A stretch of DNA of 64,000 bases from positions 186,001 to 250,000 of the forward strand of contig NZ_JPKG01000027.1 of NCBI RefSeq assembly GCF_000735605.1, given 5' to 3'. The stretch is from Allobosea sp. LC85 (GTDB lineage Bacteria > Pseudomonadota > Alphaproteobacteria > Rhizobiales > Beijerinckiaceae). Positions 1 through 64,000 of this stretch are shown here, in pieces. The number at the start of each line of letters is the position of its first letter. Position 1 is the stretch's first letter. The position numbers were made by a program, and so were the translations under genes. The notes under the pieces are model-generated. The model was not told where the DNA came from and did no database searches. It worked only from the letters and a program-made list of their open reading frames with translations.

Positions 1-870
1 ATCAAGGCGCTGAAGGAGCTTGGCTATGACATCAAGCTTAGCACCGTCAACACGACGCTGTTCTTCCAGGCGGCGGCGCAGGGCGACCTCGACATCGCGA
101 CGGACGTGAACTTCCCCCAGCGCGAGCCGGGATTTCGCGCGGTCGAGAAACAGGCGATGGTTGTCGGCGGCGGCATGATCGTCGGGGGCGGCATCAACGG
201 TTACCTGATCGACAAGAAGACCGCGACCGCCCACAACATCACCAGCCTCGAGCAGATGAAGGATCCGAAACTCGCAGCCCTGTTCGGCCGGGACGGCAAG
301 GCGGACCTGATCAACTGCGATCCGGGCTGGAGCTGCGGCGACGTGGTCGATTTTCAGCTCGACAAGTTCGGCCTCAAGGGCACCGTCAAATCGATCCGCG
401 GCAAATATGAGGCGCTGATGGTCGAGGCAGTTGCCCGCGTGAAGCGCGGCGAGCCGGCCTTCTTCTACGCGTGGAGCCCGTCCTGGATGAACAATGCGCT
501 AGTCCCCGGACAGGACGTGGTCTGGCTGCCGACGCCGGCCGACGCGCTACCGCCTTCCGTGCCGAACAAGGGCTCGGCGCTCGTCAGCGGCGTCAAGGGC
601 TGCGCCGGGGGCGCCGACCCCTGCCGCATGGCGATGGCTTCGTGGAACTGGGCGGCGGTCGCCAATAAGGAGTTTGTCGCGGCCAATCCGGCCGTAAGAA
701 CGCTGGTCGAGAACCTGAAGTTCCCTCTCGAAGACTGGTCCAGCTGGGAGTTCAACATCAACAAGAACGGCGGTAGCACGGCGCTGGTGACGAAGCTGGC
801 CGATGAGTGGATCGGCGCGCACAAGGCGCAGTTCGACGGATGGGTCGCCACGGCCCGAACTGCGAAATAA
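1..870 (+). CDS. proX: Glycine betaine/proline ABC transporter substrate-binding protein, 3' part
   Basis: The reading frame is open from the first base of the window, so the start lies upstream. The product matches the E. coli ProX pattern: GYLIDKKTA, then LKDPK-like and GKADL blocks, a CDPGWSCGD loop, YAWSPSW and DVVWL. ProX is the periplasmic receptor of the ProU osmoprotectant importer. Of the three tryptophans that form the ligand box in E. coli ProX, the second and third are present (DPGW, SPSW), but the first is Phe in VNFPQ, so ligand preference may differ. No permease or ATPase follows; they would have to lie upstream of the window. A strong terminator follows the stop codon. Confidence 0.88.
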   Translation: MKALKELGYDIKLSTVNTTLFFQAAAQGDLDIATDVNFPQREPGFRAVEKQAMVVGGGMIVGGGINGYLIDKKTATAHNITSLEQMKDPKLAALFGRDGKADLINCDPGWSCGDVVDFQLDKFGLKGTVKSIRGKYEALMVEAVARVKRGEPAFFYAWSPSWMNNALVPGQDVVWLPTPADALPPSVPNKGSALVSGVKGCAGGADPCRMAMASWNWAAVANKEFVAANPAVRTLVENLKFPLEDWSSWEFNINKNGGSTALVTKLADEWIGAHKAQFDGWVATARTAK

Positions 871-879
871 GCGTTGCTT

Positions 880-938
880 CATACCGACAACGTCGAAGCG
901 AGGCCGGTTTTCTGGCCTCGCTTTTGTGCGTCGGTATG
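880..938 (+). terminator. Nested hairpin terminator after proX
   Basis: An inner 9-bp perfect stem (897-905 with 914-922) is followed by TTTT, a typical Rho-independent terminator. An outer arm pair, CATACCGAC at 880-888 and GTCGGTATG at 930-938, extends it into a larger inverted repeat. It begins about 10 bases after the proX stop. Confidence 0.8.
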
Positions 939-999
939 AGGGCGAACGAATGGCGAAGATCTGCGCTTCTGGTCTGGCCCTCTCAACGGGCCAGACCGA

Positions 1000-1163
1000 A
1001 CGTCCTGCCCGCCACCGATGAACGGCGGCAGCGCGTGCCGTTGCAGCGCTACGGCAGGAGCGATGAAATCGCGGGCACGATCGCCTTCCTCGCCCCCGAC
1101 GATGCCGGCTACATCACCGGGCAGAACATTTGCGTCGATGGTGGCACCACGCGCGGGATCTGA
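1000..1163 (+). pseudogene. Remnant of a short-chain dehydrogenase/reductase, C-terminal end only
   Basis: The last 45 or so codons before the stop at 1161-1163 read like the end of a classical SDR: VPLQRYGRSDEIAG, then FLAPDDAGYITGQ, then a VDGG motif. The Rossmann TGxxxGxG motif and the YxxxK active site are absent, and the upstream part of the frame (through the proX terminator) does not look like protein. I read it as the tail of a deleted gene. Whether the tail is still translated cannot be told. Confidence 0.75.
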
Positions 1164-1237
1164 GTGGCGGGGGTGAGCAGAGCCTTGGGTGTCCAAGGTG
1201 CTGGCTGGACGTAGGCTGTCTAAATGCTGCAGCGCAC

Positions 1238-2185
1238 TCAGGAGTGACCGGTTCCTGATGGGTTGAACACCGACCAGCCTGTCGCCTCGGCAATGCGCTC
1301 CAGCGCGAGGGTGCCGAGACGGGAATTGCCGCATTCGTTCAGGCCGGGCGACCATACGGCGATTGCGGCCTTGCCCGGCGCGATCGCCAGGATGCCGCCG
1401 CCGACGCCGGACTTTCCGGGCAGGCCGACGCGGAAGGCGAAGTCGCCGGAAGCATCGTAATGACCGCAGGTCAGCATCAGGGCGTTGATGCGGCGGGCTC
1501 GTTGTGCCGAGATCACCCGCGCCCCGCCCGGCGAATGCAGGCCCCCAAGCATCAGGTAGCGCCCGGCCATGGCGAGCTGCCGGCAGCTCATGGCGATGGC
1601 GCATTGGTGGAAATAGACGCCAAGGGTCAGCGGCGCCGGATGCGTCAGATTGCCGAAGGCCTTCATGTAATTGGCCAGCGCAATATTGCGGAACCCGGTC
1701 TCCTGTTCGGCGCGCGCCACTGTCTCGTCGATGACGATCGTCTCGTCCTCGGCGAGATAGCGGATGAAGCGCAGCAATTCCCCGATCGCGACGCGCGGTT
1801 CATGCCCGGCGAGATTGATGTCGCTGACGACGAGCGCACCGGCATTGATGAAGGGATTGCGCGGAATGCCCTGCTCGCGCTCGAGCTGGACGATCGAGTT
1901 GAAGGGGGTTCCGGAAGGCTCGCGCCCGACGCGACGCCAGAGTGTGTCGCCGACCTTGCCGAGCGCCTGGGTCAGCGCAAAGACCTTTGAGACGCTCTGG
2001 ATCGAGAAGGGCTCTTCGGCATCGCCGGCGGCATGCGCAACGCCGTCGGACGTGACGATGCAAAGGCCGAACTGTCCGGGATCGACATGGGCGAGAGGTG
2101 GAATATAGCTCGCGACCTCGCCCCGCTCGGGATGGGCGGCCATCTCCTCGGCCACCTCGTGGACGATTCGTCCGATCTCTGCCAC
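1238..2185 (-). CDS. glsA: Glutaminase A
   Basis: Serine-dependent glutaminase that hydrolyses L-glutamine to glutamate and ammonia in the cytoplasm. The whole protein aligns by eye with E. coli YneH/GlsA2: [18 protein letters not shown] (SxxK pair at about residues 64-67), [20 protein letters not shown] and [10 protein letters not shown] chose the GTG at 2185 (315 residues, close to the usual 305-310) because GGAG lies 7 bases upstream and similarity begins directly after it. The frame stays open to an ATG at 2440, but that extra 85-residue stretch is low-complexity and unlike the family. It lies 178 bases downstream of the diguanylate cyclase on the same strand. Confidence 0.9.
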
Positions 2186-2363
2186 GGCCGCTCTCCACTT
2201 CCCCGCACGCAGGAAGCCCGAGGGTGGCGAGGGGGTCAAGATTGTGGCGCGCCAGGCCGGCCTCGCAACGAGATTGCCGATGGCGCGATCGGTTTCCGGA
2301 GCGGCCGGATGACCGTTCTGGGGCAGGAGGGCTGCGAGCCGCAGCAGCCCCCGGATCCTGGGC

Positions 2364-3569
2364 TCAGTGCAGTTGGCAGGCTGAGGCCACCAGCAGCGGC
2401 TTGGTCGGGAAGGGCCGGTCAAGTTCGCTCTGCGACGCAATCATGCAGCGAGACTTGCCGCGCGACTTGGCCTGGTAGAGAGCGCCGTCTGCCGCGGCGA
2501 GCAGGGTCATCATGTCGGTGCCGTGTTCCGGCGCAAGCGCAATCCCAACCGAAGCACCCACGGTGACCTCATGCTTGTTGTCGAGCTCGTAGGGCCGCGA
2601 GATCTCGCGGATCAGCCTTTCGCCGAAACCGAGGAGCTGCGTGGCTTCGGTCTGCTCGGACAAGACGATGAACTCGTCACCACCGATCCGGGCGGCGAGA
2701 TCACCATTGCGGATCATGCCGCGCAACCGCTCGGCGACGAGCTGCAACAGCCGGTCTCCGGCCATATGACCGTAGCTGTCGTTGACGACCTTGAAGCCGT
2801 CGAGATCGAGATAGATCAGCGCGAGCCGCTTCTGCCCGGCGTCGCGGGCGAAATGCGCGTCGAGCGCCTTCGTCAGGCCCGAGCGGTTCGAGAGCCCGGT
2901 CAACATGTCATGGCGGGCATGGAACTCGTTCTCGCGCTCGGCGCGCATCGTCGTGACCAACATCTTGTTGAGCGTACGGGTCGCCCGGCTCATGCTGAAC
3001 AGATAGAACGGGATCTGCATGAAGACGATCAGCATGATCGGCTCGCCGAGGAAGGGCGCGGCAAAACAGCAGGCCCCGAGCGTGAGGAAGATCATCACTC
3101 CCGCGAGCCGTGGCGCCCCGAAATTGCGGAAGCAGATGCCGCCGACCATCGCGGCCGCCGACAGGCAGGCGAGCGTGGCCACGACCCAGTCGCCGCTGGT
3201 CAGGCTGATGAAGGTGCCGTAGCCGACACCGCCGGCCCAGCCGACGCCGAGCAGGATGTAGAGATCCGTTGGCGTTTCCTTGCCCTGCTTCGCCCGCTTC
3301 TGGGCGAGGAGCAGCACGAAGAGCCGCGTCACACAGCAGATGACCTCGAAAGCGCACCAGAGCACGAATGGCAGCGCCGGAATCCGCATCGCGATCAGAA
3401 ACGACACCGCTATGGTGTTGATCACGCCGCCGGCGAAGATCGGCAAGGTGCCGTAGAGGCTTCCAATCAGGGCGACCCTGATGTCGGCTGGAACATCGGG
3501 GCCAGCATCGGTCAGCCAGCGCGTCAGGCGCCAGCGCGGCAAACTGTAGCTTGATGCCTGGCCACTCAT
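2364..3569 (-). CDS. Membrane diguanylate cyclase (GGDEF)
   Basis: The 401-residue protein has about six hydrophobic segments between residues 33 and 192, then a GGDEF domain from about 215 to 380. The catalytic GGDEF is intact at 296-300, and the inhibitory I-site RNGD at 287-290 lies the standard five residues upstream, so it should make cyclic di-GMP and be product-inhibited. The N-terminal membrane part is the likely sensor; its signal is unknown. No EAL domain is present. The ATG at 3569 is the only good start. Confidence 0.9.
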
Positions 3570-3701
3570 GCGCGTGTTGCGACTCCCTGGCCGTGAGGTC
3601 CTGGAAGAGACCGGTTCGAGCCCGGTGCTCTTGTTCGCGGCTCATAGGGCCGAGCCGTTACGATTCCGTGTGGAAGGCGCGATGACTTGTGCACTTCCCT
3701 A

Positions 3702-3815
3702 AGAGCATGCTGCGAAAAATGGCAACGGTTTTTCGCATAAAGCATGCTCTAAACTATTGGAGTCGATCACGTTTTCTGCGTTTGGACGATTTCGTCCAAG
3801 CGCAGCGTGATCTAG
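3702..3815. repeat. Two-hairpin intergenic palindromic repeat
   Basis: The first hairpin has perfect 10-bp arms AGAGCATGCT (3702-3711) and AGCATGCTCT (3741-3750), with an inner CGAAAAA/TTTTCG pairing. The second has GATCACG (3765-3771) and CGTGATC (3806-3812), with inner CTGCG/CGCAG and TTGGACGA/TCGTCCAA arms. It lies between an FMN reductase gene end and the cyclase promoter. It looks like a mobile REP-type element; I saw no second copy in this window. Confidence 0.7.
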
Positions 3816-3839
3816 CGTCCGATCGTCACGCCGCCGCGA

Positions 3840-4409
3840 TTACAGGCCCTTGCCGGAAAGATTGAGCAACCGGGCCACCTGGGCATCCAAGAAACCGCTG
3901 CTGCGCGCATCGGTGAGGTTGCCATCGGCATCGAACACCTTGTCGGCGAAACTGACGGCGACCATCTCGGGCACCATCAGCGCGCCGAAGCCGAGTTCGA
4001 GTGACGTTCGCAACTGGGTCAGCCCGCGATAGGCGCCGAGCGAGCCGGTGGAGGCTCCGCCGAGCGCCACGACCTTGCCGGCAAGGCCGCTGGCGGGGGG
4101 GCCAGGCTTGGCGGTCGATGCCCAGTCGAGCGCGTTCTTCAAGGCCGGCGCGTAGCCGGCATTGTATTCGGGGCTCGCGATGTAGAGGCCGTCATGCGCG
4201 TCGATCAATGCGCGCAGTTCGTGGGCTGCCTGCGGCGCGTTGCCAAATCCGGTGGCATCGACCAGAGGAAGCGGGTAGTCGCCGAGTGAGATCTGCTTCA
4301 CCTCTGCCCCGGCGGCGCGCAGCCTCCTTGCCGCCAGCGTCGCGAGCTTGGTGTTGAGTGAGCCCTCGCGCCAGGAACCGGCGAAAACGAAAATCCTAGG
4401 TGCAGGCAT
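3840..4409 (-). CDS. NADPH-dependent FMN reductase family protein
   Basis: Flavodoxin-fold NAD(P)H:flavin or quinone oxidoreductase of about 189 residues. It opens with a beta strand and the phosphate-binding loop GSWREGSLNTKLA, and carries the family signature SPEYNAGYAPALKNALDW about residue 80, then GGASTGSLGA. The frame is open to 4517, but the ATG at 4409 is preceded by GGGGAGG and starts directly at the conserved fold, so I use it. Members reduce FMN, quinones, azo compounds or chromate; the substrate cannot be read here. It stands alone, with the intergenic palindromic repeat after its end. Confidence 0.85.
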   Translation of the reverse strand: MPAPRIFVFAGSWREGSLNTKLATLAARRLRAAGAEVKQISLGDYPLPLVDATGFGNAPQAAHELRALIDAHDGLYIASPEYNAGYAPALKNALDWASTAKPGPPASGLAGKVVALGGASTGSLGAYRGLTQLRTSLELGFGALMVPEMVAVSFADKVFDADGNLTDARSSGFLDAQVARLLNLSGKGL

Positions 4410-4558
4410 GCGACCTCCCCATGGCGTAGCCGGGAAGCTCCACCTGTCCGCGATCAGGAAAGCCTGCACGCTTGTTGCCGGCCTGAGAACCCGGGCTGCG
4501 GTATCGACACCATGCACGGGAAGGCGGGGTACACCACAGTGAGGGAGGCGTCGCAGTC

Positions 4559-5350
4559 CTATCCTGCGCGACGATAGACCCAGACGCGCGCTGGCGGGAT
4601 ATTCCGCAAGACCCAGTCGGACACCATGGCCTTGAGTCCCGAGCCCTTCCGGGGCACCGGCGAGATCACGGAGTAAGTGAACTGGATAAAGGGCGCGTCC
4701 TGGACGAGTAGCGTGAAAGCGTCCTTGACGAGGGCGGTGCGCGTGGCTGGCGGCCGCGTGAACAGCGGCAGGCTGGAGACGACCGCTGCGGCCTTCTCGC
4801 TCAGATGCCCGGCCAGCGTCGTCGACAGCGCATAGGCGTCGCCTTCCACCACGGTGGCGCGCGGAAAACGCTCGCGCAGCAGCTTGCAGAACTCGGGGCT
4901 GTATTCGACCAGGATCAGCCTGGACTCGTCGATGCCGCGTTCGATCAGCGCCTCGGTCACAGGGCCGGTGCCGGGACCGATCTCGATCACTGGACCAGGC
5001 GCGTTCGGATCGACGAAGGAGGCCATGCGGCGTGCCAGGAACGGGCTCGACGGTGTCACCGAGCCGGTGCGCAGCGGGTCGTCGATCCAGGATTTCAGGA
5101 AGCGGGCATCGTCGCCGAACTTCGCCTTGGCCTCATTGACCCGCGTCTTCAGCTTCCCGGCCGTGTTGCGGACCTCGCCCTCGACCTTGTAGCGCACGGC
5201 TGCGACCTTCAGCTTGGCCTCCGCCACGCTGTCCGCCAGCTCCGCGGCAGTGACGCGCATTTCACCCTCGATGCGAGCGGCAACGCTCGATTTGCCGAGC
5301 CGTCCGGCAAGCGCGCCGCGAGAATCCCGGGTGGTGGAAGAACGCGTCAT
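4559..5350 (-). CDS. pmtA: Phospholipid N-methyltransferase, PmtA type, with N-terminal extension
   Basis: SAM-dependent class I methyltransferase expected to methylate phosphatidylethanolamine stepwise to phosphatidylcholine at the inner membrane. The SAM loop EIGPGTGPVTEAL lies at about 122-134, preceded by the PmtA hallmark TPSSPFLARRMASFVDP and followed by VEYSPEFC and VVEGDAY. The 263-residue length exceeds the roughly 200 usual for rhizobial PmtA. The extra 80 or so N-terminal residues are charged and helical (EAKLKVAAVRYKVEG), perhaps a membrane-surface or coiled-coil segment. A palindrome lies upstream at 5417. Confidence 0.82.
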   Translation of the reverse strand: MTRSSTTRDSRGALAGRLGKSSVAARIEGEMRVTAAELADSVAEAKLKVAAVRYKVEGEVRNTAGKLKTRVNEAKAKFGDDARFLKSWIDDPLRTGSVTPSSPFLARRMASFVDPNAPGPVIEIGPGTGPVTEALIERGIDESRLILVEYSPEFCKLLRERFPRATVVEGDAYALSTTLAGHLSEKAAAVVSSLPLFTRPPATRTALVKDAFTLLVQDAPFIQFTYSVISPVPRKGSGLKAMVSDWVLRNIPPARVWVYRRAG

Positions 5351-5416
5351 GAAACCTCAGGCCTCGCCCCGCTAGCCGAAGCATCAGAACGAACAGATGC
5401 CTCTAGCGCGCAGAAT

Positions 5417-5433
5417 TGACGTTAACCGTCAAG
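5417..5433. promoter_or_regulatory. 17-bp palindrome upstream of pmtA
   Basis: TTGACG-TTAAC-CGTCAA is a perfect 6-bp inverted repeat 67 bases upstream of the pmtA start. It could be an operator, or its first arm a -35 element. Its spacing does not match the classical FNR box (TTGAT-N4-ATCAA), so I do not assign it to the neighbouring Crp/Fnr protein. Confidence 0.35.
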
Positions 5434-5472
5434 GCGTTCGGGTCAAGAGCGCCGCGTAGCGGTTGGGCTGTT

Positions 5473-6237
5473 TCAGATCAACGGTCTCGGATGGCGTTCC
5501 CGTTCGAAAAGCAAGGCCATGCGCGCGGTCAGCCGTGGGTTGAGCAAGGTGAGCCGCCCTCCCGCAAGGGAGAAGAGGCCGGCGCGGCGCAGCCGGGACC
5601 AGGTCTTGCTGGTGTGGACAAGCGACAGTCCCAGCGCGTCTGCGAGATGCTGTTGCGTCAGCGGGAACTGGAAACTGTTGTCGCTGACGAGATCGAGCGC
5701 CTCGGCTCGGCGATAAAGCGAGATCACCAGCGCCGCGATGCGCTCGCCGGCATTGCGCTGGCCGACCGAGGTCAGGTTCTCGTCGATCAGGCTTTCCTCG
5801 CGGGAGCCAAGCCACGCGATCTCGTAGGACAGCGACGGCATGTGCACGAAAAGGTCCCAGATGCGCTTGCGCGGAAAGGTGCAGAGCTCGACATCGGTCA
5901 GCGCCTCGATGCCATGCTGGGCCGCGCTCAGGAGGGAAGCCTGAAGCCCGACCAGATCGCCCGGCAGCAGGAAGTTCAGAATCTGACGCCGTCCGTCAGA
6001 GAGCGATTTGTAGCGAAAGGCCCAGCCGGAGAACAACGTGAAGAGTTCGGCATTGTCCTGCCCGGGGTGAATGACTTCCGATCCGGCAGGAACGGACCGA
6101 TGATCGATCTTCATTCCCTGAATGAAGCGCATGTCCTCATCGCTCTTGTCCTTGAATGCCGGCTTCAGCCGCAATGGGCAGGCCAGGCAGGGCACTCCGA
6201 GCAGGGCTGCGCTGGCATGGTCGGGCATGGTCTTCAT
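5473..6237 (-). CDS. Crp/Fnr family transcriptional regulator
   Basis: The 254-residue protein has an N-terminal cyclic-nucleotide-binding-like barrel (HPGQDNAELFTLFSGWAFRY, then LLPGDLVGLQASLL) and a C-terminal winged helix (FPLTQQHLADALGLSLVHTS). Near the N-terminus a CLACPLR segment supplies two cysteines; this is short of the four-cysteine Fe-S set of FNR, so oxygen sensing is not implied. Targets are unknown. The start is uncertain between ATG 6237 and ATG 6228; neither has a clear Shine-Dalgarno. It diverges from the ABC transporter gene. Confidence 0.85.
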   Translation of the reverse strand: MKTMPDHASAALLGVPCLACPLRLKPAFKDKSDEDMRFIQGMKIDHRSVPAGSEVIHPGQDNAELFTLFSGWAFRYKSLSDGRRQILNFLLPGDLVGLQASLLSAAQHGIEALTDVELCTFPRKRIWDLFVHMPSLSYEIAWLGSREESLIDENLTSVGQRNAGERIAALVISLYRRAEALDLVSDNSFQFPLTQQHLADALGLSLVHTSKTWSRLRRAGLFSLAGGRLTLLNPRLTARMALLFERERHPRPLI

Positions 6238-6321
6238 GACGCCATTATGCGCGGATGATCCGGCACAGCTCAATGTCAAATCGCATGCTTCGTGCGGTGC
6301 AACATATCCTCGGCGGTTGAC

Positions 6322-6347
6322 GGAACTGGCAGATGCTTCGCGGCGTT
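6322..6347 (+). promoter_or_regulatory. EcfG-type promoter upstream of the ABC transporter
   Basis: GGAAC at 6322-6326, a 17-base spacer and CGTT at 6344-6347, about 100 bases ahead of the ATG at 6450. This matches the general stress sigma factor consensus of alphaproteobacteria. Confidence 0.6.
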
Positions 6348-6449
6348 CTAGCGCCGTGGAGCGTGGCGATCTCCAGCCTCCGGGTTATGATTGCGGCACC
6401 TCGCGATGATGCTCCGGTCAAAGACATCTCGGGCGGGAGGTGCAAGGTC

Positions 6450-8261
6450 ATGGCTGAGAGGCCGCAACCATCCAGGCGTTTGCGCATGCGGCAGTTTTTC
6501 CGCATCGCGCTGCGGTTCTGGAGCGGCAAGACCCGGTTGCGAGCCTGGGCGCTGACGATAGCCGTCCTGGTCTTCATCGCCACACAGACGGCCACCGCCG
6601 TCGGCATCAATAGCTGGAACCGGTTCTTCTTCGACGCGCTGGAAAAGCGCGATATCGGTGCTGTCTGGTCGGTGATCGCCTGGCTGCCGGCGCTGGTCGT
6701 CGCATTCAGCCTGTCGCTCTCGGCCCTTGTGGTCAGCCGCATGCTGCTTCAGGCGCGGTGGCGGGAGGACTTGACCAGCCGTCTTGCTGGCTGGTGGATC
6801 GCCGATCAGCGCTATTACAGGCTGGGTTTCCTCACCAAGAGGCAAACCGCCCCCGAATATCGCATCGCAGACGATGTCCGGCTGGCGATCGAGCCGCTCG
6901 TTGAATTCGCGATCGGATTGATCAGCGCTGCGGTGACGGCCGCGACCTTTGCCACCATCCTCTGGCAGGTCGCAGGCTCCGCCCGCTTCATGCTCGGTGG
7001 CACGCAGGTCGTGATCCCGAGCTACATGGCGATCGCTGCGATCGCCTATGCGGTGGTTGCGTCGCTCGCTGCCTATCTCACCGGGCGACCGCTGGTTGCT
7101 CGCATTGCGGCCAAGAACGAGGCCGAGGCTCTGTTCCGGGCCGAAATGACGCGATTGCGTGAGAATGCCGAGAGTATCGCCTTGATCAAGGGCGACGCCG
7201 ACGAGCGCGCATCGGTCGGCGAGAATTATGGCCGCGTCCTTGCCGCCTGGCTCCGCGTCATTCGCCAGCAGGGCGTGATCGCATTGGTGCTCAACACCAA
7301 TGGAGCCTTGTTCCCGGTCGTTCCGCTGTTGCTGATCGCGCCGAAATATCTCTCTGGTGAGGTCACGCTCGGCGCCGTGATGCAGGTCGTCGCGGCGTTC
7401 AGCGCCGTTCAGGCCGCGCTGATCTGGTTCGTCGACAATTTCGTCCGGCTGGCCGAGTGGTTCGCCTCCGTCACCCGCGTCGACGAGCTGGTCGAAGAAC
7501 TCGAAGCGCTCGATGTCGGCACGATCATGGAGGGTGAGACCCAGATCTCGTTCGGCGAGAGTGACGACGGCGCGATCCATATCAAGGAGCTCTCGCTCGC
7601 CCACAGCAACGGGCGCGTCGTCATTGCAGACGCGACGGTCGTGATCGAACTCGGCGAAAAGGTGCTGATCGTGGGCGAGAGCGGCTCCGGCAAGAGCACG
7701 CTGATCCGGTCGTTGGCCGGCCTCTGGCCCTGGGGCTCGGGCTCGATCCAGGTCCCTCGCGGCAAGCGCATCGCCTTCGTGCCACAGAAGCCCTACTTGC
7801 CCCTCGGCGATTTCAGGGCCGTGCTGCTCTATCCCGATTCCGAGATCCCCGTCAGCGAAGAGACCATCGTTGCCGCGCTTCGGCGCTGTGGCCTGGCCTA
7901 TATGGCGAAGCGCCTGAACGAGGAGGACAATTGGGATCGCGTCCTGTCCGGCGGCGAACGCCAGCGCGTCGCCTTCGCTCGATTGCTGATCCAGAATCCC
8001 GATATCATCATCATGGACGAAGCGACTTCGGCACTCGACGAGGACAGCCAGAATTCGCTCCTTGGATTGTTCGAGGGTGAGCTTGCGCACGCCACCGTCA
8101 TCAGCGTCGGCCACCGCCCCGGTCTCGAGGATTTCCATGACCGCAAGATCACGCTGGAAAAGCGCCTGGCAGGCGCCCATCTGAGCTCGCGCCGGATCGG
8201 CAAGTCGCTCTGGCGACTGTTCCGTAGCCGCCAGCCCGCCAACGAGGATGAGGTGGCCTGA
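6450..8261 (+). CDS. ABC transporter, fused membrane and ATPase domains (YddA/SbmA-like membrane fold)
   Basis: The 603-residue half-transporter has an N-terminal ABC_membrane_2-type domain (about five to six membrane helices, residues 25-340, with the family-like sequence SWNRFFFDALEKRD). The C-terminal ATPase carries Walker A GESGSGKST, signature LSGGERQR, Walker B IIIMDEATSALDE and the switch His in SVGHRP. It should act as a homodimer in the inner membrane; the cargo is unknown. The ATG at 6450 follows GGGAGG at good spacing, so the longer frame from 6333 is not used. An EcfG-type promoter precedes it, predicting stress induction. Confidence 0.88.
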   Translation: MAERPQPSRRLRMRQFFRIALRFWSGKTRLRAWALTIAVLVFIATQTATAVGINSWNRFFFDALEKRDIGAVWSVIAWLPALVVAFSLSLSALVVSRMLLQARWREDLTSRLAGWWIADQRYYRLGFLTKRQTAPEYRIADDVRLAIEPLVEFAIGLISAAVTAATFATILWQVAGSARFMLGGTQVVIPSYMAIAAIAYAVVASLAAYLTGRPLVARIAAKNEAEALFRAEMTRLRENAESIALIKGDADERASVGENYGRVLAAWLRVIRQQGVIALVLNTNGALFPVVPLLLIAPKYLSGEVTLGAVMQVVAAFSAVQAALIWFVDNFVRLAEWFASVTRVDELVEELEALDVGTIMEGETQISFGESDDGAIHIKELSLAHSNGRVVIADATVVIELGEKVLIVGESGSGKSTLIRSLAGLWPWGSGSIQVPRGKRIAFVPQKPYLPLGDFRAVLLYPDSEIPVSEETIVAALRRCGLAYMAKRLNEEDNWDRVLSGGERQRVAFARLLIQNPDIIIMDEATSALDEDSQNSLLGLFEGELAHATVISVGHRPGLEDFHDRKITLEKRLAGAHLSSRRIGKSLWRLFRSRQPANEDEVA

Positions 8262-8302
8262 GCGCTGCTCCCGGTTTTGTGATCGCGGCCAGGCGGGCAG
8301 CG

Positions 8303-8327
8303 GGAACCGAACCGGCGGCGTCGCGTT
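8303..8327 (+). promoter_or_regulatory. EcfG-type promoter upstream of the 90-residue protein
   Basis: GGAAC at 8303-8307, a 16-base spacer and CGTT at 8324-8327, a perfect match. It lies 54 bases upstream of the ATG at 8381. Confidence 0.75.
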
Positions 8328-8380
8328 CTCTTCGACGTAAACTGGTCAATGGTGGCCAGTCGTGGCGTAGGGAGAGACAG

Positions 8381-8653
8381 ATGTTGAATGACAGCCTTGC
8401 CCCCATCAAACGCGCCTTCGCTTTCTTTGGAATCATGGGCGCGGTGGTGGCCACGCTGACCTTCGGCTCGGCTCTCCAGAGCGCAACCGATCAGAGTTCG
8501 ACCTCCGTCGCTGAGGCCAAGAGTCGAAATCACATCCCGACAGATAGCCAACTGGCATCGGTGGACCCCGCCCAGAGGGTCGCCGATCGGACCAAGCGCG
8601 CGATCGCGACCTCCCAGGAGGCTCGCGTCATCGGGCCCAGCGTTATTCGCTGA
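8381..8653 (+). CDS. Small predicted membrane or secreted protein, unknown function
   Basis: The 90-residue protein is not recognised. The ATG at 8381 has AGGGAGAG just upstream. Residues 12-32 form one hydrophobic segment (FFGIMGAVVATLTFG), either a signal peptide or an anchor. The rest is polar, with many Ser, Thr, Arg and Gln. A perfect EcfG promoter precedes it, so it is predicted to belong to the general stress regulon; that is also the best evidence that it is a real gene. It stands alone between the ABC transporter and the transglutaminase gene. Confidence 0.65.
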   Translation: MLNDSLAPIKRAFAFFGIMGAVVATLTFGSALQSATDQSSTSVAEAKSRNHIPTDSQLASVDPAQRVADRTKRAIATSQEARVIGPSVIR

Positions 8654-8823
8654 GCTGGGACATTCTGCGGGCAGGACATTCTGCGCGAAAGCGGAACCGG
8701 GCGCTCGGTCGCGATGCGATGGGGCGCCCTCGCGCTTGTCACGCGTGAAGCCGCCTTCGGGCGGCTTGTTTTGTCGGTGGCCGCGCCGGCTACCATGGCC
8801 CGTCGCTTGGCCTGGAGGGTCCT

Positions 8824-9705
8824 GTGCACCTGCGTATTCGTCACGCGACCACTTATCGCTACGCCCAGCCCGTCGAGTTCGGACCGCATCGCCTGATGCT
8901 GAGGCCGCGGGACAGTTTCGACCTGCGCGTCGTGGAAACCGCGCTCAGCATCACGCCGGCGGCGCAGTTGCGCTGGATGCATGATGCCTATGGCAATTCG
9001 GTTGCCATCGCGAGTTTCGAGGGGCAGGCCGATAGCCTCGACATCGTCAGCGAACTGGTGGTCGAGCGCTTCGGGCCGGCTCTTCCAAGCCCGGTGCTCG
9101 CGCCGGATGCGGCGATCACCGGGGTCGTCTACACTCCCTCCGAACGCGCGGCCCTCCAGCCCTATCTGGCTCTGGCAACGGCTGACCCCGATGGCGCGCT
9201 CGACCAATGGCTCCTCGCCTTTCGCGCGCGGATTGGCGCCGGAACCGGGCACCTGTTGCGGGATCTCGCCCATGCCATCAATGACACATTGACCTACGTC
9301 ATTCGCTATGACGAGGGCACGCAGCACCCGCTCGACACGCTTCAGCTGGGGAGCGGCTCCTGCCGCGACTATGCGTGGCTGTTTATCGAGCTGGCGCGTC
9401 GCCTGGGCTTCGCCGCCCGTTTCGTGACCGGCTATATTCACGAACGCAGCCTGGAAAACGGAGGGCTCGTCTCACCGGCCGGCCTGACGCATGCGTGGGC
9501 TGATGTCTTCATCCCCTTCGACGGCTGGGTCGAGTTCGATCCGACCAATGATCTGGTGGCGGATCGCCAACTGCTGCGCATCGCTGTTGCTCGTGTGCCT
9601 GAGGACGCATCGCCAGTCTCTGGCAGCTATACCGGGCTCGCCGGCGCTTTCCTCGGCTTGAACGTTGGAGTCAGCATCGAACCCGTCGAGACGACCCAGT
9701 GCTGA
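8824..9705 (+). CDS. Transglutaminase-like cysteine protease family protein
   Basis: The 293-residue protein starts at GTG 8824, preceded by GGAGGG. It has the bacterial transglutaminase N-domain (LRIRHATTYRYAQPVEFGPH, residues 2-21), then the core with the catalytic triad: Cys in GSGSCRDYAWLF (about 180), His in LTHAWADVF (about 222) and Asp in VEFDPTND (about 240). Such proteins are cytoplasmic, since no signal peptide is seen, and are thought to act as peptidases or cross-linking enzymes. The substrate is unknown. It converges on the kinase gene with a 6-base gap. Confidence 0.85.
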   Translation: MHLRIRHATTYRYAQPVEFGPHRLMLRPRDSFDLRVVETALSITPAAQLRWMHDAYGNSVAIASFEGQADSLDIVSELVVERFGPALPSPVLAPDAAITGVVYTPSERAALQPYLALATADPDGALDQWLLAFRARIGAGTGHLLRDLAHAINDTLTYVIRYDEGTQHPLDTLQLGSGSCRDYAWLFIELARRLGFAARFVTGYIHERSLENGGLVSPAGLTHAWADVFIPFDGWVEFDPTNDLVADRQLLRIAVARVPEDASPVSGSYTGLAGAFLGLNVGVSIEPVETTQC

Positions 9706-9711
9706 ACAGGC

Positions 9712-11358
9712 TCAGTCACGATGCACGATACGCCAGGAGCCCAATGAGCGCCCGCCCGGCGCGGAGACCTCGGTGGCCACGATCTGTGTCAGCAGACCAG
9801 CAAAGAGCCTGGGTGGCTCGGCATGGTCGATCTCGCGATCAGCCTCGATGCTGATTTCAATGATTTCCCGACCGATATCGGCAGCCGTGACGGTCACGGT
9901 GAGGCCCGGGCCGTGGCGCAAGGCGCGCCCCACCACGTCGACGATCAGGAAGCCGAGCGGAATGATCCGGTCGACAGAAAGTGACGACATCGTCTCGATT
10001 CGACTCATGACGCCCTGGTCGCGGCGGCGGATGAGGTTCGAGATCATCGTCATGACGTCGTCGAGGAACAGGTCGACGCGAACCGGCTGCATTTCTCCGT
10101 CGGCGAGTGTGAAGCGATAGGCTGCCGAGAGGACGTGGACGCGGCATTCGGCGTCGGCGAGCGCAAGTCTGGCTTCGCCGCGAGAATCGCGCTTGGTCAA
10201 CCCGATATAACTCTGGACGACCTGGAGGCTGTTCTTCACCCGATGATGCAGCTCGCGGACCAGGAAGCGATTGTCGTCGAGGGCGTTGGAGAGCTTGCGC
10301 TGTCGCATCTCCTCCTCCTCGACCATGGTGTTGAAGGCCTCCGCCACGCTGCGCATGTCGCTCGGCATGTCCGCCGCGACCGGGGCCCGGGCGCTCGACA
10401 GTTTCGCACGCGCCCTGGCTGCCGCTTCGAGGCCGCGCAGCCAGCGCACGCAATGCCGGTCGATTGCGCGCAGGTAGACGAAGCAGAGCAGGGCGAGTGT
10501 GAGGAGCGGGGTCAGCAGCAGAATGAGGAACTGCGTCTGGGCTGCACGCTCCGCTGCGTTGTCGAAACTCGCGATCACATAGAGGTCCGGCTCGGCAACC
10601 ATGCGGGCGGCATAGGCGCGGCTGGGGCCAGCCCTGCTTGCCGCCTCCCAGCGCGCCTTGACGTCGGGCACCACTTCCTGAGCCGGTAGCCAGGACTCGT
10701 CGCCTTCATCCGCTCCTCGGCTGGTGACAATTCCGCTGCCACGATGGATCAGTGCGACCGCAAGGTTCTTATCGCTCTCGCCGAGATCGAAGACCTTGTT
10801 GAGAAGGTCGGGCTCCGCGAGCAGCAGAGCTTCCTGGGTGAGCTGTTCGGGGTCATTGCTGTGAGCATAGACCGCGAGATAGCGTTGCTGATCGAGGATC
10901 ACATCGTCATAGCGCACGATCGCCAGTTCTGTGCCCGCCCAGATGCGGACCGGTGGTTTGGCGCTCAGTCGCTCTGCGGTTGCGGCAAGCTTGGCGGCGG
11001 TAACGGACGGATCGAGCGAGACCGAGCAGATTTCGCCGTTGCGCATCTTGAGGTGAAGCGCGCTGTAGCCGGTCACCCGCTTCAGAACTTCGTGGGCGGC
11101 CGCATCGCAATCTCCGGTGCTCGACGTGCCCGCTGCTGCGCCCACCGTCAGCAGCGAGCGCAAGGCGCCGCGATACCAGACACGCGCGCGTACCGCATAG
11201 TCGTCCGCCGTGCGGATCTGGAAACTCTGAATCGAAGCAATGACCGTCCGATAGGTCGTGATCGCGGCGATCGCCGACAGGCAGGCGATTGGCAACGCAA
11301 TTGCGACCAGCAGGGCGAGAAGCCTGCCGCGGACGGTCTTGAACCGCGCCAGTCGCAT
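9712..11358 (-). CDS. HisKA_2-type sensor protein with degenerate ATPase domain, general stress response
   Basis: The 548-residue inner-membrane sensor has membrane segments at about 12-33 and 276-296, a periplasmic sensing region between them and a HAMP-like linker. Its HisKA_2 phosphoacceptor helix is ELHHRVKNSLQVVQ (His at 371/372). The ATP-binding part is degraded: where functional kinases have an Asn-rich N box such as NELVTNAxKH, this one has VDVVGRALRHG, and no DxGxG box follows. It may therefore be a PhyR phosphatase or need a partner kinase. Its ATG shares a base with the ecfG stop (TAATG), so it is cotranscribed with nepR-ecfG. Confidence 0.85.
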   Translation of the reverse strand: MRLARFKTVRGRLLALLVAIALPIACLSAIAAITTYRTVIASIQSFQIRTADDYAVRARVWYRGALRSLLTVGAAAGTSSTGDCDAAAHEVLKRVTGYSALHLKMRNGEICSVSLDPSVTAAKLAATAERLSAKPPVRIWAGTELAIVRYDDVILDQQRYLAVYAHSNDPEQLTQEALLLAEPDLLNKVFDLGESDKNLAVALIHRGSGIVTSRGADEGDESWLPAQEVVPDVKARWEAASRAGPSRAYAARMVAEPDLYVIASFDNAAERAAQTQFLILLLTPLLTLALLCFVYLRAIDRHCVRWLRGLEAAARARAKLSSARAPVAADMPSDMRSVAEAFNTMVEEEEMRQRKLSNALDDNRFLVRELHHRVKNSLQVVQSYIGLTKRDSRGEARLALADAECRVHVLSAAYRFTLADGEMQPVRVDLFLDDVMTMISNLIRRRDQGVMSRIETMSSLSVDRIIPLGFLIVDVVGRALRHGPGLTVTVTAADIGREIIEISIEADREIDHAEPPRLFAGLLTQIVATEVSAPGGRSLGSWRIVHRD

Positions 11359-11918
11359 TAGGGTCGGATGGGTTCGGAGCTGGTCCTGTGAACCGCCGCT
11401 GCACTCTGACGATCGGGCCCGAGGTCATCGAGACCTTTGATCGACAGCAGCTCCGCAAGCTTGGTACGCGCCCTGTTGACGCGGCTCTTGATGGTGCCGA
11501 TCGCGACGCCGCAGATCTCAGCGGCCTCCTCATAGGAGAGGCCCGTTGCGCCGACCATGATCAGCACTTCGCGCTGCTCCTCGGGCAGCTTGGCCAGGGC
11601 CTTGCGAAAATCGGCAAGATCGAGATGGCTTTCCTGATTGCCATGCACGGCCATGCGCTCGGCATAGGTGCCTTCACTGTCCTGCACCTCGCGGCCGCGC
11701 TTGCGGTAGAGCGAGTAGTAGGTGTTGCGCAGGATGGTGAAGAGCCAAGCGCGCAGGCTGGTGCCCGGTTCGAACTTGTCCGAATTGCCCCAGGCTTTGA
11801 GCAGAGTATCCTGGACCAGATCGTCAGCGAGCTGCATCGAACCCGAAAGCGACGCCGCGAAGGCACGCAGGTTCGGGATTTCCTTGATCAGACCGTCCTT
11901 GAATTCAGGGGCGCTCAT
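11358..11918 (-). CDS. ecfG: General stress response ECF sigma factor EcfG
   Basis: The 186-residue ECF sigma factor has region 2 (DDLVQDTLLKAW, then LRAWLFTILRNTYYS) and region 4 (LPEEQREVLIMVGATGLSYEEAAEICG, followed by the recognition helix GTIKSRVNRAR). In alphaproteobacteria this family (EcfG/SigT/RpoE2) directs transcription of stress genes at GGAAC-N16/17-CGTT promoters and is held inactive by NepR. Here it lies between nepR and the membrane sensor gene, opposite phyR, which is the standard arrangement. Its start overlaps the nepR end by 14 bases, implying translational coupling. It should autoregulate from the promoter at 12257-12281. Confidence 0.96.
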   Translation of the reverse strand: MSAPEFKDGLIKEIPNLRAFAASLSGSMQLADDLVQDTLLKAWGNSDKFEPGTSLRAWLFTILRNTYYSLYRKRGREVQDSEGTYAERMAVHGNQESHLDLADFRKALAKLPEEQREVLIMVGATGLSYEEAAEICGVAIGTIKSRVNRARTKLAELLSIKGLDDLGPDRQSAAAVHRTSSEPIRP

Positions 11919-12135
11919 CGCTTGCTTCCTCAGCGGATGAACGGCTTTCCTTGGCTTCCAGCTGCGCCAGCAGAACCAGGAATTTGTCGGGAATGGGTGC
12001 GTTGATCAGATCGTCGTAATGCGCTTTCAGCGAACGGCCAATCGATTCCTGAACCCTGGGATCCAGAATGGCTTCGAAATCCGGCTCGTCGCCTCCGTTT
12101 GACTCTGGCATCTCGATCTTCATACCACTCATCAT
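11905..12135 (-). CDS. nepR: Anti-sigma factor NepR
   Basis: The 76-residue protein carries the complete NepR core (IGRSLKAHYDDLINAPIPDK, residues 32-51, then FLVLLAQLEA). NepR binds EcfG in unstressed cells, and phosphorylated PhyR takes it away through its sigma-like domain. ATG 12135 and the in-frame ATGs at 12132 and 12123 are all possible starts. It is the first gene of the nepR-ecfG-sensor operon, with an EcfG-type promoter about 120 bases upstream. Confidence 0.95.
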   Translation of the reverse strand: MMSGMKIEMPESNGGDEPDFEAILDPRVQESIGRSLKAHYDDLINAPIPDKFLVLLAQLEAKESRSSAEEASDERP

Positions 12136-12256
12136 ACCCTCGCGCCGACGCCGCTCCGCTCTTCCAGGGGGCGGCGGATTGCCCTGTTCAACCGACTTTC
12201 CAATCCCGGCCGATCAAGATCAGCCGGGAGCATCATTGACACGTATGCGGCCAGAT

Positions 12257-12281
12257 AACGGTCGAGTTTCAGAAAAGTTCC
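12257..12281 (-). promoter_or_regulatory. EcfG-type promoter of nepR-ecfG-sensor operon
   Basis: Read on the minus strand: GGAAC at 12281-12277, a 16-base spacer and CGTT at 12260-12257. This is a perfect consensus match in the nepR/phyR divergent region, as expected for the autoregulated ecfG operon. No equally good motif faces phyR. Confidence 0.85.
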
Positions 12282-12360
12282 AGGCAAATCGTAAAATAAA
12301 TTACTTGTCAGAAACACGTTGCGGGTGCTCACTTTCGGTAGGTTGAAGAAGGACCCGTCA

Positions 12361-13173
12361 ATGTCGGTTGCGAAGGAAATTGCCCCGCATTTGCCCTATC
12401 TGCGCCGCTTCGCGCGAGCTTTGAACGGCACTCAGGCGAGCGGCGATGCCTATGTCGTTGAGATGCTCGAAGCGCTGGTCGTCGATCCGAACTCCTTTCC
12501 GCGCGACGTCGATACCCGCACCGGACTGTACAGGACTTTCCTGAAGCTCTGGTCTTCGGTCGGCATCAACAACCAGCCTTCTTCGGGCGGCCAGTCTTCT
12601 TCGGGCGCCGTCGAGCGCTCATCGGCCGAGCGCAATCTCAGCGCGCTGACCCCACGTCCCAGGCAGGCTTTCCTGCTGCGCACGGTCGAGGGCTTTTCGC
12701 TCGACGAGGTCTCTGCGATCATGGAGGTCTCGGCGGCGGAGGTGGCAAATCTCGTCCAGGTCGCCGGGCAGGAAATCGCCGATCAGGTCGCGACAGATGT
12801 GCTGATCATCGAAGACGAGCCCATCATCGCGCTCGATATCGAAACGATGGTCGAGGAGCTCGGACATACGGTGACCGGCGTCGCCCGGACCCATCGCGAG
12901 GCGATCGCGTCGGTCGCGAAGAAGCGACCGGGCCTGGTGTTGGCCGATATCCAGCTTGCTGACGGCAGTTCCGGCCTTGAGGCCGTCAATGAGATCCTGA
13001 GCGCCATCGACGTCCCGGTGATCTTTATTACGGCCTATCCGGAACGGCTTCTGACCGGAGACCGGCCCGAGCCTGCCTTCCTGATCACCAAGCCGTTCCA
13101 GCCGGAGGCGGTGAAGGCGGCGATCAGCCAGGCGCTGTTCTTTGATCGGCGCGCGGGACGCAAGGCCGCCTGA
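12361..13173 (+). CDS. phyR: Response regulator PhyR with sigma-factor-like domain
   Basis: The 270-residue anti-anti-sigma factor has an ECF-sigma-like region at residues 1-140 (LPYLRRFARALNG, then LTPRPRQAFLLRTVEGFSL). The receiver domain follows from about 145, with acidic residues IIEDEP, phospho-Asp 196 in VLADIQL, a FAT GUY-class motif FITAYPE and Lys in LITKPFQ. When phosphorylated, the sigma-like part binds NepR and frees EcfG. The start at 12361 is supported by AGAAGGA upstream and by the family N-terminus. It is divergent from nepR. Confidence 0.96.
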   Translation: MSVAKEIAPHLPYLRRFARALNGTQASGDAYVVEMLEALVVDPNSFPRDVDTRTGLYRTFLKLWSSVGINNQPSSGGQSSSGAVERSSAERNLSALTPRPRQAFLLRTVEGFSLDEVSAIMEVSAAEVANLVQVAGQEIADQVATDVLIIEDEPIIALDIETMVEELGHTVTGVARTHREAIASVAKKRPGLVLADIQLADGSSGLEAVNEILSAIDVPVIFITAYPERLLTGDRPEPAFLITKPFQPEAVKAAISQALFFDRRAGRKAA

Positions 13174-13238
13174 CTTGGGTTCACTCGAACAGCGGGGTCC
13201 GCGGCGCCGTGGCGCCCCGGACCTCTTTCTCATGCGCC

Positions 13239-13313
13239 TTACCACCCCAGAAAATAGGCGATCAGAAGTGCCGGAAACGGCAACGCGACGATCATCGGCG
13301 CAATCCATTTCAT
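13239..13313 (-). CDS. Putative 24-residue membrane peptide
   Basis: An ATG at 13313 with AGGAGA about 8 bases upstream opens a 24-codon frame ending in TAA. The product is one hydrophobic helix with a Lys-Trp start and a Gly-Trp end (MKWIAPMI to YFLGW). It lies 43 bases downstream of the DUF1328-like gene on the same strand, so the two may be cotranscribed. Small size makes this tentative; a good ribosome-binding site and hydrophobic composition are the only support. Confidence 0.4.
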   Translation of the reverse strand: MKWIAPMIVALPFPALLIAYFLGW

Positions 13314-13318
13314 GACAT

Positions 13319-13352
13319 CTCTCCTGGCGCCTGGTCTCTCCTGGCGCCTGGT
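13319..13352. repeat. Tandem duplication, two perfect 17-bp units
   Basis: Units at 13319-13335 and 13336-13352 are identical. On the minus strand each contains a CAGGAGAG motif, so the Shine-Dalgarno of the 24-codon gene is duplicated. Confidence 0.9.
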
Positions 13353-13356
13353 CGGC

Positions 13357-13527
13357 TCACGACCGCCGCCCCTTGCTCATTGCAATCAGGCCGGTGACCG
13401 CCGCAGCCACGAGCGCAGCGAAGAAGACGATTCTTGCTGCCACCATCGCCAGCCCTGGCACGCCACCAAAGGCCGGCATCCCTGCGACAAGCGCAGCGAT
13501 CAGAAATGTCACGGTCCACCCGGACAT
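13357..13527 (-). CDS. DUF1328-like small membrane protein
   Basis: A 56-codon gene starting at ATG 13527, with GAGGA 7 bases upstream. It begins MSGWTVTFLIAALVAG and continues through a Gly/Pro turn into a second hydrophobic helix (IVFFAALVAAAV), ending SKGRRS. This is the layout of the DUF1328/YtjA family of two-helix inner-membrane proteins (usual start LGWAVTFLIIALIA), many of which are stress-induced; function is unknown. A near-match to the EcfG promoter (GGAAT-N17-CGTT, 13588-13563) lies upstream. It overlaps no other plausible gene. Confidence 0.65.
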   Translation of the reverse strand: MSGWTVTFLIAALVAGMPAFGGVPGLAMVAARIVFFAALVAAAVTGLIAMSKGRRS

Positions 13528-13620
13528 CGAGAATCCTCAGAATTCAGCATAGATTTTGAAGCAACGGTTCTGCCGTTGCAAAAATTCCAGCTTGACTGCC
13601 CGGGCATAAGAATGTCGGGA

Positions 13621-13646
13621 GGAACAAGTTTTACGCGCTCTACGTT
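13621..13646 (+). promoter_or_regulatory. EcfG-type promoter upstream of the extensin-like gene
   Basis: GGAAC at 13621-13625, a 17-base spacer and CGTT at 13643-13646. The next convincing start on this strand is 13866, giving a leader of about 210 bases. Confidence 0.6.
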
Positions 13647-13865
13647 AGCTAATGGTACGTTATGAAACGTGAAGTGCGCTGTGAGTGACAAAGTTGTTCC
13701 GGATTGGTGCCTTTTGCTTGCATCGGCGGTATCTGGTTATTTGGCCGAAACGTAGAAAGCGAAATGGCCACTCAAGGTCTGGCCCTTGTTTCTCGTCGCT
13801 GCGCCACTTTTGCCCGTCCCTCTGAAATCGTGATGAGGGGCCCGTACAAGGAGGGAGATGCCCGG

Positions 13866-14711
13866 ATGACGGCCAAGCGCATGAGGCAGTTCGCGGCATT
13901 ATGCGGCATTGGCGCGGTGGTCGCGATTGTCTCCTTTTTCACGCTCTCCCAGGCCGAAGCGGCCTCCGGGGCAAAGGCTGAGACGCGCCCTGCGCCCGCC
14001 GGCTTGCCGCCACTGCGGCCGAAGGATCTGGCGCTACCGTCGCCTGCAGCAGTGCCGGTTCCCTCGGAACAGTCACCTGCGAAGCCTCGCGAAGCGCAGC
14101 CATCCGTCACTTCCAGTGCGCCCGGTGAGAGCGCCTGCATGCGGGCGTTGGCAGCCGTTGCGGGCAATCGCATTCGCCAGCCCGATGCGATGCAATACCG
14201 GGCAACGGAATCAACCTGCCAGGTGCAGGAGCCGATCGTGGTGGAGGCGCTTGCCTATCGCGCGGCTGACGGGCCGGGAACAGTTGTCTTCGCGCCGCCG
14301 GTCACGATCAGCTGTGCCATGGCGACGCGGGTTTCCCAGTGGCTTGATGACACGATCCAGCCCCTCGCCCGAGGTTATTTTGGGCAGGATCTCTCGCGCC
14401 TTCAGGTCGGGGGCGGCCATGAGTGTCGTCGGCGCAACCGCTCGACGGCTGGCCCGCTCAGCGAGCATGCGACGGGACAGGCACTCGACATCTTCGCCTT
14501 CGTCATGGGCGAGGAGCGTTCGGGCGGTGTTCGTGTCATGGTCGAGAAGCCGGCTGGCTTGGCCCAGGACCGCTTCCTGAAGGCGGTGAGGCAATCGGCT
14601 TGCGGAGCTTTCGCTACGAGCCTAGGCCCCGGCTCCGACGCCGCCCATGCCAATCATCTTCATGTCGATATCCAGCCGCGCCGCTCCGCCTCGACGCGCT
14701 TCTGCCAGTGA
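13866..14711 (+). CDS. Extensin-like C-terminal domain protein (peptidoglycan-related, secreted)
   Basis: The 281-residue protein has an N-terminal hydrophobic signal or anchor (GIGAVVAIVSFFTLSQAEA, about residues 14-32), a Pro/Ala-rich linker to about 75, then an extensin-like domain. This domain has a fold related to D-Ala-D-Ala carboxypeptidases: SACxxRAL-like start, GPLSEHATGQALDIFAF with the metal-site His and Asp, and ANHLHVD near the end. Paired cysteines fit a periplasmic location. Start 13866 has GGAGGGA upstream; the frame extends to 13704 but without a good start. The EcfG promoter predicts stress induction. Confidence 0.85.
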   Translation: MTAKRMRQFAALCGIGAVVAIVSFFTLSQAEAASGAKAETRPAPAGLPPLRPKDLALPSPAAVPVPSEQSPAKPREAQPSVTSSAPGESACMRALAAVAGNRIRQPDAMQYRATESTCQVQEPIVVEALAYRAADGPGTVVFAPPVTISCAMATRVSQWLDDTIQPLARGYFGQDLSRLQVGGGHECRRRNRSTAGPLSEHATGQALDIFAFVMGEERSGGVRVMVEKPAGLAQDRFLKAVRQSACGAFATSLGPGSDAAHANHLHVDIQPRRSASTRFCQ

Positions 14712-14728
14712 CCGGGGGGCGCCGGCGC

Positions 14729-14983
14729 TCAAGCGACGCTGTCGGAGACTTCGTCGAGTTCGACGCGGTTGAACCGCCAAGGGTCGCCCGGGCGATACAG
14801 AGCGGCCGGTGCCCGGCCGGGTTCGGCCTGCGCGCGCCGTAGCGCGAGGATATTGAGCGCCGTGCTCTGGTCGAGCCCCGACGCAATCAGATCCTCAAGT
14901 TCCCAAAAGGGAGGGAGCCGATCCGGCTCGCTGCCCGTCGGCATCAGCGTCGCTTGCAGAGGTGGGCCAATACGAGTGAACAT
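14729..14983 (-). CDS. Conserved-looking small protein, unknown function
   Basis: An 84-residue cytoplasmic protein, not recognised. It reads LPPFWELEDLIASGLDQSTA then LNILALRRAQAEPG, then GDPWRFNRVELDEVS. The frame is open to 15019, but a perfect EcfG promoter has its -10 element at 15013-15016, so transcription starts downstream of 15013 and the ATG at 14983 must be used. The promoter and the ordinary amino-acid composition argue for a real gene. It converges on the extensin-like gene with a 17-base gap. Confidence 0.6.
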   Translation of the reverse strand: MFTRIGPPLQATLMPTGSEPDRLPPFWELEDLIASGLDQSTALNILALRRAQAEPGRAPAALYRPGDPWRFNRVELDEVSDSVA

Positions 14984-15012
14984 CTCACGTTTCCGTCCAG
15001 GGGCGGAATTGG

Positions 15013-15037
15013 AACGCAACGCTCCTGCTTAGGTTCC
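15013..15037 (-). promoter_or_regulatory. EcfG-type promoter for the 84-residue protein
   Basis: Minus strand GGAAC at 15037-15033, a 16-base spacer and CGTT at 15016-15013, a perfect match 30 bases upstream of ATG 14983. On the plus strand, overlapping GGAAC boxes at 15011 and 15048 have weaker -10 partners (GGTT at 15032, CATT at 15069) facing the DUF992 gene. Confidence 0.7.
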
Positions 15038-15103
15038 AGACTGATCGGGAACTGTGGAGCTATTGCGGCATTTTTTGGTAACCATGTTGTCAGGAGATTC
15101 GTC

Positions 15104-15613
15104 ATGATCCATCGGTCTGCCAAAATTGCCGCCGCAACCGCGCTCTGCGTTGCCGTGTTGAGCTCTCTTTCAACGGCTGCCAGTGCGCAGAGCGGAGCTC
15201 CGGCAGGTCGGCTCAACTGCCATGTCGGCGGGGGGCTCAGCCTCATCGTGACGTCGCAGAAGCCAATGGAGTGCCGCTTTACGCCGCGCCGCGGGCCCAT
15301 CCAGCGCTATGCCGGCATTGTGCGCAATTTCGGGCTCGATGTCGGCACGTTCAAGCGCAGCACCATGGCCTGGCGCGTCTTTGGACCTTATGCGCGGGCC
15401 CCCTTGGGAGCTTTGGCAGGCACTTATGTTGGTGCGAGCGCCGGCGCTTCGGCGGGAGCGGGAGGATCGGCGAACATGCTCATTGGTGGCGTCGATAAGG
15501 ATGTCATGCTGCAACCCCTCTCGCTGCAAAACCTGCGTGGCTTCAATGTTGCTGTTGGCGTTACGGGTCTCGAGCTTTCGCTCGTCCCGTCTTCATCGCG
15601 CGGGCGTCGCTGA
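15104..15613 (+). CDS. DUF992 family secreted protein
   Basis: The 169-residue periplasmic protein has a signal peptide (residues 1-28, cleavage after ASA) and starts at ATG 15104 with CAGGAGA upstream. It matches the DUF992 pattern by eye: GRLNCHVGGGLSLIV, MECRFTPRRG, YAGIVRNFGLDVG, LAGTYVGASAGAS, then GGSANMLIGG, LQPLSLQ and GFNVAVGVTGLEL. The glycine-rich repeated pattern suggests a beta-rich fold. Function is unknown; the family is common in Hyphomicrobiales. Weak EcfG-like motifs precede it. Confidence 0.85.
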   Translation: MIHRSAKIAAATALCVAVLSSLSTAASAQSGAPAGRLNCHVGGGLSLIVTSQKPMECRFTPRRGPIQRYAGIVRNFGLDVGTFKRSTMAWRVFGPYARAPLGALAGTYVGASAGASAGAGGSANMLIGGVDKDVMLQPLSLQNLRGFNVAVGVTGLELSLVPSSSRGRR

Positions 15614-15729
15614 CGCCGCCCTGTTTCCTCGCGACCGAGAGGCTTTTTGAGAGGGTTACGCTTCGCTAACCTTCTTGCCCCATGTTTAGTTCAATTTGAA
15701 GCTTTCCGTCGCGGTGCGTCCCGCGTGCC

Positions 15730-15755
15730 GGAACAAGGCCATGCTTCGCCGCGTT
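15730..15755 (+). promoter_or_regulatory. EcfG-type promoter of the response regulator gene
   Basis: GGAAC at 15730-15734, a 17-base spacer and CGTT at 15752-15755, 54 bases ahead of ATG 15809. The spacer resembles that at 6322 (both end ATGCTTCGC plus two or three bases). Confidence 0.7.
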
Positions 15756-15808
15756 CCTCCGCCAGAGCGCGATAGATCAATGGCAGATCGAGAAAGGACG
15801 CGGGATTG

Positions 15809-16168
15809 ATGAGCCAGATCCGCATCCTGATCGTCGAGGACGACCCTTTCATCGCGATGGATATCGAGTATGCCGTGATGGATAAGCTCGGCGAGGATGC
15901 CGAGCTTATCATCGTCGGTTCCGTCGAGGAGGCTCGGCGCGCCATCGGTTCGCCGGTTTCCTGCGCGTTGCTGGACATCGACGTTGTTGGCGGCAAGACC
16001 TTCGACGTTGCCAGAAGCCTGCTGAGCCGGGGTACGCCGATCGCGTTTGTGTCCGGCGCGACACCAGGCGATGTGCCCGACGCGTTGCGCCAGGTGCGCT
16101 TTCTGCGCAAGCCATTCTCGACGCGCGAGATTGCCAGCTTCGTATCACGCGCATTGAAGGCGCACTGA
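15809..16168 (+). CDS. Single-domain response regulator
   Basis: The 119-residue protein consists only of a CheY-like receiver: acidic pair in LIVEDDPF, phospho-acceptor Asp 56 in CALLDIDV, Ser in AFVSGA and Lys in FLRKPF. With no output domain it probably works by protein contact or as a phosphate sink. It converges with an HWE/HisKA_2 kinase gene about 60 bases away, a likely partner. An EcfG-type promoter predicts that it is made under stress, which would link that kinase to the PhyR system. Such single-domain regulators modulate the stress response in other alphaproteobacteria. Confidence 0.9.
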   Translation: MSQIRILIVEDDPFIAMDIEYAVMDKLGEDAELIIVGSVEEARRAIGSPVSCALLDIDVVGGKTFDVARSLLSRGTPIAFVSGATPGDVPDALRQVRFLRKPFSTREIASFVSRALKAH

Positions 16169-16205
16169 CAGCCCCCTGGGGTTCTGCCCAGGGCAGTTCG
16201 CGTGG

Positions 16206-16237
16206 TCAGCTCAGTCCCTCGTTCAGCTCAGTCCCTC
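16206..16237. repeat. 15-bp direct repeat with 17-bp period over the kinase stop codon
   Basis: TCAGCTCAGTCCCTC occurs at 16206-16220 and 16223-16237. The second copy contains the stop codon of the kinase gene, so the 3' end has been duplicated in tandem. Confidence 0.85.
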
Positions 16238-17598
16238 TTGGGGAATATCAGGGTGACCCGTGTCCCAGGGCGCTCTGTGCCCGGGGTGCGGGCGGCGATA
16301 TCCATGGTCGCCCGCATGCTGCGCAACAGGCTTGCAATGACCGTCTGGCCGAGCCCCTTGGCTTCGGCCCGGGGCGGCATTCCAACGCCGTCATCTTCGA
16401 TCGTCAGGATGAGGGTCGGCGCTTCCGCATCATCACCTCTGCCGAAGCGAATGACGACCCGCCCGGTCATGTTCCCCGGAAATGCATGCTTGATCGCGTT
16501 GGTGACGAGCTCGTTGACGATCACCACGAAGGAGACTGCGTCGCGCCCGGGCAGGCGGATCGAATCCATTTCGAGATCGATCGTGATCGGTCGACCTTCG
16601 GCCGCCTTGCCGATCTCGTCCAGCAGGTCCTCCATATAGGGGCGGGCGTCGATCTCGTCGGTCTCGATGTCGAGACGCAGCCGGCGCTGCCCGGCGGCGA
16701 TCGCCTGGATGCGCGATTGCGCCTCGGCGAGGGCCGTCTTGACCGCTGGCTCCCGCGTCTGCCGGCTCTGTACATTGAGCAGAGCGGAAACCATGGCGAG
16801 GTTGTTCCCGACGCGGTGGTTGACGTCGCGCAGCAGCGCCTCGATGCGCAATCGCTCGCCTTCGAGCTGCTGTGTGCGCTCGCCGACGATCCGTTCGAGT
16901 TCCGCATTGGTCATCGCGAGCGCTGCGGAGCGGCGCTGGCGGGCTCGCACTTGCAGCCACGCCGCGAATGCGAGACCGGCCAGTGCCACCACGATCCCGA
17001 TGCTGGCCCAGAGCCGCCGACGCTCCTCGCTGCGGCTTAAAGCGACGAGCTTGATGTTCTCGGCGAGCTGAATCTGCTGGATCGTCCCGCGCAGCTCTTC
17101 CATCGCCGCAATGCCATGGCCATCGCGGATAAGCGCCAGCGCTTCAGCCTGCCGGCCTTCGCGCGCAAGCGTCACGGTTGCGTCGAGTTCCTCGAACTTG
17201 CGGGCAATCTGGGCGCGGACCAGCGCCAACCGCTCGCTCTGCTGCTTGTTGTCGGAGACGAGACGCTCCAGCACCTCGAGATCGGAAGGAGCGGCGGCGC
17301 GCCCTGTGGTAAACGGGGCGAGGTAGGTTGCGGTACCCGTCAGCAGATAACCGCGCTGTCCGGTTTCAGCATCCCGGACATGCCCGAGCAGGCGTTCTGC
17401 CCGTTCGCGGATCTCGACCGAGTGAGCGACCTCGCGCGAGGTGTCGATCGCTTGCGAATTGATCCAGGCCGCCAGGATGATCGCAACGCCGACGACCGTG
17501 ATGGCGGCAATGGTCGTGGTCGCGGAGCGCAGCCGCCGGGCCAGCGTCGGCAATGGCGACAAAAGGATCGGGCCTTGCGGCCTTGCTTGGGCGGACAT
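16228..17598 (-). CDS. Sensor histidine kinase, CHASE3 plus HisKA_2 type
   Basis: The 456-residue membrane kinase has a first membrane segment at about 29-47, a CHASE3-like extracytoplasmic domain (ERAERLLGHVRDAETGQRGY, then YLLTGTATYLAPF), a second membrane segment near 200, a short coiled coil and the kinase core. The phosphoacceptor motif is DVNHRVGNNLAMV. The ATP-binding domain is intact, with VNELVTNAIKHAF and EDDGVGM boxes, in contrast to the sensor at 9712-11358. It could phosphorylate the nearby single-domain regulator, PhyR, or both. I prefer ATG 17598 to the GTG six bases upstream; neither has a clear ribosome-binding site. Confidence 0.9.
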   Translation of the reverse strand: MSAQARPQGPILLSPLPTLARRLRSATTTIAAITVVGVAIILAAWINSQAIDTSREVAHSVEIRERAERLLGHVRDAETGQRGYLLTGTATYLAPFTTGRAAAPSDLEVLERLVSDNKQQSERLALVRAQIARKFEELDATVTLAREGRQAEALALIRDGHGIAAMEELRGTIQQIQLAENIKLVALSRSEERRRLWASIGIVVALAGLAFAAWLQVRARQRRSAALAMTNAELERIVGERTQQLEGERLRIEALLRDVNHRVGNNLAMVSALLNVQSRQTREPAVKTALAEAQSRIQAIAAGQRRLRLDIETDEIDARPYMEDLLDEIGKAAEGRPITIDLEMDSIRLPGRDAVSFVVIVNELVTNAIKHAFPGNMTGRVVIRFGRGDDAEAPTLILTIEDDGVGMPPRAEAKGLGQTVIASLLRSMRATMDIAARTPGTERPGTRVTLIFPKRD

Positions 17599-17716
17599 GG
17601 GCACCGTGATAGCCGACCGAAGTCACAATCCCTATGTAAAAAGACAGGATTCGTCCATGCTCGGCGGCGCACAGCGCCTATGAGGCCGCCGCGAGCGGAC
17701 TCGGGTAGCGAGGGTC

Positions 17717-18142
17717 TCAGCTCTCTCCGTCGGGTCCGCCGTCCCCCTTGAAGAGCTGACGTCCGAGGATCGCGCCCAGGATCACCACGCCGCCGACGAG
17801 AGCGGCGCTCCACTTCTTGCGAGAGGTCAGCAGCGAGGCGGCGATCGGGGCTGCGGCCAGAGCAGTTGCAGCGAGCGGTGGGGCCGGCCGGCGACGGCTG
17901 CTGATGAAGGCCGCGATCGCGAAGATCAGCAGACCGGCAATGACAAGCCCGCCTGCGATGATCAGGCTCGCCTGGACCTTGCCGTAAAGCTGCTCCAGCA
18001 CCGCATGCAGGGCGCCGAGTGCAAAGCCGGCGGCGCAGATCATCAGCAGGGCCGCTAGCCCGTACAGGCCGTAGACGACGATATTACGCTTCACCCTGCC
18101 GCGGATTTCCGACGCCAGAAGCGCTCCCAGCCCCCCAATCAT
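17717..18142 (-). CDS. Phage-holin-like (holin superfamily III) membrane protein
   Basis: The 141-residue protein begins MIGGLGALLASEIRGRVKR. It has three hydrophobic segments (about 22-45, 58-80 and 115-130) with a basic loop SSRRRPAPP between. This is the usual form of holin_3_6-type proteins that are encoded next to DUF883 proteins in alphaproteobacteria; the name reflects fold similarity and no prophage is present. The start at 18142 lies 4 bases after the stop of the DUF883 gene, so the two form an operon under the EcfG promoter at 18571. Confidence 0.75.
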   Translation of the reverse strand: MIGGLGALLASEIRGRVKRNIVVYGLYGLAALLMICAAGFALGALHAVLEQLYGKVQASLIIAGGLVIAGLLIFAIAAFISSRRRPAPPLAATALAAAPIAASLLTSRKKWSAALVGGVVILGAILGRQLFKGDGGPDGES

Positions 18143-18146
18143 GATT

Positions 18147-18509
18147 TCAGCGGGCCGAAAGGAAGCCGACGAACAGTCCGACAGCCGCGGCGACGCCAAG
18201 CGCGCGCAACGGGCGCTCCTGAATTTCCGCGACGATCAGGCGCTGCAGCTCTGTCGCCTGCTCCTTGGCGACGTCGACCATCTTGTCGGTATCGACGCCG
18301 ACCGCCCTGAGCTTGTCGCTGACCGTGGCAGCGAGATCCTCGGCACTCCGCGACAGGCTCTCCTGGGTATTCTCGGCTTCGGAGCGGATGCGGCGGCCCG
18401 CCGTGGCTGCGCGCTTGGCGATGCCGTCGGCACCGGCTGCGATCTCATCCCCGGCGCTCTTGACGGAAGTCTCCGCCTGACGCTTCGCGGAAGTGGGCGT
18501 CTTGGCCAT
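18147..18509 (-). CDS. DUF883/ElaB-like membrane-anchored protein
   Basis: The 120-residue protein has a long polar alpha-helical body (residues 5-95, rich in Ala, Glu, Lys and Arg, coiled-coil-like) and ends with the family tail ERPLRALGVAAAVGLFVGFL, a single C-terminal membrane helix. E. coli relatives (ElaB, YqjD) are stationary-phase proteins that bind ribosomes at the inner membrane. A perfect EcfG promoter lies about 60 bases upstream, which agrees with a stress role. Confidence 0.82.
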   Translation of the reverse strand: MAKTPTSAKRQAETSVKSAGDEIAAGADGIAKRAATAGRRIRSEAENTQESLSRSAEDLAATVSDKLRAVGVDTDKMVDVAKEQATELQRLIVAEIQERPLRALGVAAAVGLFVGFLSAR

Positions 18510-18570
18510 GTCTGTCGTTCCCTGTGTCTGGAAAACCGGGTCAGTCGAGAAATCGACGCGTCATGGTGGC

Positions 18571-18595
18571 AACGCGCCATTATCGCTCCGGTTCC
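18571..18595 (-). promoter_or_regulatory. EcfG-type promoter of the DUF883-holin operon
   Basis: Minus strand GGAAC at 18595-18591, a 16-base spacer and CGTT at 18574-18571, 61 bases upstream of ATG 18509. Perfect match. Confidence 0.8.
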
Positions 18596-18623
18596 GCGAG
18601 CTGCTCGGTGACCAGCTCGGCCG

Positions 18624-19757
18624 TTAAGCCGGTTTGGTCTCGTCGCCGGCTTCGTCAAGCTGCGCCTTGCGATACCGCGCGAACTCCTCTTGCGCCACCA
18701 TGGCAACGAGCAGGATCGGAGTCGAGAGCACCGCGCCGACCGGCCCCCAGAGCCAGAGCCAGAAGATGAAGCCGATGAAGACCAGGAAGGGCGACACCGT
18801 CAGCTTGCCGCCAACGAAGATCGGCGTGATCGCATTCCCTTCGAGAAGATGGAGCACATAATAGGCGGCCGCCGGCCAGACTGCGATGAGGAGCGATGGC
18901 GCATCGAGCAATGCGCCGGCAAACAGCATCACCGTGACGATGATCGGACCAATGAAGGCGAGATAGTTGAGGAGGAAGGCAAGTGCGCCCCAGAACACCG
19001 GGAAGGGAAGCCCCGCGAGCCAGGCGATCGCCATCGAGGCCAGGCCCATGCCGAGGTTGATCAGCGTGACAAGGCCGAAATAGCGGGCCACCCGCACTTC
19101 GATCTCCTCGAAGAAGGATCCGGCGGATCGGCGTGCGCCATGGCCGAGGCAGAGCCTGAGAACGCGCGCCTTGAAATGTCGGCGTGTCGCCAGCCAGAAA
19201 TACACCGTCGCCACGAAGATCAGCAGCCCGCCGGCAGCAGTGGAGGAACCGAGCGCGATGTCGAAGAGCGGGTTGCCTTGTGAGACGTTCAGTTCAACGC
19301 CGCTCTTGCCGGAGAGACTGGCTGCCGTCTTCTTGAATTCGTCCATGAAGACAAGAACGCCGGCGAGCTTTGAGCGCAGCCCGGCCAGCATGGCCGGGAA
19401 CTGATCGATCCAGGTTGCGATCGGCACCGCCAGCACGGTCAGAGAACCCAGCAGCAGCAGCACGCCGACAAGGACCACGAGGAAGGCCGCCAAGAGCTGC
19501 GGCACGCCATGGCGCACCAGCCAGTCGACGACCGGGCCGAGCACAAGGCCGAAGATCACTCCCGCAGTGACCGGCAGGGCGATGACCTTGGTGATGGAGA
19601 GTGCCGCGGTGGCCAGGATCACGAAAATGCCGACGATGGCATAACGCAGGATCAGGTCATGCTCATGAGGCGTGACGCTGCGGCCATTGTCTTCCTCGAC
19701 GACCTCAGGCTCCGCCATGTAGCGCGGAAAAGGCCTCCAGGCCGAGTTGCTGAGCAT
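18624..19757 (-). CDS. AI-2E/PerM family transporter
   Basis: The 377-residue inner-membrane protein has about eight hydrophobic segments. They are arranged in the usual way: a block near residues 40-100, a central soluble stretch (FDIALGSSTAAGG), then a long membrane half ending in the motif FVGGKLTVSPFLVFIGFIFW followed by LWGPVGAVLSTPILLV. PerM-family proteins export small molecules or ions (AI-2 for E. coli TqsA, Na+/H+ for others); the substrate is not readable. ATG 19757 has GGGGGAAG at good spacing, so I prefer it to 19787. An EcfG-type motif lies at 19799-19824. Confidence 0.82.
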   Translation of the reverse strand: MLSNSAWRPFPRYMAEPEVVEEDNGRSVTPHEHDLILRYAIVGIFVILATAALSITKVIALPVTAGVIFGLVLGPVVDWLVRHGVPQLLAAFLVVLVGVLLLLGSLTVLAVPIATWIDQFPAMLAGLRSKLAGVLVFMDEFKKTAASLSGKSGVELNVSQGNPLFDIALGSSTAAGGLLIFVATVYFWLATRRHFKARVLRLCLGHGARRSAGSFFEEIEVRVARYFGLVTLINLGMGLASMAIAWLAGLPFPVFWGALAFLLNYLAFIGPIIVTVMLFAGALLDAPSLLIAVWPAAAYYVLHLLEGNAITPIFVGGKLTVSPFLVFIGFIFWLWLWGPVGAVLSTPILLVAMVAQEEFARYRKAQLDEAGDETKPA

Positions 19758-19798
19758 GTAGCGCTTCCCCCCGCGCCCCCAAGGCACGACGGAACGAT

Positions 19799-19824
19799 AA
19801 CGTCACTGCGGCCGCTCTGGTTCC
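19799..19824 (-). promoter_or_regulatory. EcfG-type promoter of the AI-2E transporter gene
   Basis: Minus strand GGAAC at 19824-19820, a 17-base spacer and CGTT at 19802-19799. It is 42 bases upstream of ATG 19757; it would exclude the alternative start at 19787. Confidence 0.6.
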
Positions 19825-19843
19825 GGTTCGGTTGTGCCGGTGC

Positions 19844-22800
19844 TCAGTGTGCTTCGTCCCAGTTGCCGGCTGCGCGGGCATCGACCTGGAGTGGCACCCG
19901 CAATTGCACCGCCGGGTGCGGCGCCTCGACCATCACCTTGGTGATCACCGGCAGGGTCGCCTCGACCTGAGCGTCTGGCACCTCGAAGACGAGTTCGTCG
20001 TGCACCTGCAGCAGCATGCGGGCGTCGAGCCTGGCCTCAGTCAGCGCCCCTTCCATCCGGATCATGGCGCGGCGGATGATGTCGGCAGCTGAGCCCTGGA
20101 TCGGTGCGTTGATCGCCTGCCGCTCGACGAAGGCGCGCTCGGATGGGTTCTTCGAGGCGACGGCCGGGAAATGGCAGACGCGGCCGAAGATCGTGGTGAC
20201 ATGGCCGTTCGCCCTGACCGTCGTCTTGGTCTGATCCATATAGTCGCGGATGCCTGGGAAGCGCTCGAAATACTTGCGGATATAGGCGCCCGCCTCCTCG
20301 CGCCCGATGCCGAGCTGATTGGCGAGGCCGAAGGCCGAGATGCCGTAGATGATGCCGAAATTGATGGCCTTGGCGCGGCGGCGCACCTCGCTCGGCATGC
20401 CTGCGACCGGCACGCCAAACATTTCCGACGCGGTCATGGCGTGGATGTCGATGCCGTCGGCAAAAGCCTGCCGGAGCTGCGGGATGTCGGCGATATGGGC
20501 GAGAAGGCGCAGTTCGATCTGGCTATAATCGGCCGAGATCAGTTTGTGACCCCTCTCCGGAATGAAGGCGGTGCGGATCTTGCGGCCGGCCTCGGTGCGG
20601 ATCGGGATGTTCTGCAGATTGGGCTCCGAGGAGGAGAGCCGACCCGTCGTCGTCGCGGCCAGGGCATAGGACGTGTGCACCCGGTTGGTCGCCGGGTTCA
20701 CGTAGGCTGGCAGTGAATCGGTATAGGTTGATTTCAGCTTGGCGAGCTGGCGCCATTCCAGGATCTTCGACGGCAGCGGATGGCCCTGCTCCGCGAGATC
20801 TTCCAACACGCCGGCGCCCGTCGCCCATTGCCCCGTCGCGGTCTTCTTGGCGCCCGCGAGGCCCATCTTGCCGAACAGAATGTCGCCGAGCTGCTTCGGG
20901 CTGCCGATCGTGAACTTCTCGCCGGCGAGTTCGTAGATCTCGTCCTCGAGGCGCGCGAGCCCTTGTGCGAAATCACCCGAGAGCCGCGACAGGATCTGAC
21001 GGTCGATGGCGATGCCGCGGCTTTCCATGCGTGCGAGCACGGCGACCAGCGGGCGCTCGAGTGTCTCGTAGACCGTGATCTTGCTCTCGGCCGTCAGCCG
21101 CGGCCTCAGCGTGCGCCAGAGCCGCAAGGTGACGTCGGCATCTTCTGCAGCATAGGCGGTCGCCTTCTCCAGATCGACCTTGTCGAAAGTCACCTGCGCC
21201 TTGCCGGTGCCCGCGACCTGCGAATAGGGGATGGTCTCGTGGCCCAGATGCAGCTCCGAGAGCTTGTCCATGCCATGGCTGTTATTGCCGGCATCGAGCG
21301 CATAGGAGATCAGCATCGTGTCCTCGATCGGGGACATTGCGAGCCCATGACGCTGCAGGACGAGAAGGTCGTATTTCAGGTTCTGACCGATCTTCAGCAC
21401 GCCGGCATCGGCTAGCAGCGGCTTCAGCGCCGCGATTGCGTCGGTGAGCGGAATCTGGCCATCCAGCATGCCGCCGCCGAACAGGTCGGTGCCGCCGCGA
21501 TGCTGCAACGGGACATAGCAGGCCCGGCCGGGCGCGACGGCGAGCGAGATGCCGACGAGATCGGCCTGCATCGCATCGAGCGAGTTCGTTTCAGTGTCGA
21601 GCGCGACCTGGCCGGCCTCATAGGACCAGGCGATCCAGCGCTGGAGATCGGCGAGCGTGCGCACACATTCATAGGTCGAGCGGTCGATCGGCTGCTTCGC
21701 GACCTCGTCGCGCCGCTGCGCCACGAGATCGGCCGGCTTCATCCAGCCATCCGCAACGGCTGCTCGGGCGGCTGGTGCCTGTCCTGAGCCCGGAACAGCG
21801 GCCGTTCCGCCGGTCGTGGCAGCGATGGCGTCACCGGCCGGTGCATCCGTGCCGGCGTAGAGCGCCTTGAGTTCGGCTGCGCGCGATCCACCCGGCGCCA
21901 GCGCCGGGTCAGGGTCGACCGCTGCGACATCGACCTCGTAGGCCTCGGCAACGCGCTTCGTGATCGTGGTGAATTCCATGGCCTTGAGGAAGGCGACGAG
22001 CCTGGCCGGATCGGGCTGGCTCAGTGTCAGGTCGGCAAGCGGCGTCTCGACCGCGACATCGTCGACCAGAGTGACGAGCTTGTGCGAGATGCGGACCTTC
22101 TCGACCACGTCGGGGTTGGTCAGCGTCTCCCGGCGCTTCGGCTGCTTGATCTCGCCGGCGCGCGCCAGCAGCGTCTCGAGATCGCCGAACTCGCCGATGA
22201 GCTGGGCAGCGGTCTTGATGCCGATGCCGGGCGCGCCCGGCACATTGTCGGTCGCATCGCCGGCAAGCGCCTGCACGTCGACGACCTTGTCGGGCGTCAC
22301 GCCGAAATACTCGACCACCTCGGGCTCGCCGATCTTGCGCTCGGCACGAAAGCCCTTGCCCTTGGAGGCATCCCCGGAGGCAGGATCGTACATGGCGACG
22401 CCCGGCCGGACGAGCTGCATCAGATCCTTGTCGGCCGAGACGATCAGCACGTCGGCGCCGGCCTCGCGCGCCTGTTTTGCATAGGTCGCGATCAGATCGT
22501 CGGCCTCGTAGACATCCTGCTCGACCGGGATCAGGCCAAAGGCACGCACCGCCTCGCGCATCAGCGGGAATTGCGGGATCAGGTCAGCCGGAGGCTCGGA
22601 GCGGTTGCCCTTGTAGGCCGGGTAGAGCGCCTTGCGGAACGAGTTCTCGGTCTTGTCGAAGACGATGGCGAGGTGGGTCGGCTTCACGCCGAGCACGCCC
22701 TCGCGCACGAACTGGAAGAGCTTGGTCGCAAACAGCCTGACCGCGCCGGAGGGTAGCCCATCCGAGCGCGAAAGATACTTCCGGTCCTGATTGATCGACT

Positions 22801-22885
22801 GGAAATAGGCGCGGAAGATGAAGTTGGAGCCGTCGACGAGAAAGAGATGGTCGCCGGGCTTGAGGTCTGGTGCGGTCGTGCTCAT
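19844..22885 (-). CDS. polA: DNA polymerase I
   Basis: The 1013-residue repair and Okazaki-fragment polymerase has an N-terminal 5'-3' exonuclease ([15 protein letters not shown], then [11 protein letters not shown] and [11 protein letters not shown]). The 3'-5' proofreading domain has intact motifs: DTET, QNLKYD and YAAEDAD. The polymerase domain has motif [15 protein letters not shown], motif [15 protein letters not shown] and motif [11 protein letters not shown]. It is longer than the 928 residues of E. coli because of a variable linker around residues 330-390. ATG 22885 starts at the conserved region; the frame runs on to 22963 without family similarity. Confidence 0.97.
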
Positions 22886-22980
22886 GGCGCGGACCTTATG
22901 CGGGGCGCGCGGCCGGGTCCATTGCATCCGGGGCGCGATTCGCAGCAAGCTGCGCCAAAACACGTCAGGAGCGAAACGTC

Positions 22981-23646
22981 ATGAGTCCCTACGTCACCAT
23001 GCCTCTGGTTTTCGAGGGTGTTCCCGAGGATCAGATGCAGGGGCGCGCCGAGGCCTTCCTCGCCCGCATGCGCAAGCGCCGCACGGTGCGCGACTATTCG
23101 CAGCGGCCGGTGCCACGCGAACTGATCGAGATGGCGGTTCGCGTTGCCGGAACCGCTCCGTCCGGCGCGAACCAGCAGCCCTGGACCTTCGTCTGCATCT
23201 CCGATCCCGAGCGCAAGAGGCTGATCCGCGAGGGAGCGGAAGAGGAAGAGCGCGCCTTCTATGCCGGTCGTGCCGGCGAGGAGTGGCTCGATGCGCTTTC
23301 TCATCTTGGCACCGACGACAACAAGCCCTTCCTCGAAAAGGCGCCCTGGTTGATCGCGATCTTTGCGCAACGCTGGGGCTATGATGCGCAGGGCCGCAAG
23401 GTGAAGCACTATTACGTTCCGGAATCGGTCGGCATCGCGACCGGCTTCCTGATTGCGGCGCTGCACGATGCCGGGCTCGCGACCCTGACCCATACGCCGG
23501 CGCCGATGAATTTCCTGAACGAGATTTGCGGGCGGCCCGACAACGAGAAGGCGCTGATCCTGCTCGTCGTCGGCTATCCCGCCGACGATTGCGTCGTTCC
23601 CGCGATCGGCAAGAAGCCGCTGGAGGAGATCGCGAGTTTCCTGTGA
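22981..23646 (+). CDS. Iodotyrosine-deiodinase-like nitroreductase
   Basis: The 221-residue FMN-dependent nitroreductase-fold protein reads along its whole length like iodotyrosine deiodinase: [28 protein letters not shown], the EEEERAFY lid, [19 protein letters not shown] and [12 protein letters not shown]. The three lid residues that hold iodotyrosine in human IYD (Glu157, Tyr161, Lys182) correspond here to Glu90, Tyr94 and Lys115 with identical spacing. The bacterial role is unknown; dehalogenation of halotyrosines or of related phenols is the obvious hypothesis. It is a single gene, divergent from polA. Confidence 0.82.
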
Positions 23647-23781
23647 GGGCGGCGGACCTTGATGCTGGCGACTTCGGCGAGCATCAAGGCCCTGAACACG
23701 GGCCTCGACCGGCGAGGACGTGCATGGTCGGGGCAAGCCTGGCCATGACGGGACATGGCTCGGCCCAAAGCCTCCGGCAGC

Positions 23782-24720
23782 TTATGCGGTGATTGCGTCG
23801 ATCTCTGCCAGCTCCTCGGCGTTGAGCTTCCAGCCCGCAGCCTTCACATTGGCTTCGATCTGCTCGGGCCTGGTGGCGCCCGCGATCACGCTGGAAACGA
23901 CCGGCTGAGCCGCCAGCCAGGAGAAGGCCAGCTCGACCATCGTCTTGCCGTGCTTCTCGCAGAAGGCGGAGAGCTTCTCGGTCTTCTGCCAGTTCGCCTC
24001 GGTCAGGACCTCGTTGGCGCGCTGGGCCTCACGCGTCATGCGCGCGCCGTCCGGCATCGGCTGATTGCGCTTGTACTTGCCGGTAAGCAGGCCATTGGCG
24101 AGCGGGAAATACGGCAAGAGCCCCATGCCAAAATGACGTGCCGCCGGAATCAGCTCCTTTTCCGCGCCGCGGACCAGCAGGCTGTATTCATCTTGGCAGG
24201 AGGCAAAGCCTTCGATGCCATGGTTGCGTGCCGTCCAGTAGGCATCGGCGACCTGCCAGCTCGGCAGATTCGAGCAGCCGATATAGCGCACCTTGCCCTG
24301 CCGGATCAGGTCCTCGAGCGTACGCAGCGTCTCCTCGATGGGGGTCAGCGGGTCCGGCCGGTGGATCTGGTAGAGGTCGATCCAGTCCGTCTTCAGCCGC
24401 TTCAGCGAGGCCTCGACGGCCTCCACGATATAGCGCCGGGAGCCGCCCTTCTTGATGCCCTCGGCATCCATGTCCATGCCGAACTTGGTCGCCAGCACGA
24501 TGTCCTTGCGGCGCGCTCCGAGGAGTTCGCCGAGAGCCGTCTCCGAGCCGCCCCGGGCGCCATAGATGTCGGCGGTGTCGAACAGGGTGATGCCGCTCTC
24601 GATCGCCTTGTCGACGACCTTGCGGGCCGCCTCGAGATCGATCCGGCCGCCGAAATTGTTGCAGCCGAGGCCGACGAGCGAAACGCGCAGGCCGGTATGG
24701 CCGAGATTGCGGGTAAGCAT
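23782..24720 (-). CDS. Aldo/keto reductase
   Basis: The 312-residue NADPH-dependent oxidoreductase of the AKR (beta/alpha)8 fold has the catalytic tetrad visible: Asp and Tyr in LFDTADIYG, Lys in LATKFGM and His in YQIHRPDP. The C-terminal cofactor region is VIAGATRPEQIEANV. It resembles the YghZ/Tas-like potassium-channel-beta group. Start ATG 24720 has GGGAGG upstream; the frame continues to 24762 without support. Substrate unknown. Confidence 0.9.
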   Translation of the reverse strand: MLTRNLGHTGLRVSLVGLGCNNFGGRIDLEAARKVVDKAIESGITLFDTADIYGARGGSETALGELLGARRKDIVLATKFGMDMDAEGIKKGGSRRYIVEAVEASLKRLKTDWIDLYQIHRPDPLTPIEETLRTLEDLIRQGKVRYIGCSNLPSWQVADAYWTARNHGIEGFASCQDEYSLLVRGAEKELIPAARHFGMGLLPYFPLANGLLTGKYKRNQPMPDGARMTREAQRANEVLTEANWQKTEKLSAFCEKHGKTMVELAFSWLAAQPVVSSVIAGATRPEQIEANVKAAGWKLNAEELAEIDAITA

Positions 24721-24852
24721 GATGTGATCCTCCCAGAGAGGGCGGCAGAGGATCAGAGCCAAGGCGAGGTGGCAATCGCCGCTATCGTCATTCGCGGGCT
24801 GCGCGAGGCGCAGGTTCGAAGAGGTCCACGAATGCCAGGCCGTTCACAACGA

Positions 24853-24881
24853 AAAATGGCCGGGCGAGGGGCCCGGCCATC
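24853..24881 (-). terminator. Rho-independent terminator of typA
   Basis: On the minus strand a 9-bp GC-rich stem (ATGGCCGGG / CCCGGCCAT, 24881-24857) is followed by TTTTT, starting 13 bases after the typA stop. Confidence 0.9.
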
Positions 24882-24893
24882 GTGCAGTAGCCG

Positions 24894-26717
24894 TTACGCC
24901 ACTGCTTCCTTTTGCTTCTGGGAGCGCTTGCGCTCGTTGGGGTCGAGCACGCCCTTGCGCAGGCGGATCGACTTCGGCGTCACCTCGACCAGCTCGTCGT
25001 CGTCGATCCAGGCGAGCGAACGCTCCAGCGTCATCCGGATCGGCGGCGTCAGGCGCACGGCCTCGTCCTTCGAGGTGGTGCGGATATTGGTGAGCTTCTT
25101 GCCCTTGAGCACGTTCACCTCGAGATCGTTCTCGCGGGTGTGCTCGCCGACGATCATGCCCTGATAGACCTTCCAGCCGGGCTCGATCATCATCGGGCCG
25201 CGATCCTCGAGGTTCCACAGCGCATAGGCCACGGCCTCGCCAGTCTCCATCGCGATCAGCACGCCGTTGCGGCGCCCGCCGATCTCGCCCTTGTAGGGCA
25301 GATAGTCATGGAACAACCGGTTCATGATGGCGGTGCCGCGGGTGTCGGTCAAAAGTTCGCCCTGATAGCCGATCAGGCCGCGGGTCGGAGCGTGGAAGAC
25401 CAGACGCAGGCGGTTGCCGCCCGAAGGCCGCATCTCCAGCATGTCGGCCTTGCGTTCGGACATCTTCTGCACGACGACGCCGGAATGCTCCTCGTCGACG
25501 TCGATCACGACCTCTTCGATCGGCTCGAGCAGCTGGCCGTCCTCGCCGCGCTTCAGCACGACGCGGGGGCGCGAGACGCCGAGCTCGAAGCCCTCGCGGC
25601 GCATCTGCTCGATCAGGATGGCAAGCTGCAATTCGCCGCGGCCGGAGACGATGTAGCTGTCCTTGTCGGTGGCTTCCTCGACCTTGAGCGCGACATTGCC
25701 CTCGGCCTCCTTCAGGAGCCGGTCGCGGATGACGCGGGTCGTGACCTTGTCGCCCTCGGTGCCGGCCAGCGGCGAATCGTTGACCATGAAGGTCATCGAG
25801 ACGGTCGGCGGGTCGATCGGCTGCGCCTTGATCGCGGTCTCGACCGACGGATCGCAGAAGGTGTCGGCGACCGAGCCCTTCACCAGGCCGGCGATCGAGA
25901 CGATGTCGCCGGGAATGGCTTCCTCGATCGGCGTGCGCTCGAGGCCGCGGAAGGCCAGGATCTTGCTGATGCGGCCGGTCTCGACGACGGTGCCGTCGCC
26001 CGACAGCACCTTGATGGTCTGGTTTGGCTTGGCAGTGCCGGAGACGACGCGGCCGGTGATGATGCGGCCGAGATAGGGATTGGCCTCGAGCAGCGTGCCG
26101 AGCATCCGGAACGGGCCTTCCTCGATGCGCGGCTCGGGCACATGGCTGAGGATCAGGTCGTACATCGGGGCCAGGCCCTGGTCCTGCGGACCTGCCGGAT
26201 CATGCGCCATCCAGCCCTGCTTGCCCGAACCGTAGAGGATCGGGAAATCGAGCTGCTCGTCATTGGCGTCGAGCGCGGCGAAGAGATCGAAGACCTCGTT
26301 GATGACTTCCTGGACGCGGGCGTCGGGCTTGTCGACCTTGTTGATCGCCACGATCGGACGCAGGCCGAGCTTCAGCGCCTTGGAAACCACGAACTTGGTC
26401 TGCGGCATCGGGCCCTCGGCCGCGTCGACCAGCACGATGGCGGAGTCGACCATGTTCAGGATGCGCTCGACCTCGCCGCCGAAATCGGCGTGGCCTGGGG
26501 TGTCGACGATGTTGATACGCGTATCCTTCCAGACCACCGAGGTGGCCTTGGCCAGGATGGTGATGCCGCGTTCCTTTTCGAGCTCGTTGGAATCCATCAC
26601 GCGCTCGATCACGCGCTGGTTTTCGCGATAGGTACCCGACTGCTGGAGCAGCTTGTCGACCAGTGTCGTCTTGCCATGATCGACGTGGGCGATGATGGCG
26701 ATATTGCGCATGGACAT
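24894..26717 (-). CDS. typA: Ribosome-associated GTPase TypA/BipA
   Basis: The 607-residue translational GTPase has G1 [10 protein letters not shown], the switch-I ERGITI motif, G3 [14 protein letters not shown] and G4 NKVDKP, then EF-G-like domains II, III and V and the BipA-specific C-terminus ([13 protein letters not shown], then TSKDEAVRL). BipA binds the 70S ribosome and supports 50S assembly and stress or cold adaptation. It is monocistronic, with a strong terminator. Length equals the family norm. Confidence 0.97.
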
Positions 26718-26819
26718 GCGTGGGGTACCTTTTCAGGACCGCGAGCCGGCGCGGAAAGCCCGGCCGGCGCAGTTCACTTTCGTATGGGGTTCTGGAATTC
26801 GTTGCGCTGCACATAAACG

Positions 26820-27551
26820 CTAGAGGGCGTTTGGGCAACCTTGATCGACAGCCGCCCGGCAACAGGGGCAGCGCTGGCGCGTGAATCTCAGCGGGCGGGG
26901 GGCCTGCAATTGCCGCCAGACCCAATAGGAATAGCTGAAGGTTCCGGCGATCAGGATGGCAAGGCCGAGCAACGTGGCTGTGGCCAGGACGAGAGGCGCC
27001 GCGGCGCCAAGCGAGAGGCCGACGAGGGCAAGGCCGAGGCAGACGGAGCCCCAGCCGTAGAGCCTGTGGGTCCTTTGCCAGATCCGCTCGTCCGACAGCG
27101 TCCACGGCGTTCTGACGCCAAATAGCAGCATCGAGCGCGTCTTGCCTGCGACATTGCCGGTGGCGATCAGGAAGAGGCCGAGCATCGCAGTCACCAAGCG
27201 CGGAACATCGGCCGCAAATCCGAGCGCGTGGGCAATCAGAAGCGCGTGGCACGCAGCGAGCACGAGCACGACGGCATTCCAGGTCGCGGTGTAGGCCTTG
27301 CCGGAGCGGGCAAGGTTGCCGGCGCGCGGCTCCAGTTGCGGAAGCAGGGCAAACAGCACGGTGACGAGCGCTGCGATGGCGGGCAGGCTCAGGAACGCCA
27401 TCCAAGGCTCGGCGAAGCCATCTGGCTGGCCATCGATTCCGAAATGAATGGCGATCCGGGCATCAGGCGACACGTGCATCAGCGCAACGGCCGACGCGGC
27501 CAGCATGCTGCAGAGGACGACAAGGCTCAGGGTCATGGCGGAGCGGATCAT
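26820..27551 (-). CDS. sdpI: SdpI family membrane protein (DUF1648 plus SdpI)
   Basis: The 243-residue protein has about six membrane helices: an N-terminal DUF1648-like unit (IHFGIDGQPDGFAEPW), then an SdpI unit containing the family core GNVAGKTRSMLLFGVRTPWTL and WQRTHRLYGW. It ends with a four-cysteine tail (CPCC plus a later Cys). In Bacillus subtilis SdpI protects against the SDP toxin and, once bound, traps the repressor SdpR. No sdpABC toxin genes are nearby, so here it is an orphan pair with sdpR, joined by an ATGA overlap at 27548-27551. Confidence 0.82.
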   Translation of the reverse strand: MIRSAMTLSLVVLCSMLAASAVALMHVSPDARIAIHFGIDGQPDGFAEPWMAFLSLPAIAALVTVLFALLPQLEPRAGNLARSGKAYTATWNAVVLVLAACHALLIAHALGFAADVPRLVTAMLGLFLIATGNVAGKTRSMLLFGVRTPWTLSDERIWQRTHRLYGWGSVCLGLALVGLSLGAAAPLVLATATLLGLAILIAGTFSYSYWVWRQLQAPRPLRFTRQRCPCCRAAVDQGCPNAL

Positions 27552-27853
27552 GATTGAGCGTCCTTTGCGGTGGCCGTGCGAGGCCTGGGTTCGAGAGCGA
27601 GGCCGAAATGGTCGAGGAACAGGCACATCGCCTCTTCCAGCACGGACAGGTTCAGGCGGTAGGTGATGGTGGTGCCGAGCTTGTCGCTCTGGATCAGGTC
27701 CGCCTCTCGCAATACAGCGAAATGGCCGGATAAGGTGGGTTTGGCGAGGTTGAAGCGGGCGGCGATCTCTCCGGCCGTCATGTCGCGCTCGCGCAGCAGC
27801 CGCAGGATTTCACGGCGTGTCGGGTCGGAGAGGGCTTTGAAGACCAAATTCAT
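27548..27853 (-). CDS. sdpR: ArsR/SdpR-type transcriptional repressor
   Basis: The 101-residue winged-helix protein begins MNLVFKALSDPTRREILRLL, with the recognition region MTAGEIAARFNLAKPTLSGH and wing KLGTTITYRLN. This is very like B. subtilis SdpR. No cysteine metal site is present, so it is not a metal sensor. It probably represses its own two-gene operon through the AT-rich site just upstream, with relief by capture on SdpI. Confidence 0.85.
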   Translation of the reverse strand: MNLVFKALSDPTRREILRLLRERDMTAGEIAARFNLAKPTLSGHFAVLREADLIQSDKLGTTITYRLNLSVLEEAMCLFLDHFGLALEPRPRTATAKDAQS

Positions 27854-27860
27854 TTTCGTT

Positions 27861-27871
27861 ATTTAGCAAAT
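27861..27871. promoter_or_regulatory. Possible SdpR operator/promoter
   Basis: ATTTAGCAAAT is an imperfect palindrome in an AT-rich stretch (27854-27885) that contrasts with the GC-rich surroundings, 8 bases upstream of the sdpR start. The position suits autorepression. Confidence 0.4.
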
Positions 27872-27937
27872 TACCAAAATAGACGCAAGCGCCGCTGCTT
27901 GCCTATGCCGCCATGACGGTGGCTCGCAGCAGCCGGA

Positions 27938-29242
27938 TCACCCTGCCGGCGTGTCCTCGGCGTCGAGCAGAATCTGCCTGCGCTCGGCCACGGCGCGCCC
28001 GACCTGATCCATGGCCAGCCGATAGGCGGCGAGGCCGCTGGCGTCGACGTGGCCACTCGAAAAGCTCGAGAGCACTTCGGCCAGGATCGCATCGGCCGTG
28101 CGCTCGAAATCCTGGAGGGCGGTCTGGTCCTGTTCGGAGCGGATGGCCGAGAGCATCGCGACAAGCCGGTCGAGCCCCGCCATGGCCTTGCGCCGGCGCA
28201 GCGCGCTGTCATGGCTGAGCAGGCCGGCGAAGCCGGTGCCAAGCAGCGAGAGCGCCATCACGCCCAGATAGAACCAGTCGCCATAGCGCTCGAAGAAGGT
28301 TTCCTGATCGCCGTCGATGAAGGCGGCCGCGCCAGGATGAACCGGCAGCGGCGTGTCCTTGTCGGTTGAAGGCGTTTCCAGGCCCTGTATCGAAGGGAGT
28401 TCGGCTGCCAGCGTCAGCCGCAGCGCGAGCAGATCCTTGACCAGATCCCCGACAATGGTGTCGTCGAGGCTCTGGGCGGCAACCAGTCGCGAGGTGACGG
28501 AGATCGTCGTCAGGCTCTCCGAGGGGCGTGGCGGGTCTCCGCCGAGTGCTCCGCGCACGATCACCCCGGTTTCGATCGATCTGTGGCGGGCGGTGATCGC
28601 ATCCGCGGCACTGATCGGGATGAGGACCGGGTCGTCTCCCCAGGCCGATTTGAGTTTGCTCAGGCCGTCATTGTTGATGCGTGAGCCGACGGCGTTAATC
28701 GAAAAGAAGGCATCGATCCTGCGCTCGCGGGCAGCGGGTACGATTTCCTCGGAGGTCAGCCCGACGATCTCGACCTCCTCCGGCGTGACCTCGTATTGCG
28801 CCAGCACGCGCTTGAGCAGCGTGATATTGCCGGCCGGATTGCGCACCACGCCGATCCTGTGTCGGCGCAGATCGGCGATACGCCCGATCGCGGTTTCCTT
28901 GTTGGTGATCAGGAAGGGAAAGGTGCGGCGCGTGATCAGGGCCGTGTCGGCGTTCTCCGGCAGGGCGATATCGGAGCGGATGATGGCGAGATCGGCCTGG
29001 CCATTGTCGACGCGCTTGGCGCTCTCCTCGGAGCCGTCCGTCAGGATCAGGCGCAGCCGGATCGAGGATTTTTCGCGACTGAGCCCCTGCACGAAGCCAG
29101 CGGCCATGCGCGCGTCTTCCGATCCGAGCGGACCGACGGCGAGCCTGAGCGTCCGCGGTTGGTTCAGGACGTAGAAGGCCGAAGCGGCGACGCCGAAGAT
29201 CGCCAGCAGGCCCGCCAGAGCCATGAAACCGCGCCGCCCCAT
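27938..29242 (-). CDS. TAXI family solute-binding protein, membrane-anchored
   Basis: The 434-residue protein has an N-terminal hydrophobic segment (ALAGLLAIFGVAASAFYVL) and a TAXI-type periplasmic binding domain: LRLAVGPLGSEDARMAAGF, VDNGQADLAIIRSDIAL, then GVVRNPAGN. A second membrane segment (WFYLGVMALSLLGTGFAGLL, about 335-355) is followed by an 80-residue cytoplasmic helical tail. TAXI proteins normally feed TRAP transporters, but no TRAP permease gene is adjacent. The anchoring suggests a signalling or accessory role. Confidence 0.82.
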   Translation of the reverse strand: MGRRGFMALAGLLAIFGVAASAFYVLNQPRTLRLAVGPLGSEDARMAAGFVQGLSREKSSIRLRLILTDGSEESAKRVDNGQADLAIIRSDIALPENADTALITRRTFPFLITNKETAIGRIADLRRHRIGVVRNPAGNITLLKRVLAQYEVTPEEVEIVGLTSEEIVPAARERRIDAFFSINAVGSRINNDGLSKLKSAWGDDPVLIPISAADAITARHRSIETGVIVRGALGGDPPRPSESLTTISVTSRLVAAQSLDDTIVGDLVKDLLALRLTLAAELPSIQGLETPSTDKDTPLPVHPGAAAFIDGDQETFFERYGDWFYLGVMALSLLGTGFAGLLSHDSALRRRKAMAGLDRLVAMLSAIRSEQDQTALQDFERTADAILAEVLSSFSSGHVDASGLAAYRLAMDQVGRAVAERRQILLDAEDTPAG

Positions 29243-29394
29243 GCCGGACCAATCCTGACCGTTCTGCCGCCGCCCCCGCGACGAACTTGGCTTCGCTTGT
29301 GATCATGTCGCAAGTGGGGCGCGCCGCAAGAGGGCATGGGCGGGCGAGGACACGGAGGTTGCCGGGCCCGTTGCAGATGTCCTATTGCCGGGGA

Positions 29395-30081
29395 ATGTCG
29401 CAAAGCCCCGATGCCTTCACGATCAAGATTTGCGGTCTCTCCACGCGTGAGACGATGGCGGCGGCGCTCGCTGCCGGTGCCGACATGGTCGGGCTTGTCT
29501 TCCACCCGAAGAGCCCGCGCTTCGTCGATATGGCTCGTGCGGTTGCGCTCGCCGAGATGGCGCGCGGCCGCGCCGAGATCGTGGCCCTGATCGTGGATTA
29601 CGATGTGGCGCGGGCAAGGGAACTCGCAGACACGCTCAGGCCGGACTGGCTTCAGCTGCATGGCAGCGAGACGCCGGAGCAGGTGCTGGCGCTCAAGGCT
29701 GCGACCGGGCTTCGCATGATGAAGGCGCTTGGTGTCGCTTCGCCGTCCGACCTTGCCGCCATGTCGTCTTATGTCGCCGTGACGGACCGCATCCTGCTCG
29801 ATGCCAAGCCGCCGAAGGATGCCGCCTATCCGGGCGGCCATGGCCGGCCCTTCGACTGGACGATCCTGTCCGGCCTCGACCCGGCTTCGCGCTTCATGCT
29901 ATCGGGCGGCCTCGATCCGGCGAATGTTGCCGATGCCATCCGCATTGCCCGGCCTGCCGGGGTCGATGTGTCGTCCGGCGTCGAAGGCGCCCCCGGCGTC
30001 AAGGATATCGGCCGGATCAGGGATTTCATCGCTGCCGCGCGTCAGGCGGCGCAGGATTTGAAGAAGGCAGGCCCGACATGA
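29395..30081 (+). CDS. trpF: Phosphoribosylanthranilate isomerase
   Basis: The 228-residue TIM-barrel enzyme of tryptophan synthesis converts PRA to CdRP. The catalytic Cys is in IKICGLS near the start and the Asp in [17 protein letters not shown] and [12 protein letters not shown] are family signatures, and the end has the phosphate site [18 protein letters not shown] 29395 lies directly before the conserved start; the Shine-Dalgarno is weak. The TGA stop overlaps the trpB ATG (ATGA at 30078), so the two are translationally coupled. Confidence 0.95.
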
Positions 30082-31295
30082 ACGCGCCCCGCAATCCGAA
30101 TACCTTTCGTTCCGGGCCCGACGAGAACGGCCGTTTCGGCATGTTCGGGGGTCGTTTCGTCGCCGAAACGTTGATGCCCCTGATCCTGGAGCTCGAACAG
30201 GCCTATGACGCCGCCAAGGTCGATCCCGCCTATCACGCCGAGATGGCCGGCGGCCTCAAGCACTATGTCGGCCGGCCGTCGCCGCTCTATCTGGCTGAGC
30301 GCCTGACAGATCATTTCGGTGGCGCAAGGATCTATCTCAAGCGCGAAGAGCTGAATCACACCGGCTCGCACAAGGTGAACAACGTGCTCGGCCAGATCCT
30401 GCTGGCGCGGCGCATGGGCAAGAAGCGCATCATTGCCGAGACCGGCGCCGGTCAGCACGGCGTCGCCACCGCGACGCTGTGCGCGCGTTATGGCCTCGAA
30501 TGCATCGTTTATATGGGCGCGGTCGACGTCGCCCGTCAGGCGCCGAACGTCTTTCGCATGCAGATGCTGGGCGCCACCGTGGTGCCGGTCGAATCCGGAA
30601 CCAAGACGCTCAAGGATGCGATGAACGAGGCCTTGCGCGACTGGGTCACCAACGTCGCGACGACCTTCTACTGCATCGGTACGGTGGCCGGCCCGCATCC
30701 CTATCCGGCCATGGTTCGCGACTTCCAGTCGATCATCGGCAAGGAAACGCGCGAGCAGATGCAGGAACTCGAGGGGCGCCTGCCGGATTCGCTGATCGCC
30801 TGCATTGGCGGGGGCTCGAATGCGATGGGGCTGTTTCATCCCTTCCTCGACGATCCCACGGTCGAGATCTATGGCGTCGAGGCGGCTGGGCACGGCATCC
30901 CGAGCGGCCTGCATGCGGCCTCGCTGACGGGGGGGCGGCCCGGCGTACTGCACGGCAACCGCACCTATCTGCTGATGGATGATGACGGGCAGATCAAGGA
31001 TGCGCACTCGATCTCGGCCGGTCTCGACTATCCCGGCATCGGGCCGGAGCATTCCTGGCTCAACGATGTCGGCCGGGTCAAATACCTGTCCGCCACGGAC
31101 GAGGAGGCGCTGGAGGCCTTCCAGCTCATCTCCAAGCTGGAAGGCATCATTCCCGCCTTGGAATCGGCACATGCGCTTGCTCGTGTAGCGGAGCTTGCGC
31201 CGCAAAAGCCGAAGGATCACCTCATGGTGGTCAACCTCTCCGGTCGCGGCGACAAGGATATTCCGCAAGTGGCGGAGATTCTGGCGGGACGGTGA
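30078..31295 (+). CDS. trpB: Tryptophan synthase beta chain
   Basis: The 405-residue PLP enzyme joins indole and serine. The PLP lysine is Lys99 in [10 protein letters not shown], the phosphate loop is GGGSNAMG and the family block [12 protein letters not shown] is intact. This is the classical TrpB1 type that pairs with TrpA. Its start overlaps the trpF stop by four bases. A 33-base gap separates it from the SIMPL-domain gene. Confidence 0.97.
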
Positions 31296-31328
31296 TGCCG
31301 GCCCGCCCGAAAGCCTGAGGATAAAGCG

Positions 31329-32060
31329 ATGAAGAAGACGATCCTGCTCGCCGCCATGCTGGTTTTGTCGGGCCCCGTAATGGCCGAGACCGTGACTGCG
31401 TTGGCTCCCGCCGAGGGGATCGTCATCCGTACCGAGGGGGAGGTCAGGGTCAGGCCCGATATCGCCATCCTGCAGGCCGGGATCGTCAGCGAAGGCAAGA
31501 CAGCCGCCGAGGCTCTTGCCCAGAACACGCCGGCGCTGGCCAGGCTGGTCGAGGCCGTCAAGGCTGCGGGCATCGCCCCGGGCGATCTGATGACCTCACA
31601 GGTCTCGCTGATGCCGCGCATGACGCAGCCTCCCGTGTCTCCAGGTCCGAAGCCGCCGCGCGCCGCCACGATCGACGGCTACGAGGCCCGCACCGGCTTG
31701 ACCGTCACCGTGCGCGACCTCGCCAAGGCCGGACCGCTGATCGACGCCCTGGCCAAGGCCGGCGCAAACGAGATGTCCGGAATCAGCTTCGGGCTGGCTG
31801 ATGAGAGCAAGGCCAAGGATACCGCCCGCCTCAAGGCGGCCGAAGTGGCGCGCGCGCGCGCCGAACTCCATGCCACGGCGCTCGGCGTGAAGGTCGGGGA
31901 ACTGGTCTCGATCGTCGAGGCGGAAGCGGAGGTTCCGGGCCGCGGCGCGGGCGATGTCCGTGCCTTCCGCATGGCGGCTGGTGCTGCGCCGATTTCGATC
32001 GAACCCGGCGAGATCACCGTGACGAGTTCGCTGCGTACGGTTTGGCGGATCGCGCCCTGA
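31329..32060 (+). CDS. SIMPL (DUF541) domain periplasmic protein
   Basis: The 243-residue protein has a signal peptide (residues 1-19, cleavage after VMA). It carries the SIMPL domain with [17 protein letters not shown] at the start, two alternating beta/alpha halves and [11 protein letters not shown] at the end. E. coli YggE is a relative linked to oxidative stress tolerance; the molecular role is unknown. It sits inside the trp block, between trpB and trpA, in the same direction and with short gaps, so it is probably cotranscribed although it has no known link to tryptophan synthesis. Confidence 0.88.
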
Positions 32061-32100
32061 GCCCTCGCCAGCCCGCCCCCTTCATGCTAACCGCACGCTC

Positions 32101-32946
32101 ATGACAGAGACCGGCCAGACCCGCATCCAGTCCCGCTTCGCCGCTTGTGCTGCCCAAGGCCGGGCAGCACTGGTGACCTTCGTCACCGCTGGCGATCCGG
32201 ATTTCGAGACCGCAAGCGCGATCCTCAATGCCCTGCCCGAGGCAGGCGCGGATGTGATCGAGCTCGGCGTGCCCTTCACCGATCCGATGGCTGACGGCGT
32301 ACCGATTCAGCTTGCCGGCCAGCGAGCCTTGAAGGCAGGCCAGACGCTGAAGAAGACGCTCGCCATGGTCGAGGCCTTCCGCAAGGCCGGCCATGACACG
32401 CCGATCGTGCTGATGGGTTACTACAATCCGATCTGGGCCTATGGCGTCGGGCGCTTCCTGCAGGATGCGCGCCGGATCGGCGTCGACGGGCTCATCGTCG
32501 TCGACCTGCCGCCGGAAGAGGATTCCGAGCTCTGCCTGCCGGCCCTTCAGGCCGGAATCAGCTTCATCCGTCTGGCCACGCCGACGACCGACGACAAGCG
32601 CCTGCCGAAGGTCCTCAGCAACACCTCGGGGTTCGTCTACTATGTCTCGATGACCGGCGTCACCGGCGGCGCGATCGCGAGCTATGACGCGGTTGGCGAT
32701 GCGGTCGCCCGTATCAAGCGTCACACGGACTTGCCGGTTGCTGTCGGCTTTGGCGTGAAGACGGCGGCCGATGCCGCGGCCATCGCGAAGGGCGCTGACG
32801 GGGTCGTAGTCGGTTCCGCTCTGGTCGAGCGGGTCCGCCTCTCGCTGGACACCGAGGGCAAGGCCACGGAAAAGACGGTTTCGGCGGTCATCTCGCTGGT
32901 CACGGAACTGGCTGCCGGCATCCGCACGGTCTCCAAGGCGGCCTGA
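32101..32946 (+). CDS. trpA: Tryptophan synthase alpha chain
   Basis: The 281-residue TIM barrel cleaves indole-3-glycerol phosphate. The catalytic Glu54 and Asp65 lie in [14 protein letters not shown] at the spacing of E. coli Glu49 and Asp60. The YYNPIWAYG loop, [11 protein letters not shown] and [10 protein letters not shown] phosphate sites are present. It is separated from trpB by the SIMPL gene and followed 37 bases later by accD. Confidence 0.96.
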
Positions 32947-32983
32947 GCCGGCCGCTCCAGTCACACGTTTCAAGGATGATCCG

Positions 32984-33883
32984 ATGAACTGGATTTCCGA
33001 AGTCGTTCGCCCGCGCATCAAGACGCTGTTCAAGCGTGAGAGCCCCGAGAACCTTTGGATCAAGTGCCCTGATTCCGGGCAAATGGTCTTCCACAAGGAC
33101 GTCGAGGCCAATGGCTTCGTCATTCCGGGCTCCGACCACCATATGCGCGTCACCGCGCAGGACCGGCTGCGCCTGACCTTCGACGAAGGCAAATGGGTCG
33201 ATGTCCCGCTGCCGGAGGTCGCGGTCGATCCGCTGAAGTTCCGTGACGAGAAGCGCTATGTCGACCGCCTCAAGGACGCTCGCGCCAAGACCGGCGCAGC
33301 CGATGCCTTCAAGGTCGGCTTTGGCCGCGTCCAGGGCCTGCCCCTGACGATTGCCGTGCAGGACTTCCACTTCATGGGCGGCTCGCTCGGCATGGCGGCG
33401 GGCGAAGCCTTCATCAAGGGCGCCGAGACAGCGCTCGAGAAGAAGACCCCCTATGTCGTGTTCGCGGCCTCCGGCGGTGCGCGCATGCAGGAGGGCATCC
33501 TTTCGCTGATGCAGCTGCCGCGGACGACGGTCGCGATCAGGCGTCTGCGCGCGGCTGGATTGCCCTATTTTGTGGTTCTGACCAACCCGACCACCGGCGG
33601 CGTCACCGCGTCCTACGCGATGCTGGGCGACGTCCACATCGCCGAGCCTGGAGCCTTGATCGGTTTCGCAGGTCCGCGCGTCATCGAGCAGACCATCCGC
33701 GAGAAGCTGCCCGAAGGCTTCCAGCGCGCCGAATATCTCAAGGATCACGGCATGGTCGACATGGTTGTCCATCGCCACCACATTCCGGCGACACTGGCGC
33801 GGCTCGGCCGCCTGCTGACCAAGCAGTCCGAGCCGACTGCAGACGCCAAGCAGCCGGTCGGGCCCGTCCCCGAAGCGGCCTGA
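32984..33883 (+). CDS. accD: Acetyl-CoA carboxylase carboxyltransferase subunit beta, zinc-ribbon-less
   Basis: The 299-residue carboxyltransferase half acts with AccA in malonyl-CoA synthesis. The core is intact: [46 protein letters not shown] and [11 protein letters not shown]. The N-terminal segment [14 protein letters not shown] has only one cysteine, where E. coli AccD has the CxxC-CxxC zinc ribbon, so zinc is not bound there; I believe this loss is common in Hyphomicrobiales. The trpA-accD-folC order is typical of the order. Confidence 0.96.
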
Positions 33884-33918
33884 CACGGATCACGAGACGG
33901 CCGGGGGCCGAACGCATC

Positions 33919-35241
33919 ATGGGGTCTTCCGACACGCTGCTGGCGCGTTTCCTGGCGCTGCATCCCAAGCTGATCGATCTCTCGCTGGGCCGTATCCTGA
34001 CCTTGCTGGAGCGGCTCGACGATCCGCACAAGCGCCTGCCGCCGGTGATCCATGTCGCTGGCACCAACGGCAAGGGCTCGACCATCGCCTTCATGCGGGC
34101 GATCCTCGAGGCGGCGGGTCTCAGCGTCCATGTCTACACGTCGCCGCATCTGGTGCGCTTTCACGAGCGCATCCGGCTCGGCCGGCCGGGCGGTGGTCGC
34201 TTCGTCGACGAGGCCGTGCTGGTCGAGGCGCTGGAGCGCTGCGAGCGGGCCAATGCCGGCGACCAGATCACCTTCTTCGAGATCACCACTTCGGCTGCCA
34301 TGCTGCTCTTCTCGGAGCACAAGGCCGATGTTCTGCTGCTCGAGGTCGGCCTCGGCGGCCGCTTCGATACGACCAATGTCGTTGCGCATCCGGCCTGTAC
34401 GGTGGTGACGCCGGTCTCGATGGATCACGCCGAGTATCTCGGCGATACCGTGACCAAGATCGCGGGCGAGAAGGCCGGTATCTTCAAGCGCGGAGCCCCG
34501 GCGGTGATCGCACCGCAGGAACCGGAGCCGACGGCCGTGCTGGAAGCTGCGGCCGAGCGCGCAGGCGCCTCGAAAATTCTGGTCGGCGCGCAGGACTTCA
34601 ACATTCACGAGGCGGGCGGACGCCTGGTCTATGAGGATGGCGACGGCCTGCTTGATCTGCCGCTGCCGCGCCTCACAGGGCGTCATCAACACATCAATGC
34701 CGGTACGGCCATCGCGGCCTTGCGCGCAGCCGGTTATGGCGGCCTGCCGGCGCGTGCCTTCGAGCAGGGCATGCTCAATGCCGAATGGCCGGCACGGCTG
34801 CAAAGGCTGGCGCGCGGCCAACTCGCAGAACTCGTGCCCCCTGGCGCCGAGCTCTGGCTCGATGGCGGTCATAATCCCGATGGCGGCCGCGTTCTCGCGC
34901 AGGCCATGGCCGATCTGGAGGAGAAGAATCCGGCTCCGCTCGTCATGATCGCGGGACTGCTCTCGACAAAGGACGCGGTGGCGACGCTCGGGCATTTCAA
35001 GGGCCTGGCTCATGCGCTCTTCGCCGTGCCGATCCACAACCAGCTTGCCGCCCGCCCGGCCGAGGAGGTTGCGGCTCTCGCGCGCGGCGCCGGGCTGAAT
35101 GCCGAGGTCGCGGGTTCCGTCGAGCAGGCGCTGCGCGAGATCGCGGTGCGGCCCTGGAGGGCGCCTCCGCGCGTCCTGATCTGCGGCTCGCTCTATCTGG
35201 CGGGCGAGGTACTCTCGGCCAACGGCACGCCGCCGGTGTGA
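33919..35241 (+). CDS. folC: Bifunctional dihydrofolate synthase/folylpolyglutamate synthase
   Basis: The 440-residue Mur-ligase-fold enzyme has the ATP loop VAGTNGKGST at residues 46-55, YTSPHLVRFHERI, a family metal and Mg region LLEVGLGGRFDTTN and SMDHAEYLGDT. The C-terminal domain has WLDGGHNPDGG. It adds glutamate to dihydropteroate and then to folates. It is 35 bases downstream of accD, probably the last gene of the trp-acc-fol operon, followed 25 bases later by an aldo/keto reductase. Confidence 0.95.
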   Translation: MGSSDTLLARFLALHPKLIDLSLGRILTLLERLDDPHKRLPPVIHVAGTNGKGSTIAFMRAILEAAGLSVHVYTSPHLVRFHERIRLGRPGGGRFVDEAVLVEALERCERANAGDQITFFEITTSAAMLLFSEHKADVLLLEVGLGGRFDTTNVVAHPACTVVTPVSMDHAEYLGDTVTKIAGEKAGIFKRGAPAVIAPQEPEPTAVLEAAAERAGASKILVGAQDFNIHEAGGRLVYEDGDGLLDLPLPRLTGRHQHINAGTAIAALRAAGYGGLPARAFEQGMLNAEWPARLQRLARGQLAELVPPGAELWLDGGHNPDGGRVLAQAMADLEEKNPAPLVMIAGLLSTKDAVATLGHFKGLAHALFAVPIHNQLAARPAEEVAALARGAGLNAEVAGSVEQALREIAVRPWRAPPRVLICGSLYLAGEVLSANGTPPV

Positions 35242-35266
35242 CACCGCAACAGATGGGGAGCGCGCG

Positions 35267-36112
35267 ATGCAGGCCCGGCAATTTGGAGCCAATGGTCCTT
35301 CCATCCCCGTCATCGGGCAGGGTACCTGGAACATCGAACTCGCGGACCCTGCCGGCGCGGTGGCGGCTTTGCGTCGCGGACTCGACCTTGGCCTGCGCCA
35401 TCTCGACACGGCTGAGATGTATGGCTCCGGTCGCTCGGAGGAGATTGTCGGAGAGGCCATCGCCGGGCGGAGAGACGACGTCTTCCTCGTCTCGAAGGTA
35501 CTGCCGTACAACGCCTCTCGTGCCGGTACGCGCAAGGCCTGTGAGGATACGCTGAAGCGGCTCCGTACGGACAGGCTCGACTGCTTCCTGCTGCATTGGC
35601 GCGGATCATACGCGCTGGAGGAGACTTTCGCGGCCTTCGAGGACCTGAAGCGCGAGGGCAAGCTTCTATCCTGGGGAGTCAGCAATTTCGATGTCGATGA
35701 TCTCGACGAGGCGCTCGCGATTGCAGGCGAGGGCGGCATCGCCTGCAACCAGGTGCTGTATCATCTCGGCGAACGCGCCATCGAGCATGAGGTGATCCCC
35801 TGGTGTGAGCGCCACGGCGTTGCGGTGACCGCCTACAGCCCATTTGGTCAGGATGATTTCCCCCTGCCCGCAAGCGCCGGCGGACACGTGCTCGCCGATG
35901 TCGCGATCTCGCACGGAGCAACATCGCGTCAGGTCGCGCTTGCCTTCCTGACCCGCCGCTCCCCGGTCTTCGCGATCCCGAAGGCCGCCACGGTCGAGCA
36001 TGTCGAGGACAATGCCGGCGCGCTGCATCTGCGCCTGAGCGACAGCGAGATCGCGCGGATCGACGCTGCTTTTCCACGTGGGCCCAAGCCCCGCTCCCTG
36101 CCGATGCTATAG
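35267..36112 (+). CDS. Aldo/keto reductase
   Basis: The 281-residue AKR-fold oxidoreductase has the tetrad visible: Asp and Tyr in HLDTAEMYG, Lys in LVSKVLP and His in FLLHWRG. IPKAATVEHVEDNAGA near the end binds the cofactor. It resembles YeaE/methylglyoxal reductase-type AKRs; the real substrate is unknown. ATG 35267 follows GGGGAG. It may be transcribed with folC. Confidence 0.9.
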   Translation: MQARQFGANGPSIPVIGQGTWNIELADPAGAVAALRRGLDLGLRHLDTAEMYGSGRSEEIVGEAIAGRRDDVFLVSKVLPYNASRAGTRKACEDTLKRLRTDRLDCFLLHWRGSYALEETFAAFEDLKREGKLLSWGVSNFDVDDLDEALAIAGEGGIACNQVLYHLGERAIEHEVIPWCERHGVAVTAYSPFGQDDFPLPASAGGHVLADVAISHGATSRQVALAFLTRRSPVFAIPKAATVEHVEDNAGALHLRLSDSEIARIDAAFPRGPKPRSLPML

Positions 36113-36267
36113 GGCCGTCTGCAGGCCAACCGACCTTGCGGAAACCAAGTTGTGGCTTTCTGCTTTACAACTGGGGGCTGACAGGCGTTTCCTAGAGTAA
36201 AGGCGGCGGAGCACTGCATCCGACAACGCCGAATTCTTGCAACGGTTGCGTCTTCAGGAGTGCTGTG

Positions 36268-36933
36268 ATGCGTCGCGTCCTTGGCGTCCTCGCCGTATTG
36301 TTTCTTTCGCTTGCCGGCCTGGCTTCGGCCCAGGCCGGCGTTCAGGTTCGCGTCGACCTTGCCGCCCAGCGCATGCAGGTGACGACGACTGACGGAGAGA
36401 TCTACAACTGGGCGATCTCATCCGGCCGCAAGGGTTTCCGCTCGCCCAACGGCGTCTATCGCCCGACGCGGCTGGAGCGGAGCTGGTACTCGCGCAAATT
36501 TGGCGGAGCGATGCCCTATTCCGTGTTCTTCCGCGGTGGCTATGCCATCCATGGCACGACCTCGGTGGGTGCGCTTGGCCGGCCGGCATCGCATGGCTGC
36601 ATCCGCCTGCATCCTGCAAATGCTGCCAAGCTGTTCACGCTGGTCAAGAAGCACGGTGCCGGCCAGACGCGCATCGCGCTGAACGGGGCCAGCTCGGATG
36701 GGTTGTCGCAATTTGCCAAGGCAGGCGGTGCCAAGAGCAAGCTTGCAAAGGCTTCCCATAAGAACAAGGTCGCCATCGCACAGTCGAAATCCAACCAGCG
36801 GGCGGCAGCGATCGCGCATCAGCGCGGCGTGCCGAACTGGGATGCGGCGCGTGATCAGCTCTTCATGCGGCCGACCCTGCCGCCCAACGCCTATGGCTAC
36901 CAGCCCTACCGGGCCGGGCCGACCTGGAGATAA
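36268..36933 (+). CDS. L,D-transpeptidase (YkuD)
   Basis: The 221-residue periplasmic enzyme makes 3-3 peptidoglycan cross-links or attaches lipoproteins. It has a signal peptide (residues 1-21, cleavage near SAQA) and a YkuD domain from about 25 to 125 with His95 in YAIHGTTSVGALG and the catalytic Cys111 in ASHGCIRLHP. The C-terminal 95 residues are basic and low-complexity (KAGGAKSKLAKASHKNK), possibly wall-binding. ATG 36268 is preferred to the adjacent GTG 36265. A 155-base gap before it should hold its promoter. Confidence 0.93.
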   Translation: MRRVLGVLAVLFLSLAGLASAQAGVQVRVDLAAQRMQVTTTDGEIYNWAISSGRKGFRSPNGVYRPTRLERSWYSRKFGGAMPYSVFFRGGYAIHGTTSVGALGRPASHGCIRLHPANAAKLFTLVKKHGAGQTRIALNGASSDGLSQFAKAGGAKSKLAKASHKNKVAIAQSKSNQRAAAIAHQRGVPNWDAARDQLFMRPTLPPNAYGYQPYRAGPTWR

Positions 36934-36937
36934 GGCT

Positions 36938-37834
36938 TCAGATCGCCTCCACGGCGATCCGCATCCAGCCGCTGAGCGTCTCGCCCGGTTGAAGCCGCGT
37001 GAGCGGAGAGGCTGCACGCGCTGCAGTCTCGCTCGGCGAACCGATGGCGTGGCTTTGCGGCTCGACGCAGAGGAAGTCGGCGCCGGCAGGCGCCCATACG
37101 ACCGGGCTGCGCAGCGTTTCGCTCGCCGTTACGGTAATGGCGACGCCGCGCGAAGGTGTTTCCATGCGCGCAATGCCATCCCAGCCGAGGAAGCTCCAGG
37201 CTGTTTCCGTCTCAGTTGCGAAGAGCGGGCCGGTTGCATAGGGGCCGCCGCCTTCGAGGTCTTGCGCGCCGCTCGCGCGGAAGCCGTTGCCGAGGATCAG
37301 CGCGCCCTCGGAGCACATCCTGAGGCGCGTATCCGCGGCCGCGGGAAACCAGGGATGCAGCCCGAAACCGAAGGGTAGGGCGACGTCCGCCTCGTTGATG
37401 ATCGCAAGGGCGATGGTCATACCGGAATCGTCGAGGCTGATCTCCTGCCGCGCGCGGTAGCGGTAGGGGTCTTCACCGGTGCTGCGCCGATATTCCAGAA
37501 CGGTATGGCCGTGGTCATACCGCACGACCTCCCAGGCCGACTGCCAGCCGAAACCATGAATGCTGCCGGTTCCCGCGGGATCGTTGGCCGGCACCCGAAA
37601 GCGCTGCTCGCCATCGTCGATGATGCAATCGAAGGCGCGATTGGCAAAGGGCAGCATGGCCCAGCTGCCGAAGCGATTAGGGGCTTCGGTCGAGGGCATC
37701 GCCCCCGCCGGTGCCCGCAGGAGCGAATGCAACTGCCCGTCAGGCGCGCGCCATTCGAGCGCGGTCACCATCGCGCCGATCTCGGGCGCGACCGCGGCGG
37801 AGAGAGGTCCGGACTGCAGGGCAAGCATCGTCAT
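36938..37834 (-). CDS. Aldose 1-epimerase family protein
   Basis: The 298-residue galactose-mutarotase-fold protein has PFANRAFDCIIDDG, the catalytic His region GSIHGFGWQSAW, GLHPWFPA with the second His, and a late FLCVEPQS with the Glu base. Members interconvert sugar anomers. TGAGGA precedes ATG 37834. It converges with the L,D-transpeptidase gene, and its start is 4 bases downstream of the IclR gene end, so it probably shares that transcript. Confidence 0.88.
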   Translation of the reverse strand: MTMLALQSGPLSAAVAPEIGAMVTALEWRAPDGQLHSLLRAPAGAMPSTEAPNRFGSWAMLPFANRAFDCIIDDGEQRFRVPANDPAGTGSIHGFGWQSAWEVVRYDHGHTVLEYRRSTGEDPYRYRARQEISLDDSGMTIALAIINEADVALPFGFGLHPWFPAAADTRLRMCSEGALILGNGFRASGAQDLEGGGPYATGPLFATETETAWSFLGWDGIARMETPSRGVAITVTASETLRSPVVWAPAGADFLCVEPQSHAIGSPSETAARAASPLTRLQPGETLSGWMRIAVEAI

Positions 37835-37838
37835 GTCC

Positions 37839-38603
37839 TCACTTGATCAGCGGGCGCAGCATCGCCTGCATCGAGCGCATGCGCGGCAGGAACTGCGCCA
37901 CCATCTCCTCGGCCGAGGTTCGCTGCACCTGCCCGGAGATATTGAAGGCGGCAACGGTCTCGCCACGCGCATTGGCAAGGGGGAGTGCCATCGAGATCAG
38001 GCCGAGTTCAAGTTCCTGATCGACCACGCTGTAACCCTGTTCGCGCGCCGCCGCCAAGGCGGTCATGATCCGCTCGGGGTCTGTCACGGTATGGGGCGTC
38101 AGCGCTCGCGGTCGGCCGGCCAGAATCCGTTCGCGTGCCGCGTCCGATGGCAGCGCTGCGAGCAGGACGCGCCCCATCGAGGTGCAGAAGGCGGGCAGGC
38201 GCGAGCCGACGGAAAGGCCGACGGACATGATCCGCCTCTGCGCCGAACGCGCGATATAGACGATCTCGTGCCCGTCGAGCAGCGAAGCCGAGGAGGATTC
38301 GTGGGTTTCCTCGGACAACCGCTCCAGGAAGGGCTGGACGAGCTGGGGCAGGGCGCTGGAGGCCAGCCAGGCATGGCCGAGCCGGAGCACCCGCGGCGTC
38401 AGCCGGAAGAACTTGCCGTCGAATTCGGCGTAGCCGATCCTTGTGAGGGTCAAAAGGCAGCGCCGGGCCGCTGCGCGGGACAGCTCGGTGGCGCGCGCCA
38501 CATCTGCGATGGTCAGCTTCTCATGTGCCGCGTCGAAGCATTCGATCACGGCCAGCCCCTTTTCCAGGGCGGCCATATGGTCGCGATCCGACGCTGTCGT
38601 GTC
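37839..38603 (-). CDS. pcaR: IclR-family regulator of the PcaR/PobR type
   Basis: The 254-residue activator or repressor has an N-terminal winged helix (MAALEKGLAVIECFDA, LTIADVARATELSRAAARRC) and an IclR effector domain with AFCTSMGRVLLAALPS, then GYSVVDQELELGLIS. It groups with PcaR, PcaU and PobR, which respond to beta-ketoadipate or protocatechuate. I use TTG 38603, which has AGGGG upstream and gives the family N-terminus; ATG 38576 is the alternative. It is divergent from the catI-catJ-pcaH-pcaG operon, and the shared gap holds a near-consensus PcaR/PobR operator. Confidence 0.85.
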   Translation of the reverse strand, partial: DTTASDRDHMAALEKGLAVIECFDAAHEKLTIADVARATELSRAAARRCLLTLTRIGYAEFDGKFFRLTPRVLRLGHAWLASSALPQLVQPFLERLSEETHESSSASLLDGHEIVYIARSAQRRIMSVGLSVGSRLPAFCTSMGRVLLAALPSDAARERILAGRPRALTPHTVTDPERIMTALAAAREQGYSVVDQELELGLISMALPLANARGETVAAFNISGQVQRTSAEEMVAQFLPRMRSMQAMLRPLIK

Positions 38604-38635
38604 CAATCTTGACCCCTGCTGGTGCAACAGCTATT

Positions 38636-38669
38636 GTGCGAAAATCAAAACGATGTGCGATTAACGCAC
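38636..38669. promoter_or_regulatory. PcaR/PobR-type operator
   Basis: GTGCG-ATTAA-CGCAC (38655-38669) is a perfect 5-bp inverted repeat, almost the published PcaU/PobR site GTTCGATAATCGCAC. A third half-site GTGCG at 38636-38640 repeats in the same direction 19 bp upstream, the two-palindromic-plus-one-direct pattern known for this group. It lies between the divergent starts at 38603 and 38689. Confidence 0.8.
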
Positions 38670-38688
38670 AATATGAGGAGATGTCAAG

Positions 38689-39546
38689 GTGGCTGAGTTC
38701 GTCTCCCTCGCCGAGGGGATCGAGTCGGTGGTGCGTGACGGCTGCTCCGTCGCGATGGAAGGCTTCACTCACCTCATCCCGCATGCTGCCGGTCATGAGG
38801 CGATCCGCCAGGGGCGCAAGCGGCTGACGCTGATCCGCATGACGCCGGACCTGATCTACGATCAGATGATCGGCATGGGCTGCGCCGAGAAGCTGGTCTT
38901 CTCCTGGGGCGGCAATCCTGGCGTCGGCTCGCTGCACCGCCTGCGCGATGCAGTTGAGAATGGCTGGCCGCACAAGCTTGAGCTTGAAGAGCACAGCCAC
39001 GCGGCCATGGCCAATGCCTACGAGGCCGGCGCCGCCAACCTGCCCTTCGCGGTGTTTCGCGGCTACAAGGGCGTCGACCTGCCCAAGGTCAATCCCCGGA
39101 TCAGGTCCGTCACTTGCCCCTATACCGGCGAGGTTCTGGCGACGGTTCCCGCCATCCGGCCTGATGCCGCCGTCATTCATGCGCTGAAGGCTGATCGCGA
39201 GGGCAATGTCCTGCTCGAAGGCATTGTCGGCGTGCAGAAGGAGGTCGTGCTGGCCGCCAAGCGTTCGCTGGTCACCGTCGAGGAGATCGTCGAGGACTTT
39301 GGCCCACGCAATGCCAATGCCGTCATCCTGCCGTCCTGGGCGGTGACCGCCATCGCCAGGGTGCCGGGCGGCGCCTATCCGTCCTACGCCCACGGTTATT
39401 ACAAGCGCGCCAACGACTTCTACATTGCCTGGGACAAGATCGCCCGGGAGCGCGACCCATTCCTGGCCTGGATGAAGGCAAATGTCCTGGAGCAGGGCCC
39501 GGAGGTGTTTGCGCACCATGCCGGCCTTGCTCGGCAGGCCGCGTGA
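38689..39546 (+). CDS. catI: 3-oxoadipate CoA-transferase subunit A (CatI-like)
   Basis: The 285-residue alpha subunit of a class I CoA-transferase moves CoA from succinyl-CoA to beta-ketoadipate. It has the N-terminal GCSVAMEGFTHLIPHAAGH (in place of the usual GxGG stretch), FSWGGNPGVGSLHRL and LLEGIVGVQKEVVLAA. The length is like CatI (about 282) and longer than PcaI (about 230). It starts at GTG 38689 with GAGGAG upstream. The gene order with pcaHG and the divergent PcaR-type regulator support a protocatechuate role; another 3-oxoacid substrate is possible. Confidence 0.85.
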   Translation: MAEFVSLAEGIESVVRDGCSVAMEGFTHLIPHAAGHEAIRQGRKRLTLIRMTPDLIYDQMIGMGCAEKLVFSWGGNPGVGSLHRLRDAVENGWPHKLELEEHSHAAMANAYEAGAANLPFAVFRGYKGVDLPKVNPRIRSVTCPYTGEVLATVPAIRPDAAVIHALKADREGNVLLEGIVGVQKEVVLAAKRSLVTVEEIVEDFGPRNANAVILPSWAVTAIARVPGGAYPSYAHGYYKRANDFYIAWDKIARERDPFLAWMKANVLEQGPEVFAHHAGLARQAA

Positions 39547-39557
39547 GGGTGAGCGCC

Positions 39558-39602
39558 ATGAGCCAAATTCCCATGAGCCACACACCCATGAGCCACACGC
39601 CC
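39558..39602 (+). repeat. Three tandem 15-bp units at the catJ start
   Basis: Units at 39558-39572, 39573-39587 and 39588-39602 all start ATGAGCCA; the last two differ at one base, the first is more diverged. Each adds an in-frame start codon. Confidence 0.9.
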
Positions 39603-40358
39603 ACCGAGATGATGAGCATCGCGGCCGCCCGCCTGCTGACCAATGACGACGTCTGCTTCGTCGGCATCGGTGCGCCCTCGGCGGCCTGCAACCTGGCGCG
39701 CCTGACCCATGCGCCGAGGATCACGCTGATCTACGAATCCGGCACGCTCTCGACCCGTCCCTCCGTGTTGCCGCTTTCGATCGGCGACGGCGAACTCTGC
39801 GATACCGCGCTGACCACGGTCGGTGTGCCCGAGATGTTCCGTTACTGGCTGCAGGGCGGGCGGATCACCATTGGTTTCCTGGGCGGCGCGCAGATCGATC
39901 GCTATGCCAATCTGAACACCACGGTCGTCGGGGATTATGCCGCGCCGAAGGTGAGGCTTCCCGGTGGCGGCGGCGCGCCGGAGATCGCCAGCAATTGCGG
40001 CGAGATCTTCATCACCATGGCGATGGGCTCGCGCGCCTTCGTCGAGACGCTGCCCTTCATCACCTCCTTCGGCCACGGCAAGGGCAAGGGCGACCGGGAA
40101 CGGCTCGGCCTCAAGACCAAGGGGCCGACCAAGGTGATCACCGATCTCTGCGTGATGGAACCCGATTCCGAGACGGCGGAACTGACCGTGACCGCGCTGC
40201 ATCCCGGCGTGACACGTGATCAGGTCCAGGCCGGTTGCGGCTGGACCTTGCGCTTCGCTGGCAAACTCGTGGAGACTCCGGCGCCGACCGCGCAGGAGAT
40301 CGAGATCCTGCGCGATCTGCATGCCCGGACCAAGCGAGCGCATGGAGTTGCGGCATGA
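39558..40358 (+). CDS. catJ: 3-oxoadipate CoA-transferase subunit B (CatJ-like)
   Basis: The 266-residue beta subunit of the CoA-transferase. The usual catalytic Glu is expected in the ESGTLS segment (TLIYESGTLSTRP); FLGGAQIDRYANLNTT and LPGGGGAPEIA are family blocks. The N-terminus is odd: three tandem 15-bp units encode MSQIP-MSHTP-MSHTP, so there are three in-frame ATGs (39558, 39573, 39588). The frame also reaches GTG 39543, overlapping the subunit A stop. The stop overlaps the pcaH start (ATGA at 40355). Confidence 0.88.
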   Translation: MSQIPMSHTPMSHTPTEMMSIAAARLLTNDDVCFVGIGAPSAACNLARLTHAPRITLIYESGTLSTRPSVLPLSIGDGELCDTALTTVGVPEMFRYWLQGGRITIGFLGGAQIDRYANLNTTVVGDYAAPKVRLPGGGGAPEIASNCGEIFITMAMGSRAFVETLPFITSFGHGKGKGDRERLGLKTKGPTKVITDLCVMEPDSETAELTVTALHPGVTRDQVQAGCGWTLRFAGKLVETPAPTAQEIEILRDLHARTKRAHGVAA

Positions 40359-41065
40359 GTCTGATCTATCCGCGCGATGGCCTGAAGGCCCATCCGCTCA
40401 ACGCATCGCCGGCCTATGCGAGCACGCTGAAGCGCGCGCCCTCCCAGCCGCTGATCCTGCTGCCGCATACGCTGTCGGAGATTAGCGGTCCGGCGTTCGG
40501 TCATAGCGCCGTGCAAGCCGGCGATTCAGATCTGACCTTGCGGCATGAGGGCGAGCCGCTCGGCGAGCGGATCATCGTGACGGGCCGGGTGCTCGACGAG
40601 GATGGCAGGCCGGTGCCGCATACCCTGATCGAGATCTGGCAAGCCAACGCGGCCGGGCGCTACGTCCATCTGCGCGATCAGCATCCCGCCCCGCTCGATC
40701 CGAATTTCACGGGGGCCGGCCGGGCACTGACCGATGCGGAGGGGCGCTATCGCTTCGTCACGATCAAGCCCGGCGCCTATCCCTGGCGCAACCATCACAA
40801 TGCCTGGCGCCCGGCCCATATCCATTTCTCGCTATTCGGGCCGAGCTTCCTCTCGCGCGTGATCACCCAGATGTATTTCCCGGGCGATCCGCTCTTCGCC
40901 TATGACCCGATCTTCCAGTCGATCCCGGATGCGAAGGCGCGCGAGCGCCTGATCTCGCGCTTCGATATCGACACGACCGAGCCGGAATGGGCGCTGGGCT
41001 ACCAGTTCGACATCGTCCTGCGCGGTCGCAACGCGACGCCGCTCGAGGAGCCGCATGATGACTGA
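40355..41065 (+). CDS. pcaH: Protocatechuate 3,4-dioxygenase beta subunit
   Basis: The 236-residue Fe(III)-bearing subunit of the intradiol dioxygenase opens protocatechuate to beta-carboxymuconate. The ligands are visible: first Tyr in AAGRYVHLRD, second Tyr in IKPGAYPWRNH, and His pair in RPAHIHFSLFG. The N-terminal YPRDGLKAHP and PLNASPAYASTL are typical of PcaH. It is coupled to the CoA-transferase gene upstream (ATGA) and overlaps pcaG by 11 bases. Confidence 0.95.
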   Translation: MSLIYPRDGLKAHPLNASPAYASTLKRAPSQPLILLPHTLSEISGPAFGHSAVQAGDSDLTLRHEGEPLGERIIVTGRVLDEDGRPVPHTLIEIWQANAAGRYVHLRDQHPAPLDPNFTGAGRALTDAEGRYRFVTIKPGAYPWRNHHNAWRPAHIHFSLFGPSFLSRVITQMYFPGDPLFAYDPIFQSIPDAKARERLISRFDIDTTEPEWALGYQFDIVLRGRNATPLEEPHDD

Positions 41066-41636
41066 GCGCAGGGCCGCCTTGGGCCTCACCCCCTCGCAGA
41101 CAGTCGGTCCCTTCTACGCCTATGCGCTGACGCCCCGCGCCTATGGCGGTTCGGAGCTGGTCAATGAGCGGGTCGCGACTGATGGCGTTCCGGGCGAGCG
41201 CATCACCATTCGTGGCCATGTCCTCGATGGTGATGGCGAGCCGGTTCCGGACGCCATGATCGAGATCTGGCAGGCGGATGCGGATGGACGTCATAATGCC
41301 GGTGGCAATGCCGGCTTCACGGGCTTCGGCCGGGCAGAAACGTCGCCGGAAGGCTTTTTCCACTTCGAGACGGTTCGGCCGGGCTCTGTGCAGGGCCCTG
41401 ACGGCACGAAGCAGGCGCCGCATCTCGCCGTTTCGGTCTTCGCGCGCGGGCTCCTGCTCCGGCTGGTGACTCGCATCTATTTCTCGGACGACTCTGCCAA
41501 TGCGGCCGATCCCGTGCTCGCGCTGGTCCCGCATGAGCGCCGTGAAACGCTAATCGCGCAACGCGGCCCGGACGGCGTCTTCCATTTCGACATCCGGCTG
41601 CAGGGCGAGGGCGAGACGGTCTTCTTCGACGTCTGA
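41055..41636 (+). CDS. pcaG: Protocatechuate 3,4-dioxygenase alpha subunit
   Basis: The 193-residue partner of PcaH has the same intradiol fold without the complete iron ligand set. It has TPSQTVGPFYAYALTP at the start, the shared block DAMIEIWQADADGRH, a Gln/Ala segment APHLAVSVFARGLLLRLVTR in place of the His pair, and RIYFSDDSAN. It begins within the end of pcaH (ATG 41055 or 41058), so the two subunits are made together. The remaining pathway genes (pcaB, pcaC, pcaD, pcaF) are not in the window. Confidence 0.95.
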   Translation: MMTERRAALGLTPSQTVGPFYAYALTPRAYGGSELVNERVATDGVPGERITIRGHVLDGDGEPVPDAMIEIWQADADGRHNAGGNAGFTGFGRAETSPEGFFHFETVRPGSVQGPDGTKQAPHLAVSVFARGLLLRLVTRIYFSDDSANAADPVLALVPHERRETLIAQRGPDGVFHFDIRLQGEGETVFFDV

Positions 41637-41763
41637 GCCTGTGCGACGCGCGCGGGCTTGACCCCGGCTTGCGGGCCAAGGAGATAGTCGGGTCAGTGCT
41701 TTGCTTCGCCCGCGCCTGACGCGGCAAGGCAGAGCTATCACTGACGCCGTGCCGGAGCCCGCC

Positions 41764-42660
41764 ATGCCGAAACCCTTGATCGCGCTCGACTGGGGCACCA
41801 CCCGCGCCCGCGCCTTCCTCATCGGCGAGGATGGCAGCGTGATGGATCGGCGGATTGCGGACCAGGGCATCCAATCAGTGCCGGCCGGCGGGTTCCCAGC
41901 GGCTTTCGAGGGGATCGCCGGTGATTTCCGCCGCAAGCGGCCGGATGCCGCGATCGTGCTCGCCGGGATGGTCGGCAGCCGTAATGGCTGGGTCGAGGCG
42001 CCTTACGTCGCGTGCCCGGCCTTGCCCGAGGCGCTGGCAGCTGCCGGCATCGCGGTGACGCTGGAGGACGGAACAGGCGCGACCGTGCTGCCCGGCCTTT
42101 CCTGGGACGATGGTGCCTTCGACGTGATGCGTGGCGAGGAAACGCTGATCGTCGGCCTTGGTCTCGATGACGGAATCGCCTGTCTTCCCGGCACCCATTC
42201 GAAATGGGCCGAAGTGCGGGCCGGACGGATCACGCGCTTTGCCAGCTTCATGACCGGCGAGATCTATGGCCTGCTGCGTCAGCATTCGATTCTGGCGCGC
42301 CTCGCCGAAGAGCCGTCGGGAGACGACGCAAGCACCGGTGCCGCGCGGGGCTCTGCTGCAGCGGCGCGGCCAGCCGGGTTGCTCAATGCAGCCTTTGCGG
42401 CGCGCACCGAGGTTTTGGCGGGGCGGATGAAGGGCGGCGCAGTCGGCCCCTATCTCTCGGCGCTGCTGGTCGGTCAGGAGATTGCCGGCGCACAGGCGCT
42501 GTTCGGACGGCCAGTCACCGTCGATCTGGTGGCCGATGGAGCGCTTGCCGCAAGCTATCGAGCGGCATTCGAGGCGGCGGGCCTGCCGTTCCGGATCACG
42601 ACGCCGGAAGACGCCTTCATTGCGGGTGTGAAGCGCCTCGCTGCGAGGCTGCTGGCGTGA
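41764..42660 (+). CDS. dgoK: 2-dehydro-3-deoxygalactonokinase
   Basis: The 298-residue ASKHA-fold sugar kinase phosphorylates 2-keto-3-deoxygalactonate. It has LIALDWGTTRARAFLI (phosphate 1 motif), LAGMVGSRNGWVEAPY, CLPGTHSKWAEV and FASFMTGEIYGLL, all typical of DgoK. ATG 41764 directly precedes the conserved start. The neighbouring dgoA aldolase usual for this pathway is absent. The last base of its last codon and its TGA stop overlap the ribokinase GTG start (GTGA at 42657). Confidence 0.92.
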   Translation: MPKPLIALDWGTTRARAFLIGEDGSVMDRRIADQGIQSVPAGGFPAAFEGIAGDFRRKRPDAAIVLAGMVGSRNGWVEAPYVACPALPEALAAAGIAVTLEDGTGATVLPGLSWDDGAFDVMRGEETLIVGLGLDDGIACLPGTHSKWAEVRAGRITRFASFMTGEIYGLLRQHSILARLAEEPSGDDASTGAARGSAAAARPAGLLNAAFAARTEVLAGRMKGGAVGPYLSALLVGQEIAGAQALFGRPVTVDLVADGALAASYRAAFEAAGLPFRITTPEDAFIAGVKRLAARLLA

Positions 42661-43565
42661 TCACCGTCTTCGGGTCGCTGAATGTCGATCTTGTCACGCC
42701 GGTCGAGCGCCTGCCGGGCGCCGGCGAGACGGTGATGGGCCCGGGCTATGCGCTGCATCCCGGCGGCAAGGGGGGCAACCAGGCGCTTGCCGCCCGTAGG
42801 GCAGGCGCCGAGGTGGTGCTCGTCGGGGCTGTCGGGCGCGATGCCTTTGCCGAGATCGCCCTGTCGCTGCTGGCCGCCGACGGAATCGATCTCGCGCTGG
42901 TCGAGCGGGTCGAGGCGCCGACGGGCGCTGCCTTCATCGCGGTCGATCCGGCCGGTGCCAATCAGATTGTCGTGGCGGCCGGTGCGAATGCCCAAGCCAG
43001 GGCCGATGGCTTGCTTGACCTGCCACTTGGCCAGCGCAACATCCTGCTCTTGCAGCGAGAGGTTCCGGAGACGGAGTGCATCGCGGCGGCCCGGCTGGCG
43101 AAGCAGGCCGGCGGGCGCGTCATCCTGAATCTGGCGCCTGCCGGTTCGCCTGCTCCCGAACTGCTCGATTGCTTGGACATGCTGATCGTCAACGAGCACG
43201 AGGCGCTGGTGCTTGCCCGCGCATGGGACTGGGCTGAACGCGAGCCCGACGCCTTTGCGCAGCGCGTCGACGCCGAGCGTGGCATTGCCTGTGTCGTGAC
43301 GCTCGGTGGCGAGGGCGTCGTCGGCTGGCATGGCGGCGTTCGCCGCCGCCTCGAAGCGCCGAAGGTCGAGGTCGTCGACACGGTTGCCGCCGGGGACAGC
43401 TTCGTCGGGGCCTTCGCGGCGGCGCTTGATGCCGGCTATGGTTTTTCCGGCGCGCTCCAGCGCGGGCTCGCGGCGGGCTCGCTCGCCTGCACGGTGCCGG
43501 GCGCACAGCCAAGCGTGCCGCGGCAGGCCGAGATCGAGGCCCTGGCTGGCGCCGAGTTCCTCTGA
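42657..43565 (+). CDS. rbsK: Ribokinase-type PfkB sugar kinase
   Basis: The 302-residue PfkB-family kinase has the first signature GYALHPGGKGGNQALAA near residue 30, GAVGRDAFAE, NLAPAGSPAPELLD, and the second signature DTVAAGDSFVGAF with the catalytic Asp. The layout is that of ribokinase. The GTG start overlaps dgoK by four bases, so both kinases are made together and the true sugar could belong to a dgoK-linked pathway. No transporter for ribose is adjacent. Confidence 0.88.
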   Translation: MITVFGSLNVDLVTPVERLPGAGETVMGPGYALHPGGKGGNQALAARRAGAEVVLVGAVGRDAFAEIALSLLAADGIDLALVERVEAPTGAAFIAVDPAGANQIVVAAGANAQARADGLLDLPLGQRNILLLQREVPETECIAAARLAKQAGGRVILNLAPAGSPAPELLDCLDMLIVNEHEALVLARAWDWAEREPDAFAQRVDAERGIACVVTLGGEGVVGWHGGVRRRLEAPKVEVVDTVAAGDSFVGAFAAALDAGYGFSGALQRGLAAGSLACTVPGAQPSVPRQAEIEALAGAEFL

Positions 43566-43715
43566 GATGTCCTCAATCCGGATGACGATACGTTAAGTCT
43601 GTTTGGATTCGTCACCCGCAAGCCCAGGCAAATCCGCCAATCCGTGTGTTCGCATTCATTCTTCCGCAGTGTCCTCGGGGCAGCATTCCGGGAACGTGGA
43701 GGAGGCTGGAAACAG

Positions 43716-44267
43716 ATGGCGCAACGGCCCATCATCTGGGCGCTCGGGGTAGCCTTTGCCGTCGGTTACGGCGCGATGTCTTACGGCACGCGTCTGGCCG
43801 GGCATTTCGGGCATGATGACACGCCGGGCATGGCCGCCGTCGCGACCGGCCCGCAGCCTGGTTCGTCGCCAGCTCCCGCGGCCCGACCGAGCGAGCCTCC
43901 CACGGTCACCGTGGCCGCAGATTCTCGCGGCCATTACATGGTCCACCCGACTATCGATAACTACCGCGTCAGGATGCTGGTCGATACTGGCGCGAGTTTC
44001 ATTGCGCTGACGGAGAGCGACGCTCTCGGGCTCGGCATCCGCCCCGCACCCTCCGACTACAAGATCACGCTGCGCACAGCCAACGGCGTCGTACGAGGCG
44101 CCCGGGTGAACCTGCGCGAGGTCAGGCTCGGCGCTATCATCGTGCGCAATGTCGAGGCCATGGTATTGCCCGCCGGGGCGCTGTCCGTCAGCCTGCTTGG
44201 AACCTCTTTTCTGAGCAAGCTCAAGGGCTACGAGGTCCAGACCGGCCGCATGATCCTGCGCGGCTAG
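43716..44267 (+). CDS. Retropepsin-like aspartic protease, TIGR02281 type
   Basis: The 183-residue protein has an N-terminal membrane anchor (IIWALGVAFAVGYGAMSYG), a Pro/Ala-rich linker and a single aspartic protease domain: MLVDTGASFIALTESDALGLGI with the catalytic DTG, then IVRNVEAMVLP and LLGTSFLSKLKGYEV. Monomers of this clan must dimerise to be active. The domain faces the periplasm. Substrates are unknown. ATG 43716 has GGAGGAGG upstream. Confidence 0.9.
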   Translation: MAQRPIIWALGVAFAVGYGAMSYGTRLAGHFGHDDTPGMAAVATGPQPGSSPAPAARPSEPPTVTVAADSRGHYMVHPTIDNYRVRMLVDTGASFIALTESDALGLGIRPAPSDYKITLRTANGVVRGARVNLREVRLGAIIVRNVEAMVLPAGALSVSLLGTSFLSKLKGYEVQTGRMILRG

Positions 44268-44400
44268 GCGGTCTCCGGCGTTCCCTAATCCGCCGCGATC
44301 CGTTATGCCAAGGATCCGTCAAGACGGCGTCGCTGCCGTGTCACGGTCAGGCTGCATTCATGTGGCTTGATGCTTCGTTCGCCCTGCTTGTTCCCTTGCA

Positions 44401-45912
44401 ATGGATGACTTGATGTTCCCGAAGCCGCTGCCTGAGCTGTTCCCGAATACCTTCGAGTATGAATCCCTGCCGATGGTGAAGCCGACGGGGTTCCGCGAAT
44501 ATGACGCGCGCTGGTTCTTCGGCAAGGAACTGAACCTGATGGGCGTGCAGGCCGTCGGCATGGGGCTGGGCACGCTGATCAAGCGCATGGGCATCAAGCC
44601 CGAGATCGTCACCGGCCATGATTTCCGCGGCTACTCGTCATCGATCAAGATGGCGCTGGTCACCGGCCTGATGGCGGCGGGCTGCAAGGTCCATGATATC
44701 GGCCTCGCCATGTCTCCGATGGCCTATTTCGCCCAGTTCGCGCTCGACGTCCCCTGCGTCGCGATGGTCACGGCTTCGCATAACGACAATGGCTGGACCG
44801 GCGTGAAGATGGGCGCGCAGCGCCCCGTCACCTTCGGTCCCGACGAGATGGGCCAGCTCCGCGATATTGTGCTGGCGGCCGATTTCGAGCTTTCGGGCGG
44901 CGGTTCCTATGTCTTCGTTCCGGATTTTCCGGCCGTCTACATCAAGGACCTAACCAACCGACCGAAGATCACGCGCAAGCTCAAGGTCATCGCGGCTTGC
45001 GGCAACGGCACGGCCGGCGCCTTCGCCCCGCAGGTTCTGGAGGCGATCGGTTGCGAGGTCATCCCGATGGATGCCGAGCTCGACCACTCCTTCCCGCGTT
45101 ACAATCCCAACCCTGAAGACATGAAGATGCTGCATGCCATGGCGGATGCCGTGAAGCAGCACGGCGCCGACGTTGCGCTCGGCTTCGACGGCGACGGCGA
45201 CCGCTGCGGCGTGGTCGACAATCACGGCGAGGAAATCTTCGCCGACAAGATCGGCGTGATGCTGGCGCGCGACCTCGGCAGGCTGCATCCCGGTGCCCAG
45301 TTCGTCGTCGACGTGAAATCGACCGGCCTCTTCAGCACCGACCCCGAACTGCAGAAGCTCGGCGTGAAGACGGACTACTGGAAGACCGGCCATTCCTACA
45401 TCAAGCGTCGTGTCCGCGATCTCAACGCGCTGGCGGGTTTCGAGAAGTCGGGCCATTTCTTCTTCAACGCGCCGGTCGGGCGCGGCTATGACGATGGTGT
45501 CGTCACGGCGCTGGCGGTCATCGACATGCTCGACCGCAACCCGGATAAGTCGATGGCGGAACTCTATGCTGCCGTTCCCAAGACCTGGGGCACGCCGACC
45601 ATGGCCGCCAAATGCGCCGACGAGATCAAGTACGAGGTCAGCGATCGCGTGACGAAGCGCATCGAGGCGATGCAGACCAAGGGCGAAACTATCGCCGGCC
45701 AGAAGATCCGCGACGTGATCACCGTCAACGGCGTCCGCGTCGTCAACGAGGATGGCACCTGGGGCCTGGTCCGCGCCTCCTCAAACAAGCCGGAGCTTGT
45801 CGTCGTCTGCGAAAGCCCGGTCTCGGAAGCACGCATGCGCGAGATGTTTGCAGCCATCGACGGCGTGCTGCGCGAGAACCCGGAAGTCGGCGCGTATAAT
45901 CAGACGATCTGA
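44401..45912 (+). CDS. Phosphomannomutase/phosphoglucomutase
   Basis: The 503-residue alpha-D-phosphohexomutase has the phosphoserine loop MVTASHNDNGWTGVKMG, the Mg-binding loop GFDGDGDRCGVVDN, a sugar-binding region GFEKSGHFFFNAP and a C-terminal phosphate site LVRASSNKPELVVVCE. It interconverts hexose 1- and 6-phosphates for surface polysaccharide precursors. The start is uncertain (ATG 44401 or 44413); the ribosome-binding site is weak. It ends about 100 bases before the Tad locus. Confidence 0.92.
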   Translation: MDDLMFPKPLPELFPNTFEYESLPMVKPTGFREYDARWFFGKELNLMGVQAVGMGLGTLIKRMGIKPEIVTGHDFRGYSSSIKMALVTGLMAAGCKVHDIGLAMSPMAYFAQFALDVPCVAMVTASHNDNGWTGVKMGAQRPVTFGPDEMGQLRDIVLAADFELSGGGSYVFVPDFPAVYIKDLTNRPKITRKLKVIAACGNGTAGAFAPQVLEAIGCEVIPMDAELDHSFPRYNPNPEDMKMLHAMADAVKQHGADVALGFDGDGDRCGVVDNHGEEIFADKIGVMLARDLGRLHPGAQFVVDVKSTGLFSTDPELQKLGVKTDYWKTGHSYIKRRVRDLNALAGFEKSGHFFFNAPVGRGYDDGVVTALAVIDMLDRNPDKSMAELYAAVPKTWGTPTMAAKCADEIKYEVSDRVTKRIEAMQTKGETIAGQKIRDVITVNGVRVVNEDGTWGLVRASSNKPELVVVCESPVSEARMREMFAAIDGVLRENPEVGAYNQTI

Positions 45913-46012
45913 GGCTGGCGAGCCCGGGCAAGGGCCGTCCCGGAGCGAGCGACCTCGTATCGGGACACCCCACTTGCCGCAGAGCTTTTCAGCGGCGAGT
46001 GCCCGCAACAGC

Positions 46013-46645
46013 TCAGGGGCAGGCGGTTGTCGTGGCGGCGCTGCCAGTCCCCTTGATTCGCACGACCTGCTCGATGTTGAGCGTGCCTGTTTTCGCGGCC
46101 ATGCGTGGGCGCATGTAGATCCTGTTGCCACCCAAGGTGAGGGCGCTTTTGACCACCAGGTCGCCGAGCAAGGGTTCATAGACGTAGCTGGCTTCGGCCA
46201 TGATCACAGAGGTCTTGGGAATGAGCAGTCCGTCCGGCAATGTGATGTTTGCCGGCGGAGCGGTCGTGTTTTTCTGTGCGCTCCAACACAGCTTTGCCAC
46301 ACCCTTGTCGTCCACGACGACACTGGCGATGGTCATCTTTAGCGTCGTTGGCGTGGAGATGGCGCCCATGATCATTTGCCCGACCGCAAAGGCCAGGTCG
46401 GCATCGTTATCGTCCAGTGCGGTCTTCCGTGAGGCGAGATCGACGAGGGACCGGTTCAGTTGGGTCACGCGGCGATCGGCCATGGCGGCCTGCCCGAGCT
46501 CGACAACGCCATAATACAGCACGAGCATCACGGGCAGGATGAGAGCGAACTCGACAGCGGCGACGCCCCTTCCATCCCTTTGGAGGCGACGCCTGAGGCG
46601 GCGAAGCGCGACCCTGTTGCGGCGGATCGAGACGAACGGCCTCAT
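46013..46645 (-). CDS. TadE-like pseudopilin
   Basis: The 210-residue protein has a basic N-terminus followed by the TadE prepilin-type segment GVAAVEFALILPVMLVLYYG (about residues 27-46). The Glu at position 5 after the likely cleavage site suits processing by CpaA. The rest is a periplasmic domain (LNRSLVDLASRK, then RIYMRPRMAAKTG). TadE/F proteins prime Flp pilus assembly. It is the second gene of a minus-strand pair, 15 bases after the other TadE-like gene. Confidence 0.85.
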   Translation of the reverse strand: MRPFVSIRRNRVALRRLRRRLQRDGRGVAAVEFALILPVMLVLYYGVVELGQAAMADRRVTQLNRSLVDLASRKTALDDNDADLAFAVGQMIMGAISTPTTLKMTIASVVVDDKGVAKLCWSAQKNTTAPPANITLPDGLLIPKTSVIMAEASYVYEPLLGDLVVKSALTLGGNRIYMRPRMAAKTGTLNIEQVVRIKGTGSAATTTACP

Positions 46646-46660
46646 GGTGTCTCACCTGCC

Positions 46661-47275
46661 TTAGGGTTCGTTTCGGAACGTCGCGATAGCCATGATGGCG
46701 CGTTCACCACCATCGATATTGGCAAGCGAGTTTGACCAGCCGCTCAGGTAGAGCGAATAGCGTAACGCCGCCCATACGACGACGACCTGGTTTGTTCCAG
46801 GCTGATTGTAGCTGAAGCCGCTGGTGTCCAGCGTCCTCCCGCTGAGCGGATTGCGCTTGGCCATATCGGCCAGAGCCTCCGCGGGTGTTGCATAGCCCCG
46901 CACGTCGACACGCAGCTTCTCGCAATCGACGAGTGCCGGAGCCTGTGCACAGACCTCGAGCCTGAACGCTTCCGTGGACGTCTTGGCGGCGTGCGGCAAG
47001 GGGTTGGAGGGGGTGCTGTAGATTGCAACTGACTCTCCAGTCAGGAGCGTCCGCGACGCCTGCGTTACGGCATCTTGGAGCACCTGGTTTGTCCATAGCA
47101 TCAGCGCCGTTTCGATGATCGTGAACACGACCAGAAGGAACGGCATCGCGACGAGGCCGAATTCGACGGCAGTTGCACCATTCTGGTTGCTGGAAAAGCC
47201 GTTGGATCCCAACGGTGGGTTCCTGAGGAGGCGTCGGGCGACGCGTCCGCGCGATCTGGAAAGAGATGTGACCAT
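46661..47275 (-). CDS. TadE-like pseudopilin
   Basis: The 204-residue protein has a basic leader, then GATAVEFGLVAMPFLLVVFT (about residues 33-52), the TadE prepilin motif with Glu at +5. A C-terminal periplasmic domain with two cysteines (VCAQAPALVDCEKLRVDV) follows, with YLSGWSNSLANIDG towards the end. It is paired with the downstream TadE-like gene and located in the Tad locus, on the opposite strand to the main operon. Confidence 0.85.
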   Translation of the reverse strand: MVTSLSRSRGRVARRLLRNPPLGSNGFSSNQNGATAVEFGLVAMPFLLVVFTIIETALMLWTNQVLQDAVTQASRTLLTGESVAIYSTPSNPLPHAAKTSTEAFRLEVCAQAPALVDCEKLRVDVRGYATPAEALADMAKRNPLSGRTLDTSGFSYNQPGTNQVVVVWAALRYSLYLSGWSNSLANIDGGERAIMAIATFRNEP

Positions 47276-47431
47276 GACCAGTTAAGCCAACCATCCGGAT
47301 ACGGATGCCGCGAGGGGGCTCCGCTCTTCAGTGGGAATACCCTAGCGGGAAAGCATTGCCGACTTGTTAGGGCTTTGCTCAGCGAGGCCGCACCGGCGTT
47401 AGCGAAACTTTCACCTTGAGCGGCGCGACCG

Positions 47432-47935
47432 CTATTTATCGCTGCCGCTGGCGAGAGCATTGCGTCTGGTCGTCTGCCCGCCGACGTCCCCGAAATATTT
47501 GGTTGCGTCTCCGAGTTGCACGGTCGGTTGGCAGGTCGGCGTGCAGGAATAGCTTTCCCGTTCCATGCCGCGCTGGACCGTGAGAATCGAATCCGCGGCC
47601 GCGCTGACGCGCACGAGCGATTCAGCCAGCAGGCTGCCGCCGGCATCGAGCGCGATGAGATTGGTGACGCCGAAGCTCTTGCCCGTCACCACCATCACCC
47701 CGTTCCTCTGCACGGAAACATCGGCTATCGCCGGATTGCCGACGATCACGGTCTGGGCCTTTTCCGGCAACCTGACGAGCTTGGCGTGATCGACCGTAAC
47801 GGCGACCGTCTCGGGCCTGGCTGGCTCTGGCGCGGATCGGGCCGCGGGCACGTTTCCCAACAGGATCGCGCCGGACGCGGCCATGGCCAGCGCTCCGCGG
47901 CGCAGGCGGAGGGCACAGCTGAGGACAGTCGACAT
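47432..47935 (-). CDS. Pilus assembly protein with isolated CpaC/RcpA N-terminal domain
   Basis: The 167-residue periplasmic protein has a signal peptide (cleavage near AARSA, residue 34) and then only the secretin N-domain seen at the start of CpaC: LVRLPEKAQTVIVGNPAIAD, then VMVVTGKSFGVTNLIALDAG. A short tail has two cysteines (CTPTCQP). The secretin barrel is missing, so it cannot form a channel alone; it may cap or assist CpaC. Full-length CpaC is encoded at 51716-53182. Confidence 0.8.
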   Translation of the reverse strand: MSTVLSCALRLRRGALAMAASGAILLGNVPAARSAPEPARPETVAVTVDHAKLVRLPEKAQTVIVGNPAIADVSVQRNGVMVVTGKSFGVTNLIALDAGGSLLAESLVRVSAAADSILTVQRGMERESYSCTPTCQPTVQLGDATKYFGDVGGQTTRRNALASGSDK

Positions 47936-48131
47936 GGTGGCGCCCTAGGTTTCCGACATCTGGAATTAAGCCGAAAATGATGAACCGAATCCTAACACTG
48001 CCTCACAGGCACGTTTATCGAGGCGGTGATTCCCAAAGGGTGAGATGCACTCTCGTCTCAGGTCATGCTTCTCTGCGAGGTAAACATCAGCCGAACTGCT
48101 GAATTCAATTATGTGGATACGTATAGTCGCC

Positions 48132-48161
48132 GTTAAATTCAACTATGAATTGATATTTAAC
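48132..48161. repeat. AT-rich inverted repeat upstream of flp
   Basis: GTTAAATTCAA (48132-48142) pairs with TTGA plus ATTTAAC (48150-48161) around a 7-base centre, with one unpaired T. It may be an operator; it contains TTAA half-sites but not at CtrA spacing. Confidence 0.55.
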
Positions 48162-48195
48162 ATGGTGACGGCTTTTGAGTTCAATAAATCTGGCG

Positions 48196-48203
48196 TTAAC
48201 CAT
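48196..48203 (+). promoter_or_regulatory. CtrA-like half-site upstream of flp
   Basis: TTAACCAT, the strong half of the CtrA motif known from Caulobacter, 146 bases ahead of the flp start. The second TTAA half is not present at +11. Confidence 0.35.
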
Positions 48204-48348
48204 CCAGGAAATGTATGCAAAGAACATCGAATGCTTTGTTTCGTTTAACTGATCCGCAAGAGCTTCTGGGTAGTGTCCGTCTTGTCGCTGACCGAAGCCG
48301 TTCAGAGCGAAGGCAGCAGTCAAACCGTGGTGCAATAGGAGTTCCGTC

Positions 48349-48522
48349 ATGAAGAATCTGTTCGCTCGCTTTGCCAAGGACGAATCCGGCGCGACCGCCA
48401 TCGAATACGGCCTGATCGCGGGCCTGATCGCCGTCGTCATCATCGGCGCCGCCACGATTCTCGGCACGCAGCTCGCCCTGCTGTTCGGCCGGATCAGCAC
48501 CGCGCTGATGACCATCGCCTGA
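48349..48522 (+). CDS. flp: Flp/Fap type IVb pilin
   Basis: A 57-codon gene: MKNLFARFAKDESGATAIEY, then a hydrophobic helix GLIAGLIAVVIIGAATILG and a short tail. The Flp processing motif G|ATAIEY is perfect: cleavage after Gly13 leaves Ala1 with Glu5-Tyr6. It is the major subunit of the Tad pilus, matured by CpaA encoded just downstream. AGGAG precedes ATG 48349. A strong terminator directly follows, which allows high separate expression. Confidence 0.95.
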   Translation: MKNLFARFAKDESGATAIEYGLIAGLIAVVIIGAATILGTQLALLFGRISTALMTIA

Positions 48523-48545
48523 ATCCCTTTCTGCCTTACGCAGCG

Positions 48546-48572
48546 AACGCCCCGGCTCGTCCGGGGCGTTTT
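48546..48572 (+). terminator. Rho-independent terminator after flp
   Basis: A perfect 10-bp stem AACGCCCCGG/CCGGGGCGTT (48546-48555, 48561-48570) with a 5-base loop runs into TTTT. Confidence 0.93.
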
Positions 48573-48672
48573 GCGTCCCGGTTCCCGCTCGACCGCCCAG
48601 ATACTGCTTTTACAGGGTTGGGTGCGATGCTGACGCATCGTTCGTGAAGCTGCATTGCCAGGAGACCATTCG

Positions 48673-49185
48673 ATGTCGCTCCCGTTGCTGTTCCTCCTCG
48701 TCCTCTTTCCGGCGGCGATGGTCTATGCCGCTGCGAGCGACCTGCTGTCGATGACGATTTCGAACCGGCTTTGCCTCGGCCTCGCCGTGCTTTTCGTGCC
48801 CAGTGCTCTCGTCATCGGCCTGCCCTGGCTTCAGATTGCCTGGCATTTTGCCGCAGGGGGCCTTGTTCTTGCGATATGCTTCGGCCTGTTCGCCGCGGGC
48901 TGGATCGGCGGCGGGGATGCCAAACTGGCTGCCGCCACGGCGCTCTGGTTCGGCTTTGGGCAGTTGATGCCCTATCTGTTTGTGGCTGCCATGTTCGGCG
49001 CCGTGCTGACACTCATCGTGATCAAGCTGCGTACAGTACCCTTGCCGGCGCTGGGGGAGAACTGGCCATGGTTGCGCCGGCTTCATGAGACTAATCAGGG
49101 CGTGCCCTATGGAATCGCCCTTGCCTGCTCGGCGCTCTTCGTGTTGCCGGACACGGCGATCTGGCGTGCTGCCATCGGCCTCTAG
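48673..49185 (+). CDS. cpaA: Prepilin peptidase CpaA
   Basis: The 170-residue inner-membrane aspartic peptidase (A24 family) has about five helices. The two catalytic Asp are in ASDLLSMTISNRL (near residue 23) and in the GxGD-type motif GGGDAKLAAA (near 80). It cleaves the Flp pilin and the TadE pseudopilins. Start ATG 48673 has CAGGAGA upstream. It is downstream of flp across a terminator, so it needs its own promoter or some readthrough. Confidence 0.93.
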   Translation: MSLPLLFLLVLFPAAMVYAAASDLLSMTISNRLCLGLAVLFVPSALVIGLPWLQIAWHFAAGGLVLAICFGLFAAGWIGGGDAKLAAATALWFGFGQLMPYLFVAAMFGAVLTLIVIKLRTVPLPALGENWPWLRRLHETNQGVPYGIALACSALFVLPDTAIWRAAIGL

Positions 49186-49252
49186 GTTCTGAACCCATAA
49201 AGGTTGTAATGGTGGGTTTGGGTTGGTTCAACGTTTCCGAGAGGAGGCGTTG

Positions 49253-49384
49253 ATGGCGCGATACGATCTGAGTGAGATGGAGTGGCGATTGATCGAGCCG
49301 CTTCTGCCGAACAAGCCGCGCGGCATCGCCCAGGTGGGCGACCGACGTGTCAGTATCGGCGTTTTCGTCCTTGGCTTCGGCTAG
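49253..49384 (+). pseudogene. IS5-family transposase, N-terminal remnant
   Basis: After GAGGAGG, ATG 49253 opens a frame reading MARYDLSEMEWRLIEPLLPN, KPRG and DDR-like VGDRRVSIGVF, the start of DUF4096-type IS5 transposases. It ends at a stop after 43 residues; the DDE catalytic part is missing. Inactive insertion sequence fragment. Confidence 0.85.
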
Positions 49385-49808
49385 CGGCCCCCGTTTTCGA
49401 CACAGGAATTGGGAATGCCAGCGGCGCGGGCGATCTCGTGCCAGTTCCGAGCATAGGCAAACCCGGCATGGGGTCTCGCCGATGATCAGCGGGCCAATGC
49501 GGCGCTTGGCCGGAATCTGCTGCGACTTCGGCTTTGAGTGCGGCGACGGCGGCCTCTCCCCGAACGCTTTGGAAATCCTTCGCTTTCGCGATCGACGGCG
49601 CCTGGAATGCCGTCGAGAAGCTCCGCTCGCTGCGGCTCCGGCATGGTCATGCTCGCGCAAGGGATCTCAAGTCGGCTGCGCCGGCCGATTTTGCCGGGGC
49701 TGGGCAACGACCGGGGACATCTCGCGCCCCCAAAAAAATTTAACCATCGCGATTGAGTTCGGCTTAAATCTTCAGCTGCATAGTGCCACCGCAACGTAAG
49801 GTGACACT
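49385..49808. other. Degenerate non-coding region after the IS5 remnant
   Basis: Fragments such as WHEIARAAGIPNSCVENGG (minus strand, about 49395-49455) and AKAKDFQSVRGEAAVAALKA (another minus frame, about 49515-49605) look protein-like but are in different frames and broken by stops. I read this as eroded mobile or gene debris. A TTAACCAT box is at 49740. Confidence 0.5.
49740..49747 (+). promoter_or_regulatory. CtrA-like half-site upstream of the PAP2 gene
   Basis: TTAACCAT 62 bases upstream of ATG 49809. Same half-site as in front of flp and cpaB. Confidence 0.35.
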
Positions 49809-50774
49809 ATGACGGCGGCGGATACGACACTGGCGCGGCGATCCAATCAGCTTGTCCGGTCTATCATCATCGGACTTCTGCTGATCGACTTGGCCTGGCT
49901 ACCCTTCTCGGCTATCCGCCTCAATGCCGTTTCACTCTTGGTGCCGCTTGTCGCGGCCCTCGTTCTGACATTCGTCGCCCATCTCTACCGCGAGCGGAGG
50001 GCGGAGCATAAGCTCGCCGATGGCTTGGATTGCTCTGCTCAGATCGTCGGCTTCTTCGCCGTCGGGGCATTATTCTCCTATCTGCTCGCCTCTCTCGGTT
50101 TTCCCCTGCAGGATTCGGTCCTGTATGAAGTCGACCGTACTCTTGGGCTCGACTGGATGGCCTATCTCAAGGCCGTTAATCAGCGTCCGCTGCTCGGCCT
50201 GCTGTTTCAATTGGCCTATGACAGTTTCATCCCACAAGTCTTGATCTTGATCGTGACACTGTCGTTCACCGGGCGGGGTAGCGCCGCGCGTGCGATGATC
50301 CTGGCAATGATCCTCGCCGGGTTTGTGACGATCCTGATCTCGGGCTTCTTTCCAGCGATGGCGATGTTCGTCCATCTGAACCTGAGTCCCGCCGACTTCC
50401 CCCATCTGTCGCCGTCCGCAGCCTTCGTGCATGTGCATGATATGCAGGCCTTGCGGTCGGGCGCTCCCTTCGATCTCGACCTGGCGAAGGCTCAGGGAAT
50501 CATCACCTTTCCATCTTACCATGCGGCGCTCGGGCTCCTGATGCTGCTCGGCGGGCTCGCACACCCGGTGCTGCGCTGGCCAGTCGCCGCTGTGAACCTG
50601 ACGATGATCGCGGCGACACCGATCGATGGCGGCCACTACTTTGTCGATGTCGGCGCAGGTCTGATCATCGCCGGGGCCTGCTACCTGTTGGCGCACCGCC
50701 TCCTGCAACCCGCATCCGGTGATGCGACCCGGTTCGTTCCGGTGGTCACGACTGCGGAAGTCGCAGAATCCTGA
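49809..50774 (+). CDS. PAP2-superfamily membrane phosphatase
   Basis: The 321-residue integral membrane protein has about eight helices. PAP2_3-like catalytic signatures lie near the C-terminus: GIITFPSYHAALGLLML (Ser-Tyr-His motif) and the second His in TPIDGGHYFVDVGAG. It is expected to dephosphorylate a lipid phosphate or transfer a phospho-head group; the closest fold relatives include inositol-phosphorylceramide synthase-like proteins. It lies between cpaA and cpaB in the Tad locus, an unusual place, next to an IS remnant. Codon use seems ordinary. Confidence 0.85.
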   Translation: MTAADTTLARRSNQLVRSIIIGLLLIDLAWLPFSAIRLNAVSLLVPLVAALVLTFVAHLYRERRAEHKLADGLDCSAQIVGFFAVGALFSYLLASLGFPLQDSVLYEVDRTLGLDWMAYLKAVNQRPLLGLLFQLAYDSFIPQVLILIVTLSFTGRGSAARAMILAMILAGFVTILISGFFPAMAMFVHLNLSPADFPHLSPSAAFVHVHDMQALRSGAPFDLDLAKAQGIITFPSYHAALGLLMLLGGLAHPVLRWPVAAVNLTMIAATPIDGGHYFVDVGAGLIIAGACYLLAHRLLQPASGDATRFVPVVTTAEVAES

Positions 50775-50858
50775 AGCGCGATTCGCGCGCGCCCCGATCC
50801 AGTACTCTATCTCATTCCGAGCTGAATTCGGGGAGGAAATGATGAAAGTTACGCCGGG

Positions 50859-50873
50859 TTAACCATAATTTGA
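50859..50873 (+). promoter_or_regulatory. CtrA-like box upstream of cpaB
   Basis: TTAA-CCATAAT-TTGA matches the CtrA consensus TTAA-N7-TTAA with one mismatch and contains the favoured TTAACCAT. It is 60 bases upstream of ATG 50934, a promoter position for the cpaBCDEF-tadBC operon. Confidence 0.55.
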
Positions 50874-50933
50874 CGAATCCCCGGTCACGATCCCCTCCGA
50901 GAGCCAACGCAGCTTGGCTGAGGATCGGCGTAC

Positions 50934-51719
50934 ATGAGTCCTGCCCGCATCATCATCCTGGTCGTCGCGCTCATTGCGGGGCTTGGCGCAGCGTTGCTGA
51001 TCCAACGCCCCAAGGCGCCACCGGCACCGGTGACACGCTATGAGCCGGCGCCGACCGTTCCGGTGCTGGTTGCGGCAGCCGATATCCCGGTTGGCAACAC
51101 GCTGGCCGCTGGCGACATGCGCTGGATCGACTGGCCTGCAGACAGTGTTCCGGCCGGGGTCATCCGCAAGAGCGAGGCACCCGAGGCCGAAACGGAATTG
51201 GCCGGACAATTGGCGCGCTTCGCGGTGTCGGGCGGAGAACCGATCCGTCGCGAGAAGCTGATCAAGACCGACGGCACCGGTTTTCTCTCGGCGGTTCTGC
51301 CGGCCGGCAAGAGGGCAACCGCGATCGGCACCGACAGCCGTGGAGCCAATACGGCGGGTGGCTTCATCCTGCCGAACGACCGGGTCGACGTCATCCGGAC
51401 CTATCAGGAAGCGGGGGGCGGCAACGCGAATAGCGGCGGCGAGAGCTTCATCAGTGAAACGATCCTGACCAATGTCCGGGTGCTGGCGATTGGTCAGAAC
51501 ATTCAGGAACGCAATGGCGAGAAGGTCGTCATCGGCGAGACGGCGACGCTCGAGCTCGAGCCGCGCCAGGTGGAGATCGTCGCTCAGGCGCAGCGCAACG
51601 GCACACTTTCGCTCGCATTGCGCAGCCTCAAGGACGCCGGCGATGCGGGGCGCCCCGACACCGAAGGCGGCCTGACCCTCGTCCGCTACGGCGTCACCAG
51701 CAAGAGCGTGAAGCCATGA
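50934..51719 (+). CDS. cpaB: Flp pilus assembly protein CpaB
   Basis: The 261-residue periplasmic protein has an N-terminal membrane anchor (IIILVVALIAGLGAALLI), then a SAF-like domain (VPVLVAAADIPVGNTLAAGD) and the RcpC/CpaB domain (GGFILPNDRVDVIRTYQ, later NGTLSLALRSL). It helps the secretin complex. It is the first gene of the Tad operon; the TGA overlaps the cpaC ATG (ATGA at 51716). Confidence 0.93.
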   Translation: MSPARIIILVVALIAGLGAALLIQRPKAPPAPVTRYEPAPTVPVLVAAADIPVGNTLAAGDMRWIDWPADSVPAGVIRKSEAPEAETELAGQLARFAVSGGEPIRREKLIKTDGTGFLSAVLPAGKRATAIGTDSRGANTAGGFILPNDRVDVIRTYQEAGGGNANSGGESFISETILTNVRVLAIGQNIQERNGEKVVIGETATLELEPRQVEIVAQAQRNGTLSLALRSLKDAGDAGRPDTEGGLTLVRYGVTSKSVKP

Positions 51720-53182
51720 TCCCGAAACGCGTTCGCCTGTCCGTCGCGGGGTCGGTTCTGGCGCTGCTGCTCGGCATGCCGGCCATGGCTCAGTCGACGG
51801 AGCCCGCTCCGGTTCTGAATGTCGGTTCCAGCGAGCATGCCATAGCCCGCAAGCTCACGCTCTCGATCGGCCGTTCGTTGATCGTCGAATTGCCGCGTGA
51901 CGCGAAGGAAGTCTTCGTCGCCAACCCCAAGGTCGCCAACGCGGTCGTCCGCTCGGCGCGCAAGCTCTTCATCATCGGCATCGCCGACGGTTCGACCTCG
52001 ATGTTCGTGATCGATTCCGAAGGTCGTCAGATTTCGGCGCTCGAGATCGAAGTCGGGCGGGATCTCAACGTGCTGCGCCAGACGCTCCGTGCGGCCATGC
52101 CCAGAGCCCATATCGAGGTCAAGCCGGCGGGCAACTCCATCCTCCTGCTCGGCAATGTCGCCAATGCGTCGGAAGCAACCCAGGCGGTCGACATCGCGAA
52201 CGCCTTCGTTGGAACGGCCTCCGGCATCTTCTCCTCGTCCAAGGGCGCCGTGATCAACTCGCTGACGATCCGCGATCGCGATCAGGTGATGGTCAAGGTT
52301 GTGATCTCCGAGGTTTCGCGCAAGGCGATCAAGCAGCTCGGCATCAACTCGTCCGGCGAGTGGAAGCTCGGCAATTTCTCGCTCACGCCGTCGATCGAGA
52401 ATCCGCTTCCCCTGCAACCTCAATCCCTGGCCGCGACGGCGATCGGCGCGGGAATCGGAAACTCGACCAATTTCACCCTGCGTGCGCTTGAGCGGGCAGG
52501 CCTCGCTCGCGTTCTGGCGGAGCCGATGGTCACTGCGATCTCCGGGGAAAGCGCCAAATTCACGGCCGGTGGCGATGTCCCCGTGCCCAACGGCTATTCC
52601 TGCGACTCGTCGGGGATCTGCACGCTTGGCATCAGCTATAAGCCGGTCGGCGTTTCCCTGAACTTCACCCCGATTGTCCTGTCCGACAACAAGATCAGCA
52701 TGCGGATTGCGACCGAAGTGACGGAGCTCGATTTCGAGAACCAGCTCCGGCTGAGCAATACGAGCAATATTCAGCGCGGCACCAATACCCGGGAATCCGT
52801 GAATGCCCCCGCCTTCCGCGTGCGCAAGTCCGACACCACTGTCGAACTGCCGTCGGGCGGGACTCTGGCGACGGCCGGGCTGATCCAGCGCGTCTCGAAG
52901 CAGTCGATCAACGGTTTCCCGGGGCTGATGAACCTGCCGGTGATCGGCGTGCTCTTCCGCTCGCGCGACTATCAGCGCGAGGAGACCGAATTGATGATCA
53001 CGGTCACGCCCTACATCGCCAAGCCGATGGAGCCGAACCAGGTCCAGCGCCCGGATGACGGCTTCGTCGATGCCCATGATGCGCAGGCCGTCCTGCTCGG
53101 CCGGCTGAACAAGATATATGGCACCAATAGCGGGCCGTTGCCCCAGGCCTACAGGGGTCGGGTCGGCTTTATTGCCGACTAA
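51716..53182 (+). CDS. cpaC: Tad secretin CpaC
   Basis: The 488-residue outer-membrane channel of the Tad pilus has a signal peptide (cleavage near AMAQS), an N0-like domain (RSLIVELPRDAKEVFVANPK), a BON-type domain (ILLLGNVANASEATQAVDIA) and the secretin barrel with ARVLAEPMVTAISGESAKF, GGDVPVPNGYS and the late signature GFPGLMNLPVIGVLFRS. It is translationally coupled to cpaB and followed by cpaD after 10 bases. Confidence 0.95.
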   Translation: MIPKRVRLSVAGSVLALLLGMPAMAQSTEPAPVLNVGSSEHAIARKLTLSIGRSLIVELPRDAKEVFVANPKVANAVVRSARKLFIIGIADGSTSMFVIDSEGRQISALEIEVGRDLNVLRQTLRAAMPRAHIEVKPAGNSILLLGNVANASEATQAVDIANAFVGTASGIFSSSKGAVINSLTIRDRDQVMVKVVISEVSRKAIKQLGINSSGEWKLGNFSLTPSIENPLPLQPQSLAATAIGAGIGNSTNFTLRALERAGLARVLAEPMVTAISGESAKFTAGGDVPVPNGYSCDSSGICTLGISYKPVGVSLNFTPIVLSDNKISMRIATEVTELDFENQLRLSNTSNIQRGTNTRESVNAPAFRVRKSDTTVELPSGGTLATAGLIQRVSKQSINGFPGLMNLPVIGVLFRSRDYQREETELMITVTPYIAKPMEPNQVQRPDDGFVDAHDAQAVLLGRLNKIYGTNSGPLPQAYRGRVGFIAD

Positions 53183-53192
53183 GGGTGCTCTC

Positions 53193-53954
53193 ATGAACGT
53201 GCAAGGGGTGGCTCGGGCCATGACAGATCAGGGACAGCAGAGGACAGGCCACTGGCCTCTTGCCGCCGTTCTGGCCGCCGGCGTCGCTCTTGGCGCCTGC
53301 GCGACGAAGACCGATGTGACTGGGTCGATCAGTGCCAGCGATCTGCGCGAGCGGCATCCGATCGTGCTGCGTGACGCTCCACGTTCGCTTGATGTCTTCA
53401 TCGTGCGGGCCGGTGCAGGCCTCGACAGGCGCCAGGCCGAAGACGTCGCCAGTTTCGCGGCAGATTACCGGCGCGGCGGGCGCGGAGGAATCGTTGCCCA
53501 GGTGCCAACCGGCGGCGGCCGGGAGATGGCAACCCATGGCACGCTCGAATCGATACGCGGAGCCCTGGCGCGTGGCGGCGTGTCGCCCGCCTCGCTCTCG
53601 GTCAGGACCTATCCGATCGTAGACCCCAATCTCGCCTCGCCCATTCGCCTGACATTCGCCTCGCTGCAGGCGGGCCTGCCGCATTCCTGCGGACAATGGA
53701 CCCAGGACGCGGGCGTCTCCGACTGGAAACTGGACATGGCGAACGAGCCGCTCTGGAATTTCGGCTGCTCCAGCCAGGCGACGCTGGCAGCGCAGGTCGC
53801 CGATCCCATCGATCTCGTCCGCAGCCGCACGGAGGGCCGCGCCGACATCGTCAAGCGCATGAACGCGATCGGCAAACTGCGTGAGGGCAAGGACCCCTCG
53901 ACCCAGTACCGGCAGGAAACGCCTCAGATCAACCAGTCGGTCGGAGGCCGCTGA
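53193..53954 (+). CDS. cpaD: Pilus lipoprotein CpaD
   Basis: The 253-residue CpaD-family protein has a lipobox LGAC with Cys36, which anchors it in the outer membrane. The CpaD domain has HPIVLRDAPRSLDVFI, NFGCSSQATLAAQVADPIDL and RTEGRADIVKR. It is needed for secretin stability or localisation in related systems. ATG 53193 or 53220 may be the start. The TGA stop shares a base with the cpaE ATG. Confidence 0.92.
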   Translation: MNVQGVARAMTDQGQQRTGHWPLAAVLAAGVALGACATKTDVTGSISASDLRERHPIVLRDAPRSLDVFIVRAGAGLDRRQAEDVASFAADYRRGGRGGIVAQVPTGGGREMATHGTLESIRGALARGGVSPASLSVRTYPIVDPNLASPIRLTFASLQAGLPHSCGQWTQDAGVSDWKLDMANEPLWNFGCSSQATLAAQVADPIDLVRSRTEGRADIVKRMNAIGKLREGKDPSTQYRQETPQINQSVGGR

Positions 53955-55219
53955 TGGATCCGGCGCAGAATTTCGAAGCCCAGGTCGCGAGCGCTGCCAG
54001 CGACGAGGTCATCGCACCGCTGCCCCGCATCACGCTGCAGGCCTTTTGCGAAACGCCTGCCATTGCTGCTGCCATGCAGACCGCGACCACAGACCGGCGC
54101 ATGGAGAAGACGCATTCGCGTGTCCAGATGGGAGGACCCGCGGCCGCAGTCGAGGCGTTCCGCACCGCACCCACGCCCAATGTCATTGTGCTGGAAACGG
54201 TGTCCGATGGTGGAACGCTCGTCAGCCATCTCGATGCCCTGGCCCAGAGCTGTGATGCCGGCACGAAGGTCGTCGTCATCGGTCATGTCAACGACGTCCA
54301 GCTCTACCGTGACCTGATCCGCCGCGGTGTCAGCGATTATCTGATCGCTCCGCTCGAGCCGCTCGATATCCTGCGCACCCTGTCCGAGCTCTACGTCGCG
54401 CCTGGGGCTCGCAATCTCGGGCGCATTGTCGCCGTGATGGGCGCCAAGGGCGGGGTCGGCGCCTCGACCGTGGCGCATAACGTCGCCTGGGCGATGGCGC
54501 GCAATCTCGATGCATCGACCGTGATCGTCGATCTCGATATCGCCTTCGGCACGGCGGGGCTCGATTTCAACCAGGATCCGCCGCAGGGCATCGCGGAGGC
54601 GGTGTTCGCGCCCGAGCGGCTTGATGCCAATATGCTTGATCGCCTGCTCTCGCGCTGCAGCGACAATCTCGCCTTGCTGGCGGCGCCGGCAATGCTGGAC
54701 CGGACACTCGACCTGCAGGAGGACGCGTTCGAGCAGCTCTTCGATCTGTTGCGCGCCAGCGTGCCCTGCGTGGTTCTCGATGTGCCGCATCTCTGGAGCG
54801 GCTGGGTCAGGCGCTGCCTGATCGGTGCGGACGAGGTCATGATCGTCGCCGGGCCCGAGCTCGCCTCGCTGCGGAACGCCAAGAACCTGATCGATCTGGC
54901 ACGAGCCAGCCGCCCGAATGATTCGCCACCGCGTCTGGTGCTCAATCAGGTCGGCCTGCCCAAGCGGCCCGAGATCGACGCCGGGGAATTCGCCAAGGCT
55001 CTGGGTGTCGAGGTGCTCGTCGCGATTCCCTTCGACGCCCAAGTCTTCGGTACGGCTGCAAATAACGGGCAGATGGTTGCGGAAGTCCAGTCCGGCGGCA
55101 AGATCAACGAGGCCTTCGTTCAGATCGCAAGCACCCTGACGGGGCGCGGTGAGGCCAGGCGCGGAAAGCGAAGCCTGCTGGAGCCGTTGGTCGCCAAGCT
55201 CAAGCGGCGCAGGGCCTGA
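53954..55219 (+). CDS. cpaE: Pilus assembly ATPase-like protein CpaE (TadZ)
   Basis: The 421-residue protein has an N-terminal receiver-like domain (about 45-145, VIVLETVSDGGTLVSHLDAL) without a clear phospho-acceptor set, then a MinD/ParA-like ATPase with VAVMGAKGGVGASTVAHNVA near residue 160. The Walker loop is atypical: the Lys normally before Ser/Thr is Ala (GGVGAST), as in other TadZ proteins, so ATP turnover may be weak. It positions the pilus machine at the pole. Confidence 0.92.
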   Translation: MDPAQNFEAQVASAASDEVIAPLPRITLQAFCETPAIAAAMQTATTDRRMEKTHSRVQMGGPAAAVEAFRTAPTPNVIVLETVSDGGTLVSHLDALAQSCDAGTKVVVIGHVNDVQLYRDLIRRGVSDYLIAPLEPLDILRTLSELYVAPGARNLGRIVAVMGAKGGVGASTVAHNVAWAMARNLDASTVIVDLDIAFGTAGLDFNQDPPQGIAEAVFAPERLDANMLDRLLSRCSDNLALLAAPAMLDRTLDLQEDAFEQLFDLLRASVPCVVLDVPHLWSGWVRRCLIGADEVMIVAGPELASLRNAKNLIDLARASRPNDSPPRLVLNQVGLPKRPEIDAGEFAKALGVEVLVAIPFDAQVFGTAANNGQMVAEVQSGGKINEAFVQIASTLTGRGEARRGKRSLLEPLVAKLKRRRA

Positions 55220-55296
55220 GCCGTGAAGTTTTGTTCGCCACTGCCTGCTCGCTCCGACTGTCCGGCCGGCCGTTTCTCGGCGTGAAAGGGGGGGAG

Positions 55297-56754
55297 ATGT
55301 TCGGAAAACGATCCTCGAACGCTGTGTCGACGCAACCGCTGAGTCCGAAGGCTCCCGGCCCGACCTCGGCCGCGCGTCTGCGCGAATCGTCCGCGCCCCT
55401 ACCCGATATGCGTCGTCAGGTGCCGGCGGCGCCCATGGCTTCGGTCGAAACACCGAAGTCCGACGACTATTACCAGATGAAGAGCATGATCTTCGGGGCG
55501 CTGATCGAGGCGATCGACCTCTCTCAGCTCGCGAAGCTCGACGGTGAATCGGCACGGGAGGAAATCCGCGACATCATCAACGAGATCATCTCGCTGAAGA
55601 ACGTCGTGCTCTCCATCGCCGAGCAGGAGGAACTGCTCGACGACATCTGCAACGACGTGCTCGGCTACGGACCCCTGGAGCCGCTGCTGGCGCGGGATGA
55701 TATCGCCGACATCATGGTCAACGGGGCCTCACGCACCTTCATCGAGACCGGCGGCAAGATCCAGCTGACCAATATCCGCTTTCGCGACAACGCGCAGCTG
55801 ATGAACATCTGCCAGCGCATCGTCAGCCAGGTTGGCCGGCGCGTCGACGATTCCTCGCCGATCTGCGACGCTCGGCTTGCCGACGGTTCCCGCGTCAACG
55901 TCATCGCGCCGCCGCTGGCGATCGACGGGCCGGCGCTCACCATCCGCAAGTTCAAGAAGGACAAGCTGACGCTGGATCAGCTCGTCCGCTTTGGCGCGAT
56001 CTCGCCGCCCGGCGCGGAAATCCTCAAGATCATCGGCAAGGTGCGCTGCAACATCGTGATCTCCGGCGGTACAGGTTCCGGCAAGACGACTCTGCTGAAC
56101 TGCCTGACCAACTATATCGAGCATGACGAGCGGGTCATCACCTGCGAGGACGCGGCCGAATTGCAGCTCCAGCAACCCCATGTCGTGCGCCTCGAAACGC
56201 GCCCGCCCAATCTCGAGGGCACCGGTGCGATCACCATGCGCGACCTCGTCAAGAACTGCCTGCGCATGCGGCCCGAGCGGATCATCGTCGGTGAGGTGCG
56301 TGGCCCGGAAGCCTTCGACCTGTTGCAGGCGATGAACACCGGCCATGACGGATCGATGGGGACGCTGCACGCCAACACGCCGCGCGAATGCCTCAGCCGT
56401 ATCGAATCCATGATCACCATGGGCGGGTTCAGCCTGCCTTCGAAGACATTGCGGGAGATGATCTGCTCCTCGGTCGATGTCGTCATCCAGGCCCAGCGCA
56501 TGCGCGACGGCTCGCGCCGGATCACGCATATCACCGAGGTGATGGGCATGGAGGGCGATGTCATCATCACCCAGGATCTGATGAACTATGAGGTCCTCGG
56601 CGAGGATGCCGCAGGCAAGCTGATCGGCCGCCACCGCTCGACCGGCATTGGTCGACCGCGCTTCTGGGAGCGTGCCCGCTATTTCGGCGAAGAGCAGCGG
56701 CTTGCCACGGCGATCGATCAACTCGCGGTCCAGGATGAAGCGAATGCCGCGTGA
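55297..56754 (+). CDS. cpaF: Pilus assembly ATPase CpaF (TadA)
   Basis: The 485-residue secretion-type hexameric ATPase powers Flp pilus assembly. It has the N-terminal domain with [20 protein letters not shown] and [12 protein letters not shown], Walker [15 protein letters not shown], the Asp box region [19 protein letters not shown], Walker [18 protein letters not shown] and the His box [18 protein letters not shown] use ATG 55297 with GGGGGAG upstream; the frame extends to 55231. Confidence 0.96.
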
Positions 56755-56779
56755 TCGCAGCTATGGACGGCACTGAGCC

Positions 56780-57757
56780 ATGGACCTGAGTGTCATTGCC
56801 GTTGTCGTGCTGGCGACCCTCGCGGCAGGTGGCGTGGTCTACGCTCTGTTCTATCCGTCTCTGAGCGGGCAGGCACGGGTGGAGAAGCGCCGCAAGGAAT
56901 TCGCAGCCCCGGTCGCTGTCCGGACGGTCGATCGCGAAGTCCAGGCGCGGCAGAAGCGCGGCCAGATCGCCCAGAGCCTCAAGGATATCGAAACCCGGGA
57001 GAACGCTCGCAACAAGCTCACGCTCGAGCTCCTGCTGCTGCAGGCGGGGCTGAGTTGGGACCGCCGCAAGTTCTACCTCATCAGCGCCGTTTCGAGCGTG
57101 GTCGTCGGCTTCCTGTTTTTCCTGGCAACAGCCAACCTGCTGCTTCTTCTGGTGGGGCTGTTCATTGGCGGCTTCGGCCTGCCGCGTTGGCTTCTGTCAC
57201 GGGCCCGGACGAAGCGGCTGAAGAAGTTCGGCAACGAATTTCCGAATGCGCTCGACATCATCGTACGCGGCATCAAGTCAGGCTTGCCGCTCAACGACTG
57301 CCTGCGGATCATCGCTGCCGAAGCGGTCGAGCCCGTCCGGACGGAGTTTCGGCTGATCATCGAGAGTCAGACCTTGGGGCTTCCGCTGACCGAGGCGGCC
57401 GCCAAGCTCTTCGAGCGCATGCCCTGCGCCGAGGCCAATTTCTTCGGCATCGTGCTGGCGATCCAACAGAAGACAGGCGGCAATCTCGCGGAGACCCTCG
57501 GCAATCTGTCGAAGGTCCTTCGCGAACGTCGCAAGATGCGCGACAAGATCCAGGCGGTTTCGATGGAGGCAAAGGCTTCGGCAGGGATCATTGGCGCCTT
57601 GCCCCCGGTTGTTGCGACCCTCGTATACCTGACCGCCCCGAGATATATCGAGCTTCTTTGGCTCACCCAGATTGGCAAGGTCGCGCTCGTCGCCTGCGGA
57701 GTCTGGATGTTGATCGGCATCATGACGATGCGCAAGATGATCAATTTCAACATCTGA
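56780..57757 (+). CDS. tadB: Pilus platform protein TadB
   Basis: The 325-residue inner-membrane protein of the GspF-like fold has one N-terminal helix, two central helices (YLISAVSSVVVGFLFFLA) and two C-terminal helices. The T2SSF domain carries NALDIIVRGIKSGLPLNDCL and QKTGGNLAETLGNLSKVLR, both typical of TadB. It forms the platform with TadC and CpaF. It lies 25 bases after cpaF and 10 before tadC. Confidence 0.94.
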   Translation: MDLSVIAVVVLATLAAGGVVYALFYPSLSGQARVEKRRKEFAAPVAVRTVDREVQARQKRGQIAQSLKDIETRENARNKLTLELLLLQAGLSWDRRKFYLISAVSSVVVGFLFFLATANLLLLLVGLFIGGFGLPRWLLSRARTKRLKKFGNEFPNALDIIVRGIKSGLPLNDCLRIIAAEAVEPVRTEFRLIIESQTLGLPLTEAAAKLFERMPCAEANFFGIVLAIQQKTGGNLAETLGNLSKVLRERRKMRDKIQAVSMEAKASAGIIGALPPVVATLVYLTAPRYIELLWLTQIGKVALVACGVWMLIGIMTMRKMINFNI

Positions 57758-57767
57758 GGCTGCGGGA

Positions 57768-58745
57768 ATGATTGCCGTCATCGCCGACAAGCTCGCCGAC
57801 AGCCAGTTCCTGGTCGCGCTGCTCGCCGCCGTGGCTGCCGCTGCTACGGTTCTGACCTTGGCGATGCCATTGGTCGAAGGCAACGACCTCAACAAGCGCA
57901 TGAAGAATGTGGCGATCGAACGCGACAAGATCCGTGCGCGCGAGCGGGACCGCCTGAACCGGCAGAAGGACAAGGTCTCGCTGCGCCAGGAACCAAAGGC
58001 GTTCATGCGGCGCATTGTCGATCAGTTCAAACTGGGCGACTGGCTCGGCACTGAAACGGCGAAGAAGCAGCTCGCAATGGCGGGTTATCGCGGCCCACAG
58101 GCCGAGATCGGCTTCCTGTTCTTCCGTCTGGTGACGCCGATCGGTCTCTTTCTGTTCACGCTCTTCTACGTCTTCTTCATCAAGGACTTTGGGCTGCCGC
58201 CCTTGATCCGGTTCGGCATGGCCATCGGCGGAGCCTATCTCGGCATCAAGGCGCCCGAGATATTCCTGTCGAACCAGATCTCGAAGCGCCAGGCGTCGAT
58301 GCAGCAGGCCTTTCCCGATGCGCTCGACCTCTTGCTGATCTGTGTCGAGGCGGGCATGTCGATCGAACATGCTTTCCGCAAGGTCTCGACCGAGATTGGC
58401 GGTCAGTCGGTTCCTCTCGCCGAGGAGTTTGCGCTTTGCACGGCCGAGCTTTCCTACCTCGCTGAACGACGCCAGGCCTATGAGAACCTTGCGATCCGCA
58501 CCGGGCTGGAAGGGGTGAAATCCGTCTCCACCGCACTGGTTCAGGCCGAACGCTATGGCACGCCGCTCGGCAGTGCGCTGCGTACGCTGGCACAGGAAAG
58601 TCGGGACCAGCGCATGATGGCAGCGGAGAAGAAGGCTGCGGCCCTGCCGCCAATGCTGACGGTGCCGATGATCCTGTTCTTCCTGCCGGTGCTCTTCGTC
58701 GTCATCATGACACCGGCGATCATTCAGGTGATGAGGCTGAAATAG
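57768..58745 (+). CDS. tadC: Pilus platform protein TadC
   Basis: The 325-residue GspF-fold inner-membrane protein has an N-terminal helix, a KNVAIERDKIRARERDR linker, central helices (VTPIGLFLFTLFYVFFI), then FPDALDLLLICVEAGMSIEHA and PLGSALRTLAQESRDQRM, with the final helices near LTVPMILFFLPVLFVVIM. It is the partner of TadB. It is the last clear gene of the Tad operon. Confidence 0.94.
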   Translation: MIAVIADKLADSQFLVALLAAVAAAATVLTLAMPLVEGNDLNKRMKNVAIERDKIRARERDRLNRQKDKVSLRQEPKAFMRRIVDQFKLGDWLGTETAKKQLAMAGYRGPQAEIGFLFFRLVTPIGLFLFTLFYVFFIKDFGLPPLIRFGMAIGGAYLGIKAPEIFLSNQISKRQASMQQAFPDALDLLLICVEAGMSIEHAFRKVSTEIGGQSVPLAEEFALCTAELSYLAERRQAYENLAIRTGLEGVKSVSTALVQAERYGTPLGSALRTLAQESRDQRMMAAEKKAAALPPMLTVPMILFFLPVLFVVIMTPAIIQVMRLK

Positions 58746-58777
58746 CCTCGTCGGCAGCCGACCTTCTTGTCGGATCT

Positions 58778-58846
58778 CTCACTCGGAATGAGACTGCCTC
58801 ACTCAACTTGAGACTACACGCGCAAAAAAACTCGCGAGAATGAGAC
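58778..58846. repeat. Three degenerate 17-bp direct repeats
   Basis: CTCACTCGGAATGAGAC (58778-58794), CTCACTCAACTTGAGAC (58798-58814) and ACTCGCGAGAATGAGAC (58830-58846). The first two are exactly 20 bp apart. Such repeats resemble the multiple transposase sites at IS21-family ends. Confidence 0.7.
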
Positions 58847-59110
58847 CGACAGCACTTCGTGCTGATCGAAATGAGCAACAATATCAAGGATGTATACCGA
58901 ACAGAAGCCCCTGGAAGTGCTGGCTGGTGTCCGGCGATTGCCATCCAGGCACTTCGGGTAGCGACGCCAGGTGCGTGGCCGCTCTAACCACGGTATTCTT
59001 TGGTCGCCCTCCTGTTTCGTCGCCTCATGCGGCGGTGCGCCGCTCAGCATCGTCGCAGAATTCGTCAAAGTCCTCCACGAGAGCCGCCCTTCGGCCGGCC
59101 TCACCTCCCT

Positions 59111-59135
59111 CCCAGCCCTCGAGGGCTGGGTTTTT
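59111..59135 (+). terminator. Terminator hairpin just before the Inh lipoprotein gene
   Basis: A perfect 20-bp palindrome CCCAGCCCTC/GAGGGCTGGG (59111-59130) is followed by TTTTT (59131-59135). It ends 13 bases before the ATG at 59149, an unusual position that could make it an attenuator. Confidence 0.8.
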
Positions 59136-59148
59136 CGCGAGGTATTCG

Positions 59149-59826
59149 ATGAAGCTGCGACCCATCATGATTGCTGCATCATCGGTCCTCCTGGCGGCCT
59201 GCAATTCGGCTGGCTATTCGACTGGGCCGTGGGGGCCACGCAGCGCGTACGGCCCAGCGCCTGGTTACCCGGCGCCTTGGGATGCTCCGCCGTATGTCGT
59301 TGTTGAAACAGAACCCTACATCGATAACGGCGGCATGGATCCCTTCCCGAGCGATGTCGCGCCGCCCGCTGGACGTGTCGTGGTTGGCTTGCCGCCAGAT
59401 CCTATTCCCACTGGCCCAGGTTCCGCGCCGGAACCGTATGAGGACGGCGAGTTTCCTCAGCCGGGAGAGGTGATCGAAGAGCAACCGCAGCCTGCTCGAA
59501 GGCTTGCGACAAACCAGCCCTCTGCTGTGCAGGCAATTCCACCTGCATCCAGCCCATCAGCATACGCCGGAGCCTGGAGAGCTGTGGATGCCAGCGGAAA
59601 AGCCTGCAGGGTTCAACTCTCCACCACGTCCTCGATCGACCTCTATAAGGCCTCCGTGAGTGGTTGTGCCGGATCTCCGCTGCAATCCGTCAACCTCTGG
59701 AGTTTCTCGGGAGGCAATGTCGCGCTGTACTCGCGTGAGCGGGTCGTTGCCCGCCTTTCGGGGCAGGAGGCAAGTCTTTCAGGCTCGGTTGAATCAGGTG
59801 GTGGCTCGCTTCGCATGACGCGTTGA
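59149..59826 (+). CDS. Lipoprotein with AprI/Inh protease-inhibitor domain (Omp19-like)
   Basis: The 225-residue outer-membrane lipoprotein has lipobox LLAAC (Cys18), a long Pro-rich linker (to about 140), then an Inh-type beta-barrel: YAGAWRAVDASGKACRVQLS, SGCAGSPLQSVNLWSF and ARLSGQEASLSGSV, ending LRMTR. The two cysteines of the Inh disulfide are present. The same plan occurs in Brucella Omp19, which inhibits host proteases; here a role in protecting the envelope is plausible. GAGG precedes ATG 59149. A terminator hairpin lies directly upstream. Confidence 0.8.
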   Translation: MKLRPIMIAASSVLLAACNSAGYSTGPWGPRSAYGPAPGYPAPWDAPPYVVVETEPYIDNGGMDPFPSDVAPPAGRVVVGLPPDPIPTGPGSAPEPYEDGEFPQPGEVIEEQPQPARRLATNQPSAVQAIPPASSPSAYAGAWRAVDASGKACRVQLSTTSSIDLYKASVSGCAGSPLQSVNLWSFSGGNVALYSRERVVARLSGQEASLSGSVESGGGSLRMTR

Positions 59827-60078
59827 AGTACTGCCGATCGCTTTTTATCGCGTTGCTCGAAAGCCAACGTGGACCGGCCATGTCATGGTCTTTGATCTGG
59901 AGGTCCGCGACCGCGCATCCGCCACCAGAACAAGCGATACTTCGTCTAGGCCCGGCCGGAGTTCTATGCCGATCTGCCCCCGGCACCGCGTCGGACGCAG
60001 CTCTTCGTGCGGTTTGATACCCGCAAGCGATCCGATTATGGTCTCGGCCGAGGCATGTTCACACCCAGAGGAAGCAGC

Positions 60079-60561
60079 ATGATGCGCGCCTTGGGGATGG
60101 TTCTATTCGCCGTCGCTATTTCGAATGGAATGGTTGCAGCTCCTGCAAGAGCTGCCGGCGATTTCCCACTTGCCTCTTGCGCTTCTTGGAATGGAACCAT
60201 CATCGAGCGAGAGGGCATCGACACCAGAACCGCAATGATGAAGGGCATCGTCACGAAAGCCGATCTTCAGGACTACTGCGAGCGTGACCCCGGGGGCGAG
60301 GTCAAGCCGCCCGGCAGCAAGTCAGGCATCAGCCAGTGCGTGGCGCGCCATCTCAAGACCGAAAGCGACGCGGAACTTCTTGCGATGGCGAACTGCCCTG
60401 CTGGCTTGCTTGAATTCCAGTACGGTTCCAACGCGCCACGCCGTCTGAAATTTCCGCTTCGATCAAATGCCGACGTTTCATGCGCTTCTGGTAATCCGCC
60501 ATTGATCGCGCAATTCAAGAAACTTTGCCCGAAAGCTGCCAGTCGAATGCGGTTGAACTAA
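60079..60561 (+). CDS. Secreted cysteine-containing protein, unknown function
   Basis: The 160-residue protein is not recognised. It has a signal peptide (residues 1-26, VLFAVAISNGMVAAPARA) and a mature part with six cysteines (in LASCASW, DYCER, SQCVA, ANCPAG, VSCASG and KLCPK), suggesting three disulfides in the periplasm or outside. GAGGAAG precedes ATG 60079. The same frame is open upstream to 59950 with protein-like sequence (FYADLPPAPRRTQLFVRF), ending at a TAG; this could be remnant coding sequence. Flanking intergenic stretches show nothing else. Confidence 0.6.
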   Translation: MMRALGMVLFAVAISNGMVAAPARAAGDFPLASCASWNGTIIEREGIDTRTAMMKGIVTKADLQDYCERDPGGEVKPPGSKSGISQCVARHLKTESDAELLAMANCPAGLLEFQYGSNAPRRLKFPLRSNADVSCASGNPPLIAQFKKLCPKAASRMRLN

Positions 60562-60854
60562 AGAGAGCGAGTATTTGCACCAAGTTTCCGGGCGTTGGGG
60601 AGGTTTAAGCCAATGACCGGAGCGCCATGGGCGTCGAGCTCTCGATTGGGGCGGTCCACTGATCATCTCACCAAACGCATGTTCAGCCGGCGCGAGGCGA
60701 GGCACTCGCTCCCGCGATCGCCGGCGAGGCTCTGGCGTGCTCTTGCGGGCAGGGCGGGCCGCTCGCCCGCGGACGAGCCTCGCGCATCATTGGCGCAACG
60801 TCCTCGGGCGGAACTGGCGCGATACGGGCACCAGCTCCGGGAGACCTCCGTCCG

Positions 60855-62468
60855 TCACCGCTGCGCCAGGCGCCCTTCGGCAAGGTCGCGCGCCTGCGCT
60901 TCCGGATCGCGCTCCGCCGGCGGACCGTAGCCGCCGGCACCCGGCGTGATGATCTCGACGATCTGTCCGGGTTCGAGCGCGCCATCGCCCCTTATGAAAG
61001 GAGCGACGCCCTCGCTGAAGGAGAAGGAGCCGCCCTGTCCTGGCTCGCCGCCGGCGATGCCCCAGGGCCGCGACTTCAGGCGCGAATTATCGACGTTGAG
61101 CCGGCACGGAGCCTCGGCCCGGTAGACGCGGCGCAGGCCCATGCCACCGCGCTGGCGGCCGCGCCCACCCGAGCCATCGACCAGTTCATAGCGCAGCAGC
61201 GTCAGGGGGTATTCGACCTCCAGCGCCTCGACCGGCAGGTTCGAGGTATTGGTCATGTGGACATGCACGCCGTCGAGACCGTCCTTGCGGGCGCGTGCGC
61301 CGGAACCGCCTCCGATCGTCTCAAGATAAACCCAGAGATCACCGCTATCGGGCATCGCCCCCATGAAGGTCGCGGATGCCACGGCCCCGGAGCAGGCCGC
61401 GATGACACGCTCGGGCACCGCCTGGGCGAGCGCGCCATGGATCAGGTCGACGACACGCTGGCAGGGCGCGATGCGCCCGTTCACCGCCGCCGGATGCAGG
61501 CAGTTCAGCACCGTGCCTTCCTTTGCGGCCACCGTGAGTGGCCGGGCGAGGCCGGCATTGGGCGGGATGGTCGGGTCGGCCACCGTCTTGACAGCGTAAT
61601 AGACGGTCGAGAGTAGCGCGGTATAGACCATGTTGAAGCCGGCGCGCGCCTGTGGCGGGCTGTCGAAGGCGAGTGTCATCTCCTCGCCCGCGACCGTGAT
61701 CGCGACCGAGAACTCCATCTCGTCATCGAGCTCGGGATTGTCGAAACGATCGCTGAACCGATAGACGCCGTCGAGTATCGAGGCGATGCCGGCGCGCATC
61801 TTGCGCTCGGCATAGTCCTGCAGCGCCTTGCCGGCCGTGAGCACGGTGGTGCGGCCATATTTGTCGCATAACGCCCTGACGCGCTCGACGCCAAGGCGGT
61901 TCGCCGCCATCTGGGCGCGCAGATCCGAGAGCCGCTCGCGAGGAACCTGGCAGTTGAGCAGGATCAGCTCCTGCACATCCTTCATCAGCGTGCCGCCGTC
62001 ATAGAGCCGGATCGGCGGGATACGCAGGCCCTCCTGATAGATATGGGCGTGGCCGCGATCGGCGAAATCGGAATGATGCGCCGTGTTGACGGCCCAGGCG
62101 ACCATCTTGCCGTCGTGGAAGACCGGCTCGGCCAGCACGATGTCGGGAAGGTGGGTGCCTCCGCCCTCATAGGCGTCGTTGCCGATGAAGACATCGCCCG
62201 GCTTCATCTCCGAGGTGGCATGGCGCTTCAGGATATGCGGGATGATGCCGATGAAGGAGCCGAGGTGCATCGGGATGTGCTCGGCCTGGCAAAGCGTGTT
62301 GCCTTCAATGTCGAAGAGCGCAGTCGAGCAGTCGCGGCGTTCCTTGATATTGGTCGAGTAACTCGCCTTGACCAGCGCCTCGCCCATTTCCTCGGTGATG
62401 GAGGCGAAGGCGCTGCCAATGACCTCGACGGTGATCGGATCGACGGTGACGGGTGCGGGCGCGTTCAT
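60855..62468 (-). CDS. hyuB: Hydantoinase B/oxoprolinase family protein
   Basis: The 537-residue HyuB subunit has VEVIGSAFASITEEMGEALV at the start, FIGNDAYEGGGTHLPDIVL, NTAHHSDFAD, a central NCLHPAAVNGRIAPCQRVVD and a C-terminal YELVDGSGGRGRQRGGMGLRR with TPGAGGYGPP. With HyuA it forms an ATP-dependent enzyme that opens N-methylhydantoin, oxoproline or related rings (or carboxylates acetone in other members); substrate unknown. ATG 62468 shares a base with the hyuA TGA, so the subunits are coupled. Confidence 0.93.
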   Translation of the reverse strand: MNAPAPVTVDPITVEVIGSAFASITEEMGEALVKASYSTNIKERRDCSTALFDIEGNTLCQAEHIPMHLGSFIGIIPHILKRHATSEMKPGDVFIGNDAYEGGGTHLPDIVLAEPVFHDGKMVAWAVNTAHHSDFADRGHAHIYQEGLRIPPIRLYDGGTLMKDVQELILLNCQVPRERLSDLRAQMAANRLGVERVRALCDKYGRTTVLTAGKALQDYAERKMRAGIASILDGVYRFSDRFDNPELDDEMEFSVAITVAGEEMTLAFDSPPQARAGFNMVYTALLSTVYYAVKTVADPTIPPNAGLARPLTVAAKEGTVLNCLHPAAVNGRIAPCQRVVDLIHGALAQAVPERVIAACSGAVASATFMGAMPDSGDLWVYLETIGGGSGARARKDGLDGVHVHMTNTSNLPVEALEVEYPLTLLRYELVDGSGGRGRQRGGMGLRRVYRAEAPCRLNVDNSRLKSRPWGIAGGEPGQGGSFSFSEGVAPFIRGDGALEPGQIVEIITPGAGGYGPPAERDPEAQARDLAEGRLAQR

Positions 62469-64000
62469 CACGGCGTCTCCAGGATCAGGTTGAGATAGGG
62501 TTCGACGCGGGCGGTCATGCCGGGCAGCAGCACCGTGGTCGCATCCATCTGCTCGATGATCGCCGGCCCCTCGATCAGATTGCCCGATTTGAGCTTGTCG
62601 CGGTCGTAGAGCGCACAATCGACGAAGCCTCCGGCTTCCGGGAACCAGACCTCGCGCCGCCCCATGATGGCCGCGGAAGCGTCCGGTCCGGCGTCAGGCT
62701 CGGGCCGGAACTCGGCCTTGGGCACGAAGCCGATCGCCTCGACGCGGTAGGTCACGAGCTGCACCGGTTCGCCTTCGGCCACGAATCCGTAAAGGCGCTT
62801 GTGGGCCTCGGCAAAGCCGTCCGCCAAAGCCCTGATGGTTGTAGGTGTGATCGGCCCGTCCGGGACGTCGATGGCGAGCTCGTAGTTCTGGCCGTGATAG
62901 CGCAGATCGGCCGTGCGCTTCAGCTCGCGATCGGCAGGCGCGACAGTCTCCTCGGCAAACCAGTGCTCGGCCTGGGCTTCAAGGCCTGCGAAAATCTCGG
63001 CCATGTCGGGGACGAGCCCATCCCCCAGCGTCGCGAGCCGGGTGGTGGCGAAATTGGCGCGCAGGTCGGTCAGAAGCAGGCCGAGTGCACAGCCGATTCC
63101 GGGATTGCGCGGCACGACGATGCGCTTCATCTCCAGCTCGCGCGCCAGCCGCGCGGCATGGAGCGGCCCGGCGCCGCCGAAGGCGACAAGCGCGTAGTCG
63201 CGCGGATCATGGCCGCGCTGCACGGAGATGACGCGGATCGCCTTGGCCATATTGGCGGTCACCACCGAGACGATGCCCTGCGCCGTCGCCATCAGGTCGA
63301 GGCCGAGCTGGTCCGCAATCCGGCCGATCGCCTGTTTGGAGAGCGCCTGGTCGATCGGCATGCGGCCACCGAGCAGATGGGTCGGGTTCAGCGTCTGGAG
63401 CACGACATTGGCGTCGGTGACCGCCGGTTCGGTCGAGCCGCGGGCATAGCAGACCGGCCCGGGATCGGCGCCGGCACTGCGCGGGCCTACCTTGAGCAGG
63501 CCGCCGGAGTCGATCGCCGCAATCGAGCCGCCGCCGGCGCCGACGGTGTGGATGTCGAGCATCGGCGCCTTGATCGGGTAGCCATGGACATTGGCCTCGC
63601 TGGCGAGCTTGGCCTCGCCGCCGCGAAGCAGCGCGACATCGGACGAGGTGCCGCCCATGTCGAAGGTGATCAGGTTCTCGATGCCGGTCATCCGGCCGAT
63701 CGCCTGCGCAGCAACCACGCCGGTCGAGGGGCCCGAAAGCACGGTCCGCACCGGCAGGCGTGCCGCCATGTCGAACCCGATGACGCCGCCATTGGACTGC
63801 GTCAGATGCGGCGTGGTGGTGACGCCGAGTTCCTTGAGCCGCTCGGCGAGGCGTTGGATATAGCCCTGCATCACGGGGCCGAGATAGGCGTTCACCACCG
63901 CCGTCGAGATGCGCTCATACTCCCGGAACTCGGGCGCGACCTCATGCGAGGCGCAAATAAAAGCCTCCGGAAACTCCTCCGCGACGATGCGCCTTGCCGT
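62468..64000 (-). CDS. hyuA: Hydantoinase A/oxoprolinase family protein, C-terminal part
   Basis: The frame is open to the right edge, so the N-terminal part lies outside the window. The visible 510 residues are the HyuA ASKHA-like ATPase: TPHLTQSNGGVIGFD, LITFDMGGTSSDVALL (phosphate motif), IDSGGLLKVGPRSAGADPGP, DYALVAFGGAGPLHAARLA and the C-terminal GPAIIEQMDATTVLLPG. An in-frame GTG at 63898 is not the true start, since conserved sequence (HEVAPEFREYERISTAVVNA) runs through it. It precedes hyuB with a one-base overlap. Confidence 0.93.
   Translation of the reverse strand, partial: TARRIVAEEFPEAFICASHEVAPEFREYERISTAVVNAYLGPVMQGYIQRLAERLKELGVTTTPHLTQSNGGVIGFDMAARLPVRTVLSGPSTGVVAAQAIGRMTGIENLITFDMGGTSSDVALLRGGEAKLASEANVHGYPIKAPMLDIHTVGAGGGSIAAIDSGGLLKVGPRSAGADPGPVCYARGSTEPAVTDANVVLQTLNPTHLLGGRMPIDQALSKQAIGRIADQLGLDLMATAQGIVSVVTANMAKAIRVISVQRGHDPRDYALVAFGGAGPLHAARLARELEMKRIVVPRNPGIGCALGLLLTDLRANFATTRLATLGDGLVPDMAEIFAGLEAQAEHWFAEETVAPADRELKRTADLRYHGQNYELAIDVPDGPITPTTIRALADGFAEAHKRLYGFVAEGEPVQLVTYRVEAIGFVPKAEFRPEPDAGPDASAAIMGRREVWFPEAGGFVDCALYDRDKLKSGNLIEGPAIIEQMDATTVLLPGMTARVEPYLNLILETP

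Follow-up and report, generated by a model that had tools for sequence, protein, structure and literature searches.

The PhyT-like protein encoded next to ecfG in Allobosea sp. LC85 most probably acts as a phosphotransferase of the PhyT/PhyK type, with H372 relaying phosphate from an SdrG-like regulator to PhyR. This reading brings together the anatomy of the protein, the loss of its ATP motifs, conservation, gene linkage, co-occurrence, promoter-like sites, and a fold that is a prediction; from relatives we infer the phosphotransfer, its direction, the binding of PhyR, and the kinase that would feed the relay. The window, that is, the whole stretch of DNA that was analyzed, comprises 64,000 nucleotides of the 6.56-Mb genome, and its relevant features are given in Table 1.

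Table 1 Features of the phyR locus and of the PhyT-like protein in the window
Feature	Position	Strand	Remarks
PhyT-like gene	9712..11358	-	548 aa, ATG start; ORF limits exact
PhyT-like protein, domain order			TM1, Cache-like periplasmic domain (~aa 35-275, predicted), TM2, linker, DHp, degenerate ATP-binding domain
HisKA_2 DHp of the PhyT-like protein	aa 369-441		Phosphoacceptor H372
Degenerate ATP-binding domain of the PhyT-like protein	~aa 442-548
ecfG, general stress sigma factor	11358..11918	-	Stop overlaps ATG of the PhyT-like gene (TAATG, 11356-11360)
nepR, anti-sigma factor	11905..12135	-	PF18557, 51.5 bits; overlaps ecfG
EcfG-type promoter site GGAAC-N17-GTT	12257..12281	-	Facing nepR, ecfG, and the PhyT-like gene
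phyR, sigma-like and receiver domains	12319..13173	+	NF006623, 371 bits; D210 (numbering of the listed ORF) is the receiver Asp
EcfG-type promoter site GGAAC-N18-GTT	15730..15755	+	Upstream of the single-domain regulator
SdrG-like single-domain response regulator	15806..16168	+	Would donate phosphate to the PhyT-like protein (proposed)
CHASE3-HisKA_2 histidine kinase	16228..17604	-	Intact ATP boxes; proposed entry kinase

Organization of the phyR locus

The gene phyR on the forward strand is followed by nepR, ecfG, and the PhyT-like gene on the reverse strand, and EcfG, NepR, and PhyR adjoin the PhyT-like gene in all 63 loci from the genus. The initial annotation took the PhyT-like gene to be cotranscribed with ecfG. 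Cotranscription of nepR, ecfG, and the PhyT-like gene is supported by the TAATG overlap, the overlap of nepR with ecfG, and the EcfG-type site in front of them.

Sites of this type were defined as GGAAC-N16-18-GTT, following the general-stress promoter consensus given in the relevant passage of PMC7083833. Within 300 nt of a gene, they were found upstream of the single-domain regulator in 57/57 loci, of nepR in 61/63, and of ecfG in 2/63, and were lacking upstream of the kinase (0/45), phyR (0/61), and the PhyT-like gene (0/63); the background in these loci was 8%, with the real sites included, and the counts are not independent because the loci are related. The entire window holds 12 EcfG-type sites, whereas mononucleotide shuffles gave 3.7. 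Around the phyR locus, between 6.3 and 19.9 kb (6322-19824), there are ten, with two places being read on both strands; this enrichment suggests a neighborhood of general-stress genes.

Domain architecture and loss of the ATP boxes

Pfam recognized HisKA_2 (43.2 bits, aa 369-441) and HWE_HK (25.5 bits) in the PhyT-like protein. The HisKA_2 box ELHHRVKNS (aa 369-377) is intact, as had been read from the sequence earlier, and the N box VDVVGRALRHG (aa 473-483) carries R478 where Asn is expected. A DxGxG box is missing as well, so that both the N-box Asn and the G1 box of an active HisKA_2 kinase are absent, in agreement with the initial annotation. The search for a complete HATPase_c domain that it had proposed was run, and Pfam listed no HATPase family at E ≤ 10, a listing from which the HMMER filters remove most matches above ~0.1. 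A HATPase domain overlooked at normal cutoffs was ruled out as an explanation, none being listed up to E 10, although the fold itself is predicted to persist. Alignment with PhyK had also been suggested and was done with the profile NF051872, which aligned to aa 21-482 with 123.7 bits, far under its curated cutoff of 750 bits.

Several features expected of PhyT were found, namely the linkage to ecfG, nepR, and phyR, the HRxxN histidine, the degenerate ATP-binding domain, and an SdrG-type regulator in the genome. The membrane anchor and periplasmic sensor domain, which are also expected of PhyT, are predicted, with the TM helices assigned from the model and by eye.

The AlphaFold model reached a mean pLDDT of 82.4 for the whole protein and 87.5 for the DHp and ATP-like domains. 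The predicted ATP-like domain matched the catalytic domain of ThkA (Z 13.8, 120 residues, 2.5 Å) and CheA (Z 13.5, 115 residues, 2.2 Å), and the best match to the DHp and ATP-like part was EL346, a HisKA2-type kinase (Z 17.0, 166 residues, 3.9 Å). The protein is predicted to retain a GHKL/HATPase fold of the Bergerat type; a kinase ATP-binding fold shared in this way shows no function by itself. The structure prediction called for in the initial annotation therefore divides its claim of a degraded ATP-binding domain: the protein has lost the motifs, yet according to the prediction it still folds like the ATP-binding domain of a kinase (Z ~13.5). ChpT and Spo0B, which are soluble and have no sensor domain, were not among the matches listed in the fold searches (at most 50 each), which is no argument against kinship.

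The predicted periplasmic part resembles ligand-binding domains of the chemoreceptors PacA (Z 14.9, 213 residues, 3.6 Å) and PctA (Z 14.3), those of the PacA type being presumably double-Cache domains. Two long helices flank the periplasmic domain in the model.

Conservation of the PhyT-like protein in the genus and beyond

Orthologues were compared from 63 of the 67 genomes of the genus, the other four having no PhyT. H372, R373, and N376 of the HRxxN box are unchanged in 63/63. Position 478, which corresponds to the N-box Asn of the intact kinase, is Arg in 59/63 and Ala in 4/63, and aa 507-508 read DR in 59/63 and DG in the remaining four. The DxGxG box is absent from its place in 63/63; the string turns up by chance elsewhere in a single row (G058). 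Seven residues of the degenerate domain (R464, P467, G469, D507, G521, L522, and Q525) are invariant in 63/63. The defect in the ATP boxes is not unique to Allobosea sp. LC85, since the 63 orthologues show the same pattern, and a frameshift or local decay was ruled out as its cause on the same ground. In one genome (G029, L076), the orthologue is split across two overlapping frames, possibly through a frameshift or sequencing error. Its row is gapped or out of frame before ~aa 206 and after ~aa 533, so that conservation in these parts is supported by one row fewer; all boxes that were counted fall between them.

The median omega of the PhyT-like protein was 0.067 in the DHp, 0.40 in the ATP-like domain, and 0.58 in the periplasmic part (646 pairs), and that of the intact kinase was 0.068 in the DHp and 0.30 in the ATP domain (526 pairs). 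The values were obtained with our own Nei-Gojobori script from pairs with a synonymous difference of 0.05-0.5. The degenerate ATP-like domain is constrained and is not decaying freely.

In a scan of 144 relatives, 80 were kept and 20 viewed; close reading was given to those in which EcfG and PhyR are encoded nearby, since many of the others are unrelated kinases. Twelve titled records from outside the genus with a PhyR match above 200 bits were compared, and their N boxes were judged by eye. The N-box Asn is missing at the phyR locus in five (a Hyphomicrobiales MAG, Chthonobacter, a Kiloniellaceae bacterium, a Methylopila MAG, and Hansschlegelia) and kept in seven (Paracoccus, a Hyphomonadaceae bacterium, Martelella, two Devosia, Sinorhizobium, and Mesorhizobium). 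The degeneration thus recurs at phyR loci and is not universal, with the reservation that orthology of the seven Asn-keeping HisKA_2/HWE proteins to the PhyT-like protein is not assured, some of them being HWE- or CHASE3-type kinases. A Pfam HATPase family was found in 3/3 of the scanned proteins that keep the Asn and in 0/4 of the scanned others. Regulators of the PhyT type are described as conserved among alphaproteobacteria in a passage of PMC5898713.

The SdrG-like regulator and the intact kinase

The initial annotation of the PhyT-like ORF made no mention of the SdrG-like regulator, which starts 2.9-4.5 kb from the start of the PhyT-like gene in 57 loci and adjoins phyR in G091, which belongs to a different family within the order. 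Regulator counts refer to 57/63 loci; two of the others (G021 and G032) reach contig ends, and four have no regulator in the stretch. When a profile built from eight relatives was compared with the PDB, SdrG (5ieb, E 2.5e-14) came first, followed by 2lpm (E 1e-10), presumably Sma0114. A profile search within the Allobosea sp. LC85 genome (profile A2, E ≤ 1e-12) matched this regulator alone and revealed no second close SdrG-type regulator. A looser search with NF009971 yielded 18 matches, of which 12 came as loci; those read were PhyR, a DivK-like protein, the regulator in the window, and two OmpR-type regulators. As expected for a receiver, the residues D12, D13, D57, S83, and K102 are kept in 57/57 loci. 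The motif P-[FLI]-[AV]-F-V-S-G-[SA] is likewise present in 57/57 and takes the place of the FATGUY motif PFXFATG[G/Y], a consensus adopted from the title of a cited paper, from which it differs in A, T, and G/Y, as well as in the first F for some of the rows.

The kinase was recognized by Pfam with CHASE3, HisKA_2, HATPase_c (41.7 bits), and HATPase_c_2, and its boxes VNELVTNAIKHA and EDDGVG bear out the earlier view that this second HisKA_2 kinase has both ATP boxes. Its upper limit had been given as 17598, which is the next ATG; the listed ORF opens at the GTG at 17604. The kinase lies in the fetched stretch in 46/63 loci, and the DxGxG box is present in 45/45 rows of at least 80% full length. 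In some genomes of the genus, the orthologue is situated away from the phyR locus, ~118 kb off in G042. In two Devosia records (L144 and L165), a related CHASE3-HisKA_2 kinase with 35-37% identity occurs at the phyR locus, CHASE3 being seen for L144. Besides these two proteins, a single HisKA_2/HWE protein was found in the Allobosea sp. LC85 genome, an HWE kinase on contig 22. Some genomes of the genus show as few as two HisKA_2 matches (G030), and others up to 16 (G065).

Co-occurrence of the components in the genus

Matches to PhyT and PhyR coincide in all 67 genomes, both being present in 63 and neither in 4. The latter genomes (G026, G031, G034, and G046; 3.2-3.9 Mb) have neither PhyR nor PhyT and no HisKA_2 match at E 1e-4, so that they apparently lack the phosphorelay branch of the general stress response. 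Orthologues of the regulator (E < 1e-50) and of the kinase (E < 1e-60) occur in an identical set of 59/67 genomes, G091 being set aside in this comparison. Four divergent members of the genus (G041, G044, G054, and G061) possess PhyR and a PhyT with 38-41% identity, without a close orthologue of either the regulator or the kinase. Two of them hold unlinked SdrG-like regulators only, and no SdrG-like regulator was found at E 1e-12 in G054 and G061, with an assembly completeness of 93% and 85%. All four fall into a single clade of the PhyR tree, for which, as for the PhyR counts, 61/63 loci were used. The co-occurrence may therefore rest on few events, perhaps one, and is no independent proof of function.

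Proposed phosphorelay and alternative explanations

The PhyT-like protein would be derived from a HisKA_2 kinase and would not phosphorylate itself from ATP. Its H372 would receive phosphate from a phosphorylated SdrG-type regulator, in all likelihood that encoded at 15806-16168, and would pass it to PhyR, which would then remove NepR from EcfG. In unstressed cells, the protein probably also tethers PhyR to the membrane, and its activity may be tuned by the periplasmic Cache-like domain. The likely source of phosphate is the kinase at 16228-17604, perhaps together with the HWE kinase on contig 22; this kinase assignment is the weakest step, because other genomes of the genus carry up to 16 HisKA_2 matches. 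With the intact kinase and the SdrG-like regulator near the PhyT-like gene and phyR, a candidate for each step of the relay is located within 8 kb.

The initial annotation had suggested that the protein may dephosphorylate PhyR or act in a heterodimer with an intact kinase, and noted that a phosphatase role had been proposed for phyR-locus proteins of sphingomonads. The protein is indeed no ordinary kinase, and a kinase unable to use ATP could still dephosphorylate. The proposal did exist, for PhyP, and has since been revised, the protein being renamed PhyT (PMC5898713, passages on PhyT). According to the same passages, dephosphorylation of PhyR~P by PhyT of S. melonis was not seen in vitro, with activity in vivo left open, while PhyT transferred phosphate from SdrG~P to PhyR in a His-dependent manner. 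The nearby SdrG-like gene with its EcfG-type site also suits a relay better, and a dedicated phosphatase, whose H372 or DHp helix would dephosphorylate PhyR~P and end the response, appears improbable.

It is quite unlikely that the protein is purely an anchor sequestering PhyR at the membrane without phosphotransfer. The retained and constrained ATP-like domain could serve as a binding surface, and PhyT of S. melonis binds unphosphorylated PhyR, whose membrane binding is PhyT-dependent (PMC5898713, passages on PhyT). The HRxxN box unchanged in 63/63 and the lowest omega in the DHp are seemingly more than docking needs, and the H341A exchange in Sphingomonas PhyT also abolished the recruitment of PhyR to the membrane (PMC5898713, same passages), which makes the anchoring and phosphotransfer roles hard to separate.

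An activity confined to a heterodimer, in which the kinase would phosphorylate H372 in trans, fits the HisKA_2 helices of both proteins and the presence of the PhyT-like gene in 59/59 genomes with a kinase orthologue. It is made very unlikely by the four genomes in which the PhyT-like gene is present and the kinase orthologue missing, by the hhalign alignment of the two proteins, which covers 145 columns with 21% identity, and by the kinase lying inside the fetched stretch in only 46/63 loci, with an EcfG-type site upstream of it in 0/45. That the PhyT-like protein is a kinase after all, with ATP bound without the usual boxes, is hardly credible: the predicted ATP-binding kinase fold remains and D507 is invariant, but the N-box Asn and the DxGxG box at its place are each found in 0/63 orthologues, no HATPase profile matched, and even PhyK, with its conserved domain, did not act as a kinase in the experiments described in the relevant part of PMC5964349.

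Comparison with known systems

Degenerate phosphotransferases at phyR loci are already known, and histidine phosphotransferases of the PhyT/PhyK type have been described in Sphingomonas (PMC5898713) and Caulobacter (PMC5964349). For Bosea, no description of clustered candidates for each relay step, nor of an EcfG site in front of the SdrG-like gene, was found among the matches listed from the open PMC literature; Bosea, PhyR, and EcfG came together there only in a duckweed microbiome study, in whose matching excerpt the PhyR passage belongs to the reference list. Tentatively, the 8-kb locus of Bosea might constitute a self-contained relay of a CHASE3 kinase, a regulator of the FVSG type fed back by EcfG, a PhyT whose ATP domain would have become a docking surface, and PhyR, with the kinase and the regulator gained or lost jointly with the main form of PhyT. 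If the reading of the Bosea locus is true, a single short locus provides a candidate for every relay step, and it would be a small system in which to study how a kinase changes to a phosphotransferase and why a dead ATP domain persists. In Sphingomonas, the relay kinases and SdrG are scattered and seven Paks overlap in sensing (PMC5898713, passages on the Paks), which makes the wiring of the relay hard to test.

ChpT and Spo0B are dimeric phosphotransferases that are called degenerated kinases in a passage of PMC5898713. Caulobacter crescentus PhyK, whose profile spans most of the PhyT-like protein, works with the FATGUY regulator MrrA as a phosphotransferase between MrrA and PhyR; its ATP-binding domain is conserved though its ATP-binding residues are dispensable (PMC5964349, sections on PhyK), whereas the boxes are gone in the PhyT-like protein. 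Among the FATGUY regulators SdrG, MrrA, and Sma0114, the regulator in the window is closest in the PDB to SdrG, and it departs from their motif by its F-V-S-G core. A close counterpart by description is PhyT of S. melonis Fr1, a strain of a different order from Bosea. Like the PhyT-like protein, it is encoded at the phyR locus, has a predicted membrane anchor and a putative periplasmic domain, and keeps the HRxxN box next to a degenerated ATPase domain (PMC5898713, passages on PhyT). The same source describes sdrG and the pak genes of Fr1 as dispersed in the genome, whereas in Allobosea sp. LC85 the SdrG-like regulator and one kinase are encoded beside the locus.
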